From NCBI GenBank assembly GCA_902800065.1, contig CADCDE010000002.1, positions 1-64,000 on the forward strand: a stretch of 64,000 bases of DNA, given 5' to 3'. This DNA comes from an uncultured Ruminococcus sp. Lineage in GTDB: Bacteria > Bacillota > Clostridia > Oscillospirales > Acutalibacteraceae. The translations under genes were made by a program, and so were the position numbers. How positions within the stretch are numbered: position 1 is the first letter of the stretch; each line of letters starts with the position of its first letter. Under the pieces are notes generated by a model. The model did not search any database, had not been told where the DNA came from, and worked only from the letters and a program-made list of their open reading frames with translations. Shown here one piece after another: positions 1 through 64,000 of this stretch.

Positions 1-273
1 AATATCGTATACAACGGCGGTATCGGTTACAGATTCAATGCCGAGGGCAATCAGATTTCATACAAATGCCCCGTCAAGAAAGTTGTTACAATCAACTTCG
101 ACAGAAACAAGATAAAAAGCCTGCTTTCGGGCATTAATAAAAAATCCGACAGCATATCCACCGAGCTTGATAAATGCCTTATCAACTATGAGGTTGATTA
201 TACTCCGAAATTCGATGTAAACGATACTTTCCCGAGTGTCTTTGAAAGCTATCTCAAAGGTCAGCTCAATTAA
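1..273 (+). CDS. Hypothetical protein, C-terminal 90 residues (5' end outside window)
   Basis: An open frame runs from the first base to a TAA at 271-273 and encodes 90 residues. The segment has a short glycine-containing start, a CPVKK stretch and a lysine/serine-rich helical middle (around KIKSLLSGINKKSD), and it ends in an aromatic and acidic tail (FPSVFESYLKGQLN). I do not recognise the family from this fragment. There are no membrane segments. The next 300 bases on the same strand hold only a hairpin and repeat sequence, so this is probably the last gene of its transcription unit. Codon use matches the neighbouring genes. Confidence 0.6.
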   Translation, partial: NIVYNGGIGYRFNAEGNQISYKCPVKKVVTINFDRNKIKSLLSGINKKSDSISTELDKCLINYEVDYTPKFDVNDTFPSVFESYLKGQLN

Positions 274-320
274 ATTCCGCTTACAAGTTTTTGTTTTTCA
301 TATTTGATACTCCTTATTGT

Positions 321-369
321 TTTTATCGTGTGAGTAAGCCTCCGCCACCGCTTACTCACGCAGATAAAA
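321..369. repeat. Imperfect palindrome (17-bp hairpin)
   Basis: GTGAGTAAGC (330-339) pairs exactly with GCTTACTCAC (350-359) around a 10-nt loop. Outside a small internal loop, TTTTATC (321-327) pairs with GATAAAA (363-369). Neither strand has a clear T-run after the stem, so it is not a standard intrinsic terminator, although it sits about 50 bases past the stop of the first gene. Confidence 0.6.
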
Positions 370-427
370 GCACACATGATTACAAGAGTTTTTTCATGAA
401 GAAGACTCCTTTCATAATATGGGTTAA

Positions 428-477
428 AGAGTGGGAAGCAGAAAAATACTTCTCACTCCTGACTCCACACTCCTAAC
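428..477. repeat. Family B dispersed palindrome, copy 1
   Basis: AGAGTGGGAAG (428-438) is followed by CTTCTCACTC (449-458) and then by ACTCCACACTCCTAAC. It is one of five places in the window with the same purine-rich/pyrimidine-rich arms (others near 10586, 21315, 22932 and 56243). It lies in a gene-free gap. Confidence 0.55.
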
Positions 478-479
478 TT

Positions 480-740
480 TTTTCGGTTGTGTGCGGTGTG
501 GCAGGGGATAAGAGGATATTGAAGTCGGTTCAGATGCAGATGAACTGTAATGCTGCATATCTTTCTTCGGAAAGTTCAGCCGTTTGGCTTTTTTGTGGAA
601 TTTTTTTACAGATTTGCGTTCAGCCTTTCGTTCAGCCGTATTTCGCAAATTCCGACTCCCGCTTTTATCGCTGTTTCTTCAGTTCGATAAATCGTCAGTA
701 CATCTCCATAGAATAGCCCTGATAAGGCTTTGTGACCATA
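480..740 (-). pseudogene. Possible decayed small gene downstream of the XRE regulator
   Basis: On the minus strand a protein-like reading starts with MVTKPYQGYSMEMY and continues RFIELKKQR, KRESEFAKYG and, after a frame change, AERKAERKSVKKFHKKAKR. It is broken by several in-frame stops (TGA, TAA) and at least one frame change. The charged helical character resembles short orphan genes often carried beside XRE regulators on integrative elements; that resemblance is from memory and was not checked. No intact frame exists. It could instead be chance reading of non-coding DNA. Confidence 0.3.
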
Positions 741-744
741 TCAT

Positions 745-1158
745 TTAAATTTTTTGCTGGACATTTTGTCCAAACACTGTGCTTGGCAGAGTCGGAAATT
801 TCGGTTTCGGGCTTTGGGCAGGTACAAAAATTGATTGAGATATTTTCATGCTCCTGACACATCGCAGACAGCCGAATATAAAAAAACAATGAGCAGGCTC
901 TGAAGCCTGCTCATCTTTATAGTTTTGTTTGGTGGAAACGAGTATTGCTTCCATTGGTACATCCAAAAGCACACTCAATGCCAATAAATTGTCAACGGTC
1001 GGTAAGCTCTTGCCCTGCTGCCATTTGTAGATAGCCTGCGGTTCCGAGAAGTTGAAGAACTCCTGGAGATCTTTGACGGTCAAGCCTCGAGCCTTACGCA
1101 GTCTTATGATATTTTTGCCTGTTGCGGTAAGGTCGATTGTCGGAAAGTAATTATACAT
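745..1158 (-). CDS. XRE-family helix-turn-helix regulator with readthrough C-terminus
   Basis: A 137-residue frame. Residues about 14-70 form a Cro/C1-type helix-turn-helix domain (GKNIIRLRKARGLTVKDLQ, then FNFSEPQAIYKWQQGKSLP and NLLALSVLLDVP), so it is a DNA-binding regulator of unknown target. A ribosome binding site (GGAGGGA) precedes the ATG. The domain ends near residue 80 (ILVSTKQ). The remaining 55 or so residues are low quality, cysteine-rich and encoded across a textbook terminator hairpin at 889-914. The natural stop was therefore probably lost or frameshifted. Degraded coding sequence follows on the same strand, which suggests a remnant of a small mobile element. Confidence 0.7.
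   Translation of the reverse strand: MYNYFPTIDLTATGKNIIRLRKARGLTVKDLQEFFNFSEPQAIYKWQQGKSLPTVDNLLALSVLLDVPMEAILVSTKQNYKDEQASEPAHCFFIFGCLRCVRSMKISQSIFVPAQSPKPKFPTLPSTVFGQNVQQKI
879..914 (-). terminator. Intrinsic terminator inside the XRE reading frame
   Basis: A perfect 11-bp stem (889-899 with 904-914) around the loop CTGA is followed, on the minus strand, by TGTTTTTTT. It lies within the 3' part of the XRE frame, just after the end of the recognisable domain. Confidence 0.75.
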
Positions 1159-1261
1159 AAGCTTATCCCTCCATTATTTAATTGTCAGTGTTTGTTCTTT
1201 TTTTGTGTGAGATGTACTTCTAATAATAATACATTCCGACAGAAAATTCAAGGGCTTTACA

Positions 1262-1306
1262 TAAAAAGACAAAAGTTCTCCCGAAATTACAAAAGCTTCG
1301 GGAGAA
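1262..1306 (-). terminator. Intrinsic terminator after the membrane-anchored hypothetical gene
   Basis: TTCTCCCGA (1276-1284) pairs with TCGGGAGAA (1298-1306). On the minus strand the stem is followed by CTTTTGTCTTTTT. It sits 20 bases beyond the stop of the minus-strand gene that ends at 1327. Confidence 0.75.
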
Positions 1307-1326
1307 TTTTGTATATAGTGATGACA

Positions 1327-2142
1327 TTAATTTGATAAACTTATATCGTTTACGGTATAATTGTAATAATACGGATCCAATGACACTGCATTTTGAGGAA
1401 CATAGTTTTTATCAGGCTGACCGTTGACGCTGACACCTGAATATATATTCATAATAAGGGATTTATGCTTTATATCGGTGAAGTAAAATTCAAAATTTCT
1501 GTATGGGGCTTTGTTGAAATATTCGTACAGAGCTTTAGCGGTTTCGGAATAATCATTGTTATTCTGAGATTTGTCCGAAATGGTGATATTTACCGAAATG
1601 TCAAGATGTTGAGCGACAGAGGTATCGGAGATGATATCTTCGTAATTTTCGTATGTCAAGGCATGATTGGTATACAATACATATTCAGGATCATATATCG
1701 AAACTTCAACGTCACACTTATTTGTCGGCAGATTATTTTGTTTGAGCTGAGCTTTTGTATATTTGGAGAAGCATTGTTCGATAAGATATTCATTTCGGGC
1801 ATAGTAACGTTTGTCGGTGACAGTTTTATTTGTGCCGTCATCATTTCCGACATATATCACGAAATCACTTTCATTTTTGTTTTTGTCCGAAAAGGTGTAT
1901 TCAACACCATATACATAGTCCTGAAACACGTTGTATCTTACACCGTCAATACTGTATTTTGAGATATTGTAATGGTCACCGTAGGTTTTGGCAACATAAT
2001 CTTCTGCATAGGGGTTTAAATTGCTCTCGGCATAAATTTGCGGAATTGATATTATCCCCACGACCATCAGCAATACTCCAATTATTATCGTTGAAAAGAT
2101 AAGTCCGAATATATATACAGACAATTTGTGTAAAAAAGACAT
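1327..2142 (-). CDS. Membrane-anchored hypothetical protein, 271 aa
   Basis: The N-terminus has one long hydrophobic segment (residues about 8-35, GLIFSTIIIGVLLMVVGIISI) after a short basic start. This fits a signal anchor or uncleaved signal peptide with the remaining 235 or so residues outside the cell. The outer part is rich in Tyr, Asn, Asp and Ser with many YxY patterns and no cysteine pair or catalytic motif I can name. The ATG follows AAGGAGTG at suitable spacing. It has its own terminator downstream and a family A repeat upstream, so it is probably monocistronic. Family not recognised; function unknown. Confidence 0.75.
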   Translation of the reverse strand: MSFLHKLSVYIFGLIFSTIIIGVLLMVVGIISIPQIYAESNLNPYAEDYVAKTYGDHYNISKYSIDGVRYNVFQDYVYGVEYTFSDKNKNESDFVIYVGNDDGTNKTVTDKRYYARNEYLIEQCFSKYTKAQLKQNNLPTNKCDVEVSIYDPEYVLYTNHALTYENYEDIISDTSVAQHLDISVNITISDKSQNNNDYSETAKALYEYFNKAPYRNFEFYFTDIKHKSLIMNIYSGVSVNGQPDKNYVPQNAVSLDPYYYNYTVNDISLSN

Positions 2143-2180
2143 TTTGACACTCCTTAATTATGTGAATTTAAAATTTTTCC

Positions 2181-2284
2181 TGTCATTCTGAGGAATGATA
2201 GTGACGAAGAATCTTTCAAAGATTCCTCGCTTCGCTCGGAATGACAAGTTTTTTCGGAATGACAAGTTTTTTCGGAATGACAAG
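2181..2284. repeat. Family A dispersed palindrome, copy 1, with tandem tail
   Basis: TGTCATTCTGAGGAATGATAG... (2181 on) pairs with GGAATGACA (2238-2246). Its right end is extended by about 2.6 tandem copies of an 18-nt unit CGGAATGACAAGTTTTTT (2237-2284), so the palindrome end itself has been duplicated. It lies between two minus-strand genes, immediately after the stop side of the FemAB gene. Confidence 0.85.
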
Positions 2285-2286
2285 CA

Positions 2287-3363
2287 TTAAATATCACGGT
2301 GCATGAAAGTTTTGGCAGCCCATTTCAGAAATTTGTATTTTGGCTTTGAGGGAATGTAATTGAATTCACCGAGATATTTTTCGGCATAGCCGTTGAAGCC
2401 CTTTTTGAATTTGTAGACACCGTAATTTGAGTGAGTTTCGTCATCATAGTGAGGTACGCCCATGAAGTCGTATATATCACAGCCTGTTTCAACAGCCCAT
2501 TGTATCATCGTCCACTGCATGAGATGATTTGGCATTAAATTTCTGTGACCGTTGCCCGAAGCACCATAGAGATAGCTTACACGCTTTGCATAATTGATGT
2601 CCAACGCACCCGAAATAGGTTCACCGTCAGGGGCATAGCACATATATAATCTTGCGTGTTCGCCGAGAGCGTCCATCATATTCGCAAAATATTCTTTGGA
2701 ACGGATATGAAAGCCGTCACGCTCACCTGTTTCTTTCATGAGCATACAGAAATCATCTAATTTTTCCTTGCCGTAAGCCTTGCAGGTAACGCCCTTTCTT
2801 TCGGCTACACGGATATTGTATCTCCATTTTGAGTGGAATCCGTTGAAAACTTCTTCCGCAGTCTTACCTGATATATTCAGCATATAATTTTTCAGACTCT
2901 GCACAGTGACATCCTCGGAGATATCGGGATCATATTCAAATCCGAGTGCCTTGAAATTTTTAATGACTTCAAGGCTTTTATTTTTGTCAAAGGAAAAATT
3001 TTCTTCTTCTGTGACCTGTTCATAGTGAGGTATCATTGGATCAATCTTCAGCATATAGGCATGATGTTTTTTTGCAACTTTTTTGGCTTTTTCAAGCAGT
3101 TCGGTTAAAGTTTCCTTGTCGTTACAGTCACATACAGGACCTCTTGTTGAATATGCGAAGGTTGAATTGATAACGGGCAGTTTTTTGAAAAGTATCTGCA
3201 TAGCAGCTTTTATATTGCCTTCATTGTCGTATACAGCGACCACTTCACTGTCCCAGCCGACCTTTGCATCAGCCCATTTTGATGACTGTGTGAAACTTCC
3301 ATAAGGACTGTTTGAAACGAACTCCTCATATTTTTGTATATCAACTTTATTATCTTTTGCCAT
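2287..3363 (-). CDS. FemAB/MurM-family aminoacyltransferase (peptidoglycan cross-bridge type)
   Basis: 358 residues, the usual size of FemX/FemAB proteins without a long coiled-coil arm. Family-typical features are the N-terminal FTQSSKWADAK and VAVYDNEGNIKAAMQILFKKLP strands, KIDPMIPHY in the middle, and the second acetyltransferase-like lobe with GEPISGALDINYAKRVSYLYGASG and LMQWTMIQWAVETGCDIYDFMGVPH. Members move an amino acid from aminoacyl-tRNA to lipid II or a related precursor at the inner membrane face. Which amino acid is used cannot be read from sequence. GGAGGG lies just upstream of the ATG. It stands alone between a family A repeat and a divergent promoter. Confidence 0.88.
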   Translation of the reverse strand: MAKDNKVDIQKYEEFVSNSPYGSFTQSSKWADAKVGWDSEVVAVYDNEGNIKAAMQILFKKLPVINSTFAYSTRGPVCDCNDKETLTELLEKAKKVAKKHHAYMLKIDPMIPHYEQVTEEENFSFDKNKSLEVIKNFKALGFEYDPDISEDVTVQSLKNYMLNISGKTAEEVFNGFHSKWRYNIRVAERKGVTCKAYGKEKLDDFCMLMKETGERDGFHIRSKEYFANMMDALGEHARLYMCYAPDGEPISGALDINYAKRVSYLYGASGNGHRNLMPNHLMQWTMIQWAVETGCDIYDFMGVPHYDDETHSNYGVYKFKKGFNGYAEKYLGEFNYIPSKPKYKFLKWAAKTFMHRDI

Positions 3364-3565
3364 TGGAAATACCCTCCGATTTTTCTTTTATTTTCAATCA
3401 CATATTATACACCAGATATTTTTTAATATCTATCCTTTTTTTGAAAATTGGCAAAGTTTATATATTTTTTGTATTTCGCTTGATTAAATTGAATATTATT
3501 ATTTGACGGGTAAAAATAATCCGATTTTTCTTTTTTGAAAATCGTTATTTTGCAATCAAATTTTG

Positions 3566-3594
3566 TTGACAAAATATTGTCAGGATAGTAAAAT
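3566..3594 (+). promoter_or_regulatory. Promoter of the XpaC-like/telA operon
   Basis: TTGACA (3566-3571), 17-nt spacer, TAAAAT (3589-3594). A second -10-like TATAAT at 3594-3599 would have a 22-nt spacer and is less likely. The first start codon is at 3634. Confidence 0.6.
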
Positions 3595-3633
3595 ATAATC
3601 ATAGTGATTACGATAAAGGAGGAAATAATAAAA

Positions 3634-4416
3634 ATGAAATTGGTAAAGCTCTTGTTTCTGAATGTAGGCATAATCGTTTTGAATATAGTTGTATTTTCAC
3701 AGGGACTCCTCGGCATACATATCGGCAAAAATCTCTTTTCTACAATAATAGGCGTTACGGTAATAGTTGCCAGCGTGATAGCTTTTATCTGGGGAAATAT
3801 ATCAATACTCTTTTCAAAGAAAAGGACTCCTGTTATCACTAACGGCAAAAAGAATAAAAATGATAATTCTGAGTCCACAAAGGCTCTTGCAGAAAATATA
3901 TCTGGCTTGAGCAAGCAGTGGAACAAAAAGACCTTTCGTGAAAACATCAACAATACCATGCAGCAGTATGGTAAAATGAAAGAACGTAACAAGGCTCTTG
4001 ATACTGTACTCTTACAGCATTTCCAGCCGTCTGAAATGTCATATACACGTTTCCGCAATATAATAGATTCGGTCAATGAACTCTTTAACGGCAATGTCGA
4101 AAAGATAGTCAACAGGATAGAGGTCTTTGATGAATCAGATTACAGAGTTATAATCTATAAAATAAAGAATGGCGGAGACAATCTTCCTGAGCAGGAAAAA
4201 CAAGTCCTCTACGATAAGCTGAATATCTATCTTGAGCATATAAACTATGTAAAAGAGCTTGTTGAGGCTAATGAAACCATCGTTCTTAAAATGGATAAAT
4301 TGTTGCTTGAACTTTCAAAGCTGAGTGCGGCTGATGAAAGTGATATAGAAAATATGTCGGCTATTCAGGATATAAATTCACTGATAGACCAGACAAAATT
4401 CTATAAGCAAAATTAA
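3634..4416 (+). CDS. Two-TM membrane protein next to TelA (XpaC-like by layout)
   Basis: 260 residues from the ATG at 3634, chosen because AAAGGAGG lies directly upstream; an upstream in-frame GTG has no such site. Residues about 4-22 and 30-50 are hydrophobic and form a helical hairpin, followed by a basic linker (FSKKRTP) and about 200 cytoplasmic residues. These are mostly charged helices, with KWNKKTFRENINNTMQQYGKMKER and a C-terminal YLEHINYVKELVEANETIVLKM coiled coil. The gene lies 66 bases before telA. In other Firmicutes telA is often preceded by xpaC-type proteins with this layout, so I infer a TelA partner. Sequence similarity to XpaC is not obvious by eye. Confidence 0.7.
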   Translation: MKLVKLLFLNVGIIVLNIVVFSQGLLGIHIGKNLFSTIIGVTVIVASVIAFIWGNISILFSKKRTPVITNGKKNKNDNSESTKALAENISGLSKQWNKKTFRENINNTMQQYGKMKERNKALDTVLLQHFQPSEMSYTRFRNIIDSVNELFNGNVEKIVNRIEVFDESDYRVIIYKIKNGGDNLPEQEKQVLYDKLNIYLEHINYVKELVEANETIVLKMDKLLLELSKLSAADESDIENMSAIQDINSLIDQTKFYKQN

Positions 4417-4482
4417 GTCTGAAAATTCCTTGGAATTTTTATAAATATTTTTTTACAATTACGAAAGTGAGGTTTTTTTAAA

Positions 4483-5670
4483 ATGGCAGGATTTTCAATG
4501 GACTTGGCAGACCTTGATGAAGTAAAAGAAAAAGAGGCGGAGGCGGTTGCCCCTACTCCCGAAGTCAAAGTTAAACTCGAAAAGGCGGCTGATGCCAATA
4601 CAAATAATTTGATGACATTCGACCTTGATTCGCTCCAGGAAAGACGTGACATTATTACATCAATAGATACTTTCGGCAAGGATATTGTTGAGAAGTCCAC
4701 TCAGAAAAATGATATGCTCAATGTACGTCTCGGTGACCTCAGTAAAATGGGAAGTGAAAACGGTGCAGTTGTAAGTGGTCTTTCTGAACTCTCTCTGCAG
4801 ATGAAAGACCTTGACCCCTCGGGTATTGACTTCACCAAAAGAGGAGTTTTCGGAAAGCTCTTTAATCCGGCGAGAGCATATTTCACAAAGTATGAGAGGG
4901 CAGACGCTATTATTGCAAAGACTATGGATTCACTCAGCGAAGGCAAAAAAGTCCTCAAAAATGACAATACTACTCTTGAAATTGAGCAAATGGCTCTGCG
5001 TGACCTGACCAAAAAACTCGGTCAGCAGATTGAAATGGGTACTCAGATGGACGAATCAATTTCAGCGGCTATCGAAAAGGCAAAAACTGAAAATGTTGAC
5101 GAAGAAAGAATAAAGTTTATCGAAGAAGAAGTGCTTTTCCCGCTTCGTCAGAAGGTTATGGATATGCAGCAGATGCAGGCTGTAAATATGCAGGGTATAG
5201 TTGCCATGGAAATAGTAAGAAGAAACAACAAAGAGCTTATTCGTGCAGTTGAGAGAGCTGAAAATGTTACAGTATCTGCACTGAAGATAGCTGTTACAGT
5301 TGCAAGTGCATTGTACAATCAGAAGATAGTCCTCGAAAAAGTAAACGCTGTAAACGAAGCTACCAACAAGCTTATCGGTGCTACTTCAAAAATGCTCAAG
5401 GATCAGGGTGCAAGCATTCAGCAGCAGGCTATGGAAGCAAGCGTTTCAGTTGATACTCTCAAGGAGGCTTTTGCAAATACATTTGAGGCACTCGATGCAG
5501 TAAGCAGCTACAAGTCAAAGGCACTTCCTCAGATGAAGGATACTATTGCACAGTTCCGTGAGCTTGCTGATGAAGGCGAGAAGCGTATACAGAAAATGGA
5601 AGCTACCGAAGAAAAGAAACGTCAGATGCTTGAGGGCGGTGGTGATCCCATCAAAAAACTCAACAGCTGA
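4483..5670 (+). CDS. telA: TelA-family toxic anion resistance protein
   Basis: 395 residues, the usual size for TelA/KlaA/YceH proteins. The family core is clear: the RGVFGKLFNPARAYFTKYERADAII block (residues about 117-145), a long helical middle with QIEMGTQMDESISAAIEKA and the signature MQQMQAVNMQGIVAMEIVRRNNKELIRAVERAENVTVSALKIAVTVASAL, followed by SYKSKALPQMKDTI. It is all helical, has no membrane segment and is presumably cytoplasmic. TelA proteins accompany TerD genes in tellurite and envelope-stress cassettes; their biochemical role is not settled. Here TelA is separated from the TerD block by two unrelated-looking genes. RBS AAAGTGAGG precedes the ATG. Confidence 0.92.
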   Translation: MAGFSMDLADLDEVKEKEAEAVAPTPEVKVKLEKAADANTNNLMTFDLDSLQERRDIITSIDTFGKDIVEKSTQKNDMLNVRLGDLSKMGSENGAVVSGLSELSLQMKDLDPSGIDFTKRGVFGKLFNPARAYFTKYERADAIIAKTMDSLSEGKKVLKNDNTTLEIEQMALRDLTKKLGQQIEMGTQMDESISAAIEKAKTENVDEERIKFIEEEVLFPLRQKVMDMQQMQAVNMQGIVAMEIVRRNNKELIRAVERAENVTVSALKIAVTVASALYNQKIVLEKVNAVNEATNKLIGATSKMLKDQGASIQQQAMEASVSVDTLKEAFANTFEALDAVSSYKSKALPQMKDTIAQFRELADEGEKRIQKMEATEEKKRQMLEGGGDPIKKLNS

Positions 5671-5700
5671 TTACATAAAATTAACAATCAGCAATGTATT

Positions 5701-5745
5701 AAAGACCGAAATTGTCGTGATAAAACGGCAGTTTCGGTCTTTTTT
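5701..5745 (+). terminator. Intrinsic terminator after telA
   Basis: AAAGACCGAAA (5701-5711) pairs with TTTCGGTCTTT, with extra pairing TTGTCG/CGGCAG inside, followed by a T-run to 5745. It closes the XpaC-like/telA unit before the TTG start at 5766. Confidence 0.8.
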
Positions 5746-5765
5746 CTGGAAAGGGGGTTACAGAT

Positions 5766-6140
5766 TTGAAAAATAAAAGATTGTTTTATGGCATAGCATT
5801 TGCCGTATTGGTTATTATTGAATTTATCATAGGAATTTTTGTGCATGACGGATTTATCCGACCATATTTGGGAGATATTATAGTTGTAATTGCGATATAC
5901 GCTTTTGTTAGAATAATAATTCCCGAAAAATATGTATTACTGCCCTTGATTATATTTGTATTTTCAGTAATTGTCGAATTATTGCAGGAAATACATATTG
6001 TGGATATTATTGGAATACAAAACCATTTTTTAAGGGTACTTATCGGCACTTCGTTTGACTGGAAAGATATTTTGTGTTATGCTGTCGGCTGTTTGATACT
6101 TGGAATATACGAAATTGTTTTAAGAAAGAACAAAAAATGA
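5766..6140 (+). CDS. DUF2809-type small membrane protein
   Basis: 124 residues starting at TTG 5766 after an AAGGGGG ribosome binding site. Four hydrophobic segments (about 5-25, 36-53, 58-75, 97-118) make it an integral membrane protein. RPYLGDIIVV near residue 32, VIVELLQ near 76, and LIGTSFDWKDILCYAVGC near 95-112 match the conserved pattern of the DUF2809 family as I recall it. Function is unknown. It lies between the telA terminator and the transporter gene, and no ribosomal or stress motif links it to either. Confidence 0.75.
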   Translation: MKNKRLFYGIAFAVLVIIEFIIGIFVHDGFIRPYLGDIIVVIAIYAFVRIIIPEKYVLLPLIIFVFSVIVELLQEIHIVDIIGIQNHFLRVLIGTSFDWKDILCYAVGCLILGIYEIVLRKNKK

Positions 6141-6275
6141 CATATTTTTAAATATAATTCTTTTTTCTATTGAAAATATATGACGTGGTGTGATATAATA
6201 ACTTCTAATTGTTTACCGATATATTAAATCAAATTGGTAAATGATGCTAAAAAATTTAATAGGAGCGTGTTTTCT

Positions 6276-7799
6276 ATGGAGAAAAGAAGCCAGTGGGGAT
6301 CGAGATTTACATTTATCCTCGCTGCAATCGGTTCAGCCGTTGGTCTCGGCAATGCGTGGAGATTCCCGGGACTTGCCGCAAAGCATGGCGGTGGTACATT
6401 CCTGCTTGTATATCTTATTGCAATGGTCGTGATGGGTATACCGCTCTTGATGATGGAGATTTCCATTTCAAGAAAATTCCGCAAGGGTGCTATCGAGTCG
6501 ATGCGTGGTATCAACAAAAAGGCTGAGTTTATCGGCTGGGCGGCTACAAGCAATGCCTTTGTCATCGTATGCTACTATGCAGTCGTATTTGCATGGGTAA
6601 TCCTCATGTTTGTCAATTCATGGCAGTTTGCAGGCATGACGGGCAATTCCGAAAAGGCAGCAGGACTGTTCTTTGAACTGTCAAAAACAACAGGTGCTAT
6701 TGAGGGAACGGATATCCCTGGAGAAGTACTTTTATGTACTCTCATTGCATGGGGACTGATATTCTACTGTATCAGAAACGGTGCAAGCTCTGTCGGAAAA
6801 GTTGTTAAATTCACGGTATTTGCCCCTGTTGTTCTTCTTTTGATAATGGCAATAAAGGGCTGTACGATGCCCGGTGCAGGCGAAGGCTTGGCTGTTTTCT
6901 TTGTACCTGACTTAAAGGCATTTGCAGACCCGTCACTTTGGGTCGATGCTATCGGTCAGGTATTTTACAGCCTTTCAATTATGATGGCTATAATGTTCGC
7001 ATACGGTTCATATCTCGGAGATGATGCAAATATTGCAATGGACGCTGTTATCATAGCTTTCTCGGATATGGCTATAAGCATTCTTTCGGGTATCGTTATG
7101 TTCTCGACAATGGGCGGTACAGGTATGCTCGACAAAGTCACTGCAAGCGGTATTGGAACAGCATTTGTCGTATATCCGCAGGCAATAGTTAATCTTACAG
7201 ATATAGGCTGGCTAAATGCAGTATTCGGTGCAATATTCTATCTGATGCTCATAACACTTGCAATAGACTCAGCATTCTCGATAGTTGAGGGTGTATCAGC
7301 GGCTGTTGCGGATAAATTCCACTTGCAGCCAAAAAAAGTTACTATTTCGGTTTGTGCAATATGTGGTCTTATCTCAATCATATTCACAACTCAGGCAGGG
7401 CTTGCATGGCTCGATATAGTTGATAACTGGACCAATCAGATAAATCTTATACTTATAGGCGTTCTTGAATGTATTGCTATCGGCTGGACATTCAGCCTTA
7501 AAAAAGTTCTTACCGAGGTCAACAGGAATACAAAGAAATTCAAGACACCTTATTGGTGGTTCGCTTATTCTATAAAATTCGTATCACCGATATTGCTTAT
7601 TGCCCTGTTCGTATGGAACATGGTAGACCTTTTCGGAGCAAAGGGCGGCAGCTACGGCGGTTATCCGATATGGTCACAGGTCGCTGCAGGCTGGGTAGTT
7701 TCGGCACTTGTATTTGCCAGCGGATTCTTCGCACGACTTATCATAAACGAGAAAAAGAAAAAGGGCTTTGTTGAAGACGAGGTCATCTGGAAAGACTAA
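6276..7799 (+). CDS. Neurotransmitter:sodium symporter (NSS/SLC6) family amino-acid transporter
   Basis: 507 residues with about 12 hydrophobic segments, matching the LeuT/MhsT family. The N-terminus carries the hallmark sodium-site region GSRFTFILAAIGSAVGLGNAWRFPGLAAKHGGGTFLLVYL (TM1 and the start of TM2), and LAIDSAFSIVEGVSAAVADKF corresponds to the TM8 sodium-binding region. Such proteins import amino acids with sodium; the specificity here is unknown. The ATG at 6276 is preferred because AGGAGCG precedes it; in-frame codons upstream lack a ribosome binding site. A terminator at 7966-8009 ends the unit before the ter promoter. Confidence 0.92.
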   Translation: MEKRSQWGSRFTFILAAIGSAVGLGNAWRFPGLAAKHGGGTFLLVYLIAMVVMGIPLLMMEISISRKFRKGAIESMRGINKKAEFIGWAATSNAFVIVCYYAVVFAWVILMFVNSWQFAGMTGNSEKAAGLFFELSKTTGAIEGTDIPGEVLLCTLIAWGLIFYCIRNGASSVGKVVKFTVFAPVVLLLIMAIKGCTMPGAGEGLAVFFVPDLKAFADPSLWVDAIGQVFYSLSIMMAIMFAYGSYLGDDANIAMDAVIIAFSDMAISILSGIVMFSTMGGTGMLDKVTASGIGTAFVVYPQAIVNLTDIGWLNAVFGAIFYLMLITLAIDSAFSIVEGVSAAVADKFHLQPKKVTISVCAICGLISIIFTTQAGLAWLDIVDNWTNQINLILIGVLECIAIGWTFSLKKVLTEVNRNTKKFKTPYWWFAYSIKFVSPILLIALFVWNMVDLFGAKGGSYGGYPIWSQVAAGWVVSALVFASGFFARLIINEKKKKGFVEDEVIWKD

Positions 7800-7824
7800 T
7801 ATGTTGTAAAGTCCAATTCTTTTA

Positions 7825-7890
7825 TGTCATTCTGAGGAGCGAAAGCAACGAAGAATCTTTTAAAGATTCCTCACTACGTTCGGAATGACA
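7825..7890. repeat. Family A dispersed palindrome, copy 2
   Basis: TGTCATTCTGAGGAGCGAAAG at the left and GGAATGACA at the right, with inner GAAGAATCTTTTAAAGATTCCTC. The left flank (TTGTAAAGTCCAATT) matches the flank of copy 7 read on the minus strand. It lies just past the transporter stop codon. Confidence 0.85.
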
Positions 7891-7965
7891 CACTCAATTT
7901 CATCATTGTTAAAATATTTTTTAGTTACATCGAACTCACGTTAACAAGGTACTGATATTTTTCAC

Positions 7966-8009
7966 AGGGAAACATGAAATTATTTTTTTCATGTTTCCTT
8001 GTTTTTTTG
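7966..8009 (+). terminator. Intrinsic terminator before the ter operon
   Basis: AGGGAAACATGAAA (7966-7979) pairs over 14 bp with TTTCATGTTTCCTT (7987-8000), followed by GTTTTTTT. It separates the transporter transcript from the ter promoter that follows. Confidence 0.85.
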
Positions 8010-8017
8010 TGGCTGTA

Positions 8018-8046
8018 TTGACAAATTAGACAAGATTAAGTATAAT
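8018..8046 (+). promoter_or_regulatory. Promoter of the ter operon
   Basis: TTGACA (8018-8023), exactly 17 nt, TATAAT (8041-8046): a full consensus housekeeping promoter. The start of transcription would be near 8053, giving a leader of about 45 nt before the first terD. No operator-like repeat is visible, so the sequence suggests strong expression rather than stress-only use. Confidence 0.8.
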
Positions 8047-8099
8047 TATTAATAATAAAAGGCTATAATATATATAAAGAAAGTGAGGAAACTTCAAAA

Positions 8100-8723
8100 A
8101 TGAGTGTAAGTCTTAAAAAAGGTCAGAAGGTCGACCTTACAAAAGGAAATTCCGGCTTGAAAAGAGTAATGGTAGGCTTGGGCTGGGACGAGGCTGAGAA
8201 ACCCACTGGTTTCAGCAGACTTTTCGGCGGAAGAAGTGTACAGGATTTTGACTGTGATGCAATGGCATTTGTTCTTCAGAAGGGCAAGATAGTTGAACGA
8301 ACTGACGTTGTATTCTTTAATAATCTCAATCATCCGACACAATGTGTTATTCACAGAGGTGATAACCTCACAGGCGGCGGCGGTGGCGATGACGAACAAA
8401 TTATGGTAGAACTTTCACAGCTTCCTATGGAATATGACAGGATAGTTTTTGTTGTCAGCATATATCAGGCTAATGAACGTCATCAGCATTTCGGCATGAT
8501 AAACAATGCCTTTATCCGTATAGTTGACGCTGATACAAACAAGGAACTCTGCATATACAATCTTTCCTCTGAGGACTATAACGGCAAATGTGCAATGGTA
8601 TTCGGTGAACTGTACAGAAAAGACGGTGAATGGAAATTCAATGCTATTGGTCAGCCTATGAATATATGGGCTGTTGATGACCTTGCGGAACGCTATGGTC
8701 TTCCCAAAAGCGTTTGGAGATAA
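8100..8723 (+). CDS. TerD-domain protein, divergent paralogue 1
   Basis: 207 residues, single TerD domain. It opens with MSVSLKKGQKVDL and keeps the calcium-binding acidic motif in changed form (DFDCDAMAF where paralogues have DFDLDASAF), then GDNLTGGGGGDDEQI and the C-terminal CAMVFGELYRKDGEWKFNAIGQ. It differs from the next three paralogues by an insert around residues 37-48 (KPTGFSRLFGG) and by a different C-terminus (GLPKSVWR). TerD domains bind calcium and are thought to act near the membrane in stress response. It is first in the operon, with GTGAGGAAA upstream of the ATG. Confidence 0.93.
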   Translation: MSVSLKKGQKVDLTKGNSGLKRVMVGLGWDEAEKPTGFSRLFGGRSVQDFDCDAMAFVLQKGKIVERTDVVFFNNLNHPTQCVIHRGDNLTGGGGGDDEQIMVELSQLPMEYDRIVFVVSIYQANERHQHFGMINNAFIRIVDADTNKELCIYNLSSEDYNGKCAMVFGELYRKDGEWKFNAIGQPMNIWAVDDLAERYGLPKSVWR

Positions 8724-8770
8724 AACAATTATCAATGTGCAATTAATTACAGAAAGGGAGTTTTTTTATT

Positions 8771-9361
8771 ATGGCAGTTAATCTTCAAAAAGGACAGAGA
8801 GTTTCACTTGACAAGGGTACGAAAATGGCTCTTATAGGCTTGGGCTGGGACTCTAACAAGTATGACGGCGGATTTGACTTTGACCTTGACGCTTCTGCAT
8901 TTCTTCTCAATGCAAATGGCAAAGTTCCGAGTGATGAGGACTTTATATTCTATAACAATCCCGTATCAAGAAATGAAGCTGTAAGAACAATGGGCGATGA
9001 TACAACAGGCGGCGGCAGTGCAGAGGGTGATGACGAGCAGATATTCATTGATTTCAGCAAGCTCCCTCCCGAAGTTGAAAAAATCGCTATCACAGTTACA
9101 ATACATGAGGCAGAGGCTCGCCGTCAGAATTTCGGTCAGGTCTCAAATGCTTATGTCCGTGTACTCAAGATAGAAAATGAAACAGATACTCAGGGCGAAA
9201 CTATGATACAGTTTGACCTTGAAGAAGAATTCTCTATTGAGACGTCTCTCGTTGTATGCGAGATTTACAAGAAGAACGGCGAATGGAAATTCAATGCCCT
9301 TGCAGCAGGTTACAGCGGCGGTCTTGCAGCACTTTGCCGTGATTACGGTGTAAATGTTTGA
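8771..9361 (+). CDS. terD: TerD-domain protein, paralogue 2
   Basis: 196 residues. The canonical TerD layout is MAVNLQKGQRVSL, LIGLGWDSNKYDGGFDFDLDASAF (metal-binding aspartates), FYNN, GDDTTGGG, GDDEQIFIDFSKLPPEVEKIAITVTIHEA, a QNFGQVSNAYVRV strand, and EEFSIETSLVVCEIYKKNGEWKFNALAAGYSGGLAALCRDYG. This last stretch closes the beta sandwich. It is highly similar to the next two genes, so the three arose by tandem duplication. An AGAAAGGGAG ribosome binding site lies 48 bases after the first terD. Confidence 0.95.
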   Translation: MAVNLQKGQRVSLDKGTKMALIGLGWDSNKYDGGFDFDLDASAFLLNANGKVPSDEDFIFYNNPVSRNEAVRTMGDDTTGGGSAEGDDEQIFIDFSKLPPEVEKIAITVTIHEAEARRQNFGQVSNAYVRVLKIENETDTQGETMIQFDLEEEFSIETSLVVCEIYKKNGEWKFNALAAGYSGGLAALCRDYGVNV

Positions 9362-9379
9362 TAAGGGAGGTATCCTTTA

Positions 9380-9970
9380 ATGGCAGTTAATCTTCAAAAA
9401 GGACAAAGAGTAGGCTTGGGCAATTCCATGCAGTATGCCCTCGTAGGCTTGGGCTGGGATTCCAACAGATATGACGGCGGATATGACTTTGACCTTGATG
9501 CTTCGGCATTTCTTTTGGGCTCAAACGGCAAAGTTATCAGTGACGAGGATTTCGTTTTCTATAACAATCTTGAAGCCCGTGACGGTGCAGTACGTTCAAT
9601 GGGCGATGATACAACAGGTGGCAACAGTGACGGCGGTGATGATGAACAGATATACATTGATTTCACAAAGCTCCCGCCCGAAATCGAAAAAATAGCTATT
9701 ACCGTAACAATACATGAGGCTGATGTCCGTCATCAGAATTTCGGACAGGTCTCAAATGCTTATGTTCGTGTTGCAAAGCTGGATTATCCCGATGCCCCCG
9801 ACGGTGAAACGGTACTTCAATTCGACCTTGAAGAAGAATTTTCCATTGAAACGGCTCTGGTTGTATGCGAAATATACAAGAAAAACGGCGAATGGAAATT
9901 CAATGCAGTTGCGGCAGGCTACAGCGGCGGTCTTGAAGCACTTTGTCGTGCATACGGTGTGAATGTCTGA
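9380..9970 (+). CDS. terD: TerD-domain protein, paralogue 3
   Basis: 196 residues, nearly colinear with paralogue 2 without gaps over most of its length. Metal site YDFDLDASAF, then GDDTTGGNSDGGDDEQIYIDFTKLPPEIEKIAITVTIHEADVRHQNFGQVSNAYVRV and the closing GGLEALCRAYGVNV. The gene follows paralogue 2 by 18 bases with AAGGGAGG upstream of the ATG, so it is co-transcribed. B. subtilis likewise carries three TerD-type genes in a row (yceCDE); no TerC homologue is visible here. Differences from paralogue 2 are mostly conservative surface changes, so redundancy or heteromer formation is possible. Confidence 0.95.
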   Translation: MAVNLQKGQRVGLGNSMQYALVGLGWDSNRYDGGYDFDLDASAFLLGSNGKVISDEDFVFYNNLEARDGAVRSMGDDTTGGNSDGGDDEQIYIDFTKLPPEIEKIAITVTIHEADVRHQNFGQVSNAYVRVAKLDYPDAPDGETVLQFDLEEEFSIETALVVCEIYKKNGEWKFNAVAAGYSGGLEALCRAYGVNV

Positions 9971-9991
9971 TTAAAACGGAGGTATTTTGAG

Positions 9992-10585
9992 ATGGCAGTC
10001 AGTCTTAGAAAAGGACAAAGAGTAGGCTTGGGAGATTCTTTGCAGTATGCTCTTGTAGGTTTGGGCTGGGACCCTAATAAATATGACGGCGGCTATGACT
10101 TTGACCTTGATGCCTCAGCGTTTCTTCTTGGTGCAAACGGCAGAGTTCTTTGTGATGAGGATTTCGTTTTTTACAACAACCTTGAAGCAAGGGGCGGTGC
10201 AGTAAAATCAATGGGTGATGACCTGACGGGCGGAAGCAGTGACGGCGGTGATGATGAACAGATATATATTGACTTCACAAAACTCCCGCCTGAGATTCAG
10301 AAAATAGCTATTACTGTAACTATACATGAAGCAGATATACGTCATCAGAATTTCGGACAGGTATCAAATGCTTATGTGCGTTTTGCAACACTGGATTATC
10401 CTGAGGCACCCGATGGTGAAACGATACTCCGGTTTGACCTTGAAGAAGAATTTTCCATTGAAACCGCTTTGGTAGTATGCGAGATATATCGTAAAAATGG
10501 TCAGTGGAGATTCAATGCAGTTGCATCGGGTTACAGCGGCGGTCTTGAAGCCCTTTGCCGTTCATTCGGTGTAGACGTAGAGTAA
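9992..10585 (+). CDS. terD: TerD-domain protein, paralogue 4
   Basis: 197 residues, the third of the closely related set. MAVSLRKGQRVGLGDSLQYALVGLGWDPNKYDGG leads into DFDLDASAF; GDDLTGGSSDGGDDEQIYIDF, HEADIRHQNFGQVSNAYVRF and GGLEALCRSFGVDVE follow. All aspartates of the presumed calcium site are kept. AACGGAGG precedes the ATG, 21 bases after paralogue 3. Its stop is followed at once by a family B repeat (10586-10649), which marks the boundary between the TerD block and the radical SAM/coiled-coil/AAA part of the operon. Confidence 0.95.
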   Translation: MAVSLRKGQRVGLGDSLQYALVGLGWDPNKYDGGYDFDLDASAFLLGANGRVLCDEDFVFYNNLEARGGAVKSMGDDLTGGSSDGGDDEQIYIDFTKLPPEIQKIAITVTIHEADIRHQNFGQVSNAYVRFATLDYPEAPDGETILRFDLEEEFSIETALVVCEIYRKNGQWRFNAVASGYSGGLEALCRSFGVDVE

Positions 10586-10649
10586 GAGTTGAGTTTTGGG
10601 AGTGGAGAGTGGAGTTATTCAAAAAAATCCGCTTTTCACTCTCTCTTGA
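10586..10649. repeat. Family B dispersed palindrome, copy 2
   Basis: GAGTTGAGTTTTGGGAGTGGAGAGTGGAGTT (left arm) and TTTTCACTCTCTCTTG (right arm). It is the only gap of size within the ter operon. The arms pair imperfectly and there is no T-run, so it probably does not stop transcription. Confidence 0.6.
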
Positions 10650-10667
10650 TTTGAGGTGAAAAAGAAT

Positions 10668-11303
10668 TTGTATAAGAGAATGTCGGATGACGGAATTATC
10701 TTAATATCACATACGGAAAAAAATACTGACCTGCTCGGACCGTACAGACGTTTTGTTATATGGGTTCACGGGTGTTGCTTTGATTGCGATGGATGTCTTG
10801 CAGAGAATACAAAAAACGGTGTATATACAGAAAAAAATATATCAGAGCTTGCACAGGAAATTTTGCGAAGTGATACAGAGGGTATCACCATAAGTGGCGG
10901 TGAACCTTTTTTACAGGCAAAAGGACTTTTTCAATTGGTCTTTCTTGTGAAAAGTACAAAAGATATTGGTGTTATAATCTATTCGGGATTTACAATCGAA
11001 GAATTATTGGAAGACGAAAACAGTAAACAACTTTTAAGCGTTACTGATATACTCATTGACGGCAGATATATCAAAGAGCTTGATGACGGCAGGGCATATA
11101 TCGGCTCGTCAAATCAAAGACTGCATTATCTTTCAGACAGATATAAAAATATCGGCGAATCATATTATTCTTCATACAAAAGACGGGCTGAAATAAAAAT
11201 AAATCCAAATGAAGTAGTGCTTGTCGGAGTACCGTCAAAAAATGTACTTGATGTTTGGCAAAAACTTAAAGAAAAATCGGGAGGAAATATCGGTGAATTT
11301 TGA
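10668..11303 (+). CDS. NrdG-like radical SAM activase within the ter operon
   Basis: About 211 residues. The iron-sulfur motif is C-x3-C-x2-C in HGCCFDCDGC, the spacing of NrdG-type activating enzymes. It is followed by the glycine-rich ISGGEPFLQ and later IIYSGFTIEEL, all typical of small single-domain radical SAM activases. No NrdD, pyruvate formate-lyase or other glycyl-radical partner is in the window. Its substrate is therefore unknown, and the operon position suggests a Ter-linked role. Start: TTG at 10668 is preferred because GAGGTG (10653-10658) lies 9 nt upstream; the GTG at 10656 overlaps that site, and an ATG at 10680 is also possible. It overlaps the next gene by 11 bases. Confidence 0.85.
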   Translation: MYKRMSDDGIILISHTEKNTDLLGPYRRFVIWVHGCCFDCDGCLAENTKNGVYTEKNISELAQEILRSDTEGITISGGEPFLQAKGLFQLVFLVKSTKDIGVIIYSGFTIEELLEDENSKQLLSVTDILIDGRYIKELDDGRAYIGSSNQRLHYLSDRYKNIGESYYSSYKRRAEIKINPNEVVLVGVPSKNVLDVWQKLKEKSGGNIGEF

Positions 11304-11961
11304 AGCTGAAATATTAGTGCGTGATACGATAAAATTAAATATATTAAAGGAAATCAAGGAAAAGACAATTAGCCTTGCCTTTCAAATGAATGACGGAAAT
11401 GTCGAGGATTATATCACTCAGATACATAATGAAAATTCTCGTGTAAAGGTATACGGAAATTTCAATATATCCGAAAGCATTGACGGTGATATCCTGACGA
11501 TAAGACCTGTATCTGTGGGAAATTCTCTGAAATGTGTCATAACTTTTTCGGGAGATGTCTCTGAAAAGTCCGTTTCAATTATAAGAAATGCCGACAAAAA
11601 AGAGGAAAATGCCTATAAAATAGACAAGTCATTCCAAAAATTTGAATTGATACCGTCTGAGGATAAATATATTCTTAATCTTGCATATTCAGATGAAATT
11701 CAAATGAAAGAAAAAATTCTCAAAATAGAGCAAGAATATAAAAAAGACTATGATTCTGCAAAAAGTGAAGTCGAAGGTCTGAAACAGCAGATTGAAATAG
11801 ATAAATCTATTCTTGAATACTACAAGGATAAGGACGTTAAACCGATAGAGGATATTATCAGAGAGATAACGGAAAAAATAGATGAAGCTGAAAAACAAAT
11901 AGCCCTTTTCATCATTGCAAGACAAAAAAAGACTATGGAAATAGAGGGTGTTAACAGTTGA
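11293..11961 (+). CDS. Hypothetical ter-operon protein with C-terminal coiled coil
   Basis: 222 residues from GTG 11293, which is preceded by GGGAGGAAAT and overlaps the end of the radical SAM gene (a translational coupling arrangement). The first 130 or so residues are mixed alpha/beta, with INILKEIKEKTISLAFQ-like strands and helices. From about residue 140 a strongly charged helix region starts (KEKILKIEQEYKKDYDSAKSEVEGLKQQIEIDKSILEYY, then IREITEKIDEAEKQIALFIIARQKK), predicted as an antiparallel coiled coil. There are no membrane segments or catalytic motifs. Family not recognised. Tight packing with the radical SAM gene suggests a functional pair. Confidence 0.75.
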   Translation: MNFEAEILVRDTIKLNILKEIKEKTISLAFQMNDGNVEDYITQIHNENSRVKVYGNFNISESIDGDILTIRPVSVGNSLKCVITFSGDVSEKSVSIIRNADKKEENAYKIDKSFQKFELIPSEDKYILNLAYSDEIQMKEKILKIEQEYKKDYDSAKSEVEGLKQQIEIDKSILEYYKDKDVKPIEDIIREITEKIDEAEKQIALFIIARQKKTMEIEGVNS

Positions 11962-11994
11962 AAGAATTCAAAGAAATAATGGAGTGATATTTGA

Positions 11995-13449
11995 ATGGCG
12001 GACAGGGTAAGAGAACTTGAAAGGGAAATAGACGAACTTCAGAGACAGCTTCATCAGCAGAATCAGAATGCCGAAAGAGAACGTCAGCGTATGCTCAGTG
12101 AAAACAGGAGAGCAATAGAAAGCTATCAGCAGGATATGAGAAGGGCTGTCCGTGAGCATGACGAAAATGCAAAAAAAGAATATGAGCGTTTATTGAAAGA
12201 ATATCAGCGTAATATCGACAGGGAGGTTCAGAACGAACTTTCAGATATGAACGGTAATTACAGAAAACTCCTTGATGATGTCAAGAAAAGTGAAAGAGAG
12301 CTTGAACGTAAAAATCAGGAGCTTGAAGCGGCTGTTCAGTCCATCAGAAATGATATGTCAAAGCGTAATGAGGGCAGCAGCAGGGAAGCGAAAGAGTATC
12401 TTCTGAATGCAACAGGAGAATTTCATGAAATAGAAAAAAAGCCCCATGAAAAATTCATGCCCAAACGTCTGAATATCTTTTACAATGCCATTAAAGACGG
12501 TCAGATGCTATACAAAGCAGGCTTGTTTGAAGCAGCAACGGCTGTTGCAATATCGGCAAAATCAGGCTTGGAAAGACTCGGCTATAATATAGATGATAAG
12601 GTTATCGAGTGGGATAGACAGTATGATTTATTTGTTATGAAGCTGAATTACTTTTCTGCACAGATACAGCAGGAGCTTGATGACTGGGAGGATTTCATAG
12701 ACGAAAAAAGCAGGAATAATCCTGAACTCAGAAAAAAACATCTTGTCGAGATAAATTACTGGTCAAAGGGAGAATTTGCCAAACTCGTACAGTCAATGAA
12801 CAAATACAGAAAGATTGCCGCTGAAATTCAGAGTGCAGGCAAGGAAATATATCTGAAAAAGCCCGACAGTGCAAATACTGATGAACTAAAAGAATATATC
12901 AAGGATATAACAAAATTATCCGACAGTCTTTCGTTATTCAGTAATCTGTATAAGCTGAGATATTCAATGTCATGTCAGAGAGCGGATTGGGGAGAAGCTA
13001 TCATAGATTTTCTTTCAGACGAGATAAATCTTCAATGGCACGAGGAAATGACAGGTTATCGTAAAGCAAGCGAACAAGTACTTTTATCAAAGGATTTTCA
13101 GGATTATATAAAAACAACATTCAATGATGAAACTGTCACGGAAGATACAAGGGAATGGCTTAAAATAGTCTTTGAAAATTCCTCGGAAAATATGATATAT
13201 ATATATCTTGTTCCGGTTGAGGCGAAAAATAATGTCGAGAACAGAATTATAATTCACATAGACTATGGCACAGCAGAACAGGAATTATATTCCCATGATA
13301 TTTGTCAGCATATATGTGAAGCTATTAAATGTGATGAATCGTCAGGGATAGTGAATTACACATCAGATATTAATTCACTTAAAATGAACACAAACAAATC
13401 ATTCAGTGATACTGCACGGGATTTAGAAAAAATCAAAAATAAATTGTAG
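11995..13449 (+). CDS. Coiled-coil protein of the ter operon (paralogue of the following gene)
   Basis: 484 residues, cytoplasmic. Residues 1-125 form a long, highly charged coiled coil (MADRVRELEREIDELQRQLHQQ and KKSERELERKNQELEAAVQ). Residues about 130-340 are helical, with a TPR-like passage NAIKDGQMLYKAGLFEAATAVA and WDRQYDLFVMKLNYFSAQIQQELDD. The last 130 or so residues are alpha/beta (SENMIYIYLVPVEAK, RIIIHIDYGTAEQELYSHD). The middle and C-terminal thirds match the layout of the next gene, whose N-terminus is a membrane anchor instead of this coiled coil. The ATG follows a GGAGTGAT site. Function not known; it may be an adaptor or substrate for the AAA+ protein downstream. Confidence 0.78.
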   Translation: MADRVRELEREIDELQRQLHQQNQNAERERQRMLSENRRAIESYQQDMRRAVREHDENAKKEYERLLKEYQRNIDREVQNELSDMNGNYRKLLDDVKKSERELERKNQELEAAVQSIRNDMSKRNEGSSREAKEYLLNATGEFHEIEKKPHEKFMPKRLNIFYNAIKDGQMLYKAGLFEAATAVAISAKSGLERLGYNIDDKVIEWDRQYDLFVMKLNYFSAQIQQELDDWEDFIDEKSRNNPELRKKHLVEINYWSKGEFAKLVQSMNKYRKIAAEIQSAGKEIYLKKPDSANTDELKEYIKDITKLSDSLSLFSNLYKLRYSMSCQRADWGEAIIDFLSDEINLQWHEEMTGYRKASEQVLLSKDFQDYIKTTFNDETVTEDTREWLKIVFENSSENMIYIYLVPVEAKNNVENRIIIHIDYGTAEQELYSHDICQHICEAIKCDESSGIVNYTSDINSLKMNTNKSFSDTARDLEKIKNKL

Positions 13450-13466
13450 AGGGGAGTTATTTTTTT

Positions 13467-15074
13467 ATGAGCGGAGAATCAAGCGGATTGATATTAGTAC
13501 CATTATTATTGGCGGGAGCATTTCCTTTGGTCGTAGGGGGACTTGCAGTTGCTGGTGTTGCGGCAGCGGCAAGTGCTGCAATAAATGCCGCCAACAATCG
13601 TAATCAGAGAAATCAGATTCAACAGAATGTCAGAAATAATATGCAGCAGAATCAGGGATATTATCAGGGCTATAATCAGCCAACGATGCCCCCTGCACAG
13701 CCTATTCAGCGACCTCAGATTAATACAACTGTTGCCGAAAATAAAATCGGAAATTTCCGTGTAGAAATGAATCAGGCTATGAACAATCAGGCGAAACTTA
13801 ATGCACAGACCTTTGATACAATGATGAATGAATTGAATATGCAGAGAGCAGAACTGAATAAAATCGCTCAGCAAAATGATATTGCAGCATTTCAGGAGTA
13901 TCTCGGAAATATCAAAAATGCCCGCACACAGTCCTTACAGAATATCTATAAAGCACAGAATGATTTCAATACAGGCTATAAAAAGGAAATTGCCGAAACA
14001 ATGTCTCAGGTTACTCAGAATATAAATCAAAAATATTCCGAGAATCTGAATGAATTGCAGAAATTACAGAATGATATTCAGGCAAAAGACGAAAAAGCCA
14101 AGGAAATCGCAAAGAGTTATATCGAGGAAGCCAAATCTCTTTTGAAGTCGCTCAAAGACGATTTTGAGGGAGAAAAGTATTCTTCAAGGCAGATTGTTTC
14201 TCTTAATAATCAGCTTAATCAGGCAATAGATTTATATAACAAGGGCAGGTATGAAAGTGCTTTGGCAAGCTCAAAGGATGTTGCGGTGAATACTCTTGAC
14301 GAGATATTTGAGGCTGATGCAAAAAAACAGGAATGGGAAAATTATTACAGTCTTGCATTGGTACTGTCCGAGGAGATAAAGAGTTTTGTTCAGGCTCAGG
14401 AGATTATTACAAAGGAAGTTAAAGAATATGTCGAGAAAAATTCAGGCAAGACTCTTTCAGATGATATAATCGGGGTGAAAATATCCGATTATACAGATAA
14501 AAATGCAAAAGGTCAGACACGATATGATTATATCTTGAACAAATCCAATGAATTATATAATGCTCTAAGGGCAGACAATGCAAATCAACTGACAACTCAG
14601 CAGTTGAAGGAATGTATTGATTTTATGAACAATGAATTGTATCCGCAGGCTTCGCAGTGTGTCAGCAAGGCTATTATAAATATGAACAATGCTTTTTCTC
14701 GTCAGAATATGAGCGAGGAAATAATAGATTTCTTCGAGGAACATAATTTCATGTTCAACGGCTATGCCTATGAAAATGACTCTCACGACAAGGCTCTGCA
14801 TATAGGTCTTGCAAATGAATCAACGGGTGAGGAACTTATTGTTACGCTTGCCCCCGAATATATGCCTGACGGTGATATTCAAACGAAAGTTGATTTGAAA
14901 CAAATCAAGGGTGACGAGGCTAACGAAGAAAGAAAAGCATATTACAGAGAGTGCATTGAAAAGGTGGTCAAGGGAAACAATCCTTATGCAAGCGTTGATA
15001 TAAAGTGCAATGCCGAAACACGAAACAAACTTTCAGCCGATACCGAAACAAAAAAGAAATTGAAGATGGAGTAA
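13467..15074 (+). CDS. Membrane-anchored Q/N-rich coiled-coil protein of the ter operon
   Basis: 535 residues. Residues 7-42 are hydrophobic and alanine/glycine-rich (ILVPLLLAGAFPLVVGGLAV and onward), enough for a membrane hairpin or anchor. Residues about 43-85 are a glutamine/asparagine/tyrosine-rich linker (QQNQGYYQGYNQP). A coiled coil spans about 90-240, then a helical passage NQLNQAIDLYNKGRYESALASS and WENYYSLALVLSEEIKSF that parallels the preceding protein. The C-terminus is alpha/beta (KALHIGLANESTGEELIVTLAPEY, YYRECIEKVV). The gene lies 17 bases after the previous gene, with AGGGGAG upstream, and ends 3 bases before the AAA+ gene. No known family is recognised. It could tether a Ter complex to the membrane. 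Confidence 0.78.
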   Translation: MSGESSGLILVPLLLAGAFPLVVGGLAVAGVAAAASAAINAANNRNQRNQIQQNVRNNMQQNQGYYQGYNQPTMPPAQPIQRPQINTTVAENKIGNFRVEMNQAMNNQAKLNAQTFDTMMNELNMQRAELNKIAQQNDIAAFQEYLGNIKNARTQSLQNIYKAQNDFNTGYKKEIAETMSQVTQNINQKYSENLNELQKLQNDIQAKDEKAKEIAKSYIEEAKSLLKSLKDDFEGEKYSSRQIVSLNNQLNQAIDLYNKGRYESALASSKDVAVNTLDEIFEADAKKQEWENYYSLALVLSEEIKSFVQAQEIITKEVKEYVEKNSGKTLSDDIIGVKISDYTDKNAKGQTRYDYILNKSNELYNALRADNANQLTTQQLKECIDFMNNELYPQASQCVSKAIINMNNAFSRQNMSEEIIDFFEEHNFMFNGYAYENDSHDKALHIGLANESTGEELIVTLAPEYMPDGDIQTKVDLKQIKGDEANEERKAYYRECIEKVVKGNNPYASVDIKCNAETRNKLSADTETKKKLKME

Positions 15075-15077
15075 AAC

Positions 15078-18000
15078 ATGAGTTCGATACTTGAAAGACC
15101 AAATCTGAATAAAATATTTCTGATATACGGAAATCTGGATGATATGTTCATATCGCCTGATTTGCAGAAAAATAATTTCCGTCCCTATCTCAATGTTTAT
15201 TTAAAGAGTCTGGGATATAAGAAAATAGTTTTTTATTCAGGTGCGAAGAATACAGGTAAATATGTCCTTGATGATGAAAGTGCTGTTCTTGCAATAAACA
15301 AAAATAAAAGGCGGACTACACAGAATGAAAATTCCGACAAGCCCAAAAGAAGAATTTTAAGTCCCCGTGCAAAACAGCAAAACAATGAAGAAATTAAAAA
15401 GCAGGAACAGCAGGTCAAGGAAGATGCGGAAAAATCCTCTGAAAATATTAATGTACAAAATAATAAAATGGTCTATAAACAGCCTAAAATAACTCCTGCC
15501 GAATTTCTTGACGACGCTAAAAAAATGATGGCTGATTCAAGCATAAAAACAGCCGTTGTTTTTACATTCTTTCAGGATTTTATCACGGATAATTCCGCAC
15601 CTCAGCAACAGTATTCTGAATTGTTATCTCATTTGTGGGACGAATATACTCTCAACGGAAATGAGAATATCTGTATATTCCTTGCACCTCAGATGAATGC
15701 GGAGTCCATTTCGGGAATGTTTGACAAACTTCAAAGCGGAGATGTTTTCAGAAACAGATTTTTCAATGATAACAAGACTATAAACAGAAGCTGTACAATG
15801 TATGTTGGCTTGCCGAATCAGGACGAATTTCGATATATGCTTGAATATCTGAGAATAGTTGGGGATAATGGGAAAAAGCTGTCATATAAAATAACAGATG
15901 TTCCGAAAATGGTTTCTTCGCTGATGTATTTGAGCCGTGAGGCTGACCGTGAAGAAAACCGTGCAGGTTATCTGAGTTCCGTTTATGAGAATATAGCTTA
16001 TTATATGAAATATTATGACGGTGACAAAGTGCCTTTTGACGAGGGTGTAATTAAAAAAATATACAGCCGTTTCAAAGCTGATTCAGGCGACCCTATGGAG
16101 ATTCTTATGAATACAAGGGGTTGGGAAAGTGTCGCAAAGAGAATACAGGAAATAGTCAAAGACTATAAGCAGAAAAAAGCCCGTATATTAGCTGAAAGAC
16201 CTGCATCAAAGAAAGAAAAGAAATTAGTCTGTGCAAGTGAGAGAATAAATACGCCTGATGACAGTATAGAATTTAATTATCCTGTACCGCATTTTGTTAT
16301 CAAAGGAAATCCGGGTGTAGGAAAAACTACCGTTGCAAGACTTATAGGACAGATATTCTATGAGAACGGTATTTTGAAAAAGGGCTTGACCGTTGAAGCA
16401 ACGAGGGATGATTTGATAGACCGATATGTAGGCGGTACGACAGGCAAGACAAGGGAAGCTGTAATGTCTGCACAAGAGGGAGTTTTATTCATAGATGACG
16501 CATATTCACTTCTTGACGGCAGTGAGGAAAATAATTATCCCAAGCAGGCTATTGATGAGCTTGTCGCTATAATGACAAATCCCAAGCAGTACAGATTCTG
16601 CATGATAATGGCAGGCTATCCCGAACCAATGGACGAACTTCTCAAAATGAATGCAGGCTTGTCAAGCCGTTTCAGCAAGGCGAATATACTGACAATAGAG
16701 GACTATGAGCCTGATTTATTGAAAGATATATTTGTATCAAACTGCAATAAAGACGGTTATAAAATTGATGAAATGCTTGACTTGGATTTGTTTTTCAAGA
16801 ATCTCTATGACCAGCGTGATAGGGCAAATTTCGGCAATGCAAGGGATGTAGTTGCAGTTGCAAGGGAAGCAAAAATGCAGTCATCATTGAGAGATGATGA
16901 AGCGAGGCTTATAACTAAAGAAGATTTCGGAAGCTATGAAAAATATTTCGATAAGCACGGAGTTTCCTCGATAGATGAAATTTATGCTGAGATAGATAAT
17001 TATATCGGCATGGAGTTCGTCAAGGAATTGTTTGAGAATGTACGGCTTGAAATTCTTGATGAAGAAGATTGTAAACGTAGAGGAGTAAAGCCAGACCATT
17101 ATGCAGACCATTATATATTTGCAGGTAATCCCGGTACAGGCAAAACAACTGTCGGCAAGATGATAGGCAGATTTTATCATGTCATGGGAGTTCTGGGCGG
17201 TAAGGAAACTTTATTTGTTGATGCGTCTGATTTGATAGGTACTCATGTCGGTGATTCAAAAGAGAAAGTTGCAAAGAAGATACAGGAAGCTATTGACCAT
17301 AATTCAGTATTATATATAGATGAAGCGTATCAGATAGCCGACAGTGCATACCGTGATGAAATAGTCGGTGCAATGATGACCAAGATGACTGAAAATGCAA
17401 GTGATTTCAAGATGATATTCGGAATGTACTCGAACAGGGTAGAGGATTTTCTGAAACTCAATGCAGGCTTGTCAAGGCGTGTAAGGATAGTGAATTTTCC
17501 TGATTATACCCCCGAACAGCTTACAAAGATATTTGATATAACTATCAAACAGCAGGGGAGAACTATTACAGACGAGGCACATCATCTTATAGAATTGTTA
17601 ATGGAATATAAGTACAATACAAGGACTGAGAATTTCGGCAATGCGGGAGATGTCAAGAAATTAGTCATTGACATGAAGAAACTTTTGTTAAGACGAGTAA
17701 GCAAGGCAGATGAAAGCGTTGACAAATATCAATATACAAAAGACGATATCCCTCAAGACCAGCTTGAACTTATCAAAGACCAGATAAATCCCCGTACATT
17801 TGATGATATTATGCAAAGTCTGAATGAACAGATAGGAATGTCGGATTTGAAAGAAATAATTTTGCGTAAGCAGGAGGAAATTCTTTATGCCAAGAAAAGT
17901 GGTCGCACGACTTACGGCATAACACCGGGATATTATTTCTTTGTCGGAAACCCCGGTACAGGAAAATCAACGAGTGCAAAATTATTCGGAGAATGTCTGA

Positions 18001-18632
18001 GAGAATTAGGAATTGTCAAAACAAACAATTTCTTTTCATGCACTGCAAAGGATTTAATCGGAGAATATGTCGGACAAACAAGCGGAAAAACCTATGAGCT
18101 TTTGAAGAAATCAATCAATGGAGTATTGTTCATAGATGAAGCATACAGCTTATCCTATGCTGATGACAGCAGTGGAGCGAATTTCAAGAAAGATGCACTT
18201 GAACAGATAATAGCATTCATGGACGCCCCCGAACACAGAAGCAAATGCTGTATAATCTTTGCAGGCTATCAGAAAGATATGCAGGGACTGTATAAATCAA
18301 ACAGCGGTATGCGTTCAAGGATAGAAGAAGTGCATTTCAGAGACTACACCCCAGAAGAAATGTATGATATATTTGCATTGTTCTGCAAAAAAGGCGGATA
18401 CAAGATAGCCGAAGATGTCAGGGAATATTATCTTCCAATATTCGAGAAAATGACGAAAATGGAATATTACTCCAACGGACGAACAGCCCGAACAGTCTAT
18501 GAAAAGACAATTTCAAATCTCAAAAGACGAGTAATATATACAGACAACATCACCGAAGACGAAAGACAAACTATTATGAAATCAGATTTGCTTTCGGCTG
18601 AGGAATGTTATAATATAGTGTCGATAGAGTGA
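15078..18632 (+). CDS. Giant ATPase with three CbxX/CfqX-type AAA+ modules
   Basis: 1184 residues. Three complete CbxX-type AAA+ modules have Walker A motifs GNPGVGKTT (from residue 410), GNPGTGKTT (683) and GNPGTGKST (957). Each is followed by a DLIG/DLID-Y-VG block and a Walker B motif (VLFIDDAYSL, VLYIDEAYQI, VLFIDEAYSL), then an AGY/GMY sensor region and arginine-rich SSRF, SRRV or RSRI. Residues 1-340 look like a fourth, degenerate P-loop domain (IFLIYGNLDDMF; AVVFTFFQDF in Walker B position) interrupted by a basic linker around 75-130. CbxX proteins remodel protein complexes. The gene starts 3 bases after the membrane coiled-coil gene, so both are probably one machine. Confidence 0.93.
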   Translation: MSSILERPNLNKIFLIYGNLDDMFISPDLQKNNFRPYLNVYLKSLGYKKIVFYSGAKNTGKYVLDDESAVLAINKNKRRTTQNENSDKPKRRILSPRAKQQNNEEIKKQEQQVKEDAEKSSENINVQNNKMVYKQPKITPAEFLDDAKKMMADSSIKTAVVFTFFQDFITDNSAPQQQYSELLSHLWDEYTLNGNENICIFLAPQMNAESISGMFDKLQSGDVFRNRFFNDNKTINRSCTMYVGLPNQDEFRYMLEYLRIVGDNGKKLSYKITDVPKMVSSLMYLSREADREENRAGYLSSVYENIAYYMKYYDGDKVPFDEGVIKKIYSRFKADSGDPMEILMNTRGWESVAKRIQEIVKDYKQKKARILAERPASKKEKKLVCASERINTPDDSIEFNYPVPHFVIKGNPGVGKTTVARLIGQIFYENGILKKGLTVEATRDDLIDRYVGGTTGKTREAVMSAQEGVLFIDDAYSLLDGSEENNYPKQAIDELVAIMTNPKQYRFCMIMAGYPEPMDELLKMNAGLSSRFSKANILTIEDYEPDLLKDIFVSNCNKDGYKIDEMLDLDLFFKNLYDQRDRANFGNARDVVAVAREAKMQSSLRDDEARLITKEDFGSYEKYFDKHGVSSIDEIYAEIDNYIGMEFVKELFENVRLEILDEEDCKRRGVKPDHYADHYIFAGNPGTGKTTVGKMIGRFYHVMGVLGGKETLFVDASDLIGTHVGDSKEKVAKKIQEAIDHNSVLYIDEAYQIADSAYRDEIVGAMMTKMTENASDFKMIFGMYSNRVEDFLKLNAGLSRRVRIVNFPDYTPEQLTKIFDITIKQQGRTITDEAHHLIELLMEYKYNTRTENFGNAGDVKKLVIDMKKLLLRRVSKADESVDKYQYTKDDIPQDQLELIKDQINPRTFDDIMQSLNEQIGMSDLKEIILRKQEEILYAKKSGRTTYGITPGYYFFVGNPGTGKSTSAKLFGECLRELGIVKTNNFFSCTAKDLIGEYVGQTSGKTYELLKKSINGVLFIDEAYSLSYADDSSGANFKKDALEQIIAFMDAPEHRSKCCIIFAGYQKDMQGLYKSNSGMRSRIEEVHFRDYTPEEMYDIFALFCKKGGYKIAEDVREYYLPIFEKMTKMEYYSNGRTARTVYEKTISNLKRRVIYTDNITEDERQTIMKSDLLSAEECYNIVSIE

Positions 18633-18643
18633 TAGGTGAAACT

Positions 18644-18748
18644 ATGAAAAAATTTTATATGCTTCTAAAAATAATTCTAATGCTATGCGATATTGCGATA
18701 GCAGTATTGGCTTTTCAGAATTACAAAAAGGAACATATTCACGAATAA
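18644..18748 (+). CDS. 34-residue single-TM peptide at the end of the ter operon
   Basis: ATG at 18644, 11 bases after the AAA+ stop, preceded by ATAGGTGA at 6-7 nt. The peptide starts MKKFYMLLKIILMLCDIAIAVLAF and ends NYKKEHIHE. Residues about 5-24 form one transmembrane helix with a basic N-terminus and a charged C-terminal tail. Spacing, ribosome binding site and length to the stop fit a real small gene of the operon, although so short a frame can occur by chance. It could be a membrane regulator or anchor for the AAA+/coiled-coil complex; no family is recognised. Confidence 0.55.
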   Translation: MKKFYMLLKIILMLCDIAIAVLAFQNYKKEHIHE

Positions 18749-18775
18749 AGTGAATTTTTATTAAAAATTGCCATT

Positions 18776-18842
18776 TGTCATTCTGAGGAGCAACAGTGAC
18801 GAAGAATCTTTCAAAAGATTCCTCGCTACGCTCGGAATGACA
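18776..18842. repeat. Family A dispersed palindrome, copy 3
   Basis: TGTCATTCTGAGGAGCAACAG...GAAGAATCTTTCAAAAGATTCCTC...GGAATGACA. It follows the last ter-operon gene by 27 bases and may serve as its transcription end, because no other terminator is visible before the rpmG promoter. Confidence 0.85.
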
Positions 18843-18887
18843 GTGGGATTGCTCTCAATGACATAGAGCAATTTTGTAAAAAAGTTC

Positions 18888-18917
18888 TTGACAAATAAGG
18901 GATATGTGTGGTATACT
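18888..18917 (+). promoter_or_regulatory. Promoter of rpmG-secE-nusG-rplK-rplA
   Basis: TTGACA (18888-18893), 18-nt spacer, TATACT (18912-18917), preceded on the downstream side of the spacer by TGTG. The leader to the rpmG start is about 75 nt. Confidence 0.7.
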
Positions 18918-18999
18918 GTAAATACCTCGTATGGGGCAATTTTTTTTAGCCTTTTTGAGGGAGGTCAACAATATTCCGTAATACCGGGAGGTGCCGTTA

Positions 19000-19149
19000 A
19001 TGAGAGTAAAAATAACATTGGCTTGCACAGAGTGTAAGCAGCGTAACTACAACACTATGAAAAACAAGAAGAATGACCCTGACAGACTTGAAATGAACAA
19101 GTATTGCAGATTCTGCAAAAAGCATACTCTGCATAAGGAAACAAAGTAA
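19000..19149 (+). CDS. rpmG: 50S ribosomal protein L33
   Basis: 49 residues, standard L33 length. [25 protein letters not shown] and [16 protein letters not shown] carry the two CxxC pairs (C9/C12 and C36/C39) of the zinc-binding form of L33. The ATG at 19000 follows GGGAGGTG. It is the first gene of the rpmG-secE-nusG-rplK-rplA unit, the usual order in Firmicutes, and lies 14 bases before secE. Confidence 0.95.
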
Positions 19150-19163
19150 ACGGAGGTTCAGCA

Positions 19164-19409
19164 ATGGCTAAGAAAAAAGCTGAAGAAAAAAAACAGAATG
19201 CGTTTGCCAAAGCAGGCAGTGCAATTTCAGGTTTCTTCCGTGACATTATCAGGGAAATCAAGAAAATAGTGTGGCCGACTCCGAAAACAACTTTCAGAAA
19301 TACAGGCATAGTATTGCTTGTAATGTTGGTTTCCGGATTGGTAATTTTCGGTCTTGATACAGGATTACACGCCCTTTTCGGACTTGTAATGGATCTTGCC
19401 GGAAACTAA
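19164..19409 (+). CDS. secE: Preprotein translocase subunit SecE
   Basis: 81 residues. The single-TM bacterial SecE pattern is clear: a lysine-rich start, the amphipathic cytoplasmic helix FFRDIIREIKKIVWPTPKTTFRNT with the conserved WP, and one membrane helix (VLLVMLVSGLVIFGLDTGLH). SecE clamps SecY in the export channel. AACGGAGG precedes the ATG. It is located between rpmG and nusG as in most bacteria. Confidence 0.96.
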   Translation: MAKKKAEEKKQNAFAKAGSAISGFFRDIIREIKKIVWPTPKTTFRNTGIVLLVMLVSGLVIFGLDTGLHALFGLVMDLAGN

Positions 19410-19437
19410 AAAACAATGAGTGTCGGAGGGAATACTT

Positions 19438-19992
19438 ATGCCGAGCGATGAAGCAAAATGGTATGTTGTGCATACATATTCCGGTTATGAAAACAAGGTT
19501 CGTGAGGATCTTGCAATAACAGTAAAAAACAGAGGTTTTCAGGAACTTATCACGGACATTTGCCTTCCACTTGAAAAAGTGACCGAGGTGGGCAGTGACG
19601 GCAAACCGAAAGTAGTCGAGCGAAAGATTTTCCCCGGATATGTATTTGTTAAAATGGTAATGAATGACGATTCTTGGTATGTCGTAAGAAATATAAGAGG
19701 ATGTACCGGATTTGTCGGTCCGAGTTCAAAGCCGATACCGCTTTCAGATGCGGAGGTCAAGGCAATGGGTCTTGACGATCACAGTGAGAACGAGGATACA
19801 GTCAAAAAGAGTGTCGAGCTTAAATACAAGGTCGGTGACAGGGTTGTTATTAAGGACAGCTCCTTCTACGGCAGTGAGGGTGTAGTTGAATCAATAGATC
19901 TCAATGCCAAGACAGTCCGTGTTATCGTTCAGATACTCGACAGACAGACTCCTGTTGAGCTTGATATTTTCAAGGTCGAGCCGCTGGAGTAA
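19438..19992 (+). CDS. nusG: Transcription termination/antitermination factor NusG
   Basis: 184 residues from ATG 19438 (CGGAGGGAAT upstream; the in-frame codon at 19420 lacks a site). The NGN domain has WYVVHTYSGYENKVREDL and KIFPGYVFVKMVMNDDSWYVVRNIRGCTGFVG. The C-terminal KOW domain has YKVGDRVVIKDSSFYGSEGVVESIDLNAKTVRVIVQI. It binds RNA polymerase and couples it to Rho or the ribosome. Length and order are standard. Confidence 0.97.
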   Translation: MPSDEAKWYVVHTYSGYENKVREDLAITVKNRGFQELITDICLPLEKVTEVGSDGKPKVVERKIFPGYVFVKMVMNDDSWYVVRNIRGCTGFVGPSSKPIPLSDAEVKAMGLDDHSENEDTVKKSVELKYKVGDRVVIKDSSFYGSEGVVESIDLNAKTVRVIVQILDRQTPVELDIFKVEPLE

Positions 19993-20050
19993 TAAAATGA
20001 GCTGATAACAGGGTTTAATATCCTGTTGTTATTGGGGGATCAGTTCCCTC

Positions 20051-20095
20051 GTGGGAGGAGAGAAAATTCTTTGATATCTCTCCGCATTTTACCAC
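20051..20095 (+). promoter_or_regulatory. Probable ribosomal protein L1 binding site upstream of rplK
   Basis: GTGGGAG (20051-20057) and TACCAC (20090-20095) form an outer helix, and GGAGAGA (20057-20063) with TCTCTCC (20077-20083) an inner one, separated by an asymmetric loop. L1 represses its own operon by binding such a helix-loop-helix, which copies its 23S rRNA site. The same GTGGGAGGA...TACCAC pattern recurs before rplA. The assignment is from pattern, not from a covariance search. Confidence 0.55.
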
Positions 20096-20118
20096 AAATT
20101 TTGGAGGTGCAGTTAAAA

Positions 20119-20544
20119 ATGGCTCAGAAGGTAACAGGCTTTATAAAGCTTCAGATACCTGCCGGCAAGGCAACACCGGCACCGCCTGTAGGACCGGCTC
20201 TCGGTCAGCACGGTGTCAACATCATGATGTTCACAAAGGAATTCAATGAGCGTACAAAGAATGACATAGGACTTATTATCCCTGTTGTCATCACTGTTTA
20301 TGCAGACCGTTCATTCACTTTTGTAACAAAGACTCCGCCTGCGGCAGTTCTTATCAAAAAGGCTTGCGGTATCGAATCAGCTTCAGGCGAACCTAACAAG
20401 AAAAAGGTTGCTAAAATCACAAAAGAGCAGATCCAGAAGATCGCAGAACAGAAAATGCCCGACCTCAATGCTTCAAGCATTGAATCAGCCTGCAGCATGA
20501 TCGCAGGTACAGCAAGAAGTATGGGTATTGAAGTAATCGACTGA
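20119..20544 (+). CDS. rplK: 50S ribosomal protein L11
   Basis: 141 residues, exact standard length, from ATG 20119 with TTGGAGGTG upstream; frames reaching further upstream run through the leader and are not coding. [46 protein letters not shown] is the L11 N-terminal domain (proline-rich target of stringent-response signalling), and [11 protein letters not shown] closes the rRNA-binding C-terminal domain. Confidence 0.97.
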
Positions 20545-20554
20545 TTATCCCCGA

Positions 20555-20587
20555 GTGGGAGGACAAAATAATCTCCGATTTTACCAC
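20555..20587 (+). promoter_or_regulatory. Second L1-type leader motif between rplK and rplA
   Basis: GTGGGAGGA (20555-20563) and TACCAC (20582-20587) with inner TCTCC repeat the arrangement seen before rplK. It lies 19 bases before the rplA start codon, in place to block initiation by L1 binding. Assigned by pattern only. Confidence 0.5.
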
Positions 20588-20606
20588 TGAATAGGGAGGA
20601 AAACCA

Positions 20607-21308
20607 ATGAAACACGGTAAAAAATATGTCGATGCTGCAAAGCTCATCGACAAAACAAAGGCTTACGATTCAAAAGAAGCAATAGATGTTTGCCTCAAAA
20701 CAGGTACAGCTAAATTTGACGAAACTGTTGAGCTTCATGTAAAACTCGGTGTTGACTCTCGTCACGCTGATCAGCAGGTTCGTGGTGCTATCGTTCTTCC
20801 GAACGGAACAGGCAAACAGGTAAGAGTTCTTGCAATATGCAAGGGTGACAATGTTCAGAAGGCTCAGGAAGCCGGTGCTGAATATGTCGGTGCAGAAGAA
20901 TTTACACAGAAAATTCAGAGCGAAGGCTGGACAGACTTTGACGTACTTATCACAACTCCCGATATGATGGGACTTGTAGGTCGTCTCGGTAAGATCCTCG
21001 GTCCCCGTGGACTTATGCCGAACCCGAAGGCTGGTACAGTTGCTCCTGACATCGCAAAGGCTATCAGGGAAGCAAAAGCAGGTAAGATTGAATATCGTCT
21101 TGACAAGACTAATATCATTCACTGCCCCATCGGTAAGGTTTCTTTCGGTACAGATAAGGTTTCCGAGAACTTTGACGCACTTATCGGTGCTATCATCAAA
21201 GCTAAACCCGCTGCTGCAAAAGGTCAGTACATCAGATCAGTTGCTGTTACAACAACAATGGGTCCTTCTGTAAGAGTAAACCCTGCAAAAATCAGCGGTG
21301 CAGTCTGA
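20607..21308 (+). CDS. rplA: 50S ribosomal protein L1
   Basis: 233 residues. Typical L1 features are [51 protein letters not shown], the second-domain [10 protein letters not shown], and C-terminal [24 protein letters not shown]. It binds the L1 stalk of 23S rRNA and is a translational repressor of its own operon; two candidate target sites are visible upstream. ATAGGGAGG precedes the ATG. The unit ends in a family B repeat rather than an obvious T-run terminator. Confidence 0.97.
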
Positions 21309-21314
21309 TTTTTT

Positions 21315-21450
21315 AGTGTTGAGAGTGGAGAGTTGAGAGTGAAGCAAATGTAAAATCTGACTTTTCACTGCAAAACAAGAAAAAAAGTGGATTTTGGGAA
21401 TGAAGTGGAAGATTTCATAACTCCACTCTCCACTCTTAACATTCCACTCT
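21315..21450. repeat. Family B dispersed palindrome, copy 3 (full length)
   Basis: Left arm AGTGTTGAGAGTGGAGAGTTGAGAGTGAAG (21315-21344) and right arm ACTCCACTCTCCACTCTTAACATTCCACTCT (about 21420-21450) are inverted copies around about 75 nt. It lies between rplA and the rplJ promoter and can form a long hairpin that may stop the rplA transcript. Confidence 0.7.
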
Positions 21451-21460
21451 AAAAAAATGC

Positions 21461-21489
21461 TTGACATACACATTTCGGTGTGGTATAAT
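21461..21489 (+). promoter_or_regulatory. Promoter of rplJ-rplL
   Basis: TTGACA (21461-21466), 17-nt spacer, TATAAT (21484-21489): full consensus, followed by the L10 leader. Confidence 0.85.
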
Positions 21490-21495
21490 CAATAA

Positions 21496-21631
21496 TGCTG
21501 TTGACTGTAGACAGCAGGTGCTGAAAAGCATAATGGGTAATTTTTCCAGCCTGCCGAGGTTGTGTGCGTTTGTATAATAATACTTGAATGTATTTCTACG
21601 CCTTCCTCGCAAAGTGGAGGGCGTATTTTTT
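21496..21631 (+). promoter_or_regulatory. L10 leader with attenuator
   Basis: The transcript between the promoter and rplJ carries the features of the Firmicutes L10(L12)4 leader: a GCTGTTGACTGTAGACAGC hairpin, a central GCTGAAAAGC element and CCAGCCTGCCGAGG. It ends with a terminator-like hairpin (ACGCC at 21598-21602 with GGCGT at 21620-21624, then TATTTTTT). In the known mechanism L10 binding favours the terminator. The assignment rests on position and on recalled sequence elements. Confidence 0.75.
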
Positions 21632-21653
21632 AAATATTCGGAGGTGAATCGTT

Positions 21654-22196
21654 TTGCCAAGTCAGAAGGTTTTGGAACAAAAACAGCAGATCGTTTCCGA
21701 TCTTGCTGAAAGAATCCAAAGTTCAGTTGCAGGTGTTATCGTTGACTACAAGGGTATCAATGTAGAGGACGATACAAAGCTCCGTAAGGAACTTCGTGAG
21801 AGCGGTGTAAAGTACACTGTAATAAAGAATACTCTCATCAAGCGTGCGGCTGAAAAGGCAGGTCTTAACGGTATTGATGATGTACTTAACGGTACTTCAG
21901 CTATCGCAACAAGTGCAGAAGACTATGTTGCAGCAGCTCGTATTCTCCAGAAGTTCGCAGATACTCACGAGAATTTCAAAGTAAAGACAGGTTATCTTGA
22001 TAACGAAGTAATCAGTCTCGAAAAAATTCAGAGTCTTGCTAAACTTCCGTCAAGAGAAGTCCTGCTCGCAAATGTATTGGGTGCATTCCAGGCACCTATC
22101 GCATCTTTCGCAAGAGCCGTACAGGCTATTGTAGACAAGAGCGGTGAAGCTAATGCAGAAGAAGCTGCTCCGGCAGAAGCTCCCGCAGAAGCATAA
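21654..22196 (+). CDS. rplJ: 50S ribosomal protein L10
   Basis: 180 residues starting at TTG 21654, where GGAGGTGAATC gives a good ribosome binding site. The N-terminal rRNA-binding domain has VLEQKQQIVSDLAERIQSSVAGVIVDYKGINV and VKYTVIKNTLIKRAAEKAG. The C-terminal helices bind L7/L12 dimers. The acidic, alanine-rich tail (AEEAAPAEAPAEA) is common in Clostridia. A TTG start for rplJ is unusual but well placed. Confidence 0.95.
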   Translation: MPSQKVLEQKQQIVSDLAERIQSSVAGVIVDYKGINVEDDTKLRKELRESGVKYTVIKNTLIKRAAEKAGLNGIDDVLNGTSAIATSAEDYVAAARILQKFADTHENFKVKTGYLDNEVISLEKIQSLAKLPSREVLLANVLGAFQAPIASFARAVQAIVDKSGEANAEEAAPAEAPAEA

Positions 22197-22241
22197 TTTC
22201 AAGAAAATAAAAAACATCTCAAAATTTGGAGGTAATTCAAA

Positions 22242-22616
22242 ATGGCATCAGAGAAAGTTACAGCTATTGTAGAAGAATTGAAAGGTCTTACAGTTCTCGA
22301 ACTCTCAGAGCTCGTTCACGCTGTAGAAGATGAATTTGGCGTATCAGCTGCTGCTGCAGTTGCGGTTGTAGGTCCTGCAGGTGACGCTCCCGCTGCTGCT
22401 GAGCAGACAGAATTTGACGTTATCCTTAAGTCAGCAGGTGCTGAGAAAATCAAGGTTATCAAGGTTGTTCGTGAAATCACAGGTCTCGGCTTGAAAGAAG
22501 CAAAGGCTCTCGTTGACGGTGCTCCTAAGGCAGTTAAAGAGGGTGCAAGCAAGGACGATGCTGAAGCTATCAAGGCTAAACTCGAAGAAGTTGGTGCTGA
22601 GGTAGAAGTTAAGTAA
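22242..22616 (+). CDS. rplL: 50S ribosomal protein L7/L12
   Basis: 124 residues. The N-terminal dimerisation helices ([33 protein letters not shown]), an alanine-rich hinge, and the C-terminal factor-binding domain [44 protein letters not shown] are all standard. It is present in multiple copies on the ribosomal stalk. TTGGAGG lies upstream, and it is co-transcribed with rplJ. Confidence 0.97.
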
Positions 22617-22680
22617 TTTTACTTACTGTTTTTAGGCAATACTTAAATCTTTTTTAATCACCATAGGAGGTGCAAAAAAC

Positions 22681-22869
22681 ATGGCAAAATGTGAAATTTG
22701 CGGTAAGGGAGTAACTTTCGGTATTCAGGTTTCTCACTCACACAGACGCTCAAACAGAACATGGAAGCCAAACGTCGTTAAGGTAAAAGCGATTGTAAAC
22801 GGCAGCCCAAAACGCGTTAATGTCTGCACCCGTTGCCTTCGTTCAGGTAAGGTTACTAGAGCAGTCTAA
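22681..22869 (+). CDS. rpmB: 50S ribosomal protein L28
   Basis: 62 residues, standard length. MAKCEICGKGVTFGIQVSHSHRRSNRTWKPNVVKV and CTRCLRSGKVTRAV are diagnostic, including the CxxC pairs (C4/C7, C51/C54) of the zinc-binding form. ATAGGAGGTG lies upstream. No promoter is obvious in the 64 bases after rplL, so it may be transcribed with rplJL. A strong terminator follows. Confidence 0.96.
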   Translation: MAKCEICGKGVTFGIQVSHSHRRSNRTWKPNVVKVKAIVNGSPKRVNVCTRCLRSGKVTRAV

Positions 22870-22893
22870 TGCAATAAATAAAAAAATATTTAC

Positions 22894-22930
22894 GGCACTT
22901 CGGGGGATTATTTCTCCGAGTGCCTTTTTT
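22894..22930 (+). terminator. Intrinsic terminator after rpmB
   Basis: GGCACTTCGGGGGA pairs with TCTCCGAGTGCC around TTATT, followed by TTTTTT (22925-22930). Confidence 0.85.
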
Positions 22931-22931
22931 T

Positions 22932-22958
22932 AGTGAGGAATGAGGAGTGAGAAGTGAG
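22932..22958. repeat. Family B dispersed palindrome, copy 4 (half element)
   Basis: AGTGAGGAATGAGGAGTGAGAAGTGAG; only one arm is present. It directly abuts, and appears to supply the start of, the following small frame. Confidence 0.5.
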
Positions 22959-23216
22959 AAATTTAATTTGTTTGCCGATGAATTTGGGTATAATGTTGAT
23001 GACATATATTCTGTGACATATTTTGAAGATGTGTTTGAGTTGGAAAATAACAGTCTTATTTTCAGGCATATTGATATAGATTTTATCAACGGAGAATTTT
23101 TGGAGATAAATGACAATGATATACGGTATCAAAGACTAAAAGATATTTTTTCGTTAAATGAAACGGATTTGAAAGACGGCAAAAAAAATTACGTCCTACT
23201 ATACAGCAAGACGTAA
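22947..23216 (+). CDS. Small acidic hypothetical protein, possibly a truncated gene
   Basis: Up to 89 residues from GTG 22947. The first five residues are encoded by family B repeat sequence, and no convincing ribosome binding site precedes any candidate start. The body is acidic and aromatic (FADEFGYNVDDIYSVTYFEDVFELENNSLIFRHIDIDFI and ending NYVLLYSKT), which looks like the C-terminal part of a soluble alpha/beta protein. It probably lost its 5' end when the repeat arrived. Family not recognised. Confidence 0.4.
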   Translation: MRSEKFNLFADEFGYNVDDIYSVTYFEDVFELENNSLIFRHIDIDFINGEFLEINDNDIRYQRLKDIFSLNETDLKDGKKNYVLLYSKT

Positions 23217-23240
23217 AAATATGATGATTATTTATGTATT

Positions 23241-24706
23241 TTATATCCAAAATTTTAATCCTACAAAAAACAGAATTACAATGAACATGAATATAATATG
23301 TTTCCATTTTTGGTCGACAAGCAGACCGATAAATTCTCTTAAGAAAGCATTGGGATAAAAGTAGAACTTTGTTTTTGCGGAAATGCCTTTTGCATCAAAA
23401 CCGTTCTTTTTTGACAGGATATATCCTCTGAAAATATGATAATTGGTAGTCGCAAAGGCTATATTTTTATTTTCGATACTTCCGCCGTGTTTCTCTATTA
23501 CCTTGCGGGAAAATTGCATATTTTCAAAAGTATTGGTACTTTTATCCTCACGGCATATACGTTCGGCAGGAATCCCCTGACTGAGAAGATAACGCTCTAT
23601 AGCCTCTCCCTCCGAAATTATTTCATCGGAGCCTTGTCCGCCTGACGGAACAAATACAGCGTGCTTGCCGTTTTTTCATACTGTGCTTTCTCAAAAGCAA
23701 TTGCACTGTCAGCTCTGCCCTTGAGCAGTGGAGTAAGAGTTCCGTCTTTTCTGATACCACAGCCGAGAATTATAATATAATCTCTGTCATAATGCGGCTT
23801 ATACCTTGTCGAAAGATATGAGCAGACAATAGTAGAAAGAAACATACATTCTATATATACGACAATATATGTAATAATGTCTTTTATGATAGTAATATTA
23901 TATGTTTCAAGGTTCAAAAGCCTTGCAAGGTTATATGCTCCTATCGTGAATATGACTCCGACAGCCCACAGAACGGCAAATATTATACCCAAAGCATTTA
24001 CGGGACGATAACCTTCATTACGCATGAGCCATATATTGCTTATTGCAAGAAGCAGGGAAATAAGCAGCATTATAGGTACAAGTGCAAGCAGCAGCATAAT
24101 ACCTGTTTCTGTGACCAAAACTAAAAAATTTGTAAAAGAATTGACGACATTATTGAGCATTTTATAAGTAATATAAAGTAAAATTATCATGATATAAATG
24201 CCGATACCGCCGCAGGCAATCATCTGATAACAAAAATTTCCTTGCTTTCTGTAACTGTTGAACAAAAATATCATAATGATTTCAGTTATCAGTAATGATG
24301 TCAGAATTGCAATAATAACTATATCATAACCGTTGAAATTAAAATTTCCATTGGTATTTTCAAATATAACGTTCAAAAAATTGACGGAAAATGTGTATTT
24401 CATATAATGTTCCATCATGCTGCTATCGTCAAAAAGCTGATAGCGTAATGTCATTCCTGTTTTGCCTTGCCCTACAGCTTTGAAATCAATCAAAAGTTCC
24501 TCGTTTTCAATGCGGTAATCTTCCATTTCCAATATACCTTCGGAAGTAAAATTTACTTCGACCTTTGGGTTGATATTTACGGCATCTGTCATAGCTCTTG
24601 TGTGAAGTGTGTAATGATTTCCCGTTGCTGCAACATATATGGCGGAAAACAGCAATATGAGTACAATGCAGATATTCATTGCAATTATTTTTTTATTGGT
24701 TTTCAT
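23241..24706 (-). pseudogene. YdcF/SanA-like (DUF218) membrane protein, frameshifted
   Basis: Two minus-strand frames together encode one protein. The first (from ATG 24706) has about eight hydrophobic segments and then the DUF218 start YKPHYDRDYIIILGCGIRKDGTLTPLLKGRADSAIAFEKAQYEK, then runs into a stop at 23618. In another frame the domain continues GKHAVFVPSGGQGSDEIISEGEAIERYLLSQGIPAERI, then STNTFENMQFSRKVIE and FATTNYHIFRG, to a final membrane helix ending at 23241. The break is a run of six A on the coding strand (plus 23671-23676); a seventh A restores EKNGKHAVFVPSGG. DUF218 proteins are linked to envelope polymer metabolism. It could be a true pseudogene or a sequencing error. Confidence 0.8.
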
Positions 24707-24813
24707 TTATTTATACCTCTATTCAAAAAGTAATATACAAATAATATACTATAAAAAGACGAAAATTTCAATATTTAATGCGATTTCCGCACAGAAATAA
24801 ATTTTTGTCAAAG

Positions 24814-24844
24814 AATAAAAAATGCCCCGACACAAAGTGACGGG
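24814..24844 (-). terminator. Intrinsic terminator of the tRNA-Arg gene
   Basis: CCCGACAC (24826-24833) pairs with GTGACGGG (24837-24844) with one mismatch. On the minus strand the stem is followed by GCATTTTTTATTC. Confidence 0.75.
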
Positions 24845-24855
24845 ACGTTTTACAG

Positions 24856-24929
<74 letters not shown>

Positions 24930-25077
24930 TTATTTCAAAATACTATACTATTTTACAATGTTATTAAGACTTTGTCAAGAGATTTTTTAGTGTATTATTG
25001 TAAAAAATAGTTTGCTATTTCGACATAAATGTTATATACTTATATTATTGATAAAGTTTTTTGAGGAGGAGTTTTTT

Positions 25078-25950
25078 GTGTCAAAGGTCGCTATTGCAAC
25101 AGACAGCAACAGTGGTATTACCAAACATATCGCTAAAAAATTGGGAGTTTATGTTCTTCCTATGACATTTTTTGTAAACGGCAAGCAGTATTATGAGGAA
25201 GTAGACCTTTCTCAGAATGATTTTTATACGCTTATTGCAAACTCAAAGGCGGAAGTCGCAACTTCACAGCCTTCTCCGAATGAACTTACGGATTTTTGGA
25301 GAGGTATTCTGAAAGATTATGATGAATTGGTTTATATTCCCATGTCGTCGGGTTTGAGCAGTTCATGCACGACCGCTTCAATGATGTCAAGAGAATTTGG
25401 GGGCAGAGTTCATGTTGTTGATAATCAGAGAATATCCGTTACACAGTATCAGTCTGTAAAAGATGCCGCAGCAATGGCTAAAAACGGGTTTTCAGGAAAG
25501 CAGATAAAAGAAAAGCTTGAAAGAGATAAACTGGAATCGAGTATCTACATAATGGTCAATGATTTGAAGTATCTCAAAAATGGCGGACGAGTTACAACGG
25601 CAGGTGCATTGATAGCAAGCGTTATGAATTTGAAGCCTGTTTTGCAGATACAAGGCGGAAAGCTTGATGCTTATGCAAAGTGCAGGGGAACAAAATCTGC
25701 AAAGGAAACTTTGCTGAAAGCTATGCACAAGGATTTTGACGAGCGTTTCAAGGAATACGCTGACAATAAAAAAATGTCGCTTTTATACTCATATTCCGAT
25801 ATGTCCAATTCGGAAGCTGAACAGTGGCGTAAGGAAATAGAAAAATCTTTTCCGGGATTCAAAGTAAGCGGTCAGCCTCTTTCACTGAGCATAGGCTGTC
25901 ATATAGGACCGGGCTCGCTTGCAATAGCCTGTTCAAAGATTACTGAATAA
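25078..25950 (+). CDS. DegV family fatty-acid-binding protein
   Basis: 290 residues from GTG 25078, preceded by TTGAGGAGGAG; the frame runs further upstream without another site. DegV hallmarks are KVAIATDSNSGITKHIAKKLGVYVLPMTF at the start, TSQPSPNELTDFW, VYIPMSSGLSSSCTTASMM, HVVDNQRIS and LKNGGRVTTAGALIASVMNLKPVLQIQGGKLDAYAKCRG, then GCHIGPGSLAIAC at the end. Family members (FakB type) hold a fatty acid for phosphorylation by FakA. No fakA is in the window. Monocistronic by position; ends at a family A repeat. Confidence 0.93.
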   Translation: MSKVAIATDSNSGITKHIAKKLGVYVLPMTFFVNGKQYYEEVDLSQNDFYTLIANSKAEVATSQPSPNELTDFWRGILKDYDELVYIPMSSGLSSSCTTASMMSREFGGRVHVVDNQRISVTQYQSVKDAAAMAKNGFSGKQIKEKLERDKLESSIYIMVNDLKYLKNGGRVTTAGALIASVMNLKPVLQIQGGKLDAYAKCRGTKSAKETLLKAMHKDFDERFKEYADNKKMSLLYSYSDMSNSEAEQWRKEIEKSFPGFKVSGQPLSLSIGCHIGPGSLAIACSKITE

Positions 25951-25983
25951 TGTGAGTTCTATGAAAACGAAAAATTATTATAC

Positions 25984-26049
25984 TGTCATTCTGAGGAGCG
26001 ACAGCGACGAAGAATCTTTTGAAGATTCCTCGCTTCGCTCGGAATGACA
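25984..26049. repeat. Family A dispersed palindrome, copy 4
   Basis: TGTCATTCTGAGGAGCGACAG...GAAGAATCTTTTGAAGATTCCTCGCTTCGCTCGGAATGACA. It lies between two convergent genes (degV-type and GHL10) and can fold on either strand, so it may act as a shared transcription end. Confidence 0.88.
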
Positions 26050-26059
26050 AAGCGATAGT

Positions 26060-27292
26060 TTATTCGATTATCGCAACAGCGTTTTTGACTTCTTTTTCGG
26101 TGTCGGCATTTTCAAGATATTCATAGGAGTACAGCATAAATCCGTTAGTTTTAATGGCTCGGCTGTACTCTATTTGCTTTTGGAGATTGTCGTCACTCAA
26201 AAGCCATGTACCGTTGTCGGCATCAGAACCCGCTTTATACATTCCCAAGCCGAAATAAAGTTTTATATTTGGATTTGTTACAGTAGCTTTCCATTTATCG
26301 GCAAGGGGATTAAACGGAAAAGTTGGGTGATTATTGCTGACATACAGCTGAGGGCAGATATAATCTATATAACCGTTCTGTGAACACCATACATTTACGT
26401 CAGCACCGATTTTTTCATTATTATCAAAATTACACTGAGGGGCTATCCCAAATACAACATTATTTTTAATTGAGTGTATTTTTGAGTAAATTCCCTCTAT
26501 CAGCATATTTATATTAGCCTTTCGCCATTCATGCTGTGATATTGGAAGAAAATCGCTTTTGACGGATTTTGCATATTTCTGATAACTTTCTTTATCGTAA
26601 TCCGTGTCATCTGACGGGTAAAAATAATCATCAAGCTGTATGCCCTCAATGTCATAATTTCGTACAATTTCGCCTATGCCGTCAATGATAAGTTTTCGTA
26701 CTTCAGGATATGCAGGGTTGTAATAAATGCCGTTGTCATAGGTGAAAGTCGGATAGTTTTTATATGGATTGTTGTCGGATAAAGATATTGGAGTTTTTCC
26801 TGTGGATATTCTCAGAGGATTTACCCACGCATGAACTGAGATATTTTTTTCATGGAATTTTTTGATAATAATATCAAGGGGGTCAAAATCGGGTGAAATG
26901 CCCTGAGTACCCATGATTATATGAGAATAGGGAAATATCTTTGATGGATAAATTGCATCACCAAAAGGACGTACTTGTATAATAACAGTGTTTATTTTAT
27001 ATTTCAGGCATTTTTCCGCCATGATATTAATTTTGTTTTCAAAGGCATTTTTTGAGCGTTCATCTGAAGATAAAGTCAAAGACATATAAGGAATCCATAT
27101 ACCGTGCATTTCATTCTCGGTTTCCGGGGAGATTGTTTCTGAAAATTCCTTTGAAGTTACGGAAATTTCAGAAATTCGGGAATTTTCAGTCTGAACTGTC
27201 TGTTTATTCTGAGTAAAGGAAATAAATATTATGCTTAACGAGAGGAATATAACGGAAAAAATTAAGGGTAAAAAAACTTTTCTTTTTTTCAT
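26060..27292 (-). CDS. GHL10-type (DUF187) glycoside-hydrolase-like secreted or membrane-anchored protein
   Basis: 410 residues. Residues 5-26 are an N-terminal hydrophobic signal or anchor (VFLPLIFSVIFLSLSIIFIS). The barrel domain follows with EMHGIWIPYMSL, KYKINTVIIQVRPFGDAIYPSKIFPYSH, HAWVNPLRI, NPAYPEVRKLIIDGIGEIVRNYDIEGIQLDDYFYP, NVVFGIAPQCNF and YIDYICPQLYV, the order found in YngK/DUF187 proteins. The DD in IQLDDYF is the likely active-site acid. Members act on cell-wall or exopolysaccharide glycans; the substrate here is unknown. Its short upstream gap is AT-rich and divergent with the next gene. Confidence 0.9.
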   Translation of the reverse strand: MKKRKVFLPLIFSVIFLSLSIIFISFTQNKQTVQTENSRISEISVTSKEFSETISPETENEMHGIWIPYMSLTLSSDERSKNAFENKINIMAEKCLKYKINTVIIQVRPFGDAIYPSKIFPYSHIIMGTQGISPDFDPLDIIIKKFHEKNISVHAWVNPLRISTGKTPISLSDNNPYKNYPTFTYDNGIYYNPAYPEVRKLIIDGIGEIVRNYDIEGIQLDDYFYPSDDTDYDKESYQKYAKSVKSDFLPISQHEWRKANINMLIEGIYSKIHSIKNNVVFGIAPQCNFDNNEKIGADVNVWCSQNGYIDYICPQLYVSNNHPTFPFNPLADKWKATVTNPNIKLYFGLGMYKAGSDADNGTWLLSDDNLQKQIEYSRAIKTNGFMLYSYEYLENADTEKEVKNAVAIIE

Positions 27293-27370
27293 ACAAACAC
27301 AACCTTGATTTTATTTATATATAAATATATAATAATATTATAGAATTAATGACAGGAGATAGAAAGAAAA

Positions 27371-27664
27371 TTGGAATGGTATCATATTTTAATAATTATA
27401 TATGCAGTTGCAATGAATATAGCGGCAGCAGTTGTGACTGTAAAGGATAAGGAACTTGCAAAGAAAAAACGCTGGAGAGTATCGGAAAAAAATCTCCTGA
27501 TACTTGCAGCGTTGAGCGGATGTGTTACAATGTATATTACAATGAGAGCAATACATCATAAAACAAAGCATAAGACTTTTATGATAGGAATACCTGCAAT
27601 ATTTATATGCGAGGTTCTGGCAGCAATAGGAATTTATGCTTTCTTTACAATGCAGTCAGCATAA
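27371..27664 (+). CDS. DUF1294 small membrane protein
   Basis: 97 residues from TTG 27371 with AGGAGAT upstream. Two or three hydrophobic segments surround the family signature: KDKELAKKKRWRVSEKNLLILAALSGCVTMYITMRAIHHKTKHKTFMIGIP matches the conserved basic patch, the R-x-SE-x-LL and the HKTKH-x-x-F-x-x-G-x-P of DUF1294. Function is unknown. Its 3' end overlaps that of the convergent next gene by 9 bases. Confidence 0.85.
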   Translation: MEWYHILIIIYAVAMNIAAAVVTVKDKELAKKKRWRVSEKNLLILAALSGCVTMYITMRAIHHKTKHKTFMIGIPAIFICEVLAAIGIYAFFTMQSA

Positions 27665-28093
27665 AAATGTCTTTAAATTGTCAATGTGCTTTTGTTCCTT
27701 TGATATAAATCCGTTTGCATAGTCGATAGTTTTCTTGTCGGCATTGGGGCAGGCTCCTATATGCTTTGTAAGGTCAATAATGCCTTTGGTAGTGCCTGTT
27801 ATCATTATATCAGCAATATGGTCGGAGCTTGTATCATTTATCGTATGAAGCTGTATGGAACTCCACATACCTGTTTTTTGGAGAATTCCGATATCTTTTG
27901 GTACAACACCGTTTTGCAGAAGTGCCTGTTCACTGTCGGAAGCCGCTTTGCAGTAATCACTGTATTGTTCGGTCAGTTCCTCCTTGAGAGCCTCCTGTTC
28001 AACCTTCGGCAGAACAGTCTCAACAGCCTCTATGCCTGTTTTTGACAGCTTATAGATTCCTGAAAGCAATTCATTTGTTTCATCATTATTCAT
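27656..28093 (-). CDS. Ferritin-like helical protein, DUF2383/DUF892 type
   Basis: 145 residues, all helical and cytoplasmic. The pattern of long amphipathic helices (NELLSGIYKLSKTGIEAVETVLPKV, ALKEELTEQYSDYCKAASDSEQAL, TTKGIIDLTKHIGACPNADKKTIDYANGFISKEQKHIDNLKTF) is that of small four-helix proteins in the ferritin-like group. The E-x-x-H in SKEQKHIDNLK is a possible metal ligand pair. I cannot place it in a named family with certainty. AGTGAGGTAAAT precedes the ATG. It is convergent with the DUF1294 gene. Confidence 0.7.
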   Translation of the reverse strand: MNNDETNELLSGIYKLSKTGIEAVETVLPKVEQEALKEELTEQYSDYCKAASDSEQALLQNGVVPKDIGILQKTGMWSSIQLHTINDTSSDHIADIMITGTTKGIIDLTKHIGACPNADKKTIDYANGFISKEQKHIDNLKTFLC

Positions 28094-28118
28094 AAATATT
28101 TACCTCACTTTGACTTGT

Positions 28119-28232
28119 TATAGTAAATGTGTTGTCATTCTGAGGAGCGACAGCGATTTGTCACCCTGAACGAAGTGAAGGGGCTTTTGAAGATTCCTCA
28201 CTGCGTTCGGAATGACATAATAATTTACTATA
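28119..28232. repeat. Family A dispersed palindrome, copy 5, with hybrid insert and TATAGTAAA ends
   Basis: The core (28133-28216) begins TGTCATTCTGAGGAGCGACAGCG. It then carries a stretch TTTGTCACCCTGAACGAAGTGAAGGGGC, which looks like the arm of a different repeat, before rejoining AGATTCCTCACTGCGTTCGGAATGACA. The outer ends TATAGTAAAT (28119-28128) and ATTTACTATA (28223-28232) are inverted copies, as in copy 6. It lies in a divergent intergenic region. Confidence 0.8.
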
Positions 28233-28289
28233 TAAAATTATTTTTTCATAAAAAATATAAATTTATTCATTGAAAGGAAGTTTTTTGTT

Positions 28290-28934
28290 ATGACAGAGAT
28301 TATTGAAAGAACTATGGAAGCATTGCGTAAAAATAATATGCAGGCATATTACGTTGAGAAAAAAGATAATGTTGCCGAACTCGTCAAAACTCTTATTTCA
28401 AAGGGCGATACGGTGACACACGGGGGTTCTGTGACGCTCGGAGAATGTAATATTCCGGCACTTCTCTCAAACGGAGATTACAATTACCTTGACAGAAATG
28501 CAGAGGGCTTGACAAGAGAGGATATACTTGCAATATATGAAAAGACATTTTCGGCGGATGTATTCTTTACAAGTGCAAATGCTATTACTGAAAACGGCTT
28601 GCTGTATAACGTAGACGGTAATTCAAACAGAGTTGCGGCAATTCTTTATGGACCTAAGAGTGTCATTGTAATTGCAGGTTACAACAAAATAGTACCAGAT
28701 ATAAATGCAGCTATGGTAAGACTTAAAACTGTTGCAGCACCTCAAAATACAAAAAGACTTCAGTGTAAAACTCCGTGTGCAGTTACGGGAAAATGTATGG
28801 CGGCTGATAATCCTATGCTGGCAGAGGGCTGTAAGAGTCCCGAAAGAATATGCTGTAATTATGTTGTAACGGCTCAGCAAAGACATAAAGACAGAATAAA
28901 AGTAATTATCGTTGGTGAAAGTTTGGGATATTAA
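28290..28934 (+). CDS. LUD-domain protein (LutC/YkgG-like, DUF162)
   Basis: 214 residues. The LUD fold signature is present: DTVTHGGSVTLGECNIPALLSNGDYNYLDRN, SADVFFTSANAITENGLLYNVDGNSNRVAAILYGPKSVIVIAGYNKIV and DINAAMVRLKTVAAPQNTKRL. A cysteine-rich tail (LQCKTPCAVTGKC, AEGCKSPERICC) is the part seen in Clostridia variants and may bind metal. The LutABC pathway oxidises lactate, but no lutA or lutB neighbour is here, so the role of this stand-alone protein is open. GAAAGGAAG precedes the ATG. It is co-directional with deoD, 17 bases apart. Confidence 0.88.
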   Translation: MTEIIERTMEALRKNNMQAYYVEKKDNVAELVKTLISKGDTVTHGGSVTLGECNIPALLSNGDYNYLDRNAEGLTREDILAIYEKTFSADVFFTSANAITENGLLYNVDGNSNRVAAILYGPKSVIVIAGYNKIVPDINAAMVRLKTVAAPQNTKRLQCKTPCAVTGKCMAADNPMLAEGCKSPERICCNYVVTAQQRHKDRIKVIIVGESLGY

Positions 28935-28951
28935 TTGGGGGGGTGATTTGA

Positions 28952-29653
28952 ATGTCAACTCCGCATATAAAAGCTGAAAAGGGAGATTTTGCCAAAACTG
29001 TCTTAATGCCAGGCGACCCTTTGAGAGCAAAATATATTGCAGAAAATTTCCTTGAGAAAGCAGTTTTGGTGAATGAAGTCAGGGGAATGTTGGGATATAC
29101 GGGATATTATCGTGATAAAAAAGTGTCTGTAATGGCAAGCGGTATGGGAATGCCGTCAATGGGGATATATTCCTATGAGCTGTTCAAATTCTTTGATGTG
29201 GATAATATAATCAGGATAGGAACGGCAGGGGCAGTAAGTGAAAAATTGGGATTGCGTGATATAGTTTTGGCGATGTCCTCTTGTACAAATTCAAATTTTG
29301 CCTTACAGTACGGACTTAACGGAACAGTTGCACCGACAGCAAGTTTTGAATTACTCAGAAGGGCTTATGAGCAGGCTGAAAAGTTAAATAAAAAAGTATA
29401 TGTAGGTTCTGTGTATACAACAGATTTGTTCTATGATGATTCGGACAGCCTTGCAGATTGGAGAAAGCTGGGTATACTTGCGACTGAAATGGAGAGTGCG
29501 GCATTGTATCTAAATGCGGCTCGTCTTGGTAAAAATGCACTTTGTATTTGTACTATCTCGGATTGTCCGCTGACAGGTGAAAGCTGTTCCTCTGATGAGA
29601 GGGAAAAGACCTTCAATGATATGATACAGATAGCATTGTCAATGTGCGAATAA
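28952..29653 (+). CDS. deoD: Purine-nucleoside phosphorylase DeoD type
   Basis: 233 residues, the usual hexameric DeoD size. STPHIKAEKGDFAKTVLMPGDPLRAKYIAENFL holds the phosphate-binding G20/R24 region. SVMASGMGMPSMGIYSYELF, NIIRIGTAGAV and ATEMESAALYLNAARLGKNALCICTISDC give the nucleoside pocket and the catalytic aspartate (D in ISDC). It splits purine nucleosides with phosphate to free base and (deoxy)ribose-1-phosphate. GGGGGGGTGAT precedes the ATG. Operon with the LUD gene and the following Ig-like protein is likely. Confidence 0.96.
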   Translation: MSTPHIKAEKGDFAKTVLMPGDPLRAKYIAENFLEKAVLVNEVRGMLGYTGYYRDKKVSVMASGMGMPSMGIYSYELFKFFDVDNIIRIGTAGAVSEKLGLRDIVLAMSSCTNSNFALQYGLNGTVAPTASFELLRRAYEQAEKLNKKVYVGSVYTTDLFYDDSDSLADWRKLGILATEMESAALYLNAARLGKNALCICTISDCPLTGESCSSDEREKTFNDMIQIALSMCE

Positions 29654-29672
29654 AAAATAAGGGGAATTTTTT

Positions 29673-30383
29673 ATGGAGAAGTCATATCCGTATACAGGTA
29701 AGCCTATCAAACCGCCGTTTGCATTGAATATCGAGGGGAAAACTCTCGTGCAGGGCGAGGATTACCGTATAGAGATACTTGATAATATAAATGTTGGAAC
29801 AGCCCATGTTTATATAACAGGCATGGGGGAGTATACAGGAAAATATGAATATACATTTGAGATAGAGCCGATACAAGCAAGGACACTTTCGTTTTTTGCC
29901 GACAGTAATGTATTTCAGTATGACGGCAAGCCGAAAAGTATGAATATAGTCGTGAGATTCGGTGAGATGACTCTTGAAGAGGGCAAGGATTATGATATTG
30001 AGTATGAAAATAATATTGCTCCCGGAAAGGCATCTGCATTGCTGACCTTCAAGGGAAATTTCACAGGCGTTATGTCCATACCGTTTACAATAAAGAATAC
30101 CCTGCCTGAATTGGTGAATACATCTACCGTTTCAAGCGAGGAAATAAATTTTGGTGAAACGGTAACTCTCAGTTCATCAGCCGAGGGCGGTATGGGAAAA
30201 TATCTTTATGCCGTTGTATATAAGAAGAATACGGACAAGAAATGGACATGGGTACAGACACTGAGCGAAGAAACATCCGTTGAGATAAAGCCCGCAAGGA
30301 AAGCGGAATATACTATATGCTCAAAGGTCAAGGATGAAACAGGGAATGTTGTCAAGAAGTTTTTTAAGGTAAGTGTAAAATAA
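29673..30383 (+). CDS. Protein of tandem Ig-like/YDG-type repeats, no signal peptide
   Basis: 236 residues. Two tandem repeats of about 75 residues (KSYPYTGKPIKPPFALNIEGKTLVQGEDYRIEILDN; NVFQYDGKPKSMNIVVRFGEMTLEEGKDYDIEYENN) share Y-x-GK, G-x-DY-x-I and a G-x-F/Y-x-G close, as in extracellular Ig-like or YDG repeats. The last 65 residues (YLYAVVYKKNTDKKWTWVQTLSEETSVEI, YTICSKVKDETGNVVKK) match the C-terminal module of the secreted LRR protein at 59552-60697. There is no signal peptide or membrane segment although such domains are normally extracellular. It starts 19 bases after deoD with AAGGGG upstream. Function unknown. Confidence 0.75.
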   Translation: MEKSYPYTGKPIKPPFALNIEGKTLVQGEDYRIEILDNINVGTAHVYITGMGEYTGKYEYTFEIEPIQARTLSFFADSNVFQYDGKPKSMNIVVRFGEMTLEEGKDYDIEYENNIAPGKASALLTFKGNFTGVMSIPFTIKNTLPELVNTSTVSSEEINFGETVTLSSSAEGGMGKYLYAVVYKKNTDKKWTWVQTLSEETSVEIKPARKAEYTICSKVKDETGNVVKKFFKVSVK

Positions 30384-30412
30384 AAAAAATCACGGTATCA
30401 GCAATGGGATTT

Positions 30413-30535
30413 TATAGTAAACGTCAATGAAAAATTCCTTTTGTCATTCTGAGGAACGAAGTGACGAAGAATCTTTCAAAGATTCCTCGCTTTGCTCGGA
30501 ATGACATTGAGCAATTTATTTTGTCGTTTACTATA
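30413..30535. repeat. Family A dispersed palindrome, copy 6, with TATAGTAAACG ends
   Basis: The core 30442-30506 (TGTCATTCTGAGGAACGAAG...GGAATGACA) sits inside a larger inverted repeat with TATAGTAAACG (30413-30423) and CGTTTACTATA (30525-30535). The 123-bp whole resembles a miniature inverted-repeat element. It separates two convergent genes. Confidence 0.85.
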
Positions 30536-33275
30536 GAATTACATTATTGTCAAGCTCGGTTTTTTCGATATATTCAAAGATACGTCTGCAGTTTTTGTTG
30601 TCCTTATGTACGAAGAAATTTTCACATTTCTGTTTGTTATCCTCCGTCTGAGGAAAATCAAGAGGGATGTTTTTAACGAGATAGTCTATCAAAGCATCAT
30701 GTTCAGTAAAAATTTCACCGAGAGAGTTGTTCTGAAGGTCGTATATTTCAGCCTCCGACTGTACTGGGAGATTTTTGGGGAGATAATATATAATTGGTTT
30801 ATTAAGATAAGCCATTTTATACATCAGCTCGGAATAGTCGGTGATTATAACTGCAGCCTTTCCTATCAGGAGAGCAATATTTTTTTCTGAGTATGAATAG
30901 AAGGAGATATTATCATTTGAATCAAAGAAATGCATATATTTTTCTATTGTTGGAGGCATAAGCACAGCAAGTTTAAACTCATTTTCAGAGAGAGAGGTGT
31001 TTAATTTTGTATCATTGAGTATGGAATTATAAACTTTGAAGAATTTGCTTTCGGAAAATGTATTGAAATTTGAATTGTTGAAAGCAGAGAAGGATTTTCT
31101 GTTTCCCGGAGTTAGAAGTATCAGCTTCTCTTTTTCATTGAAGGTCGAATCAAGTATCGGATATCCTGTTATTTTGATCATATCATCGGAATAGCCATAC
31201 TGCTTTTGCAGGAGATTCTGTTTTTCTGTTTCAGATGCACAGAAATATTTTGATATATTATCTTTAAGGCGGTTGTCAAACTGAGGAGTATTTGAAGTCA
31301 TGAATGAATTTTTTACGGAGAATATTTTTGAATTGAAATAGTCACGCAAAAATATTATATCGTTTTTTGAAAATCCGAGAGAGTCATATACATTGCAGTC
31401 GGAGGCGAATATTATATCAGCTGAAAGTATGATGGATTTAGCTTTTTTGGAGCCGGTCTCAAGAACATTTTCATAGCCTGACTCTATAAGAAAGCTGTAT
31501 TCGGGAGAATTTTTGTCGGCAATGAAAAACGGAATGAATTTTTTGTCCTTGTTGGATTTTGAGAAGTAGCGGAAAAGCAGGTTGCCGTTTGAATTTATCC
31601 CGAAATCATCGTAAAATACAAAATATTTTTTATTGTTTTTTTCTTTCAGGATATGCCTGATATTTTTTCTCAACTGACGGTAATGGAGTGTCTCGGTGAA
31701 GGAAAGAATTTTACCTGCTTCGGATATGAACCTGCTTTCATTCATTGTAATAAGGCTTTCTGTATAACGGCGGATGACAAGTGACTTTGTTTTTTCATCA
31801 TATGAAAGGACTCTGTCGGAAAAACGCCAGAAGCTGTTTTTTATATCCGAAAGCCTTGAAAAAACATTGCTGAATCTCATACTGATTCTGACAGAAAAGT
31901 GCTGGCAGGTAAGGATAATGCAGACTGTATCTATCTGTTTTCCCGAACTTACGGGAACTGAAAATTTAAAAGAGAATTTTCTGATAAATTCAGTATCAAA
32001 GAAGGTTTTTTTGTTGTATATCTCTGAGGGCTGTATCTCTGTTTTGGTCTGATTGACCAGGGCATACAAAGAAAAATCCTTTTCGAGATATGAGGCGTTC
32101 TGGAGAAATGCGTCAATATAAAGGCAGTTGTCTTTATAATTTATTGCAGATATCTCAGCGGAAATATTCTTTGAGGAGTTGATATATGCTTGATTGATAC
32201 TGAAAACAAGCTCTCCACTGAGAGTATATTTGTTTATTGTGTTGTATGAGGAAAAATATTTTTTTTCTATCGTATCCTTGAATAAGACGAGGTCGTTGTC
32301 GGGAATCATATCGAAATCGTCATATTTTAGTTTTATAAGACTGAAAGGAAATTCAATGTCAAGTTCTGCAAGTAAACAAAGACGTGGATTAAGTATGATA
32401 CAGTCGTCGATATGTTTTAGAGCCTGTTTGACGGAGCTGAAAAAATCCCTAACAGAATTTTCACTCAGTATGTTTTTGAAATTATCATCCTGATTGAGCG
32501 AAAATTTTATGTCAATAAGATAAATCATTGCTGATTTTACAAAAACAGAATCAGGAAATTTCTTGAGCATCGGGATAATCAGATCATTTATAGAGGCTGT
32601 ATAGAAATGTCTGCTGTACTGTGGCCGATACTGCATCATATCATGTTCATCGGAACAGAAAGATGTATAACTGCAGTTTTCAGTGAATAAGAATGAATAT
32701 GTCTGTATCAGGGACTGTATGATAAATTTATCTTCCGAATGGAATTTTAATTTTGTATCAAATTCGATATTGTCGCATATTGATTTGCTGAAAAAATATC
32801 CTCCAAGCATAAGCACGAAATTATCAGGGGTATCCTTGAGAGAGACCATGCCTGAAACAAGGTCATTGACATACGGCTTTGAATTGCTGAAGTACTTTAT
32901 CAATACGATATCAATATCAATGTCTGTCTCACTGTCGCTGAGGATATTATATAGAACAGACAGAGCCTTTTTTGAATATTCGCCGTAATTGTCTATAAAA
33001 GATATATATTTTCCCGTGCATACAGGATAGGCATCATTATATGAGGAAGCTGTTTTTTTTCCTGATGTATCAATGAAGAAAATGTTATCGGGGAATTTTT
33101 CACTGTATCCCGAACATATGGAAATGCTTGTTTCACTGCATACAGAGTCTATCAGAATGAGCTGAACGTTTTCAAGAAAGAATTTTTCATCCGATATTAT
33201 CGAAGCAACGGTTTCGTCAATATGGTAATTATCCTTTATGAGCAAATTTATACTGAAAAAATATTGTTTTGGCAT
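30531..33275 (-). CDS. Large bifunctional-looking glycosyltransferase: GT2-like head, CDP-glycerol glycerophosphotransferase tail
   Basis: 914 residues from ATG 33275 (AGGAGGCTCC upstream; an earlier in-frame ATG lacks a site). The N-terminus resembles a GT2 glycosyltransferase (SINLLIKDNYHIDETVASIIS, ENVQLILIDSVC, KYISFIDNYGEYS) but the usual DxD is not evident. The middle is beta-rich. The C-terminal 380 residues fit the TagB/TagF family: NKKYFVFYDDFG, KFIPFFIADKNS, SADIIFASD, YFCASETEKQNLLQKQYGYSDDMIKITGYPILD, KLILLTPGNRKSF, and IALLIGKAAVIITDYSELMYKMAYLNKPIIYYL. Such enzymes build teichoic-acid-like polymers at the membrane. It is alone in its transcription unit. Confidence 0.82.
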   Translation of the reverse strand: MPKQYFFSINLLIKDNYHIDETVASIISDEKFFLENVQLILIDSVCSETSISICSGYSEKFPDNIFFIDTSGKKTASSYNDAYPVCTGKYISFIDNYGEYSKKALSVLYNILSDSETDIDIDIVLIKYFSNSKPYVNDLVSGMVSLKDTPDNFVLMLGGYFFSKSICDNIEFDTKLKFHSEDKFIIQSLIQTYSFLFTENCSYTSFCSDEHDMMQYRPQYSRHFYTASINDLIIPMLKKFPDSVFVKSAMIYLIDIKFSLNQDDNFKNILSENSVRDFFSSVKQALKHIDDCIILNPRLCLLAELDIEFPFSLIKLKYDDFDMIPDNDLVLFKDTIEKKYFSSYNTINKYTLSGELVFSINQAYINSSKNISAEISAINYKDNCLYIDAFLQNASYLEKDFSLYALVNQTKTEIQPSEIYNKKTFFDTEFIRKFSFKFSVPVSSGKQIDTVCIILTCQHFSVRISMRFSNVFSRLSDIKNSFWRFSDRVLSYDEKTKSLVIRRYTESLITMNESRFISEAGKILSFTETLHYRQLRKNIRHILKEKNNKKYFVFYDDFGINSNGNLLFRYFSKSNKDKKFIPFFIADKNSPEYSFLIESGYENVLETGSKKAKSIILSADIIFASDCNVYDSLGFSKNDIIFLRDYFNSKIFSVKNSFMTSNTPQFDNRLKDNISKYFCASETEKQNLLQKQYGYSDDMIKITGYPILDSTFNEKEKLILLTPGNRKSFSAFNNSNFNTFSESKFFKVYNSILNDTKLNTSLSENEFKLAVLMPPTIEKYMHFFDSNDNISFYSYSEKNIALLIGKAAVIITDYSELMYKMAYLNKPIIYYLPKNLPVQSEAEIYDLQNNSLGEIFTEHDALIDYLVKNIPLDFPQTEDNKQKCENFFVHKDNKNCRRIFEYIEKTELDNNVIL

Positions 33276-33443
33276 AAGGAGCCTCCTGAGATTGATTATA
33301 AAAATTATAGTATAAATATTAAAAAAAGTCAATTTTTTAACGGGTGATTTATAGGACAGTTTGAAAAATATATAATAAATTTGTCAACAAAGACAAGAAA
33401 AAATCATCTGTTGCACAAAAACAAAAAATGAAAGAAAAATCTA

Positions 33444-33472
33444 TTGACTTATTCAAAAAGATGATTTATAAT
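33444..33472 (+). promoter_or_regulatory. Promoter of glnN
   Basis: TTGACT (33444-33449), 17-nt spacer, TATAAT (33467-33472). The transcript would begin near 33479, immediately before the hairpin leader. Confidence 0.8.
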
Positions 33473-33482
33473 TTTTTCAACG

Positions 33483-33526
33483 ACAGCAAAGGTGCTGTGG
33501 GTTGAAAAAACTCACGGTGCCTTTTT
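33483..33526 (+). promoter_or_regulatory. Terminator-type attenuator in the glnN leader
   Basis: A 13-bp hairpin rich in G-U pairs (33491-33503 with 33509-33521) followed by TTTTT (33522-33526) lies about 12 nt after the expected transcription start and 44 nt before the start codon. A competing small hairpin, ACAGC (33483-33487) with GCTGT (33494-33498) and hexaloop AAAGGT, overlaps its left arm, so the two cannot form together. This is the layout of an antitermination switch; an ANTAR-type nitrogen regulator is one possible actor. Confidence 0.6.
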
Positions 33527-33569
33527 GACATTTTGACGACAAATTTTCAAGAATGGGGAGTTATAGACT

Positions 33570-35669
33570 ATGCCGAATGTACCTGAAATTTTCGGATGCA
33601 GAGTATTCAATGATGCAACAATGAAAGAGCGTTTGCCCAAGGGAACCTACAAGGCACTCAAAAAAACTATTGAGGACGGAAAAGCTCTTGACCTTTCAGT
33701 GGCAAATGTAGTGGCACATTCAATGAAAGAATGGGCGATAGAAAACGGTGCAACACACTTTACACACTGGTTCCAGCCGATGACAGGCATTACAGCCGAA
33801 AAGCATGACAGCTTCATATCACCGACACCTGATGGAAAGGTTATTATGGAGTTTTCGGGAAAAGAGCTTATAAAAGGTGAGCCTGATGCATCAAGCTTTC
33901 CTTCGGGCGGTATCCGTGCGACCTTTGAGGCAAGAGGATATACAGCGTGGGACCCTTCATCATACGCATTTATAAAAGACGGTTCACTGTGCATACCGAC
34001 AGCCTTCTGCTCATACACGGGAGAAATTCTCGATAAGAAGACACCGCTTTTGCGTTCAATGGAAGTTCTCAACACACAAGCATTGAGAATATTAAGAATA
34101 TTCGGAGATGAAACTACAAAGCGTGTTGATACAACAGTAGGACCTGAACAGGAATATTTCCTTGTTGACAAAAAAGTTTTCGATAAGAGAAAAGACCTCA
34201 TATATTGCGGAAGAACGCTTTTCGGAGCAAGACCGCCCAAGGGACAGGAACTGGATGACCATTATTTCGGCACTATCAAGACACGAGTATCTGCATATAT
34301 GAAGGAGCTTGACGAAGAACTCTGGAAATACGGTATACTTGCAAAGACAAAGCACAATGAAGTTGCCCCTGCACAGCATGAACTTGCACCTATTTTTGAT
34401 ACCTCGAATATAGCGACAGACCATAATCAGCTTACAATGGCAGTTATGAAGCGTGTGGCAGAAAGACACGGACTTGTATGTCTTCTCCATGAAAAGCCCT
34501 TTGCAGGCGTGAACGGCTCAGGCAAGCACAATAACTGGTCAATGTCAACCAATGACGGCAAGAATCTTCTTGACCCGTCAAAGAATCCCAGAGAAAATAC
34601 ACAGTTTCTTGTATTCCTTGCAGCAGTCATAAAGGCTGTTGACGAACATCAGGATTTGTTAAGACTTTCCGCTGCAAGTGCAGGAAATGACCACAGACTC
34701 GGTGCAAATGAAGCACCTCCCGCTATACTTTCAATGTACCTCGGTGATGAGCTTGAGGCTGTACTCAATTCAATAGAAAAGAATGAAGTGTATCAGAACA
34801 AGGATGCGGCTATAATGAAAACAAATGCAAATGTATTGCCGAATTTCGTTAAAGATACATCAGACCGTAACCGTACATCACCGTTTGCTTTCACCGGCAA
34901 TAAATTTGAATTCAGAATGATAGGCTCAGCAGATAACATTGCCTGTGCGAATACTATTATAAATACAATAGTAGCAGATGTTTTGCAGGAATTCGCCGAT
35001 GAACTTGAAAAAGTCGATAAAAAGGATATAAAAACGGCTGCTGAAGCACTTATAAAGAAAACTCTCGAGGAACACAAGAGAATAATATTCAACGGGGACA
35101 ACTATTCAGCAGAGTGGGTAAAAGAGGCTGAAAAAAGAGGACTTCTGAATCTCCGTTCACTGCCTGATGTAATGCCTATGTATGTATCCGAAAAGAATGT
35201 AAAGCTCTTTGGCAAGCATGGTATATATACAGAAGTTGAGCTTCGTTCAAGATGTGAGATACTTATGGAAAATTACTGCAAGATAATAAACATTGAAGCA
35301 CTTACAGCACTTGATATGGCTAAAAAAGATATAACTCCTGCAGTAGCCGCTTATATAAGAGAGTTGGCTGAAACAGTGAATCTTTTGAAATCAGTCGATG
35401 CTGAAATAATTACAATACCTGAATGTGAGCTTATGAAAAAGCTCGCCAATTTGCTTTCATGCTTCCTCAAAAAGATAGACATACTCGACAGGGCTGTTGT
35501 ACAGGCTAAGGAGGTTGAGGGTGGCATAGAAAAAATGGCAATGTATTATAAAGACAATGTCCTTGCAGCTATGCAGGAGCTTCGTGCTGTGGCTGATGAA
35601 ATGGAATCCAATATGTCAGCTAAATTATGGCCTTATCCCTCCTACGGAACATTGCTCTTTAGCGTCTGA
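33570..35669 (+). CDS. glnN: Glutamine synthetase type III
   Basis: 699 residues, the size of the GSIII/GlnN class and far longer than GlnA (about 450). The N-terminal GSIII region has [32 protein letters not shown]. Catalytic blocks include [102 protein letters not shown], and [17 protein letters not shown]; a C-terminal helical extension follows. It makes glutamine from glutamate, ammonia and ATP in the cytoplasm. A strong promoter plus hairpin leader suggests nitrogen-responsive transcription. GGGGAG precedes the ATG. A terminator follows at 35681-35714. Confidence 0.97.
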
Positions 35670-35680
35670 TATTTTTCATG

Positions 35681-35714
35681 CAGAACAGAGATTTATTTTC
35701 TGTTCTGCTTTTTG
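35681..35714 (+). terminator. Intrinsic terminator after glnN
   Basis: GCAGAACAG (35681-35689) pairs with CTGTTCTGC (35701-35709), followed by TTTTT. Confidence 0.88.
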
Positions 35715-35726
35715 TTAAAAAAATAT

Positions 35727-35755
35727 TGCAATGACAGCGGATTTGTATTATAATA
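35727..35755 (+). promoter_or_regulatory. Promoter of pgi
   Basis: TTGCAA (35727-35732), 17-nt spacer, TATAAT (35750-35755), directly after the glnN terminator. Confidence 0.65.
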
Positions 35756-35799
35756 TTAATGTATTTCGTTATTAAAAAAATTCAAGGAGGACAATTTTC

Positions 35800-37137
35800 A
35801 TGGCTGTTACATTAAATGATAAGCACTTAAAGGAGTTTATTTCAAACGAGGAGTATCAGGCAATCGCACCGCAAATAAAGGCATCTCATGATATTCTTCA
35901 TAATAAAACAGGTTTGGGAAATGATTTTCTCGGCTGGCTTGACTTGCCTGTGGACTATGACAAGGATGAGTTTGCAAGAATTAAAAAAGCGGCTGAAAAG
36001 ATAAAAAGTGATACAGATGTATTCGTAGTAATAGGCATAGGCGGTTCATATCTTGGTGCAAGGGCTGCAATAGAGTTTTTGAAGTCACCTAATTACAACG
36101 CACTCAAAAAGGATACCCCTGATATATATTTCACAGGAAATTCAATAAGCTCCACAGCACTTTCAGAGCTTATCCAGATATGCGAGGGCAAGAGAGTTTC
36201 AATAAATATGATCTCAAAGTCAGGTACAACAACAGAACCTGCGATAGCTTTCAGAGTATTCAGAGAGCTTCTTGAAAAGCAGTACGGCAAAGACGGTGCA
36301 AGGGAAAGAATATACTGCACAACAGACAAGGCAAAGGGAACTCTTAAAGAACTTGCTACAAAAGAGGGTTATCAGACATTTGTAGTACCTGATGATGTAG
36401 GCGGAAGATTCTCTGTACTCACAGCAGTAGGCTTGCTTCCGATAGCTGTCGCAGGTGCTGATATAGATGCACTTATGGCAGGTGCTGCACAGGCAAGAGA
36501 AGCACTTTGTGATACAGACCTCGAAAAAAATGACTGCTATAAATATGCCGCAATAAGAAACATACTCTACCGCAAAGGCAAGTCCATCGAAATGCTCGTA
36601 AGCTATGAGCCTTCATTTACAATGATGAATGAATGGTGGAAGCAGCTTTTCGGTGAGAGCGAGGGCAAGGACAACAAGGGACTTTTCCCTGCATCAGTAG
36701 TATTCTCGACTGACCTGCATTCAATGGGACAGTTTATACAGGACGGTACAAGAACAATGTTTGAAACAGTCGTTCAGATAGACAAGCCGAAGTATGAACT
36801 TACAATAGGAACTGATCCCGAAAATGTTGACGGTCTGAATTTCCTTTCAGGAAAAACCGTTGACTTTGTAAATAAAAAGGCATTCGAGGGAACTGTTCTT
36901 GCACATACAGACGGTAAAGTGCCGAATGTTGTATTGAACGTGCCTGAGGTAAGCGAAAAGGAACTCGGCTATCTTATATACTTCTTTGAAAAGGCTTGTG
37001 CAATAAGCGGATATACAATGTGCCTCAATCCGTTCAATCAGCCGGGCGTTGAAAGCTACAAGAAAAATATGTTCGCACTTTTGGGCAAGCCGGGTTATAC
37101 TGACCTTAAAGAGGCTCTTGAAGCAAGACTTAAATAA
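35800..37137 (+). CDS. pgi: Glucose-6-phosphate isomerase
   Basis: 445 residues, the short Firmicutes form. [21 protein letters not shown] and [23 protein letters not shown] are the phosphosugar-binding SIS motifs, followed by [52 protein letters not shown], and the C-terminal [23 protein letters not shown] with the catalytic lysine region. It interconverts glucose-6-phosphate and fructose-6-phosphate in the cytoplasm. TCAAGGAGG precedes the ATG. It has its own promoter and is monocistronic by spacing. Confidence 0.97.
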
Positions 37138-37166
37138 TTTCTTTGCGACAAAAAATACAAAATACA

Positions 37167-37195
37167 TTGACACGAAAATAAATTTATAGTAGAAT
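37167..37195 (+). promoter_or_regulatory. Promoter of the small P-loop gene
   Basis: TTGACA (37167-37172), 17-nt spacer, TAGAAT (37190-37195). Confidence 0.7.
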
Positions 37196-37233
37196 TATAA
37201 GTAATAAATTGCTTTAAGGAGGCAAATTTTAAA

Positions 37234-37650
37234 ATGGTTACATTGATTATAGGCAAAAAGGGTACAGGCAAGACAAAGAAACTTATCAATCTTGCAACAG
37301 AAGCTGTTGAAGCATCAAAGGGTAATGTTGTAGTTATCGAAAAGGGCTCAAAGCTCACTTATGATGTATCACACAAGGCAAGACTTATCGACACGGAGCA
37401 GTATGCAATAACAGGATATGATGCGTTTTTCGGATTTTTGAGCGGACTTTGTGCAGGCAACTATGATGTTACTGATGTACTCGTTGACTCTACACTTAAA
37501 ATAGGCGGTCAGGATTTTACTGCATTTGCAGCTTTTATAGAGAAAATAAATGTCCTCGCTACAAAAACGGATACTAAATTTACATTCCTTGTATCAGCAG
37601 ATGCAAGTGAGCTTCCTCAGAGTCTTGACGCAGTTACAGTCAAAATCTGA
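37234..37650 (+). CDS. Small P-loop NTP-binding protein of unknown role
   Basis: 138 residues. The N-terminus is a Walker A motif (LIIGKKGTGKTKKLINLA, residues 4-21), followed by a KGNVVVIEKGSK strand and TDVLVDSTLKIGG, where the aspartate after a hydrophobic strand could serve as Walker B. TKFTFLVSADASELPQSL near the end resembles a sensor strand. The protein is half the size of usual P-loop kinases or RecA-type enzymes and has no lid or adapter domain. Own promoter and AAGGAGG site; a weak hairpin follows. Family not recognised by name; a regulatory ATPase or nucleotide sensor is plausible. Confidence 0.72.
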   Translation: MVTLIIGKKGTGKTKKLINLATEAVEASKGNVVVIEKGSKLTYDVSHKARLIDTEQYAITGYDAFFGFLSGLCAGNYDVTDVLVDSTLKIGGQDFTAFAAFIEKINVLATKTDTKFTFLVSADASELPQSLDAVTVKI

Positions 37651-37680
37651 AATTGATATTTTAAATAAAAAATAAAATTG

Positions 37681-37722
37681 CCCTTCGCAGCATCAGAGGA
37701 TCGCAGCGGAGGGTTATATTTT
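37681..37722 (+). terminator. Weak terminator-like hairpin before radC
   Basis: CCCTTCGC (37681-37688) pairs with GCGGAGGG (37706-37713) with one G-T pair, followed by TTATATTTT. The 17-nt loop is long and the T-run is broken, so termination is uncertain. Confidence 0.4.
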
Positions 37723-37739
37723 AGGAATGGAGAAAATAT

Positions 37740-38459
37740 ATGGCTGAAAAAAAGAATGAGGATATCAGCAGGCATTTGCATGACGGTCACAGAAACAGAA
37801 TGAGAGACAAGTTTCTCAAAACAGGCTTTGAAAATATGGAGGATCATGAGATACTTGAAATGATGCTGTTTTACTGCATACCGAGAAAGGATACGAATGA
37901 AACGGCACATATCCTGCTGAACAGTCTCGGAACTCTTGTGGATGTATTTGAAGCACCAATAGATTCGCTTGAAAGCTATGGATTAAGTCATAATGCGGCA
38001 GTGTATATAAAAATGATAACGGCATTCTGCAGGAAATACTATGTAGACAAGACTAAAAACAAGAGCTTCAGTCTGCACGAGGGGAATATCAGTGAAAGGA
38101 TATGTCCTCAGTTTATAGGCATAGGTGACCGTGAAAGACTTGTTATACTGCTTGTGGATACTCACGGCAGAGAGATATATTCGGGAGTAGTCAGTGAAGG
38201 CTCATTGTCCGATCTGTCTTTGGAGGTCAAAAAGATACAGGAATTGTCACTGAAATATCATGCATGGGGAGCAATGATTGCACACAATCATCCGAGCGGA
38301 CTCCCTGTACCGTCAAAAAGCGATATAGAAGCAACTCGTGTATTGAGGGAAAAGCTGAAAGCGATAAATGTTCAGCTTCTGGATCATTTTATAGTATGCG
38401 GACATGAATGTGTATCAATGGCTATGAATGAAGAATATGAGGATATTTTTTACGGTTGA
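37740..38459 (+). CDS. radC: RadC/JAB-domain protein
   Basis: 239 residues. An N-terminal helix-hairpin-helix part (HRNRMRDKFLKTGFENMEDHEILEMMLFYCIPRKDTNETAHILLNSLG) precedes the MPN+/JAB fold, whose zinc motif is HNHPSGLPVPSKSD with a preceding conserved ELSLKYHAWGAMIA and a later HFIVCG. Despite the gene name, the family is not established in DNA repair; JAB metalloprotease or nuclease activity is suggested. AATGGAGAAAA precedes the ATG. The next gene is convergent, with its stop 1 base away. Confidence 0.92.
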   Translation: MAEKKNEDISRHLHDGHRNRMRDKFLKTGFENMEDHEILEMMLFYCIPRKDTNETAHILLNSLGTLVDVFEAPIDSLESYGLSHNAAVYIKMITAFCRKYYVDKTKNKSFSLHEGNISERICPQFIGIGDRERLVILLVDTHGREIYSGVVSEGSLSDLSLEVKKIQELSLKYHAWGAMIAHNHPSGLPVPSKSDIEATRVLREKLKAINVQLLDHFIVCGHECVSMAMNEEYEDIFYG

Positions 38460-38460
38460 T

Positions 38461-38838
38461 CTATATTTTGTGGCTTTCACGGGCAGCCTCGATAGTGTAT
38501 TTATAGCCTGAGCAGTTCCATGAAACTATTTTGTATTCTCCGTCTTCAAATGACAGCGTGTCCTTTGTGCCTGAGAGATAGCATTGCAGTACACCATCTA
38601 TTTTTTTTGCTGACGGCAGGAATACCTTGTTGTTTTTACTTTGAGTGATTTGAAGACGTTGAAAAAATTCCTTTATATCCGAGCTTGTAAAAGGAGTTAT
38701 ATTATAATACGCAAATACTTCAACAGAGCTTCTTATAAGACCGAAGCTAGTCATCTGTGAAAAATCCGTGAGACAGTTCGGTGCTTTGTAAAAAAATTCG
38801 ATCTCTTTAAAATTGAGCTTATTTATGTTATCATTCAT
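38461..38838 (-). CDS. Hypothetical protein coupled to a DUF4364 gene
   Basis: 125 residues, soluble, mixed alpha/beta (NKLNFKEIEFFYKAPNCLTDFSQMTSFGLIRSSVEVFAYYNITPFTSSDIKEFFQRLQI and FLPSAKKIDGVLQCYLSGTKDTLSFEDGEYKIVSWNCSGYKYTIEAARES). Its start codon overlaps the stop of the upstream DUF4364 gene by 4 bases (ATGA), so translation is coupled. I do not recognise the family. The middle segment resembles a winged-helix-like arrangement, which would fit a partner of the DUF4364 regulator, but that is a guess. No terminator is visible at its end. Confidence 0.7.
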   Translation of the reverse strand: MNDNINKLNFKEIEFFYKAPNCLTDFSQMTSFGLIRSSVEVFAYYNITPFTSSDIKEFFQRLQITQSKNNKVFLPSAKKIDGVLQCYLSGTKDTLSFEDGEYKIVSWNCSGYKYTIEAARESHKI

Positions 38839-39428
38839 GTTTTCAGATCCTTAAGAGCTTCTGCTATCATGTTGTCATCTCCGATGACAGACGCAAGTAC
38901 AGCAGAATAAATTTTGTCTGTACGTTTGTAGAAGTTGTTTTTTACGGTTTTTACCTCATCAATGTTTGGTACAAAGAGTGTCAGTGACATAAGGTCTCTC
39001 ATACCGTCAGTGATACGGAAATTTACATTGTAGCCGCCCCCGTCAGCCTGAGAAACAGTGACGGGGTTTTCTTTTTCAAGTTTTTTCTGAGCGGCAAGAC
39101 GCATTATAGCACCGATGGTTTTTTGCCGTACAGTCACTGAAACAGTGTTATAAAGCTGTGATGAGATAAGGATACCGTTGTCTGTTATCTGCAGATTTTT
39201 TTTGTTGTCATCAGCGTATTCTATATTGCCGCATCTGACAAGCTCGGCAATTGCAGCACGTGTTTCAAAATAATTAGCGATACTGTTTTCCTGAATGATA
39301 TCTATTATATCATCTTCCGGAAATGGAGAATTTATATTATGTAGCATATAGCATATCAAAATGCCTATATCACTTTTGTTTCGTAAGCCTCCGGGCTCGA
39401 TACCGCCTGAAAAAGCATCAAAATTCAT
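38835..39428 (-). CDS. DUF4364 family protein (winged-helix-like)
   Basis: 197 residues from ATG 39428 (GGAGGCGATC upstream; the in-frame codon further up lacks a site). The N-terminal LRNKSDIGILICYMLHNINSPFPEDDIIDIIQENSIANYFETRAAIAELVRCGNIEY is the helix-turn-helix-like start of DUF4364, and ITDNGILISSQL and TVSVTVRQKTIGAIMRLAAQKKLEKEN follow in order. The C-terminus is a beta region (VNFRITDGMRDLMSLTLFVPN). It is a likely cytoplasmic DNA-binding protein with unknown target. First gene of a two-gene unit. Confidence 0.85.
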   Translation of the reverse strand: MNFDAFSGGIEPGGLRNKSDIGILICYMLHNINSPFPEDDIIDIIQENSIANYFETRAAIAELVRCGNIEYADDNKKNLQITDNGILISSQLYNTVSVTVRQKTIGAIMRLAAQKKLEKENPVTVSQADGGGYNVNFRITDGMRDLMSLTLFVPNIDEVKTVKNNFYKRTDKIYSAVLASVIGDDNMIAEALKDLKT

Positions 39429-39559
39429 TGAAGATCGCCTCCGGATAATATGATTATCAATATTATAGCACAAAGTTTATAAAATAGAAACAAGATTTAT
39501 AGAAATATTTTAATATCACATGAAATATTTGTTTAATAATATAATAAAGGGTGATAAAA

Positions 39560-39718
39560 ATGAATCCTTGTGAGCTTACAGCAGTGATAACTGCAATAGC
39601 CAATGGTCTTGCCTGTAAGATGACGGATGACGAGCTTGAATTGTGGGCAGTTGTTCTGACACAGTTAGGAGATACCCTTGCAACAATAGCATTACAAAGA
39701 TCGCTGTGCCAAAAATAA
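39560..39718 (+). CDS. Small DUF6774-like protein, 52 aa
   Basis: ATG 39560, preceded by AAAGGGTGAT. The sequence MNPCELTAVITAIANGLACKMTDDELELWAVVLTQLGDTLATIALQRSLCQK has paired cysteines near both ends and a DDELELWAVVLTQLGDTLATIA core. This matches, from memory, a short Firmicutes family of unknown function (DUF6774). It is divergent from the DUF4364 gene and followed by a clear terminator, which supports it being a real gene. Confidence 0.8.
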   Translation: MNPCELTAVITAIANGLACKMTDDELELWAVVLTQLGDTLATIALQRSLCQK

Positions 39719-39721
39719 TAA

Positions 39722-39760
39722 AAAGCCTGTTGTTTTTTAAACAGCAGGCTTTGATTTTTA
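39722..39760. terminator. Bidirectional terminator between the small gene and the DUF6935-like gene
   Basis: AAAGCCTGTTG (39722-39732) pairs over 11 bp with CAGCAGGCTTT (39742-39752), with T-rich sequence after the stem on both strands (TTGATTTTTA on plus; TTTATTATTTTTGG on minus). It serves two convergent genes. Confidence 0.82.
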
Positions 39761-39762
39761 TA

Positions 39763-40302
39763 TTATGACCAGTCATCCTGTACGTTAGGTGTTCTGATAC
39801 CTACAAGTATATATTGTTCCCACAAAAACCATTGTTCACCTTTTTTACGGAGAACAATCTGTCTTGGACTGTCCGCACCGCCCGAAATGACGTTGAGTTT
39901 TGCGTAGCCGTCATTCTGATAGGAATATGTGTCTTCAAAAAATGTTATTTTATACGGCTCATTCGGACGGTAATTGTTGGAAGGAACAGCACCCTCAAAG
40001 TATGAAAAAGGAAGATATTTTTTATCTGAAAGGCGGTCATTGATGAATTGTATATCGTAGTTTGAGAGAGGTTTTGGTCCCTTGAGAAAATTGAGCATAT
40101 CTTTTCCGGCTTGTTTGTCAACAGCATAGCAGCAAAATGCACATACAGCAAGTGCAGCGGTCATAAAAGGTGTTGAAAGGGCAGCTTCCGGTGTTGATTT
40201 AAGTTCATCGAGAGTTTCGGGAAGTTTGCTGAAAGTGATGGTAATATTTTTGTCTGAAGTTTGTGCAGCATTATTATTTGGAAGTCTGTCAAAAAGTCCC
40301 AT
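39763..40302 (-). CDS. DUF6935-like hypothetical protein
   Basis: 179 residues from ATG 40302 (AAAGGAGAATT upstream). The sequence has ITFSKLPETLDELKSTPEAALSTPFMTAALAVCAFCCYAVDKQAGKDMLNFLKGPKPLSNYDIQFINDRLSDKKYLPFSYFEGAVPSNNY and later KITFFEDTYSYQNDGYAKLNVISGGADSPRQIVLRKKGEQWFLWEQYILVGIRTP. This order corresponds to a family I recall as DUF6935. The end looks like a small beta domain with a W-x-L-W-E motif. It follows ricT by 21 bases and so may be co-transcribed with holB-ricT. Role unknown. Confidence 0.75.
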   Translation of the reverse strand: MGLFDRLPNNNAAQTSDKNITITFSKLPETLDELKSTPEAALSTPFMTAALAVCAFCCYAVDKQAGKDMLNFLKGPKPLSNYDIQFINDRLSDKKYLPFSYFEGAVPSNNYRPNEPYKITFFEDTYSYQNDGYAKLNVISGGADSPRQIVLRKKGEQWFLWEQYILVGIRTPNVQDDWS

Positions 40303-40323
40303 AAAAAATTCTCCTTTCATTGA

Positions 40324-41193
40324 TCAATTGTTTTCCAGCTTTTTGAGCTTTTCAAATTCATCTTTATCGACTTTTATCTGAGCATCCTTGATGAGTGTAA
40401 CGTCATTGACTTTATAGGTATGTGCAGCGGCATTCATTGCCTTGTGAAGTGATACGGTGAGAGTGCCTGTTATCAGATTCACGTCGATAACATTTCCTTT
40501 GCCGTCAGGGGTATTTACGATAGCACCTATTTTCGGAGTTATCTTGAGCAGGTCATTGTAAACATCCTGCTCATATTTAAGACAGCACATAAGTCTGCCG
40601 CAGGTCCCCGAAATTTTTGTGGGATTGAGAAGCATACCCTGTTCCTTTGCCATTTTGATGGAAACGGGCTGGAATTCCCCGAGAAAACTGTGACAGCAGA
40701 AAGGTCTTCCGCAGATGCCAAGTCCGCCGATGCTTTTTGCTTCATCACGGACACCTATCTGACGAAGCTCTATCCTTGTTCTGAACATATATGCAAGGTC
40801 TTTTACAAGCTCACGGAAATCCACACGTCCGTCAGCGGTAAAATAAAAAAGAATCTTATTGCAGTCAAAGGTGTATTCCACATTGATGAGCTTCATATCC
40901 AGCTTGTGTAATTTTATCTTCTGACAGCAGATATCAAAAGCTCTTTTTTCCTTTTCCTTATTTTCGGCAATAGTCTTAAGGTCTTTTTCGCTTGCGATCC
41001 TTATGATCTTGTGTATGGGAAGCATGGATTCATCAATCTCAATATCCCTGTTTTTAAGTACCACTTCACCGCATTCGATACCCTTGCTGGTTTCAACGAT
41101 GACAAATTGTCCCTGTTCAAATTCCGTACCGTCAGGATCAAAGTAATATATTTTTCCGGCATCCCTGAATCTTACGCCAATAATATAAGCCAT
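40324..41193 (-). CDS. ricT: RicT/YaaT, PSP1-domain protein
   Basis: 289 residues. The PSP1 C-terminal domain pattern starts with VGVRFRDAGKIYYFDP-like residues and includes GQFVIVETSKGIECGEVVL. Three cysteine clusters, CGRPFCCHSF, CGRLMCCLKYE and the isolated cysteine in FDICCQKI, match the ligands that hold [4Fe-4S] clusters in the B. subtilis RicAFT complex, which promotes mRNA maturation. No ricA or ricF is in the window. It lies 19 bases downstream of holB, the standard neighbour. An AATGTTGGAGG-type site (minus strand) precedes the ATG. Confidence 0.93.
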   Translation of the reverse strand: MAYIIGVRFRDAGKIYYFDPDGTEFEQGQFVIVETSKGIECGEVVLKNRDIEIDESMLPIHKIIRIASEKDLKTIAENKEKEKRAFDICCQKIKLHKLDMKLINVEYTFDCNKILFYFTADGRVDFRELVKDLAYMFRTRIELRQIGVRDEAKSIGGLGICGRPFCCHSFLGEFQPVSIKMAKEQGMLLNPTKISGTCGRLMCCLKYEQDVYNDLLKITPKIGAIVNTPDGKGNVIDVNLITGTLTVSLHKAMNAAAHTYKVNDVTLIKDAQIKVDKDEFEKLKKLENN

Positions 41194-41212
41194 GAATAAT
41201 CCTCCAATGTTA

Positions 41213-42172
41213 TTATGATCTCAGCACTGAACAAAGCCATGTGCAGAATAAATTCAGATTTACGTTTGTATTTAAAACCTTGCGGGCATAAATTATGTTT
41301 TCCGAAACAGCGAAAATACGGTTTTTGGAATATCTTTCAGCGACAGCGGCTGCCGTCTTTGAACTGACATCTGCTCCGACTGATGCTTTGACGCATTCGG
41401 CAGCTATCTCCGTCATAAAATCGAGTACACTTGCAGCGAAGGTTCTGTCAGATGTAAGCTGCTGTATTGATTTGAGCAGAGGATATTCCGATGGAAGCAG
41501 TATTGAAGCGAATATTTCTTCAGCCAGCTTCTGAGCCTCCTGACCGCCGTTTTCAAGCATCTGCAGAGTCATGCCGATATTTCCGTCACATACTTCTGCA
41601 ATATCCTTTATCTCGGAAATATCCCTTTCGGGAAAACGCTTTGAAACGATATCTACAGCATCATCTATTTCCGCAGGAAAAAGAGAGAATATCCTTGAAC
41701 GTGAGCGAACAGTCTGAAGCAGTGAAGCGGAAGACTTCACAGTCATGATAAACTGAACATTTTTTGGCGGTTCCTCAAGTATCTTCAAAAAAGCGTTCTG
41801 TGCAGGAGCAAGCATTTTATCGCAGTTGAGCAGGATATATACCTTCATCGGAGCTTCATTCGGTACGATATATGCAGATGAACGTATAGCTCTTGTCGAA
41901 TCGACAGACAGAGCCTTTGACTGCTGACCGTCAGCATAAACAATATCAGGATGGATATGCTCTTTAGCTTTGATACAGCTCTTGCATACACCGCAGGGAC
42001 GCTGTCCGTCTGAAGCACATACACAATATTGTGCGATGATATCAGCGATAGTTTTTTTGCCTGTTCCCTCAGCTCCCTCAATGATAATGGCATGGGGAAG
42101 GCTTTTTTTTCGCATTATTTCCGAAAGCTCATATTTAAGTCCGGCATTAGCCGCAAATTCCGACAGAAGCAT
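41213..42172 (-). CDS. holB: DNA polymerase III subunit delta'
   Basis: 319 residues. The AAA+ clamp-loader features are HAIIIEGAEGTGKKTIADIIAQYC (Walker A), the zinc module CGVCKSC with a preceding cysteine (PCGVCKSCIKAKEHIHPDIVY), LLNCDKMLAPAQNAFLKILEEPPKNVQFIM (Walker B region and sensor 1) and LLQTVRSRSRIFSLFP. The usual S-R-C finger reads S-R-S here, a tolerable change seen in some relatives. It is first gene of the holB-ricT unit, without a recognised promoter upstream in the AT-rich 240-bp gap. Confidence 0.93.
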   Translation of the reverse strand: MLLSEFAANAGLKYELSEIMRKKSLPHAIIIEGAEGTGKKTIADIIAQYCVCASDGQRPCGVCKSCIKAKEHIHPDIVYADGQQSKALSVDSTRAIRSSAYIVPNEAPMKVYILLNCDKMLAPAQNAFLKILEEPPKNVQFIMTVKSSASLLQTVRSRSRIFSLFPAEIDDAVDIVSKRFPERDISEIKDIAEVCDGNIGMTLQMLENGGQEAQKLAEEIFASILLPSEYPLLKSIQQLTSDRTFAASVLDFMTEIAAECVKASVGADVSSKTAAAVAERYSKNRIFAVSENIIYARKVLNTNVNLNLFCTWLCSVLRS

Positions 42173-42414
42173 AAATTTTATCCCTTTTCAAAGTTTATTT
42201 GCCTTTTTATTATAAACTATTTGATATGATTTTACAAGGACAAAGAAAAAATTTTATTACATATGAAGTTTTTGTAATAAAATTTACTTGATAGTAAAAA
42301 ATAAAATGTACAAAACGTCAAATTTAATGAATCAAAATTCTTTTAAAGAAAATATTTGATACAGGCGTGTGTTATAATCATATAAGAATTTTATTGTAAA
42401 AAGGAAGTAATCAA

Positions 42415-42741
42415 ATGACTTTTGAAGAAAGCTATAAGATGATAGAGGATAAATTCAATGGGGCAGACCTCTCAATGATAGACAAGGATTTTTCCGCTCA
42501 GGTATGCTTTACTGATGAACAGGAGCATTATGTATATGCGGCTTATATAAACAAACAGAAAATACTTGAGCCTGTTAAGCATGATCATACGGATATTGCT
42601 GTAAGAGTTTCTCTTGAGACAGTAGAACAGCTTCTGAATAAACAGACAGATCCCTTCAAGGCATTTACTACAGGCAAGATAAAGGCAAAGGGAAATATAT
42701 TTCTTGCATTGAGCTTGTACAAAAAATTCAAGGGAAATTGA
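42415..42741 (+). CDS. SCP2 sterol-carrier-like small protein
   Basis: 108 residues, single SCP2-type domain. The pattern is an N-terminal helix (TFEESYKMIEDKFNGADLS), antiparallel strands (DFSAQVCFTDEQEHYVYAAYINKQKILEP, TDIAVRVSLETVEQLLNKQTDPFKAFTTGKIKAKGNIFLALSLYKKF), with the DPFKAF-x-TGKIK-x-GN motif typical of SCP2 proteins. Such domains form a hydrophobic tunnel that binds lipids; the ligand in bacteria is unknown. AAAAGGAAG precedes the ATG. It lies between two AT-rich gaps, upstream of glgB. Confidence 0.88.
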   Translation: MTFEESYKMIEDKFNGADLSMIDKDFSAQVCFTDEQEHYVYAAYINKQKILEPVKHDHTDIAVRVSLETVEQLLNKQTDPFKAFTTGKIKAKGNIFLALSLYKKFKGN

Positions 42742-42833
42742 ATATATTTGTGACAATTTTAAAAATATGTCTAATGACATTTTATAAAAAGTATTTTAAA
42801 ATTAAAATATTAAGATAATTGGAGATGAATGTA

Positions 42834-44765
42834 ATGTCAGGTTTTTCAATGGATGAATTTTATCATGGAGAGTCAACGAATGCCTATGAGTATTTCGGAG
42901 CACATCCGGTAAAGGAAGACGATGATGCAGGTATATTATTCAGGGTATATGCACCTGCAGCATGGCAGATCGAGCTTATCGGAGATTTCAACGGCTGGAA
43001 CGGCTGGAATCACAAGATGAACAAGGTCAACGGTACTGTCTTTGAGCTTTATGTCGATGAGGCAAGAGTTGGACAGAAATATAAATTCAGAGTGTATCAG
43101 CAGGGCGGAAATGTTGTGGATAAAGCTGATCCGTATGCTTTCCACAGTGAGCTCAGACCTGATACGGCATCTATCGTGACAAGAATACGAAAGGATAAGT
43201 TCCATGATGAAGAATGGATAAAAAACCGTTCAAAGTGCTATGACAAACCCATGAATATATATGAGATGCACATGGGCTCATGGATAAGACCTTACGGCAA
43301 AACTGCGGCTGACGGTGCAGACCAGTGGTTCACATATGACAGGATAGGCGAAGACCTTGTAAATTATCTGAAGGATAATAATTTTACTCATGTCGAGGTA
43401 ATGCCGCTTGCAGAATATCCGTTTGACGGTTCATGGGGCTATCAGGTAGCACAATATTACAGTGCAACTTCAAGATATGGTACTCCCGAACAGCTTATGA
43501 AATTCGTTGATCTGTGCCATCAGAATAATATCGGTGTAATAATCGACTTCGCATTCGTTCACTTTGTAAAGGATAATTATTCTCTCGGCAATTTTGACGG
43601 AACATCACTCTATGAATATCCGCCGTCAGACGTAAATCAGAGTCAGTGGGGTTCATATAACTTCAATCTTGCAAAATATGATGTAAGAAGCTATCTCCTG
43701 TCCTGTGCGGCATTCTGGCTTGAAACATATCATTTTGACGGTATCAGAATGGATGCCATCAATAACGGTATCTATTGGATGGGCGACAAGAACAGAGGTG
43801 TCAATGACCGTTCGGTTGAGTTCTTCAAGAAAATGAATCAGAAGCTCAATCAGCAGTTCAAAAATGTCATTCTCATAGCAGAGGATTCCTCTGACTATCC
43901 GGGAGTTACAAGACCTGTTGAGGAAGGCGGACTCGGCTTTGACTATAAATGGGATATGGGCTGGATGAATGATACACTCAAGTATTTCAAGCTCGATCCT
44001 CTCTGGAGAAAGGGCAGTCATAATCAGATAAACTGGTCAATGGCGTACTTCTATTTTGAGAGATTCATACTTCCGCTGTCACATGATGAAGTCGTACACG
44101 GCAAGGCAACTATCGTTCAGAAAATGTTCGGCGGAGATTATTACAATAAGTTTGCACAGGCAAGAGTCCTCTATGCTTACATGATGACACATCCCGGCAA
44201 AAAACTCAATTTCATGGGCAATGAGCTTGGAATGTTTAGAGAATGGGACGAAACAAGAGAGCCTGACTGGTTCCTTATCAAAGAATACCCGATGCATCAG
44301 CAGTTCAACCAGTATTTCAGAGACCTTTGCAAGCTGACAACAGAAAATCCTGCATTCTATGAAAGAGATTATAAGTCAGACGGATTCCTTTGGATAGATG
44401 CAGACAATGCCAATGAAAATATGTTCGCTTATTATCGTATATCCGATACACAGAAATATGCGATATTCCTCAATATGTCACCCGTAAGGAGAGACAATTA
44501 CAGAGTAGGTACGAATTATCCCTGCACGATGACGGAAGTCCTCAACAGTGACAGTGAGTGCTACGGAGGAAGCGGTGCAACAAATCCTGTTCCGATAAAA
44601 TCCGAGCCTGTTTGTCATAATCAGTGGTATCATTCTGCATTGATAACATTACCGCCGTTTGGTGCAACTATATTCAAGGTTGAGGAAGAAATACCCGAGC
44701 CTGAAAAAGAAGTTGAAGAAGAAACAGATGTAAAGATAGCTGAAAAGAAAACAGCCAAGAAATAA
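42834..44765 (+). CDS. glgB: 1,4-alpha-glucan branching enzyme
   Basis: 643 residues from ATG 42834 (GGAGATGAATG upstream). The N-terminal CBM48 domain (FGAHPVKEDDDAGILFRVYAPAAWQIELIGDFNGWNGWNHKM) precedes the GH13 barrel. Catalytic residues are visible: D307 in FDGIRMDA (nucleophile), E350 in ILIAEDSS (acid/base) and D418 in LPLSHDEVVHGK (transition-state stabiliser). It is of the eukaryote-like type by its NIYEMHMGSW and MEVMPLAEYPFDGSWGYQ blocks. It introduces alpha-1,6 branches in glycogen. An unusual acidic, lysine-rich C-terminal tail (EEEIPEPEKEVEEETDVKIAEKKTAKK) follows the barrel. Confidence 0.96.
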   Translation: MSGFSMDEFYHGESTNAYEYFGAHPVKEDDDAGILFRVYAPAAWQIELIGDFNGWNGWNHKMNKVNGTVFELYVDEARVGQKYKFRVYQQGGNVVDKADPYAFHSELRPDTASIVTRIRKDKFHDEEWIKNRSKCYDKPMNIYEMHMGSWIRPYGKTAADGADQWFTYDRIGEDLVNYLKDNNFTHVEVMPLAEYPFDGSWGYQVAQYYSATSRYGTPEQLMKFVDLCHQNNIGVIIDFAFVHFVKDNYSLGNFDGTSLYEYPPSDVNQSQWGSYNFNLAKYDVRSYLLSCAAFWLETYHFDGIRMDAINNGIYWMGDKNRGVNDRSVEFFKKMNQKLNQQFKNVILIAEDSSDYPGVTRPVEEGGLGFDYKWDMGWMNDTLKYFKLDPLWRKGSHNQINWSMAYFYFERFILPLSHDEVVHGKATIVQKMFGGDYYNKFAQARVLYAYMMTHPGKKLNFMGNELGMFREWDETREPDWFLIKEYPMHQQFNQYFRDLCKLTTENPAFYERDYKSDGFLWIDADNANENMFAYYRISDTQKYAIFLNMSPVRRDNYRVGTNYPCTMTEVLNSDSECYGGSGATNPVPIKSEPVCHNQWYHSALITLPPFGATIFKVEEEIPEPEKEVEEETDVKIAEKKTAKK

Positions 44766-44780
44766 AATTTTATTACGAAA

Positions 44781-44814
44781 ACCTGTATCGCTCTAAAAAC
44801 GGTACAGGTTTTTA
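44781..44814 (+). terminator. Intrinsic terminator after glgB
   Basis: ACCTGTATCG (44781-44790) pairs with CGGTACAGGT (44800-44809) with one G-T pair, followed by TTTTT. Confidence 0.88.
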
Positions 44815-44834
44815 TATATTGAGGTGGTGTATAT

Positions 44835-45983
44835 ATGTTTTCAGTGTGGAATCCGTGGCATGGGTGCAAGAGAGTCAGTACAGGATGTCTGAATTGCTAT
44901 GTCTACAGGATAGACAAGGCTTTCAACAAAGACAGCAGTATCGTTGAAAAGACAAAGGCATTTGATTATCCGATAAAAAAAGACAAATACGGTGAGTATA
45001 AATTAAGTGCTTCAGAAAGTCCTGTATATGCGTGTCTCAGTTCGGATTTTTTTATACAGGAGGCTGATGAATGGCGTAATGATATATGGAAGATGATACA
45101 TACACGCTCTGACATTGATTTTAAGATAATAACAAAACGAATAGAGAGATTTGCTGAGTGTATCCCTGAGAATTGGGGTGACGGCTATGAAAATGTAACA
45201 ATTATATGCACCTGTGAAAATCAAAAAATGACTGACAAAAGACTTCCCATATTTCTTGAGCTTCCGATAAAGCACAGGGAAATAATACATGAACCCATGC
45301 TTGAACGTATAGATATAAGCGAGTATCTGAAAAGTGGAAAGATAGAGAAAGTTACCTGCGGAGGAGAATCAGGTGAAAATGCCCGTGTATGCGATTATGA
45401 CTGGATATTGAATACAAGAAAGCAGTGTATAATAAACAATGTGTCGTTTGTATTCAAGCAGACAGGAGAAAATTTTATAAAAGACAGCAGGTTGTATAAT
45501 ATCCCCAGAAAAAGCCAGCTTTCACAGGCTGAAAAGGCGGATATAAACTTCAGTGTATTGAAACAGCCGTCAGGTGAGTATAAAATATCCAAGCAAAGAC
45601 AGTATATGGAATCAGAGGATTACAGCACGGATAACCCATTTAACAGTATATTGTTACAATTATCAAAATCACCGCTGCACAGTGATATTATATTGAGCAG
45701 GCGTGACAGGGAGTATTATAAAAATAATTATAATAATATTTATAGAGAGACCGAGGATATAGTGAAAAAATATCTTCTGCATATAATGTCCAAGGATAAC
45801 GGACATATAAAAGAATGGGGACATCCTGCATATACTGCCATGAAAGCAACAGGGTGCTGTTGCCGTAACTGTCTGTATAAATGGCATAATATCCCGACAA
45901 ACAGAAGGCTGACTGACAATGAAGTGAAATACATAACCGATTTGATGATGGAATGGATGAAAAGAGATATGAAATATTCGTGA
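44835..45983 (+). CDS. DUF5131 protein (phage Gp37/Gp68-like) fused to a DUF4186-like tail
   Basis: 382 residues. Residues 1-225 match the DUF5131/Gp37-Gp68 pattern: FSVWNPWHGCKRVSTGCLNCYVYRID with cysteines in C-x7-C-x2-C, YACLSSDFFIQEADEWRNDIWKMIHTRSDIDFKIITKRIERF, and KVTCGGESGENARVCDYDWILNTRKQC. Residues about 280-375 carry a second domain with RREYYKNNYNNIYRETEDIVKKYLLHIM and HPAYTAMKATGCCCRNCLYKWHNIPTNRRLTDNEVKYITDLMMEWMKR, which matches the DUF4186 motif HPA...ATCCRGCLxKWHxIPxGRxLT as I recall it. Families are of unknown function; the cysteine pattern of DUF5131 hints at a metal site. GAGGTGG upstream. Confidence 0.8.
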   Translation: MFSVWNPWHGCKRVSTGCLNCYVYRIDKAFNKDSSIVEKTKAFDYPIKKDKYGEYKLSASESPVYACLSSDFFIQEADEWRNDIWKMIHTRSDIDFKIITKRIERFAECIPENWGDGYENVTIICTCENQKMTDKRLPIFLELPIKHREIIHEPMLERIDISEYLKSGKIEKVTCGGESGENARVCDYDWILNTRKQCIINNVSFVFKQTGENFIKDSRLYNIPRKSQLSQAEKADINFSVLKQPSGEYKISKQRQYMESEDYSTDNPFNSILLQLSKSPLHSDIILSRRDREYYKNNYNNIYRETEDIVKKYLLHIMSKDNGHIKEWGHPAYTAMKATGCCCRNCLYKWHNIPTNRRLTDNEVKYITDLMMEWMKRDMKYS

Positions 45984-46031
45984 TTATTTTTATAAAAACG
46001 GCATAGATATTTCACAGAGGTGATTTGTGGA

Positions 46032-46721
46032 ATGTTTGCATTTTTGGGAGAATTACTGAGCAAAATATCTCTGTTGTTCATACTCCATGTAACAGGCGGA
46101 GGAGCTTTTCCAAGACCTCTTTCGGAGAGTGAGGAGGAAAAATATTTACAGCTTGCCCGAAAAGGAGATATAAGTGCAAGGAATATTTTAGTGGAGCATA
46201 ATCTTCGTTTGGTCGCACATATAGTCAAAAAATATTACGGGACAGGCTTTGAACAGGATGACCTTGTTTCAGTTGGAACAATAGGGCTTATCAAGGCGAT
46301 AAATACCTTTAAGGCAGATAAGAATATAAAATTGTCAAGCTATGCTTCAAGATGTATAGAAAATGAAATATTAATGTATTTTCGTGGTGCAAAGAAAAAT
46401 TCTCTTGACGTTTCGATAAATGAAGAAATAGATTCGGACACAGACGGCAATGCCCTGACATTGATGGATATAATGTCAGCGGAGGATAATATCGTGGAAA
46501 ATCTCGACAGGAAGATACAGACCGAAAAACTGCCGAAATATATAAATGAAGCTCTTACGCCAAGAGAAAAATTAATTATAAAATTAAGATACGGGCTTGA
46601 CGGAAAAGATGCTCTCACACAGAGAGAGGTGGCAAAAATGCTGAAAATATCCCGTTCATATGTTTCAAGGATAGAAAAAAAAGCTCTCTCGGAGCTTAAA
46701 AAGAGATATGACAAAGGTTAG
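46032..46721 (+). CDS. sigK: Sporulation sigma factor SigK (uninterrupted)
   Basis: 229 residues from ATG 46032 (AGGTGATTTG upstream at 9 nt; in-frame codons upstream fit less well). The N-terminus MFAFLGELLSKISLLFILHVTGGGAFPRPLS has the hydrophobic pro-sequence character of pro-SigK, then SESEEEKYLQLARKGDISARNILVEHNLRLVAHIVKKYYGTGFEQDDLVSVGTIGLIKAINTF (sigma-2), and TPREKLIIKLRYGLDG-x-TQREVAKMLKISRSYVSRIEKKALSELKK (sigma-4). The gene is continuous, with no skin-like element. Its presence implies a sporulation programme in the mother cell. It overlaps the convergent small Smr gene by 4 bases. Confidence 0.95.
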   Translation: MFAFLGELLSKISLLFILHVTGGGAFPRPLSESEEEKYLQLARKGDISARNILVEHNLRLVAHIVKKYYGTGFEQDDLVSVGTIGLIKAINTFKADKNIKLSSYASRCIENEILMYFRGAKKNSLDVSINEEIDSDTDGNALTLMDIMSAEDNIVENLDRKIQTEKLPKYINEALTPREKLIIKLRYGLDGKDALTQREVAKMLKISRSYVSRIEKKALSELKKRYDKG

Positions 46722-46954
46722 GGCTTTTTTATGATAAATATAGTTGAGCCTTGATTAAGACCTAAAATTTTTCGTTCTATCTTTGAATTGGAGTAATTTC
46801 TTATCATATTACGCAGGGAAGTACCCTGACGGTAGCCGTGTATGATATTTATTTCACGGACATCTAACGGGAGATTTTTCAGAGTATCTGTAATAAGTTT
46901 TCTTGCACTGTCGACAGTATGGTCGTGTAAGTCTATTTCCATAAAATATGACAT
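46718..46954 (-). CDS. Small stand-alone Smr-domain protein
   Basis: 78 residues from ATG 46954 (GAAAGGATTTTTT upstream); a longer frame exists upstream but is contributed by palindromic repeat sequence and has no site. The Smr signature is EIDLHDHTVDSARKLITDTLKNLPLDVREINIIHGYRQGTSLRNMIRNY, i.e. LDLHG-type start (here DLHDHT) and HGxGxGxLR-type HGYRQGTSLR. Smr domains are endonucleases in several proteins; a free-standing 78-residue version may be a nuclease or nucleic-acid-binding unit. It follows the rnf operon and may be read through from it. Confidence 0.82.
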   Translation of the reverse strand: MSYFMEIDLHDHTVDSARKLITDTLKNLPLDVREINIIHGYRQGTSLRNMIRNYSNSKIERKILGLNQGSTIFIIKKP

Positions 46955-46984
46955 ATTAAAAAATCCTTTCTGATATGTTATTTC

Positions 46985-47046
46985 AAAAGTTTTTGGAAAG
47001 GGGTTTGGGGGATAACCTTTTTTTAAAAAGGTTTTCCCCAAAGATA
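46985..47046. repeat. GGGGATAACCTTT palindrome at the end of the rnf operon
   Basis: GGGGGATAACCTTTTTTT and AAAAAGGTTTTCCCC form a 14-bp stem; purine-rich flanks lie on both sides. It sits between rnfB and the small Smr gene. It lacks a clean T-run on the minus strand, so termination is likely incomplete. Confidence 0.6.
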
Positions 47047-47049
47047 TTT

Positions 47050-47856
47050 TCAGTTTCCTATTAATTTGATACATCCTGTAGTGCAGTTTTTCGCACAGAC
47101 ACCAAAATCATCACAGTCAACACATTTGTTATAGTCAATAACAGCCAGATTGTCAATGACTCTGATAGCATTTGACTTGCAGATACGTTCACATTTTTTA
47201 CAGCCGATACAGCCATTTGTGCAGAGCTTTCTTGTAACAGCACCTTTATCATGGTTACTGCAGGTAATTACAGCTTTTTCGGCTTTTTCCATGATGAATA
47301 TGAGCTTATTCGGACAGACATTTCTGCATATTCCACAGCCTATGCACAATTCAGAATTGACCACGGCAACACCGTCTTTGATTGATATAGCATTTTGGGG
47401 ACAGGCTTTTGCACAGTCGCCCAAACCAAGACAGCCATAAGTGCAGTTTCCTTTTCCGCCGTACATAAGTTTAGCCGCTTGACAGCTTTCTATTCCCTGA
47501 TAGATATATTTATCGTGAGTTTTTGAGCAGTCACCCGAACAGTGTACGACAGCGACCTGTTTCTTTACGTCAATACATTCTACACCGAGTACATCGCTTA
47601 ATTTTTTTGCAACTGTATCAGCCCCTGGAATACACAGATTAACGGGAGTTTTAGAATCGTTACACAAAGCCTTTGCATAGCCGTCACAGCCTGCAAAACC
47701 GCACGCACCACAGTTTGCCCCCGGCAGACATTCACGGATAACCGGGAATTTTTCATCTTCTTTTACAGCCATTATCTTTGATGCAATGACGAGTACAGCC
47801 GCACATATCACGGCAATAATAACAACAGGTACGACAGCCGTAAGAATTTCAGACAA
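47050..47856 (-). CDS. rnfB: Rnf complex ferredoxin subunit RnfB
   Basis: 268 residues. An N-terminal membrane helix (LTAVVPVVIIAVICAAVLVIASKIMAV) is followed by the RnfB cluster region REC-LPGANCGACGFAGCDGYAKALC and then several ferredoxin-type clusters: CTYGCLGLGDCAKACP, CIGCGICRNVCP, CIGCKKCERIC and CVDCDDFGVCAKNC. Together these supply ligands for multiple [4Fe-4S] centres that receive electrons from ferredoxin. It is the last gene of the rnfCDGEAB operon, 3 bases after rnfA. The Rnf complex oxidises reduced ferredoxin with NAD and pumps Na+ or H+. Confidence 0.95.
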   Translation of the reverse strand: MSEILTAVVPVVIIAVICAAVLVIASKIMAVKEDEKFPVIRECLPGANCGACGFAGCDGYAKALCNDSKTPVNLCIPGADTVAKKLSDVLGVECIDVKKQVAVVHCSGDCSKTHDKYIYQGIESCQAAKLMYGGKGNCTYGCLGLGDCAKACPQNAISIKDGVAVVNSELCIGCGICRNVCPNKLIFIMEKAEKAVITCSNHDKGAVTRKLCTNGCIGCKKCERICKSNAIRVIDNLAVIDYNKCVDCDDFGVCAKNCTTGCIKLIGN

Positions 47857-47859
47857 TTT

Positions 47860-48456
47860 TCAGACACCTCCAAAGATATTTTCAATAACACCGCCAAGCC
47901 CCATGAAAGAAAGCGAAGTTATTGAAGCGGCAATAAGAGTTATAGGCAAGCCCCTGAAACTTTCGGGAATATCGCTGCCCTCCATCGTTGAACGGACACC
48001 TGAAAACATTACCATTGCAAGGAAAAATCCCAGACCACTTCCGAGAGAATTAACCATAGCTTCAATGAAGGTGTAATTTTCGTTTATATTGAGTATAGTG
48101 ACACCGAGAACAGCACAGTTTGTAGTAATCAAAGGAAGATATACGCCGAGGGACTTATGCAGGGAAGGAATGTATTTTTTGAGTATTATCTCGACAAGCT
48201 GAACAAGTGATGCAATGACGAGAATAAATACGATAGTTTGCAGATAGCCAAGATTATTTGGATCAAGGATATATTTTTGTATCGGAAATGTAGCAGCGGT
48301 TGCCATAAGCATTACGAATATAACTGCAAGACTCATTCCGGTTGCGGAATCCAGTTTTTTGGAAACGCCCAAAAACGGGCATATACCGAGGAATTTTGAA
48401 AGGACATAGTTGTTTATGAAAACAGCGGAAAGAAGTATGATAATTAATTTAGTCAT
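47860..48456 (-). CDS. rnfA: Rnf complex membrane subunit RnfA
   Basis: 198 residues from ATG 48456 (AAGGAGGTCGCTTC upstream; earlier in-frame codons lie inside rnfE and have no site). Six membrane segments. INNYVLSKFLGICPFLGVSKKLDSATGMSLAVIFVM and LITTNCAVLGVTILNINENYTFIEAMVNSLGSGLGFFLAMVMFSGVRS are diagnostic, including the conserved cysteines that hold the intramembrane [2Fe-2S] cluster with RnfE. It overlaps the end of rnfE by 8 bases. Confidence 0.95.
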   Translation of the reverse strand: MTKLIIILLSAVFINNYVLSKFLGICPFLGVSKKLDSATGMSLAVIFVMLMATAATFPIQKYILDPNNLGYLQTIVFILVIASLVQLVEIILKKYIPSLHKSLGVYLPLITTNCAVLGVTILNINENYTFIEAMVNSLGSGLGFFLAMVMFSGVRSTMEGSDIPESFRGLPITLIAASITSLSFMGLGGVIENIFGGV

Positions 48457-49117
48457 TTGAAGCGACCTCCTTTTGACTGCATATATCATTGTGAGGGCAG
48501 TCTTCACAGCCGAAATTCTTTTTCTTTGGCTTGTACTTTGCAAATTTATTCATAACTGCAATAAGTATGCCGAATACGAAAAATCCGCCCGGAGCCATTG
48601 TAAGAATAGATATGTGATTGTCAATCAAAACGGGGATTTCAATTCCGGCAAAAGTGCCGTTTCCGAAAATTTCTCGTATAGTTGCCATGAGAAACAGAGC
48701 AAATGTGAAGCCGACACCCATTCCGAGACCGTCAACGGCTGAATCAAAGACATTGTTTTTGCTTGCGAACATTTCTGCACGACCAAGAATGATACAATTC
48801 ACGACAATAAGCGGAAGATAAATGCCGAGAGATTCATCAAGAGCCGGAGCGAATGCTTTGACAAGCATCTGTACCATTGTGACAAGACCGGCAATAAGTA
48901 CGATATAGCAAGGTATTCGTACTTTGTCGGGAATAATTTTTCGTAAAGCAGAGATGAGTATATTAGAGAAGAAAAGAACAACAGTAGCTGCCGCACCCAT
49001 TCCGAGAGCATTTATAACACTTGTTGAAGTTGCAAGAGTTGGACAGGTTCCGAGAACAAGCACTAAAACGGGATTTTCTTTTATAATACCCTTTGTGAAG
49101 TTTGAAAGAGCTTTCAA
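48449..49117 (-). CDS. rnfE: Rnf complex membrane subunit RnfE
   Basis: 222 residues. Six membrane segments, with NPVLVLVLGTCPTLATSTSVINALGMGAAATVVLFFSN and LIVVNCIILGRAEMFASKNNVFDSAVDGLGMGVGFTFALFLMATIREIFGNGTF carrying the cysteines and asparagines paired with RnfA. The C-terminus adds a cysteine-rich extension (CEDCPHNDICSQKE) seen in Clostridia. Its start follows rnfG by 3 bases, so translation is coupled. Confidence 0.94.
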   Translation of the reverse strand: MKALSNFTKGIIKENPVLVLVLGTCPTLATSTSVINALGMGAAATVVLFFSNILISALRKIIPDKVRIPCYIVLIAGLVTMVQMLVKAFAPALDESLGIYLPLIVVNCIILGRAEMFASKNNVFDSAVDGLGMGVGFTFALFLMATIREIFGNGTFAGIEIPVLIDNHISILTMAPGGFFVFGILIAVMNKFAKYKPKKKNFGCEDCPHNDICSQKEVASND

Positions 49118-49120
49118 GAT

Positions 49121-49645
49121 TTATACCCCCTTTGCTTTATCAAAAGCGGCAAAAGCAAGTCCGACAGCTTTTTTGTATGCTTTTGAGGAAATTGTCGCAC
49201 CTGATATTGCATCAACGGAATTATAATCATCAGAGGTTTTGTTGAAATAATTATCACGATAGCCCGAATCATTGTCAGTGACTTTTGAGCCAATGCCCTT
49301 TGTTTCGGAATGTGAAAGAGTTTTAATATTTTCAATAGAACCGTCATTTTTTATTCCGCATATAAGTTTTATATTTCCGCCATAGCCCTTTGACTGAACA
49401 ATAATAACATATCCTGAATCGTTATCGCCCCTGAATACCTCAAGGACATTTTCGGGAAGGTCTTTTATATCGAGTTTTTGGAAGGTCTTTGCCTGCGGAA
49501 GAACTTCCATACGGGCATTTTCGGCATTTTTCTGTTCAGCGGCAGTTATTATCGGAGAGGTCACTGTGTTTATATAAGCCAAAAACGCTGTGACGATAAG
49601 GCATATCGAGGTGAGAACTATGATAGGTTTTAAGATGTCTTTCAA
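49121..49645 (-). CDS. rnfG: Rnf complex flavoprotein subunit RnfG
   Basis: 174 residues with one N-terminal membrane helix (IIVLTSICLIVTAFLAYINTV) and an extracytoplasmic FMN-binding domain. The flavinylation motif is VDAISGATISSKA, where the residue usually modified as threonine (S/T-G-A-T-x-T) reads serine here. GYGGNIKLICGIKNDGSIENIKTLSHSETKGIGSKV is the second conserved block. It carries covalent FMN in the electron path from RnfC to the membrane subunits. Starts overlap the end of rnfD by 4 bases. Confidence 0.94.
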   Translation of the reverse strand: MKDILKPIIVLTSICLIVTAFLAYINTVTSPIITAAEQKNAENARMEVLPQAKTFQKLDIKDLPENVLEVFRGDNDSGYVIIVQSKGYGGNIKLICGIKNDGSIENIKTLSHSETKGIGSKVTDNDSGYRDNYFNKTSDDYNSVDAISGATISSKAYKKAVGLAFAAFDKAKGV

Positions 49646-50568
49646 GATTTAGCCCTCCCTGTCAATGGTTTGTTTCGGGTAAGTTTGGATATATACGGTG
49701 TAAGGATATTCATAAGAAGAATGGAGTATGAAACACCTTCGGGGAGATTTCCCCAGAAACGTATAAGTATGGTAACAAGTCCACAGCCGACACCGAATAT
49801 TATCTTACCCCATTTTGTTGAGGGAGAAGTCGAATAATCGGTAGCCATGAAGAAAGCACCGAGCATAAGACCGCCTGATAATATCTGGAAAAGAGCGTCT
49901 TTTCCGCATAAGAGGGACATCAATGCAACTGTGCCTATGAAAGCAACAGGGATATGCCACGAGATAACTTTTCTTATGAGTAAGTAAATTCCGCCCAAAA
50001 CGAGAGCAAGAACACACGTTTCACCCAGACATCCACCGTGATTTCCTAAAAACAGGGTAAGATATGGGGGAGTGGAGTCTTTGAAATTGGCAACGAGCGG
50101 TGTTGCACCCGAAAGGGCATCAACGGAATTTTTGGGGAACTGCCATGCTGTCATTGAATTTGAGAATGCAATGAGCATGATTATTCTTGCAGTAACAGCG
50201 GGATTGGCGAAATTCTGACCGATACCGCCAAAAAGCTGTTTTACAACTATAATTGCGGTCATGCTTCCGATAACAGCCTGCCATACAGGAATAGTTACAG
50301 GAAGGTTGAATGCAAGAATAATTCCTGTTACAACAGCGGATAAGTCGTATAAAGTTGATTCACGTTTGCAAATCTTTTGGAACAGAAATTCCGACAAGAC
50401 ACAGGCTGATACACAAACGGCTGTAACTAACAGAGAACGCCATCCGAAAATAATAACGGAGGCGATAAGAGCAGGTATAAGAGCGATTATGACATCGAGC
50501 ATGATATTTTGAGTAGTACGTTTGCCCGAAAAGTGAGGTGAAACAGATACTGTCAATTTTTCCATCAT
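49642..50568 (-). CDS. rnfD: Rnf complex membrane subunit RnfD
   Basis: 308 residues, about nine or ten membrane segments. The covalent-FMN motif is VDALSGATPL, near residue 155. LFGGIGQNFANPAVTARIIML, GGCLGETCVLALVLGGIYLLIRKVISWHIPVAFIGT and FFMATDYSTSPSTKWGKIIFGVGCGLVTILIRFWGNLPEGVSYSILLMNILTPYI are typical. It forms part of the ion-translocating core with RnfA and RnfE. The start overlaps rnfC by 4 bases. Confidence 0.95.
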   Translation of the reverse strand: MMEKLTVSVSPHFSGKRTTQNIMLDVIIALIPALIASVIIFGWRSLLVTAVCVSACVLSEFLFQKICKRESTLYDLSAVVTGIILAFNLPVTIPVWQAVIGSMTAIIVVKQLFGGIGQNFANPAVTARIIMLIAFSNSMTAWQFPKNSVDALSGATPLVANFKDSTPPYLTLFLGNHGGCLGETCVLALVLGGIYLLIRKVISWHIPVAFIGTVALMSLLCGKDALFQILSGGLMLGAFFMATDYSTSPSTKWGKIIFGVGCGLVTILIRFWGNLPEGVSYSILLMNILTPYISKLTRNKPLTGRAKS

Positions 50569-51875
50569 TCAATCTCCTTTATAGAACCGAGATATTCACG
50601 AAGTTTTATTTTGGCAAGCTTATTTGTCTGAACGAGTGGTCTGTTTGCGGGACAGACATAGGAACAACAACCACATTCCATACACAAATCAACACAGAGA
50701 TTTTTTAGTTCACCGTATTGTTTGAGATTGTATGCCATTGCAATAGAACGTGGGTCAAGTCTGAAAGGACAGTGTTCAAGGCATGAACCGCAGTTTATGC
50801 AGGGAGTGGTTTTTCGTGGAGCAGCTTCCTTTTTGTCCATGAATATTATTGCATTTGTATTTTTTAAAACAGGCTCGTCCATTGAGGGAACAGCTATTCC
50901 CATCATCGGACCGCCGTAGAGAATCTTTGCAGGCTCACTTTTAAGACCTCCTGCACTTTCTATCAGGTCAGCAATAGATATTCCAATAGGAGCAATTACA
51001 TTTTTAGGTGATTTAACAGCAGAGCCGTCAATTGTGATACATTTTTCTACAAGAGGGATACCCGTTTTAAGATATTCCCCGATAAATGCAAGAGTTGTTA
51101 TATTTATAACGACAGCTCCGACATCAATAGGCAGACCGCCCTTTGGGATTATCCTGTTCATAGTGTTGAATACAAGGACTTTTTCACCGCCTTGGGGATA
51201 TATAGATGGAAGAACATGAACCTCGACAGAATCATCCTTTTCAGCGAGTTTTTTCATTTCAGTGATAGCTTTGGGCTTGTTTTTTTCTATCCCGATAATA
51301 AAACGTTTTATGCCCATATATTTTTTGAGAATCTGTATACCGTCAAATATGTAGTCTGATTTGTCAAGCATAGTTCTTGTATCGGAAGTGATATAAGGTT
51401 CACATTCAGCGGCATTGATGATAACAGCATCTATTTTTGATAAATCATGTACATGGAGCTTGGCGAAGCTCGGAAAGCCTGCCCCGCCGAGTCCTACAAC
51501 ACCGCTTTGTTTAACAGCACTGATAAGACTTTTGAAGTCGGTCACATCAGGTTTTTTTATTTGTTCGGAAAGCTCCTGTTTACCGTCTGAATTGATTATA
51601 ACACAGGGGATTTTAAGACCATTTGAAGTAGTTGTTTCATCGATTTTAAGGACCTTGCCTGAAACGCTTGAATGAATGTTAGATGACAAAAAGCCGTCAG
51701 CTTCACCGATAAGCTGACCGACTTTGACAGTATCGCCTGCTTTGACAGTAACTCTTGCAGGAATACCAATATGCATAGACATCGGTATTCTGACTGTTTT
51801 TGGAACAGGTATTTTTTCGGGGATACAGTCAGCAGTATTTTTTAAATGAGGTACTTTTGTACCGTGAAGTTTCAT
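50565..51875 (-). CDS. rnfC: Rnf complex NADH-binding subunit RnfC
   Basis: 436 residues from ATG 51875, where GGAGAAAATGTTT gives an 8-nt spacing; an ATG 6 bases upstream is too close to that site. The order is an N-terminal biotinyl-like domain (IPARVTVKAGDTVKVGQLIGEADG), the GLGGAGFPSFAKLHV FMN/NADH site, ECEPYITSDTRTMLD, a SLBB-like part, and two [4Fe-4S] motifs CINCGSCLEHCP and CMECGCCSYVCP. It is the cytoplasmic electron exit to NAD and the first gene of the operon, behind a candidate promoter at 51927-51955. Confidence 0.95.
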   Translation of the reverse strand: MKLHGTKVPHLKNTADCIPEKIPVPKTVRIPMSMHIGIPARVTVKAGDTVKVGQLIGEADGFLSSNIHSSVSGKVLKIDETTTSNGLKIPCVIINSDGKQELSEQIKKPDVTDFKSLISAVKQSGVVGLGGAGFPSFAKLHVHDLSKIDAVIINAAECEPYITSDTRTMLDKSDYIFDGIQILKKYMGIKRFIIGIEKNKPKAITEMKKLAEKDDSVEVHVLPSIYPQGGEKVLVFNTMNRIIPKGGLPIDVGAVVINITTLAFIGEYLKTGIPLVEKCITIDGSAVKSPKNVIAPIGISIADLIESAGGLKSEPAKILYGGPMMGIAVPSMDEPVLKNTNAIIFMDKKEAAPRKTTPCINCGSCLEHCPFRLDPRSIAMAYNLKQYGELKNLCVDLCMECGCCSYVCPANRPLVQTNKLAKIKLREYLGSIKEIE

Positions 51876-51926
51876 AAACATTTTCTCCGATCGTATAAAT
51901 GTGTCGAATAATAAACAATTATTAAT

Positions 51927-51955
51927 ATTCTATCACAATGACTATAAGTTTTCAA
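51927..51955 (-). promoter_or_regulatory. Candidate promoter of the rnf operon
   Basis: On the minus strand TTGAAA (51955-51950), 17-nt spacer, TAGAAT (51932-51927). The start codon is about 50 nt downstream. Confidence 0.5.
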
Positions 51956-51970
51956 TAACAATTTTATGAC

Positions 51971-52012
51971 AAATAAAAGCAGAACAGTGATAAAAAATGT
52001 ACACTGTTCTGC
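51971..52012 (-). terminator. Intrinsic terminator after the YpmS-like gene
   Basis: GCAGAACAGTG (51979-51989) pairs over 11 bp with CACTGTTCTGC (52002-52012). On the minus strand the stem is followed by TTTTATTTG. It ends the recO-mutS2 unit. Confidence 0.82.
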
Positions 52013-52023
52013 ATTATCGTTAT

Positions 52024-52854
52024 TTATGAAAAACGTGATATCAAATCATCTTTTATATCAATAATATTGTCTTTGATGTCATTGATTTTATCGGTGACTT
52101 TGGGAATGAGTTTATTTATATTGTCAAGACCGAATTCAATTATACTTTCCGGAGAAAATGTGACTTTAAAGAGATGCTTCAGCTTTTCACGACCTTCAGA
52201 GGTCTTTAGTGCGTCTATGAGAACATCAATGGCATCACTTGCGAGACTGTTGGTTTGGCAGGTCATTATTTTATTACCTATCGTAAATTCCCTGAAGGTA
52301 AGTGTGAGAATAAACGAGTCAATGTTGAAATCGTATGAGGAACTGATAAGAATGATACCATCTTTAACGGAAACATTTTCCGTTTGTTGTATATTGGCTG
52401 ATATGATGCTTTTGAGTATAAAGTCATTTACAGGAAGTTTTCCTATTCTTGCATCATAAAGCCTGATATTAAAAGCATTGTTCGTTGTATCAAGCGAGAT
52501 ATCCGCTTTTGCATACAGCACGACATCATGCTCCATATATGATATTTTGGAATAAATTTCCGTAATACCGTTATTGAAGTATATACGGAGATTTTTTATA
52601 TCATTGCTTTTTTCAACTATCTCATCATTGAGATAAGTATTGACCTGAGCTTCTGTGAGAGTGAATTCCTTACCCGAAACAGTGCCTTTAAGAGCTGTAT
52701 ACATCAGTGTATCATCTCTTGTATCCGGAAGATATTTATTCTGAGCATCGTCCTGAAGGGCAAGGAAGATACATATACCGAAAGTTATCAGTGAAATTAT
52801 TATGATGATAAGCAAAGTTAATAGCCAAAAACTGTGTTTTTTTATAATTATCAC
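52024..52854 (-). CDS. Single-TM extracytoplasmic protein, YpmS-like by layout
   Basis: 276 residues. One membrane segment (residues 8-33, FWLLTLLIIIIISLITFGICIFLAL) is followed by an outer domain. LKGTVSGKEFTLTEAQVNTYLNDEI, LRIYFNNGITEIYSKISYMEHDVVLYAKADISL and FNIRLYDARIGKLPVNDFILKSII have the order and strand pattern of YpmS/DUF2140 proteins, but the sequence match is weak and the protein is longer by an amphipathic C-terminal helix (KVTDKINDIKDNIIDIKDDLISRF). Last gene of the recO-mutS2 unit, 15 bases after mutS2. Function unknown. Confidence 0.68.
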   Translation of the reverse strand: MIIIKKHSFWLLTLLIIIIISLITFGICIFLALQDDAQNKYLPDTRDDTLMYTALKGTVSGKEFTLTEAQVNTYLNDEIVEKSNDIKNLRIYFNNGITEIYSKISYMEHDVVLYAKADISLDTTNNAFNIRLYDARIGKLPVNDFILKSIISANIQQTENVSVKDGIILISSSYDFNIDSFILTLTFREFTIGNKIMTCQTNSLASDAIDVLIDALKTSEGREKLKHLFKVTFSPESIIEFGLDNINKLIPKVTDKINDIKDNIIDIKDDLISRFS

Positions 52855-52869
52855 TCTTTCTAAAGAAAA

Positions 52870-55212
52870 TCATTTCAGTTCAGCGATAGTTACACCTGAA
52901 TCTCCCTCACCGAATACACCAAGACGGAAGGTTCTTACAGAGGGATGTTTTTTAAGATGGTTTTGTACTTCACGGCGGAGAACGCCTGTACCCTTGCCGT
53001 GTATTATAGTTATTTGATGAAGATGCTGTAAAACAGCAGTATCTATCGCACGGTCAATATCAATGAGTGCGTCAATGACCACTTCTCCACGGACATCTAT
53101 TTCGGTAGATGCACCCTTGGAATTGTCACGGACAGTGCGTACAGAGCTTTGAATATTTTTAGGCTTGTCTTTTTTGAGCAGACGGAGATTTTCGATAGGG
53201 ACACGGGTTTTCATGATACCTGCCTGAACAAGTGCAGAATCCTTATCGACCTGTATAACAGTGGCTTTTTTGTCTATATCGAATATCAGAACGGAATCTC
53301 CTGCAACGAGAGGTTTGGGGAGTACATATTCTTCGTTTGAACGGTTCTGGACAGGATCGGCGGTATCTTCCATTCTACGGATATCTGCACGGAGTTTGGA
53401 TTTTTCTTCCGGTGAGATTTCTTTTTTCTTTCGTATAGCCTCAATTTCGTCAAGAACGCTGTAAGCCTGATATTTGGCTTTTGAAATGATATTTTCGGCT
53501 TCGGCTTTTGCAAGTTCAAGCTGATTTTGACGGTCTTTTTCGGCACGCTCGGTTGCCTGACGTGCAAGTTCAAGTTCATTTTGAATCTGTGTTTTGAGTT
53601 CTTCGGTTTCATTTATCTTTTCATCAAGCTGACTTTGAGTTTCCTGCAATTTTTGTACAACAGCTTCAAACTTTGAATCCTCAAGGGATACAAGGAGCTT
53701 TGCACGGTCAATGATATCCTTTGAAATTCCGAGATGCTCTGATATTGCAAAGGCGTTTGAACGTCCGGGCATACCGATGAGAAGTTTATATGTAGGGCGG
53801 AGAGTTGATACGTCAAATTCACAGCAGGCATTTTCAACACCCTGTGTATCAAGGGCATAGCTTTTGAGTTCTGCATAATGGGTTGTGGAAGCGATTTTTG
53901 CCCCCTGTGAACGGAGCTGTTCGAGGATAGCCGTAGCAAGAGCCGCACCCTCGACAGGATCTGTGCCTGCACCAAGTTCGTCTATCAGAACAAGGCTTTT
54001 ATTATCAGCAGTTTCGAGGATACTTTTAATATTAGTCATATGGGCGGAGAATGTAGAGAGGGATTGTTCGATACTTTGTTCATCTCCTATATCCGAGAGG
54101 ACATTTTCAAAAACGGATAATTCACTGTTGTCCGAGGCAGGTATCATAAGACCGCACATAGCCATCAGTGAAAGCAGACCGAGAGTTTTAAGTGAAACGG
54201 TCTTACCGCCTGTATTCGGTCCTGTAATTACAAGTGTATCAAATTCCGAGCCAAGTCGTATATCTGTTGGGACGACTTTATCGGCAGGAATGAGGGGGTG
54301 ACGGGCTTTTTTGAGGTTTATAATTCCCTTGTTGTTCATGATAGGGATAGAGGCTTTCATTTTGAAAGCAAGGGACGCTTTTGCGAATATAAGATTCAGT
54401 TCGGCAAGCATATTGTAGCTTTGGCAGATGCTGTCGGCATAGGCAGCAAGCTCGGCTGAAAGCTCGGCTAATATCCTGTCAATTTCAGCCTGTTCTTTTG
54501 AGCGGAGTATTCGTATATCATTGTTTGCTTCTACAACGCTCATAGGCTCGATGAATACAGTCGCACCGCTTGCAGAGGTATCATGAACAAGACCTGCAAC
54601 GGCTGAACGGAATTCCGCTTTTACAGGGATAACAAAACGTCCGCTTCGGATAGTTATGATAGCTTCCTGAAGATATTTCTGCATAGTTGAAGAACGGATT
54701 ATTTTTTCAAGATGCTCACGAATTTTTGAAGATGATGCGGCTATTTTTTTACGGATAGAGAAAAGAGTCGGTGAAGCGTTGTCGGCTATTTCGTCCTCAG
54801 AGAGAATGGAGGAAGTTATCTTGCTTTCAAGATACTTGTTTGGTACGAGTGCATTGAAACGCATATCGAGACACGTTTCTATTGAGGCGGATTTGAAACG
54901 CCATTCTGTAACAGAGCGTATTACCTGAAGTAAATTAGCTGCACGGAGGAGTTCAATGGGAGTAAGTACAGCACCAGCCTCTGCACGTCTGAGAGAGTTG
55001 TTTATATTATGTAGGTTTCCGAATGAGGGTGAGCCGAATCTTGCGGAAAGCGAATGTGCATCTGATGTTTCACGAATAAGCTCGTTTACTTCAAAAAGAG
55101 CATAAGACGGCTCAAGTGAAAGTGCAAGTGCTTTTGCATCTTCAAAGGAGGTAAGCTGGGCGAGCATTTCAAGAACCTTGTCGAGTTCGAGAGATTTATA
55201 ATTTTTGTTCAT
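52870..55212 (-). CDS. mutS2: Endonuclease MutS2
   Basis: 780 residues, standard length. The N-terminal helical clamp (LELDKVLEMLAQLTSFEDAKALALSLEP), the ATPase with Walker A GPNTGGKTVSLKTLG (near residue 330), Q-loop and DELGAGTDPVEGAALATAIL (Walker B and D loop), then a long coiled coil and a C-terminal Smr nuclease domain (EIDVRGEVVIDALIDIDRAIDTAVLQHLHQITIIHGKGTGVLRREV). It acts on collided ribosomes and branched DNA in Firmicutes. Its ATG lies 15 bases after recO with AAAAGGATTG upstream. Confidence 0.96.
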   Translation of the reverse strand: MNKNYKSLELDKVLEMLAQLTSFEDAKALALSLEPSYALFEVNELIRETSDAHSLSARFGSPSFGNLHNINNSLRRAEAGAVLTPIELLRAANLLQVIRSVTEWRFKSASIETCLDMRFNALVPNKYLESKITSSILSEDEIADNASPTLFSIRKKIAASSSKIREHLEKIIRSSTMQKYLQEAIITIRSGRFVIPVKAEFRSAVAGLVHDTSASGATVFIEPMSVVEANNDIRILRSKEQAEIDRILAELSAELAAYADSICQSYNMLAELNLIFAKASLAFKMKASIPIMNNKGIINLKKARHPLIPADKVVPTDIRLGSEFDTLVITGPNTGGKTVSLKTLGLLSLMAMCGLMIPASDNSELSVFENVLSDIGDEQSIEQSLSTFSAHMTNIKSILETADNKSLVLIDELGAGTDPVEGAALATAILEQLRSQGAKIASTTHYAELKSYALDTQGVENACCEFDVSTLRPTYKLLIGMPGRSNAFAISEHLGISKDIIDRAKLLVSLEDSKFEAVVQKLQETQSQLDEKINETEELKTQIQNELELARQATERAEKDRQNQLELAKAEAENIISKAKYQAYSVLDEIEAIRKKKEISPEEKSKLRADIRRMEDTADPVQNRSNEEYVLPKPLVAGDSVLIFDIDKKATVIQVDKDSALVQAGIMKTRVPIENLRLLKKDKPKNIQSSVRTVRDNSKGASTEIDVRGEVVIDALIDIDRAIDTAVLQHLHQITIIHGKGTGVLRREVQNHLKKHPSVRTFRLGVFGEGDSGVTIAELK

Positions 55213-55227
55213 AATTTCAATCCTTTT

Positions 55228-55989
55228 TTAATTAAGCTGTTTGATATTTTTATAAAAGTCAAGAGTTGAATAGTGCATATCGTTTTGAGAAAGAAAAAAG
55301 CTCTCGGAGAATTTTTCAAGATCAGCCATTGAGCTTGGCAGCAGGTCAAATGAAAGTATCCTTTTGGGCTCGGCGGTAATGCAGTATCTTGTGGCAGTGA
55401 TACAGCCCATTGAAACGGCAAGACAATGAGGTGCAAGGAGATTTTTTGAGCAGCATTTGGCACAGTATATGCAGTTGTTTGCATAGTCAAAGTACATTAT
55501 ACCGTTATCGGATTCATATGTACCGCATTCATTGCAGAAAAGAATATTAGGCACAACACCGTTGAGAAGCATTGTGCGAAGCTCAAAGACCGCTTTTATT
55601 TGTGCAAGAGGCTTTTTTTTGATAGAAATGGCATAGAGACAGTTCAGCAGAAGCTGGAGATATTCATCAGACGGCATATTTTCGGGTATAGTTTTCATTG
55701 CAATCTCACAGAGATAATATCCGAGTGACAGGCTTTCGAGGTCAGAGAAGGCATCAAAAAAGCTCTTTATGGTCTCAGCCTCATTGATTATGTACTTTTC
55801 CCGTCCTTCATATATTTCGAGACGGGAATAGGTCATTGCCTGACAGGCAGATGAAGTTTTTGAAATAAGTTTTTTTGCACGTTTGCAGAAACAGCGGATA
55901 ATACCGTGTGAGGCTGTGAGAATGGTAACGAGCTTGTCGTTTTCACCAACGCTCTGTTCTTTTAGTATCAGACCTTCCGTGCTTATCAT
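55228..55989 (-). CDS. recO: DNA repair protein RecO
   Basis: 253 residues, standard length. The N-terminal OB fold starts MISTEGLILKEQSVGENDKLVTILTASHGIIRCFCKRAKK; the zinc site is formed by CNECGTYE and CIYCAKCC around residues 150-185; SLGYYLCEIAMKTIPEN lies between. It mediates RecA loading on SSB-coated DNA in the RecFOR path. The start lies inside the 3' end of yqzL, so the two are translationally coupled. Confidence 0.95.
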   Translation of the reverse strand: MISTEGLILKEQSVGENDKLVTILTASHGIIRCFCKRAKKLISKTSSACQAMTYSRLEIYEGREKYIINEAETIKSFFDAFSDLESLSLGYYLCEIAMKTIPENMPSDEYLQLLLNCLYAISIKKKPLAQIKAVFELRTMLLNGVVPNILFCNECGTYESDNGIMYFDYANNCIYCAKCCSKNLLAPHCLAVSMGCITATRYCITAEPKRILSFDLLPSSMADLEKFSESFFLSQNDMHYSTLDFYKNIKQLN

Positions 55990-56116
55990 AAGAGCCCTCC
56001 GAAACTATATTTTTAAATTCATTTTTGTTTATATCGTTTTTGGTCTCGCAGTATTTGAGATAATCAAGTACACTTCCCGAAGAAACGAAATTTTCCCAAG
56101 CAGTTTTTTCATCCAT
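55943..56116 (-). CDS. YqzL-like small protein upstream of recO
   Basis: 57 residues from ATG 56116 (AAAGGGGAGCTTTTATC upstream; a longer frame upstream lacks a site). MDEKTAWENFVSSGSVLDYLKYCETKNDIN resembles YqzL (W-x-x-F-x-x-[ST]G-x-[IV]-x-x-YL), the short protein that precedes recO in Bacillus. The C-terminal 27 residues are a basic extension (NEFKNIVSEGSYDKHGRSDTKRTERW) read through the start of recO, overlapping it by 47 bases. Role unknown. Confidence 0.7.
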   Translation of the reverse strand: MDEKTAWENFVSSGSVLDYLKYCETKNDINKNEFKNIVSEGSYDKHGRSDTKRTERW

Positions 56117-56242
56117 AGATAAAAGCTCCCCTTTTTTATAAATATTCAATAAAAATAATCAACTATAAATATTATATCCGTCTATGAAGAAAATAATGCA
56201 AGTAAAATGTCAAAAATAACAGGGGAGTGAAATTTTTATATC

Positions 56243-56338
56243 AGAGTGGAGTGTGGAGAGTGGAAAGTGGAGTTATTGTGCTTTTTTATAGAAACTTGAA
56301 TAATACATTTGCTCCACTCTCCACTCTCAACTCTCCAA
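56243..56338. repeat. Family B dispersed palindrome, copy 5 (full length)
   Basis: Left arm AGAGTGGAGTGTGGAGAGTGGAAAGTGGAGTT and right arm GCTCCACTCTCCACTCTCAACTCTCC are inverted copies around about 30 nt. It lies between era and the yqzL-recO unit on the minus strand. Confidence 0.75.
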
Positions 56339-56341
56339 ACT

Positions 56342-57244
56342 TTATTCAAAGTTTGATTCGTCATAGCCGAGAGAGCGGAGGATGCTTTCACGGTTACGCC
56401 AGTCTTCCTTGACTTTCACCCAGATTTGAAGGTTTATTTTGCAGTCAAAGAATTTTTCCATATCCTGACGGGCATATGTACCGATTTTTTTGAGCATTGA
56501 ACCGCCCTTTCCGATAATGATACCCTTGTGGCTGTCACGTTCACAGTAGATGACAGCATCTATGTCAATGATATTTGAATCCTGACGTTCCTTCATTCTT
56601 TCGACAAATACTGCTGAGCCGTGAGGGACTTCCCTTTCAAGCAGACGCAGGAGCTTTTCACGGATAATTTCAGAAGCGATAACTCTTTCGGGCTGGTCGG
56701 TGAGAGTATCCTCGTCAAACATGAAGTCGCTTTCATAAGCAAGTTTTTTTAGTTCGGTTTTGAGGTCGGATATACCTGAGCCTGTCTGTGCAGAGCATGG
56801 TACAACGGCTTCAAAGTCATACAGAGGGGATATTTTGGAAATTTGTTCGGCAAGTTTGGATTTATCCTGAATTGTGTCTGTTTTGTTTATGGCGAGAATT
56901 GCGGGTATGTCCATAGACTTGAATTTGTCGATAAGCTGTAATGTTTCATCGGAGATATCCCTGTCGGCTTCAACGACAAGGATACAGGCATCAACGCCTG
57001 CAACGGATTCATTTACCGAGCGGAGCATGAATTTGTCAAGGTTATTCCTTGGTTTATGCAGTCCCGGAGTGTCGATGAATACGAGTTGTGTATCGTTTTC
57101 AGTGAGAACTCCCATGATACGGGTACGGGTAGTCTGGGGCTTTGAGGAAACAATAGCTATTTTCTGACCAAGAATTTTATTGAGTATAGATGATTTACCT
57201 ACATTTGGTTTGCCTACTATGGCGATAAAAGCGGTTTTATTCAT
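56342..57244 (-). CDS. era: GTPase Era
   Basis: 300 residues, standard length. G motifs are GKPNVGKSSILNKILGQKIAI (G1), T in SSKPQTTR (G2), DTPGLHKP (G3) and NKTDTI (G4). The C-terminal KH domain has VIYCERDSHKGIIIGKGGSMLKKIGTYARQDMEKFFDCKINLQIWVKVKEDWR. It binds 16S rRNA and guides 30S assembly. It overlaps the end of dgkA by 8 bases, as part of the phoH-ybeY-dgkA-era cluster. Confidence 0.96.
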   Translation of the reverse strand: MNKTAFIAIVGKPNVGKSSILNKILGQKIAIVSSKPQTTRTRIMGVLTENDTQLVFIDTPGLHKPRNNLDKFMLRSVNESVAGVDACILVVEADRDISDETLQLIDKFKSMDIPAILAINKTDTIQDKSKLAEQISKISPLYDFEAVVPCSAQTGSGISDLKTELKKLAYESDFMFDEDTLTDQPERVIASEIIREKLLRLLEREVPHGSAVFVERMKERQDSNIIDIDAVIYCERDSHKGIIIGKGGSMLKKIGTYARQDMEKFFDCKINLQIWVKVKEDWRNRESILRSLGYDESNFE

Positions 57245-57695
57245 TTTGTTTTTTCCTTCTTCCTGTGATGAAAAATAGTGATAATAAAATGGATATTATC
57301 AGCAGAGATAAGTTTATCGGGTGAGTTATATAGAAATTATACATTGATATCAGTCCGTTAATATTCCCAAAAAGAATAAAGCCTGTAACAGCAGCAAAAA
57401 TTGCAAGGACAAGTACAGCACCTGCCGCGCAGTCCTTTGAAAATTTTATGAGAGGGTGATATTCGGTGCTGACCTTATCGCAAAGCTCCTCGATTGCGGT
57501 ATTGAACATTTCAGCGGAGAGGACTCCGCCTATCGTCAGCAAAAGGAGAATATAGTCTTCTCTCGAAAAATCAAAAAAACGTGCAAAAATGAGAACATAC
57601 AGCGCAGCCACTATATGGAATCTCATATTTCGCTCGTTTTTGATGCAGTGGATAATTCCGCAGAAAGCGTATTTAAAGCCACGAAGAAAAGACAT
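57237..57695 (-). CDS. dgkA: Diacylglycerol/undecaprenol kinase family protein
   Basis: 152 residues. FLRGFKYAFCGIIHCIKNERNMRFHIVAALYVLIFARFF and EMFNTAIEELCDKVSTEYHPLIKFSKDCAAGAVLVLAIFAAVTGFILF hold the conserved E-x-x-N-[TS]-A-[IV]-E-x-x-x-D and K-D-x-A-A-[GA]-A motifs. In Firmicutes the enzyme phosphorylates undecaprenol for cell-wall recycling. A C-terminal hydrophobic hairpin (TM 3-4) is present. It lies 5 bases after ybeY. Confidence 0.93.
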   Translation of the reverse strand: MSFLRGFKYAFCGIIHCIKNERNMRFHIVAALYVLIFARFFDFSREDYILLLLTIGGVLSAEMFNTAIEELCDKVSTEYHPLIKFSKDCAAGAVLVLAIFAAVTGFILFGNINGLISMYNFYITHPINLSLLIISILLSLFFITGRRKKQNE

Positions 57696-57700
57696 GGGAT

Positions 57701-58207
57701 TTATTCTTCTCCGTCCATAACATAGCTTGAGGAGCTTGGCAGACCGAGTTGAGTCATGACCTTTTCTTCCTTTTCACGCATACGGATACGCTGTATACCA
57801 TTGTCCTCATGGTCATATCCGAGAAGATGGAGCATTGAATGAGCTGTGAGATAGCCGACCTCACGCTGGAGGGAGTGACCGAAGCGTTCAGCCTGATCAA
57901 CGGCAGTTTCCATAGAGATGACGATATCACCGAGAATTTTTGCTCCTGTTTTGGGATCGGTATCATATACACCGTTCTCGCCCATAGGGAATGAAAGTAC
58001 ATCGGTAACTCTGTCGATATTTCTGTAGATAGAATTAAGCTCTTTTATCTGTTTATTGTTGACAAGAGTAACACTTACTTCAACCGAGCCTTCAAATTTT
58101 TCAAGTTTAAGAACAGCGTTGCAGCAGCGTCTTATTAGCATTCTGAGACCTGTAGGAATCTTGATATCCTTCTGTTTGTTTGTGATGATGACCTTGATTT
58201 TATCCAT
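57701..58207 (-). CDS. ybeY: Endoribonuclease YbeY
   Basis: 168 residues from ATG 58207 (GAAAGGATTTTTG upstream; an in-frame ATG further up lacks a site). The catalytic zinc motif is AHSMLHLLGYDHED (H-x3-H-x5-H); DRVTDVLSFPM and LGDIVISMETAVDQAERFGHSLQREV are the other conserved blocks. It matures rRNA ends and takes part in ribosome quality control. It follows phoH by 94 bases. Confidence 0.95.
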   Translation of the reverse strand: MDKIKVIITNKQKDIKIPTGLRMLIRRCCNAVLKLEKFEGSVEVSVTLVNNKQIKELNSIYRNIDRVTDVLSFPMGENGVYDTDPKTGAKILGDIVISMETAVDQAERFGHSLQREVGYLTAHSMLHLLGYDHEDNGIQRIRMREKEEKVMTQLGLPSSSSYVMDGEE

Positions 58208-58301
58208 AACAAAAATCCTTTCTGAAAAATATTTATATAATAACATATGTTCAAAGAACAATCAGAACCCAAAGATATGCTCTGTGAACGATATGTTTTT
58301 G

Positions 58302-59261
58302 TCACGAGTTGTTGGAGCCGGCATTGTCATAGGCCTTGATGATATCCTGAACGAGCTTGTGTCGTACAACGTCTTTTGCAGAAAACATTATAGTTTCGAT
58401 ATCATCAATATTTTTAAGTATGCGGACAGCATCTTTGAGACCTGAGCGGACACCGTTGGGCAGGTCTATCTGTGTAATATCGCCTGTGATAACCATTTTG
58501 GAATTGAATCCCAGACGGGTAAGGAACATTTTCATTTGTTCCCTTGTGGTATTCTGTGCTTCATCAAGAATGATAAAGCTGTCATCAAGTGTGCGTCCAC
58601 GCATATATGCAAGCGGAGCGACCTCGATATTGCCCTTTTCAACGTATTTCTGATATGTTTCCGCACCGAGCATATCAAAAAGAGCATCATACAGCGGACG
58701 GAGATAGGGGTCAACTTTACTCTGCAAATCACCCGGAAGAAATCCGAGCTTTTCACCTGCTTCAACGGCAGGGCGGGTAAGGATTATCCTGTTTATCTCT
58801 CTTGCACGGAAGGCAGTCACAGCCATTGCAACGGCAAGATAGGTCTTTCCTGTACCTGCAGGACCTACGCCGAAGGTGACTGTGTTGTCTCTTATTGCAT
58901 TACAATAGTTTTTTTGACCGATGGTTTTGGGTTTTACAGGTTTGCCACGGGAGGTAACACAGATACAGTTGCTGGCTATCTGTTCGATACGCTGTTCGTT
59001 ACCCTCGTTGACAAGTGACATACAATAGCGTATATTCTGTTCACTCAGAGGTTCTCCTCTGTTTATAAATCCTAAAAGGCTTTCAATGACCTTGCCGGCT
59101 TTGGCGACATTTTCAATTTCACCTGAAATTTTCAGTTGTGAGTCACGGCATACCACCGAGACCATATATTCATTCTGGATGAGTCTTATATTTTCATCAA
59201 AAGTACCGAAAAGAGCAACAGCCTGTTCCATTCGGTCAATGTTTATGATTTTTTCTGTCAT
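58302..59261 (-). CDS. phoH: PhoH-like ATPase (YbeZ)
   Basis: 319 residues. Walker A is FGVGPAGTGKTYLAVAMAV; the family blocks IILTRPAVEAGEKLGFLPGDLQSKVDPYLRPLYDALFDMLG and LDDSFIILDEAQNTTREQMKMFLTRLGFNSKMVITGDITQIDLP (Walker B DEAQN) are complete. An N-terminal KH-like region precedes the ATPase core. It works with YbeY in RNA metabolism. First gene of the cluster; a family A repeat lies upstream. Confidence 0.95.
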   Translation of the reverse strand: MTEKIINIDRMEQAVALFGTFDENIRLIQNEYMVSVVCRDSQLKISGEIENVAKAGKVIESLLGFINRGEPLSEQNIRYCMSLVNEGNEQRIEQIASNCICVTSRGKPVKPKTIGQKNYCNAIRDNTVTFGVGPAGTGKTYLAVAMAVTAFRAREINRIILTRPAVEAGEKLGFLPGDLQSKVDPYLRPLYDALFDMLGAETYQKYVEKGNIEVAPLAYMRGRTLDDSFIILDEAQNTTREQMKMFLTRLGFNSKMVITGDITQIDLPNGVRSGLKDAVRILKNIDDIETIMFSAKDVVRHKLVQDIIKAYDNAGSNNS

Positions 59262-59318
59262 TTGACCACCTTAAAATGTGAAGCATATAAAAATATTTTA
59301 ACAAAAATTTGATATCTT

Positions 59319-59384
59319 TGTCATTCCGAACACGGTGAGGAATCTTTGTAAGATTCTTCGTCGCTTTCGCTCCTCAGAATGACA
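59319..59384. repeat. Family A dispersed palindrome, copy 7 (reverse orientation)
   Basis: Read on the minus strand: TGTCATTCTGAGGAGCGAAAG...GAAGAATCTTACAAAGATTCCTCACC...GGAATGACA. Its minus-strand left flank (TTGTAAAATCTAATT) matches that of copy 2, so the two form a sub-family. Only a 290-bp gap between phoH and the LRR gene holds it, with a terminator next to it. Confidence 0.85.
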
Positions 59385-59494
59385 TAAAAAATTAGATTTT
59401 ACAATGTACTAGTTTATGATTGTATTATAAAAACAGTGAAAAGTTACTATAATATTTTAACATTTTTATAGAAAAATATCAAGTCTAAAATATA

Positions 59495-59537
59495 AACAAA
59501 AACTGCCATATGTCTAAAAACGACATACAGCAGTTTT
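59495..59537 (-). terminator. Intrinsic terminator after the LRR protein gene
   Basis: AAAACTGC and TATGTC (59499-59514) pair with GACATA and GCAGTTTT (59522-59537), with a small internal loop. On the minus strand the stem runs into TTTTTGTTTATA. Confidence 0.8.
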
Positions 59538-59551
59538 AATAAAAGTGACTG

Positions 59552-60697
59552 TTACGGAAGAACTTTGATGTCAATATACTGTTTTGAGATAACACCGTCA
59601 GAGTCCTTAAATTTTACACATATCTTGTAATTACCTGAGCTTTTGGGGGTTATCCATGCAACAGATGCTGTGTCAAAACGTTGTATTGTAGTCCATATTA
59701 TATTCGAAGATTTTTTGTAATAGAAAGCATATTGGGTGTCGGTCAGATTCGGATTTGCAGCCACTACTGCCAATGACTCTCCCTTTTTTATCGTATCAGC
59801 CGAAAGGATAACGAAAGTTTTTGCAGTATCGGAGAATGTATAAGCGTCTATGCCCTCAACATCAAGAGGAATAACAGCTTTTGTTAGGTTCACACAGTGA
59901 GCGAAGGCTTCTTTGCCGATATATTTCGTTGTTTGAGGGAGTTTTATTTCGGTGAGCTTGGGGGAGGAGAAGAAAGCATAGTCACCGATATCAACGAGGT
60001 TTTTCGGGAAATCAATTTTTTCAAGTGAAGAAGCATAGCAGGCGAAATCATATATTGAAGTGACTGTATCAGGGATAGTATATGAAGTTCTTGCAGACGG
60101 GAGAGCGAGAAGTGAGGACATATCCTTGCTGAATACAACACCGTCAACGGAGGTTATATATGGATTTTCGGGGGAAACATTTATGTTTTCGAGACCGAAC
60201 AAGTCGAATGTATCCGAGCCTGAAAGAGTTTTTACAGTTGATGGTATGTTGAGAGTTTTTACGGAATAGCGGTATGCTTCGTCAAGGTCACTGCCGAAGG
60301 AATATATTCTTTCAACAGGTATTTTTCCGTTGACGAATGCGGGAACGGTTATTTCAGTGTCATTGCCTGAATATGAAATGAGTTCAGCATAGAAGCCGGT
60401 TTTGAGTCTCAGGCGGATAATATATGTAAAATCGCCTTCTGTCAGATAAAGACCACCTTTTTTGATACGGTATTTTGAGGTAAGTTCCTTGATGTTCTGT
60501 GCATAAACTTTGCTTTGAGTTATTATTTTCGAGAGAAGACTCTGAGTGGCATCAAATTTATGGAGCTGAACTACAGTTGTTGTCGGAGCAGTAATATCTG
60601 TATCTGTTTCGGCTGCAAAAACGGCTGAGCCTGTACTTACAGAGAGAGCCAATGCACAGGTGAGTATACTTGCGATTAATTTTTTTGAAGATTTCAA
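59552..60697 (-). CDS. Secreted BspA-type leucine-rich-repeat protein
   Basis: 381 residues with a Sec signal peptide (KKLIASILTCALALSVSTGSAVFAAET, cleavage near VFA-AET). The body holds irregular LRR_5 repeats such as YDFACYASSLEKIDFPKNLVDIGDYAFFSSPKLTEIKLPQTTKYIGKEAFAHCVNLTKAVIP. The C-terminal 65 residues (TQYAFYYKKSSNIIWTTIQRFDTASVAWITP, YKICVKFKDSDGVISK) match the end of the unrelated Ig-like protein at 29673-30383. No sortase motif or SLH domain is present, so it is probably released or loosely held. Function unknown; adhesion or host or glycan interaction is typical for the type. Confidence 0.9.
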   Translation of the reverse strand: MKSSKKLIASILTCALALSVSTGSAVFAAETDTDITAPTTTVVQLHKFDATQSLLSKIITQSKVYAQNIKELTSKYRIKKGGLYLTEGDFTYIIRLRLKTGFYAELISYSGNDTEITVPAFVNGKIPVERIYSFGSDLDEAYRYSVKTLNIPSTVKTLSGSDTFDLFGLENINVSPENPYITSVDGVVFSKDMSSLLALPSARTSYTIPDTVTSIYDFACYASSLEKIDFPKNLVDIGDYAFFSSPKLTEIKLPQTTKYIGKEAFAHCVNLTKAVIPLDVEGIDAYTFSDTAKTFVILSADTIKKGESLAVVAANPNLTDTQYAFYYKKSSNIIWTTIQRFDTASVAWITPKSSGNYKICVKFKDSDGVISKQYIDIKVLP

Positions 60698-60820
60698 TTT
60701 AAAGACCTCCTATTTCTAAAAAAATATATAAAAAATAATGATTATGAATAATTTTTATATATTGTAACACCGAAACATTCTTCCGTCAATACTTCAAAAG
60801 AAAAATAATGGAAATTCATC

Positions 60821-60849
60821 TTGACAAAAAAGAGAATATATAGTATAAT
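60821..60849 (+). promoter_or_regulatory. Promoter of the ylxM-ffh unit
   Basis: TTGACA (60821-60826), 17-nt spacer, TATAAT (60844-60849): full consensus. Confidence 0.85.
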
Positions 60850-60905
60850 GTCACAGGTGTAAAGGAAAAATACTTTACAGTCGGCTGAAGGGCGGTTTGA
60901 GGGAT

Positions 60906-61268
60906 ATGTCAAAAAATCTTGAGATTTCAAAGCTGTTGGATTTTTATGGTATCCTCCTGACTGACAAACAGCGTGAAATTGCGGAATATTATTATAATGA
61001 CGATTTGTCGCTCGGAGAGATAGCCGAAAATCTCGATATATCCCGTCAGGGAGTGCGTGACAGCATAAAACGCAGTGAAACGGTACTTTTTGAGGCTGAG
61101 GAAAAATTATCTCTTATCGGAAAATCGGAGATACTTAAAAACAGTCTTGAAGCTATAAAAAGAAATATCACTGCAATAAGCGTGGAAAACGAGATGTATA
61201 ATAATTCAGCAATAAGTCACAGTACGGAAAAGATACTTAATGAGCTTGAAAAACTCAGTGAAATATAA
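60906..61268 (+). CDS. ylxM: YlxM, helix-turn-helix partner of the SRP genes
   Basis: 120 residues from ATG 60906 (GGGCGG upstream). MSKNLEISKLLDFYGILLTDKQREIAEYYYNDDLSLGEIAENLDISRQGVRDSIKRSETVLFEAEEKL is the YlxM/p13 sigma-4-like helix-turn-helix, which in other Firmicutes lies directly before ffh and modulates the SRP. Here 470 bases separate its stop from ffh, most of them in a structured, non-coding insert. Confidence 0.92.
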   Translation: MSKNLEISKLLDFYGILLTDKQREIAEYYYNDDLSLGEIAENLDISRQGVRDSIKRSETVLFEAEEKLSLIGKSEILKNSLEAIKRNITAISVENEMYNNSAISHSTEKILNELEKLSEI

Positions 61269-61317
61269 AAATTATGAATTATGCGTTGGGTAAGGGGCTT
61301 TTAACAGTCAAATCAAT

Positions 61318-61718
61318 CTTATAAAAACTTATAAAAGCATGTTGAATAAAGGAAGTGATAACAGTAAAAAAATATAAAATCCTTTGTAAAGTAAAGGTCG
61401 GCGCTTCAAGTAGCAGTTCATAAGACGTCGTCTGTCTGCCCAAAGAAGGCAGCTTAAACGGGGACTGCCGTCGTAATAAATTCAAAGCGATAACCAAGCA
61501 CAATTATTTATTTTGGCGAATCAGTAAAGAAAGGAAATGTTACTGACACGATATTCAGCCACAATGAAAGGTATTTATCGTGTGTACCCGCACGTTAGCG
61601 GGGAATTTACGCCTTCGGAGTGTCACGCCAACATTAGTAGATAATGACTGTCATATCGAAAGTGGACACGATGAACAAGGAATGAAACATAAAAGTTGTT
61701 TTTATAACTTTTTATAAG
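61318..61718 (+). ncRNA. Candidate structured RNA (or relic insertion) between ylxM and ffh
   Basis: No coding frame is convincing. Terminal arms 61318-61337 and 61699-61718 pair over 20 bp with one mismatch and one G-U. Inside, TTGGCG (61513-61518) pairs with CGCCAA (61626-61631) and encloses four hairpins: TCAGTAA/TTACTGA (61521-61546), ACACGATA/TATCGTGT (61546-61583), CCCGC/GCGGG with a 6-nt loop (61587-61602) and a UUCG-capped stem (61609-61623). Further hairpins lie at 61381-61397, 61436-61452 and 61632-61646. It looks like a large folded RNA. It is not the SRP RNA: the conserved SRP tetraloop region was not found. Strand is inferred from the operon. Confidence 0.5.
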
Positions 61719-61738
61719 TTTTCAGTAACGGTGTTAAG

Positions 61739-63157
61739 ATGGCATTTGAGGGCTTGTCGGAGAAACTGAGTGCGGCTTTCAAGAGACTGAGAAATAAAGG
61801 AAAGCTGACGGAAAGTGATGTAAAGGATGCAATGCGTGAGGTAAGGCTTGCACTTCTTGAAGCGGATGTCAATTACAAGGTCGCAAAGGATTTTACTAAT
61901 AAAGTAACAGAGCGAGCAGTAGGTGCGGATGTCATGGAAAGTCTGACACCTGCACAGATGGTTGTCAAGATAGTAAACGAGGAACTCACTGCATTGATGG
62001 GCTCTGAGGAAACAAGGATAAATTTTGCAAATAAACCGCCCACAGTTATAATGATGTGCGGCTTGCAGGGCTCTGGTAAGACTACCCACAGTGCAAAGCT
62101 GGGCAAAATGCTCAAAAGACAGGGACACAGACCATTGCTTACAGCCTGTGACGTTTACAGACCTGCGGCTATCGAACAGCTCAAGGTTGTCGGAGGACAG
62201 GCAGGAGTTGCTGTCTTTGAGATGGGACAGGAAAATCCCGTTACTATTGCCAAAGAAGCCGTAAAACACGCCAAGGATTACGGCAATGATATAGTTATAT
62301 TGGATACGGCAGGTCGTCTGCATATAGACGAAAAGCTGATGAATGAGCTGAAGGAAATAAAGTCTGCTGTAAATCCGGATGAAATACTCCTTGTAGTCGA
62401 CTCAATGACAGGTCAGGATGCAGTGAATGTTGCAAAGTCATTTGATGAGCTTCTCGATATAAGCGGTCTTATATTGACAAAGCTCGACGGTGATACAAGA
62501 GGCGGTGCGGCACTTTCGGCAAAGGCTGTAACGGGCAAGCCGATAAAATTTGCCGGTATCGGTGAAAAGCTTGATGACTTGGAGGTATTCCATCCCGACA
62601 GAATGGCATCGAGAATACTCGGAATGGGCGATATACTTACTCTCATTGAAGATGCTGAAAACCGTCTTGACCAGAAAAAAAGCGAGGAAATGGCACGCAA
62701 GTTCCAGCAGAATAAATTCGATATGAATGATCTGTATGAACAGCTTCAGCAGATAAAGAAAATGGGACCTATAAAAGGTATATTGTCCAAATTGCCGGGT
62801 ATAAGCGACCAGATAAAGGATATGGACTTTGATGACAGGCAGATGGACAGGATAGCTGCAATGATTTCGTCAATGACCAAAAAAGAACGTGAAAATCCTG
62901 ACATCATCAATCCGTCAAGAAAACGTCGTATAGCAGCCGGCAGTGGAATGAAGGTCGAGGATGTTAACCGTCTCATGAAGCAGTTTGGAGAAATGCAGAA
63001 GTTTATGAAAACTATGAATGCAAGAGGCAAGAACGGTAAAAGAAAACACATACCGGTGCTTCCCGGACTCGGCGGTGTAAATATGGGTACAGGTATGCCC
63101 ATCACCAATGCAAAACTTGAAAACAAGAACAAAAATAAAAAGAAAAAGAAAAAATAA
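61739..63157 (+). CDS. ffh: Signal recognition particle protein Ffh
   Basis: 472 residues. The N domain (FEGLSEKLSAAFKRLRNKGKLTESDVKDAMREVRLALLEADVNYKVAKDFTNKV) is followed by the G domain with GLQGSGKTTHSAKLGKML, DVYRPAAIEQLK, DTAGRLHIDEKLMNELKEI and TKLDGDTRGGAALS, and the methionine-rich M domain with KMGPIKGILSKLPG and RKRRIAAGSGMKVEDVNRLMKQFGEMQKFMK. It binds 4.5S-type SRP RNA and signal sequences. A weak GGTG is the only site before the ATG, 20 bases after the terminal repeat of the insert. Confidence 0.97.
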   Translation: MAFEGLSEKLSAAFKRLRNKGKLTESDVKDAMREVRLALLEADVNYKVAKDFTNKVTERAVGADVMESLTPAQMVVKIVNEELTALMGSEETRINFANKPPTVIMMCGLQGSGKTTHSAKLGKMLKRQGHRPLLTACDVYRPAAIEQLKVVGGQAGVAVFEMGQENPVTIAKEAVKHAKDYGNDIVILDTAGRLHIDEKLMNELKEIKSAVNPDEILLVVDSMTGQDAVNVAKSFDELLDISGLILTKLDGDTRGGAALSAKAVTGKPIKFAGIGEKLDDLEVFHPDRMASRILGMGDILTLIEDAENRLDQKKSEEMARKFQQNKFDMNDLYEQLQQIKKMGPIKGILSKLPGISDQIKDMDFDDRQMDRIAAMISSMTKKERENPDIINPSRKRRIAAGSGMKVEDVNRLMKQFGEMQKFMKTMNARGKNGKRKHIPVLPGLGGVNMGTGMPITNAKLENKNKNKKKKKK

Positions 63158-63222
63158 CAGTGCTTTCAACGGTTTAAAAAGCCGATGAAATATATTAAAA
63201 AATTTTTTTGGAGGTAAATCAA

Positions 63223-63465
63223 ATGGCAGTAAAAATAAGACTTCGTCGTATGGGTGCAAAAAAGACACCTTTTTATCGTGTAGTTGTGGCTGATTCAAGA
63301 TATCCCCGTGACGGCAGATTCATCGAGGAGATCGGCACATATAATCCGCTTACAGACCCGTCAGAATTCAAGGTAGACGTTGAAAAGGCAAAGAAATGGA
63401 TCGCTAACGGTGCACAGCCTACTGACACAGTAAAAGAGCTTTTCAAAAAGAATAACATTATCTGA
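63223..63465 (+). CDS. rpsP: 30S ribosomal protein S16
   Basis: 80 residues from ATG 63223 (TTGGAGGTAA upstream; an in-frame codon upstream overlaps that site). [43 protein letters not shown] is the S16 signature. Standard place between ffh and khpA in Firmicutes. Confidence 0.97.
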
Positions 63466-63488
63466 TCGGATATCGGAGGGCAAAAACT

Positions 63489-63722
63489 ATGAAAGAATTA
63501 TTGGTATCTATCGTAAAAGGTCTTGTTGATAATAAGGACGCTATTGAAGTAACAGTTGACGAGAAAAATGAAGAAGGCGTAGTAGTATATCATCTTCACG
63601 TTGACGAAAACGACATGGGCAGAGTTATCGGCAAGCAGGGAAGAATTGCAAAGGCTATCCGTACAATAATGCGTGCAGCCGCTGCAAAAAATGATGAAAA
63701 AGTTCAGGTCGACATTGAGTAA
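63489..63722 (+). CDS. khpA: KH-domain RNA-binding protein KhpA
   Basis: 77 residues. MKELLVSIVKGLVDNKDAIEVTVDEKNEEGVVVYHLHVDENDMGRVIGKQGRIAKAIRTIMRAAAAKNDEKVQVDIE has the KH core with VIGKQGR in the GxxG loop. KhpA pairs with KhpB/EloR to bind RNA and affects cell division and elongation in related Firmicutes. Position after rpsP and before rimM is canonical. Confidence 0.95.
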   Translation: MKELLVSIVKGLVDNKDAIEVTVDEKNEEGVVVYHLHVDENDMGRVIGKQGRIAKAIRTIMRAAAAKNDEKVQVDIE

Positions 63723-63758
63723 TTAAAATTTTTGTGAAAAACTGACAAAATAAAATTG

Positions 63759-63791
63759 GGAGAGGTCTGAAAATTTGGACTTCTCCTTTTT
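63759..63791 (+). terminator. Terminator-like hairpin between khpA and rimM
   Basis: GGAGAGGTC (63759-63767) pairs over 9 bp with GACTTCTCC (63778-63786), followed by TTTTT. It may reduce rather than stop expression of rimM, which has no good promoter of its own. Confidence 0.65.
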
Positions 63792-63825
63792 GTGTATATG
63801 GTGTATAATATTAAAGGAGGACAAA

Positions 63826-64000
63826 ATGAAAAAACAGTTTCTGGAAATAGGAAAGATAGTAGGTACACATGGTCTTAAGGGTGAAGTCAGGGTAGATGCA
63901 TGGTGCGACAGTCCGAATTTCCTGTGCAGATTCAAAAGGCTGTATAAAAAAGACGGTACAGAGATGAAGGTCATCTCATCAAAGGTACATAAAAATATGG
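63826..64000 (+). CDS. rimM: Ribosome maturation factor RimM, N-terminal part (cut by window end)
   Basis: The first 58 residues are visible. MKKQFLEIGKIVGTHGLKGEVRVDAWCDSPNFLCRFKRLYKKDGTEMKVISSKVHKNM has the RimM start, including IVGTHGLKGEVRV. It helps 30S assembly through S19. AAAGGAGGACAAA gives a strong site. The gene continues past the window. Confidence 0.95.
   Translation, partial: MKKQFLEIGKIVGTHGLKGEVRVDAWCDSPNFLCRFKRLYKKDGTEMKVISSKVHKNM

Follow-up and report, generated by a model that had tools for sequence, protein, structure and literature searches.

A putative gene-less IS607-family element with a TnpB guide-RNA scaffold in the ffh ribosome-binding site of an uncultured Ruminococcus

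The insert between ylxM and ffh in the 64,000-nucleotide stretch of uncultured Ruminococcus DNA analyzed here (the window) is, as far as its sequence tells, a non-autonomous IS607-family transposon without tnpA and tnpB that keeps both ends and a complete scaffold of a TnpB guide RNA (reRNA). Taken as a whole, it is very probable that a miniature IS607 element landed at the GG of the ffh Shine-Dalgarno (SD) sequence, was mobilized in trans and was then retained. This class of element is known; the apparently new part is the habit of its subfamily of landing in SD sequences, the TAM coinciding with the SD.

An insertion in the ribosome-binding site of ffh

The host genes and the parts of the element are located as follows.

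60821-60849, + strand: putative sigma-70 type promoter of the ylxM-ffh operon, TTGACA-17-TATAAT (12/12 consensus match)
60897-61268, + strand: ylxM, upstream host gene (ORF; NF045758 YlxM, 92.5 bits)
61290-61297, + strand: left half of the split ffh SD, GTAAGGGG, TAM side of the insertion (from empty sites in 29 relatives and the left-flank consensus AGGA/GG in other copies)
61296-61731, + strand: non-autonomous IS607-family element, a 434-bp unit with a GG at both ends, of which one is the shared core (from copies in its own genome and the genus, and the empty site)
61296-61345, + strand: left end, GGCTTTTAACAG..., homologous to the left ends of tnpB-bearing elements; the same ends flank IS607 tnpA and tnpB at two other loci (L232, L233)
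61318-61337, + strand: left arm, AT-rich subterminal repeat, presumed TnpA-binding site (pairs with 61699-61718; present at the left ends compared)
61346-61582, + strand: lineage-specific middle of the miniature element
61699-61718, + strand: right arm, AT-rich subterminal repeat, presumed TnpA-binding site (pairs with 61318-61337; conserved in the right ends compared)
61739-63157, + strand: ffh, the gene with the split ribosome-binding site (ORF; TIGR00959, 617.5 bits)

The stop of ylxM is at 61268 and the ATG of ffh at 61739; NCBIfam models for YlxM and ffh confirm both genes. The original prediction called this gap abnormal and devoid of a reading frame, and suggested comparing it across relatives. 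Both statements hold: the two genes are nearly adjacent, the site thus being empty, in 29/29 genus relatives examined, and an ORF scan of the gap revealed no convincing gene. Most of the empty sites carry AAGGGGTG- or AAGGAGTG-like ribosome sites, and that of the sister species (G042) reads ...GAGCAAGGGGTGTTATAATGGCATTTGAGG. Comparison with the empty sites puts the insertion at a GG dinucleotide, without target duplication, which splits the ffh SD; the window copy spans from GG 61296-61297 to GG 61730-61731. The calculated pairing of the ffh SD with the 16S tail falls from -7.4 kcal/mol (empty) to -3.0 kcal/mol (occupied), and ffh is presumably still translated, either with the help of the weak AACGG that the right end of the element supplies or without a Shine-Dalgarno sequence.

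Insertion at GG, lack of a target duplication and ends shared with TnpA-encoding elements assign the insert to the IS607 family, and the lack of a tnpA ORF inside 61296-61731 makes it non-autonomous. The 20-nt arms described earlier do exist and appear in the minimum free energy (MFE) fold; by analogy with the IS607 literature (PMC4227781, PMC6188088), they are the presumed sites of TnpA binding. The 237-bp middle (61346-61582) has substantial matches only in its own genome and in the sister species, besides three short weak matches. Its beginning looks like the ribosome site and start codon of a tnpB; the remainder has no recognized origin. Elsewhere in the window, positions 21487-21638 hold an ordinary cis-regulatory RNA, the ribosomal protein L10 leader (RF00557).

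The putative guide RNA and its fold

The right-hand part of the element (61583-61731) is, by sequence homology, a TnpB guide-RNA scaffold of the RAGATH-18 type. Its features are the following.

61583-61731, + strand: reRNA scaffold, conserved part (83-98% identity to the right ends of other copies; 41-sequence alignment)
61587-61602, + strand: 5'-flank hairpin, CCCGC ACGUUA GCGGG (paired in 39-41 of 41 sequences, with several pair types per position)
61593-61597, + strand: CGUUA, loop half of a PK2-like pseudoknot (99% of cells paired with 61726-61730; A-U/G-C exchange at one pair)
61612-61682, + strand: RAGATH-18 RNA (RF03064), the reRNA core (66.6 bits against a gathering score of 44.9; full model, 1-71/71)
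61726-61730, + strand: UAACG, 3' half of the pseudoknot, bases now standing in for the ffh SD (pairing counts over 41 sequences; SD pairing calculation)
61732-61751, + strand: predicted 20-nt guide, TGTTAAGATGGCATTTGAGG, spanning the ffh start codon; its first base could be 61731 (by analogy with the ISFba1 reRNA, PMC11061315)

RAGATH-18 was identified as the core of the IS607-family TnpB guide RNA by Ren et al. 2024 (PMC11061315). We aligned 41 reRNA sequences from Ruminococcus, Clostridium, Enterococcus, Bacillus and others, and counted pairs by script after shifting one gap in the hairpin. Pairing between the loop CGUU(A/G) and the terminal (U/C)AACG is present in 99% of cells, and most pairs of the RAGATH-18 helices covary. 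In the window copy, the conserved hairpin, pseudoknot and RAGATH-18 pairs are intact except for one basal pair that most relatives also lack. In the published structure (PMC11061315), the equivalent of this pairing between hairpin loop and scaffold 3' end is PK2; the window copy has it. A second Rfam match in the interval, BtsR1, scores 15.5 bits against 66 and was set aside as a chance hit.

The original prediction saw no match to RNase P, tmRNA, SRP RNA, T-box or group I/II core sequences here, suggested an Rfam search and named such a match among the outcomes that would speak against it; that search returned RF03064. The expectation of a large structured RNA is borne out insofar as the element carries a conserved structured RNA, although one of a known class, and the alternative suggestion of an insertion relic becomes, in modified form, a non-autonomous IS607 transposon. 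The fold drawn at first fares worse. It consisted of a nested domain in which a closing helix, 61513-61518 with 61626-61631, enclosed four hairpins. The six-base complementarity exists but is not generally conserved: among the siblings, the copy on contig C31 keeps it (UUGGCA with UGCCAA), while that on C6 mispairs (UUGGCA against CGCCAA). Moreover, the helix crosses conserved RAGATH-18 pairs (61612-61624 with 61665-61680), the region is absent from autonomous relatives, and the supposed CUUCGG cap is no loop, being the 5' strand of the RAGATH-18 basal helix. A covariation check, also proposed at that time, finds covarying pairs in the hairpin, the pseudoknot and RAGATH-18 over the 41 sequences, but the conserved fold is mostly not the one proposed. 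As for complementarity beyond chance, the whole element does fold better than shuffled sequences, but only moderately (z -2.19, 3/100 shuffles), and the reRNA part no better than shuffles (z -1.11); folding energy is for this reason weak evidence here.

The window copy resembles the ISFba1 reRNA (PMC11061315) in its RAGATH-18 core, 5'-flank hairpin, loop-end pseudoknot, right end next to the guide, G-rich TAM side and the homologous TnpB encoded by its siblings. In contrast to ISFba1, it has no adjacent tnpB and would represent an orphan guide RNA of the trans type, carried by an element without genes.

Copies and autonomous relatives

A search with the interval found further copies in the same genome on contigs C6, C31, C47, C55, C5, C128, C59 and C148, which have in common a left end GGCTTTTAACAGTTAAA... 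and a right end ...TTATAAGTTTTCAGTAACGG. In two loci from uncultured Ruminococcus (L232 and L233), the same ends bound a 2014-bp unit with a gene for IS607 TnpA (NF033518, 219 bits) followed by tnpB. Shorter relatives of the same family, about 1.4-1.5 kb, have tnpB as their only gene. The window copy and its gene-less siblings measure 276-434 bp, have lost both genes, and differ from one another by large, distinct internal deletions. One complete family TnpB (P0001, 388 aa) was matched along almost its full length to the solved chain 8iaz_A (2.1e-74). We take this chain, whose entry is titled only 'Transposase', to be the structure of ISFba1 TnpB.

In locus L227 (G000:C128:1-3830), the right end of a tnpB-bearing element lies in the ribosome site of an IS607 tnpA that is itself interrupted, with matches at 382-756 and 2322-2501. 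Two loci of the same genome, L023 (G000:C125) and L024 (G000:C20), hold a second type of RAGATH-18 element, whose right end differs (..TTTTGAGTAGCAGT) and likewise precedes likely start codons by only a few bases.

Non-autonomous IS200/IS605 elements are a familiar case of transposon ends that enclose no genes but carry a TnpB guide RNA with the potential to act in trans. Those are of the single-stranded type, whereas the window element is of the IS607 type, which relies on a serine recombinase. With other IS607 serine transposase elements, it shares the IS607 TnpA found in its same-ended relatives. Helicobacter IS607 and its relatives (PMC6188088) likewise have a GG core, no target duplication and AT-rich end repeats; unlike Helicobacter IS607, the window copy is missing both tnpA and tnpB.

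Landing in Shine-Dalgarno sequences

Across the genus, a start codon lies 3-14 nt after the GG of the right end in 74 of the 92 distinct right ends fetched, with a peak at 7-9 nt. Start codons were counted when they opened a frame of at least 60 codons, or of at least 40 where the frame ran off the fetched sequence. In the same DNA, a start codon is found 3-14 nt after 12.5% of any GG, 14.8% of GGGG and 34.8% (88/253) of AGGAGG motifs; the difference between right ends and AGGAGG motifs is highly significant (Fisher p 4e-14). A wider test, built on loci with related TnpBs in other, mostly Firmicute genomes, placed 38 of 54 right ends 3-14 nt upstream of a start codon; an order-wide Rfam search with stricter filters yielded only a few genomes. 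From these positions, the RAGATH-18 IS607 subfamily sits for the most part in SD sequences. As SD insertions exceed the expectation from the target motif, we propose the term 'Shine-Dalgarno inserter' for this target-site class.

Left flanks of the copies mostly read AGGA/GG, like the measured TAM AGGAG. Over the 20 sites with both flanks, the mean calculated SD pairing with the 16S tail weakens from -9.2 kcal/mol (empty) to -3.7 kcal/mol (occupied). Among the captured genes are bacA/uppP, an ABC permease, a sigma factor, ruvA, nusB, a parA-like gene and dprA. Helicobacter IS607 targets (G)GG without further preference (PMC6188088), whereas the insertions of this subfamily mostly lie at AGGAGG in ribosome-binding sites. 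Among distant IStron-like elements with right ends CGTAGCGG or CGTATCGG, 2 of about 14 stand at start codons; some of the 16 pattern matches lack a terminal GG and were excluded by visual inspection. These IStron-like right ends occur at loci L292, L294, L296-L298, L300-L304, L306, L308 and L309, RAGATH-18 elements rarely found at start codons.

Target choice by TnpA, retention that depends on the TAM or selection against insertions elsewhere may account for the SD placement. The copy on contig C47 (276 bp), which has no RAGATH-18 core, also sits at an SD; this hints at target choice by TnpA, although the copy may have lost its RNA later. SD placement is not discussed in the main text of PMC11061315, and we found no description of such a habit for TnpB/IS607 elements in the parts of the open-licence literature consulted. 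AGGAG, the published TAM, doubles as an SD sequence, so natural guides would address gene starts.

Proposed mechanism and alternatives

We propose that a related IS607 TnpA serine recombinase moves the element in trans across the GG core. The element would be transcribed with the ylxM-ffh operon from the ylxM promoter. We assign transcription to this promoter because the promoter-like left-end sequence of tnpB-bearing copies is not kept in the window copy; 60821-60849 is thus the likely source of the reRNA transcript as well, and no terminator-like site was seen between it and ffh. TnpB supplied by sibling elements would bind the window reRNA, and about 20 nt downstream of the right end, from 61731 or 61732, would serve as a guide over the ffh start region. 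The complex may cut the empty ffh allele beside the G-rich TAM and so favor retention of the element, as proposed for other TnpB elements. The measured TAMs are AGGAG or GAGGG, and ISFba1 TnpB no longer cut after single changes to the TAM (PMC11061315). The TAM side at ffh, AAGGGG (AAGGG or AGGGG), matches neither exactly.

A more far-reaching version, to which we give only a small chance, holds that RAGATH-18 IS607 elements are specialized to home into ribosome-binding sites. Folding of the reRNA or binding of TnpB would compete with translation of the captured gene, because the UAACGG end of the scaffold is also the ribosome-binding region and is sequestered by the pseudoknot. If this were true, ffh would be under the control of a transposon guide RNA, a possible first step to domesticated RNA-guided regulators.

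The most serious alternative, less probable than retention of a working element yet well worth considering, is a decayed relic: a dead IS607 derivative that has ceased to make or use its guide RNA and whose insertion is simply tolerated. No genes remain in the window element, the left-end promoter of tnpB-bearing copies is not kept and the ffh TAM is not canonical. In addition, tnpB copies of the family in the draft genome break at contig ends and the sole IS607 tnpA above the family cut-off is interrupted, so that present mobility and TnpB supply are uncertain. Against decay, the window copy has kept every conserved reRNA pair, the pseudoknot and both ends, and near-identical copies at several sites of the same genome, with one in the sister species, point to recent mobility.

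The pairing of the two arms, which recur in all copies, could also be read as a discontinuous ribosome-binding site, in which folding brings the left SD half near the ffh start and preserves translation. We consider this improbable: the arms are explained as IS607 end repeats and would leave about 20 unpaired nt on each side. Pairing of the outermost left and right ends, which would complete the split site, was rejected as it is broken in copies.

Still less credible is a miniature IStron, that is, a self-splicing intron joined to IS607 ends, whose removal from the mRNA would restore the ffh SD. Group B IStrons, which combine IS607 with a group I intron (Tourasse 2014, PMC4227781), share IS607 ends, a GG target and a related TnpB with the window element, and excision would restore the ffh site exactly; they are mostly intragenic (58%). 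No intron was detected here. The lack of any group I/II match in the interval at E up to 10 counts for little, as Rfam intron models also found no match at the ten IStron-like loci scanned and their sensitivity for this intron class appears low. Stronger objections come from the large, differing internal deletions among the 276-434 bp copies, and from tnpB-only relatives having only about 100 nt ahead of tnpB, too little for a group I core. Equally implausible is a dedicated, riboswitch-like cis-regulator of SRP synthesis, as suggested in the original prediction: the element does lie in the ffh leader and alters its ribosome-binding region, but elsewhere it stands in front of unrelated genes, and none of the examined relatives has an insertion at the ffh site.

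Conclusions

Orphan RAGATH-18 RNAs ahead of housekeeping genes can now be explained as gene-less IS607 elements whose guide RNAs could work in trans. In this subfamily, the landing site, the TAM published for TnpB and the Shine-Dalgarno sequence are almost one and the same, and natural guides would therefore address the beginnings of host genes, which brings insertion, guide-RNA maturation and the initiation of translation together at a single place. How an essential gene survives loss of its Shine-Dalgarno sequence, and whether a TnpB guide RNA affects host translation, thereby become directly testable.
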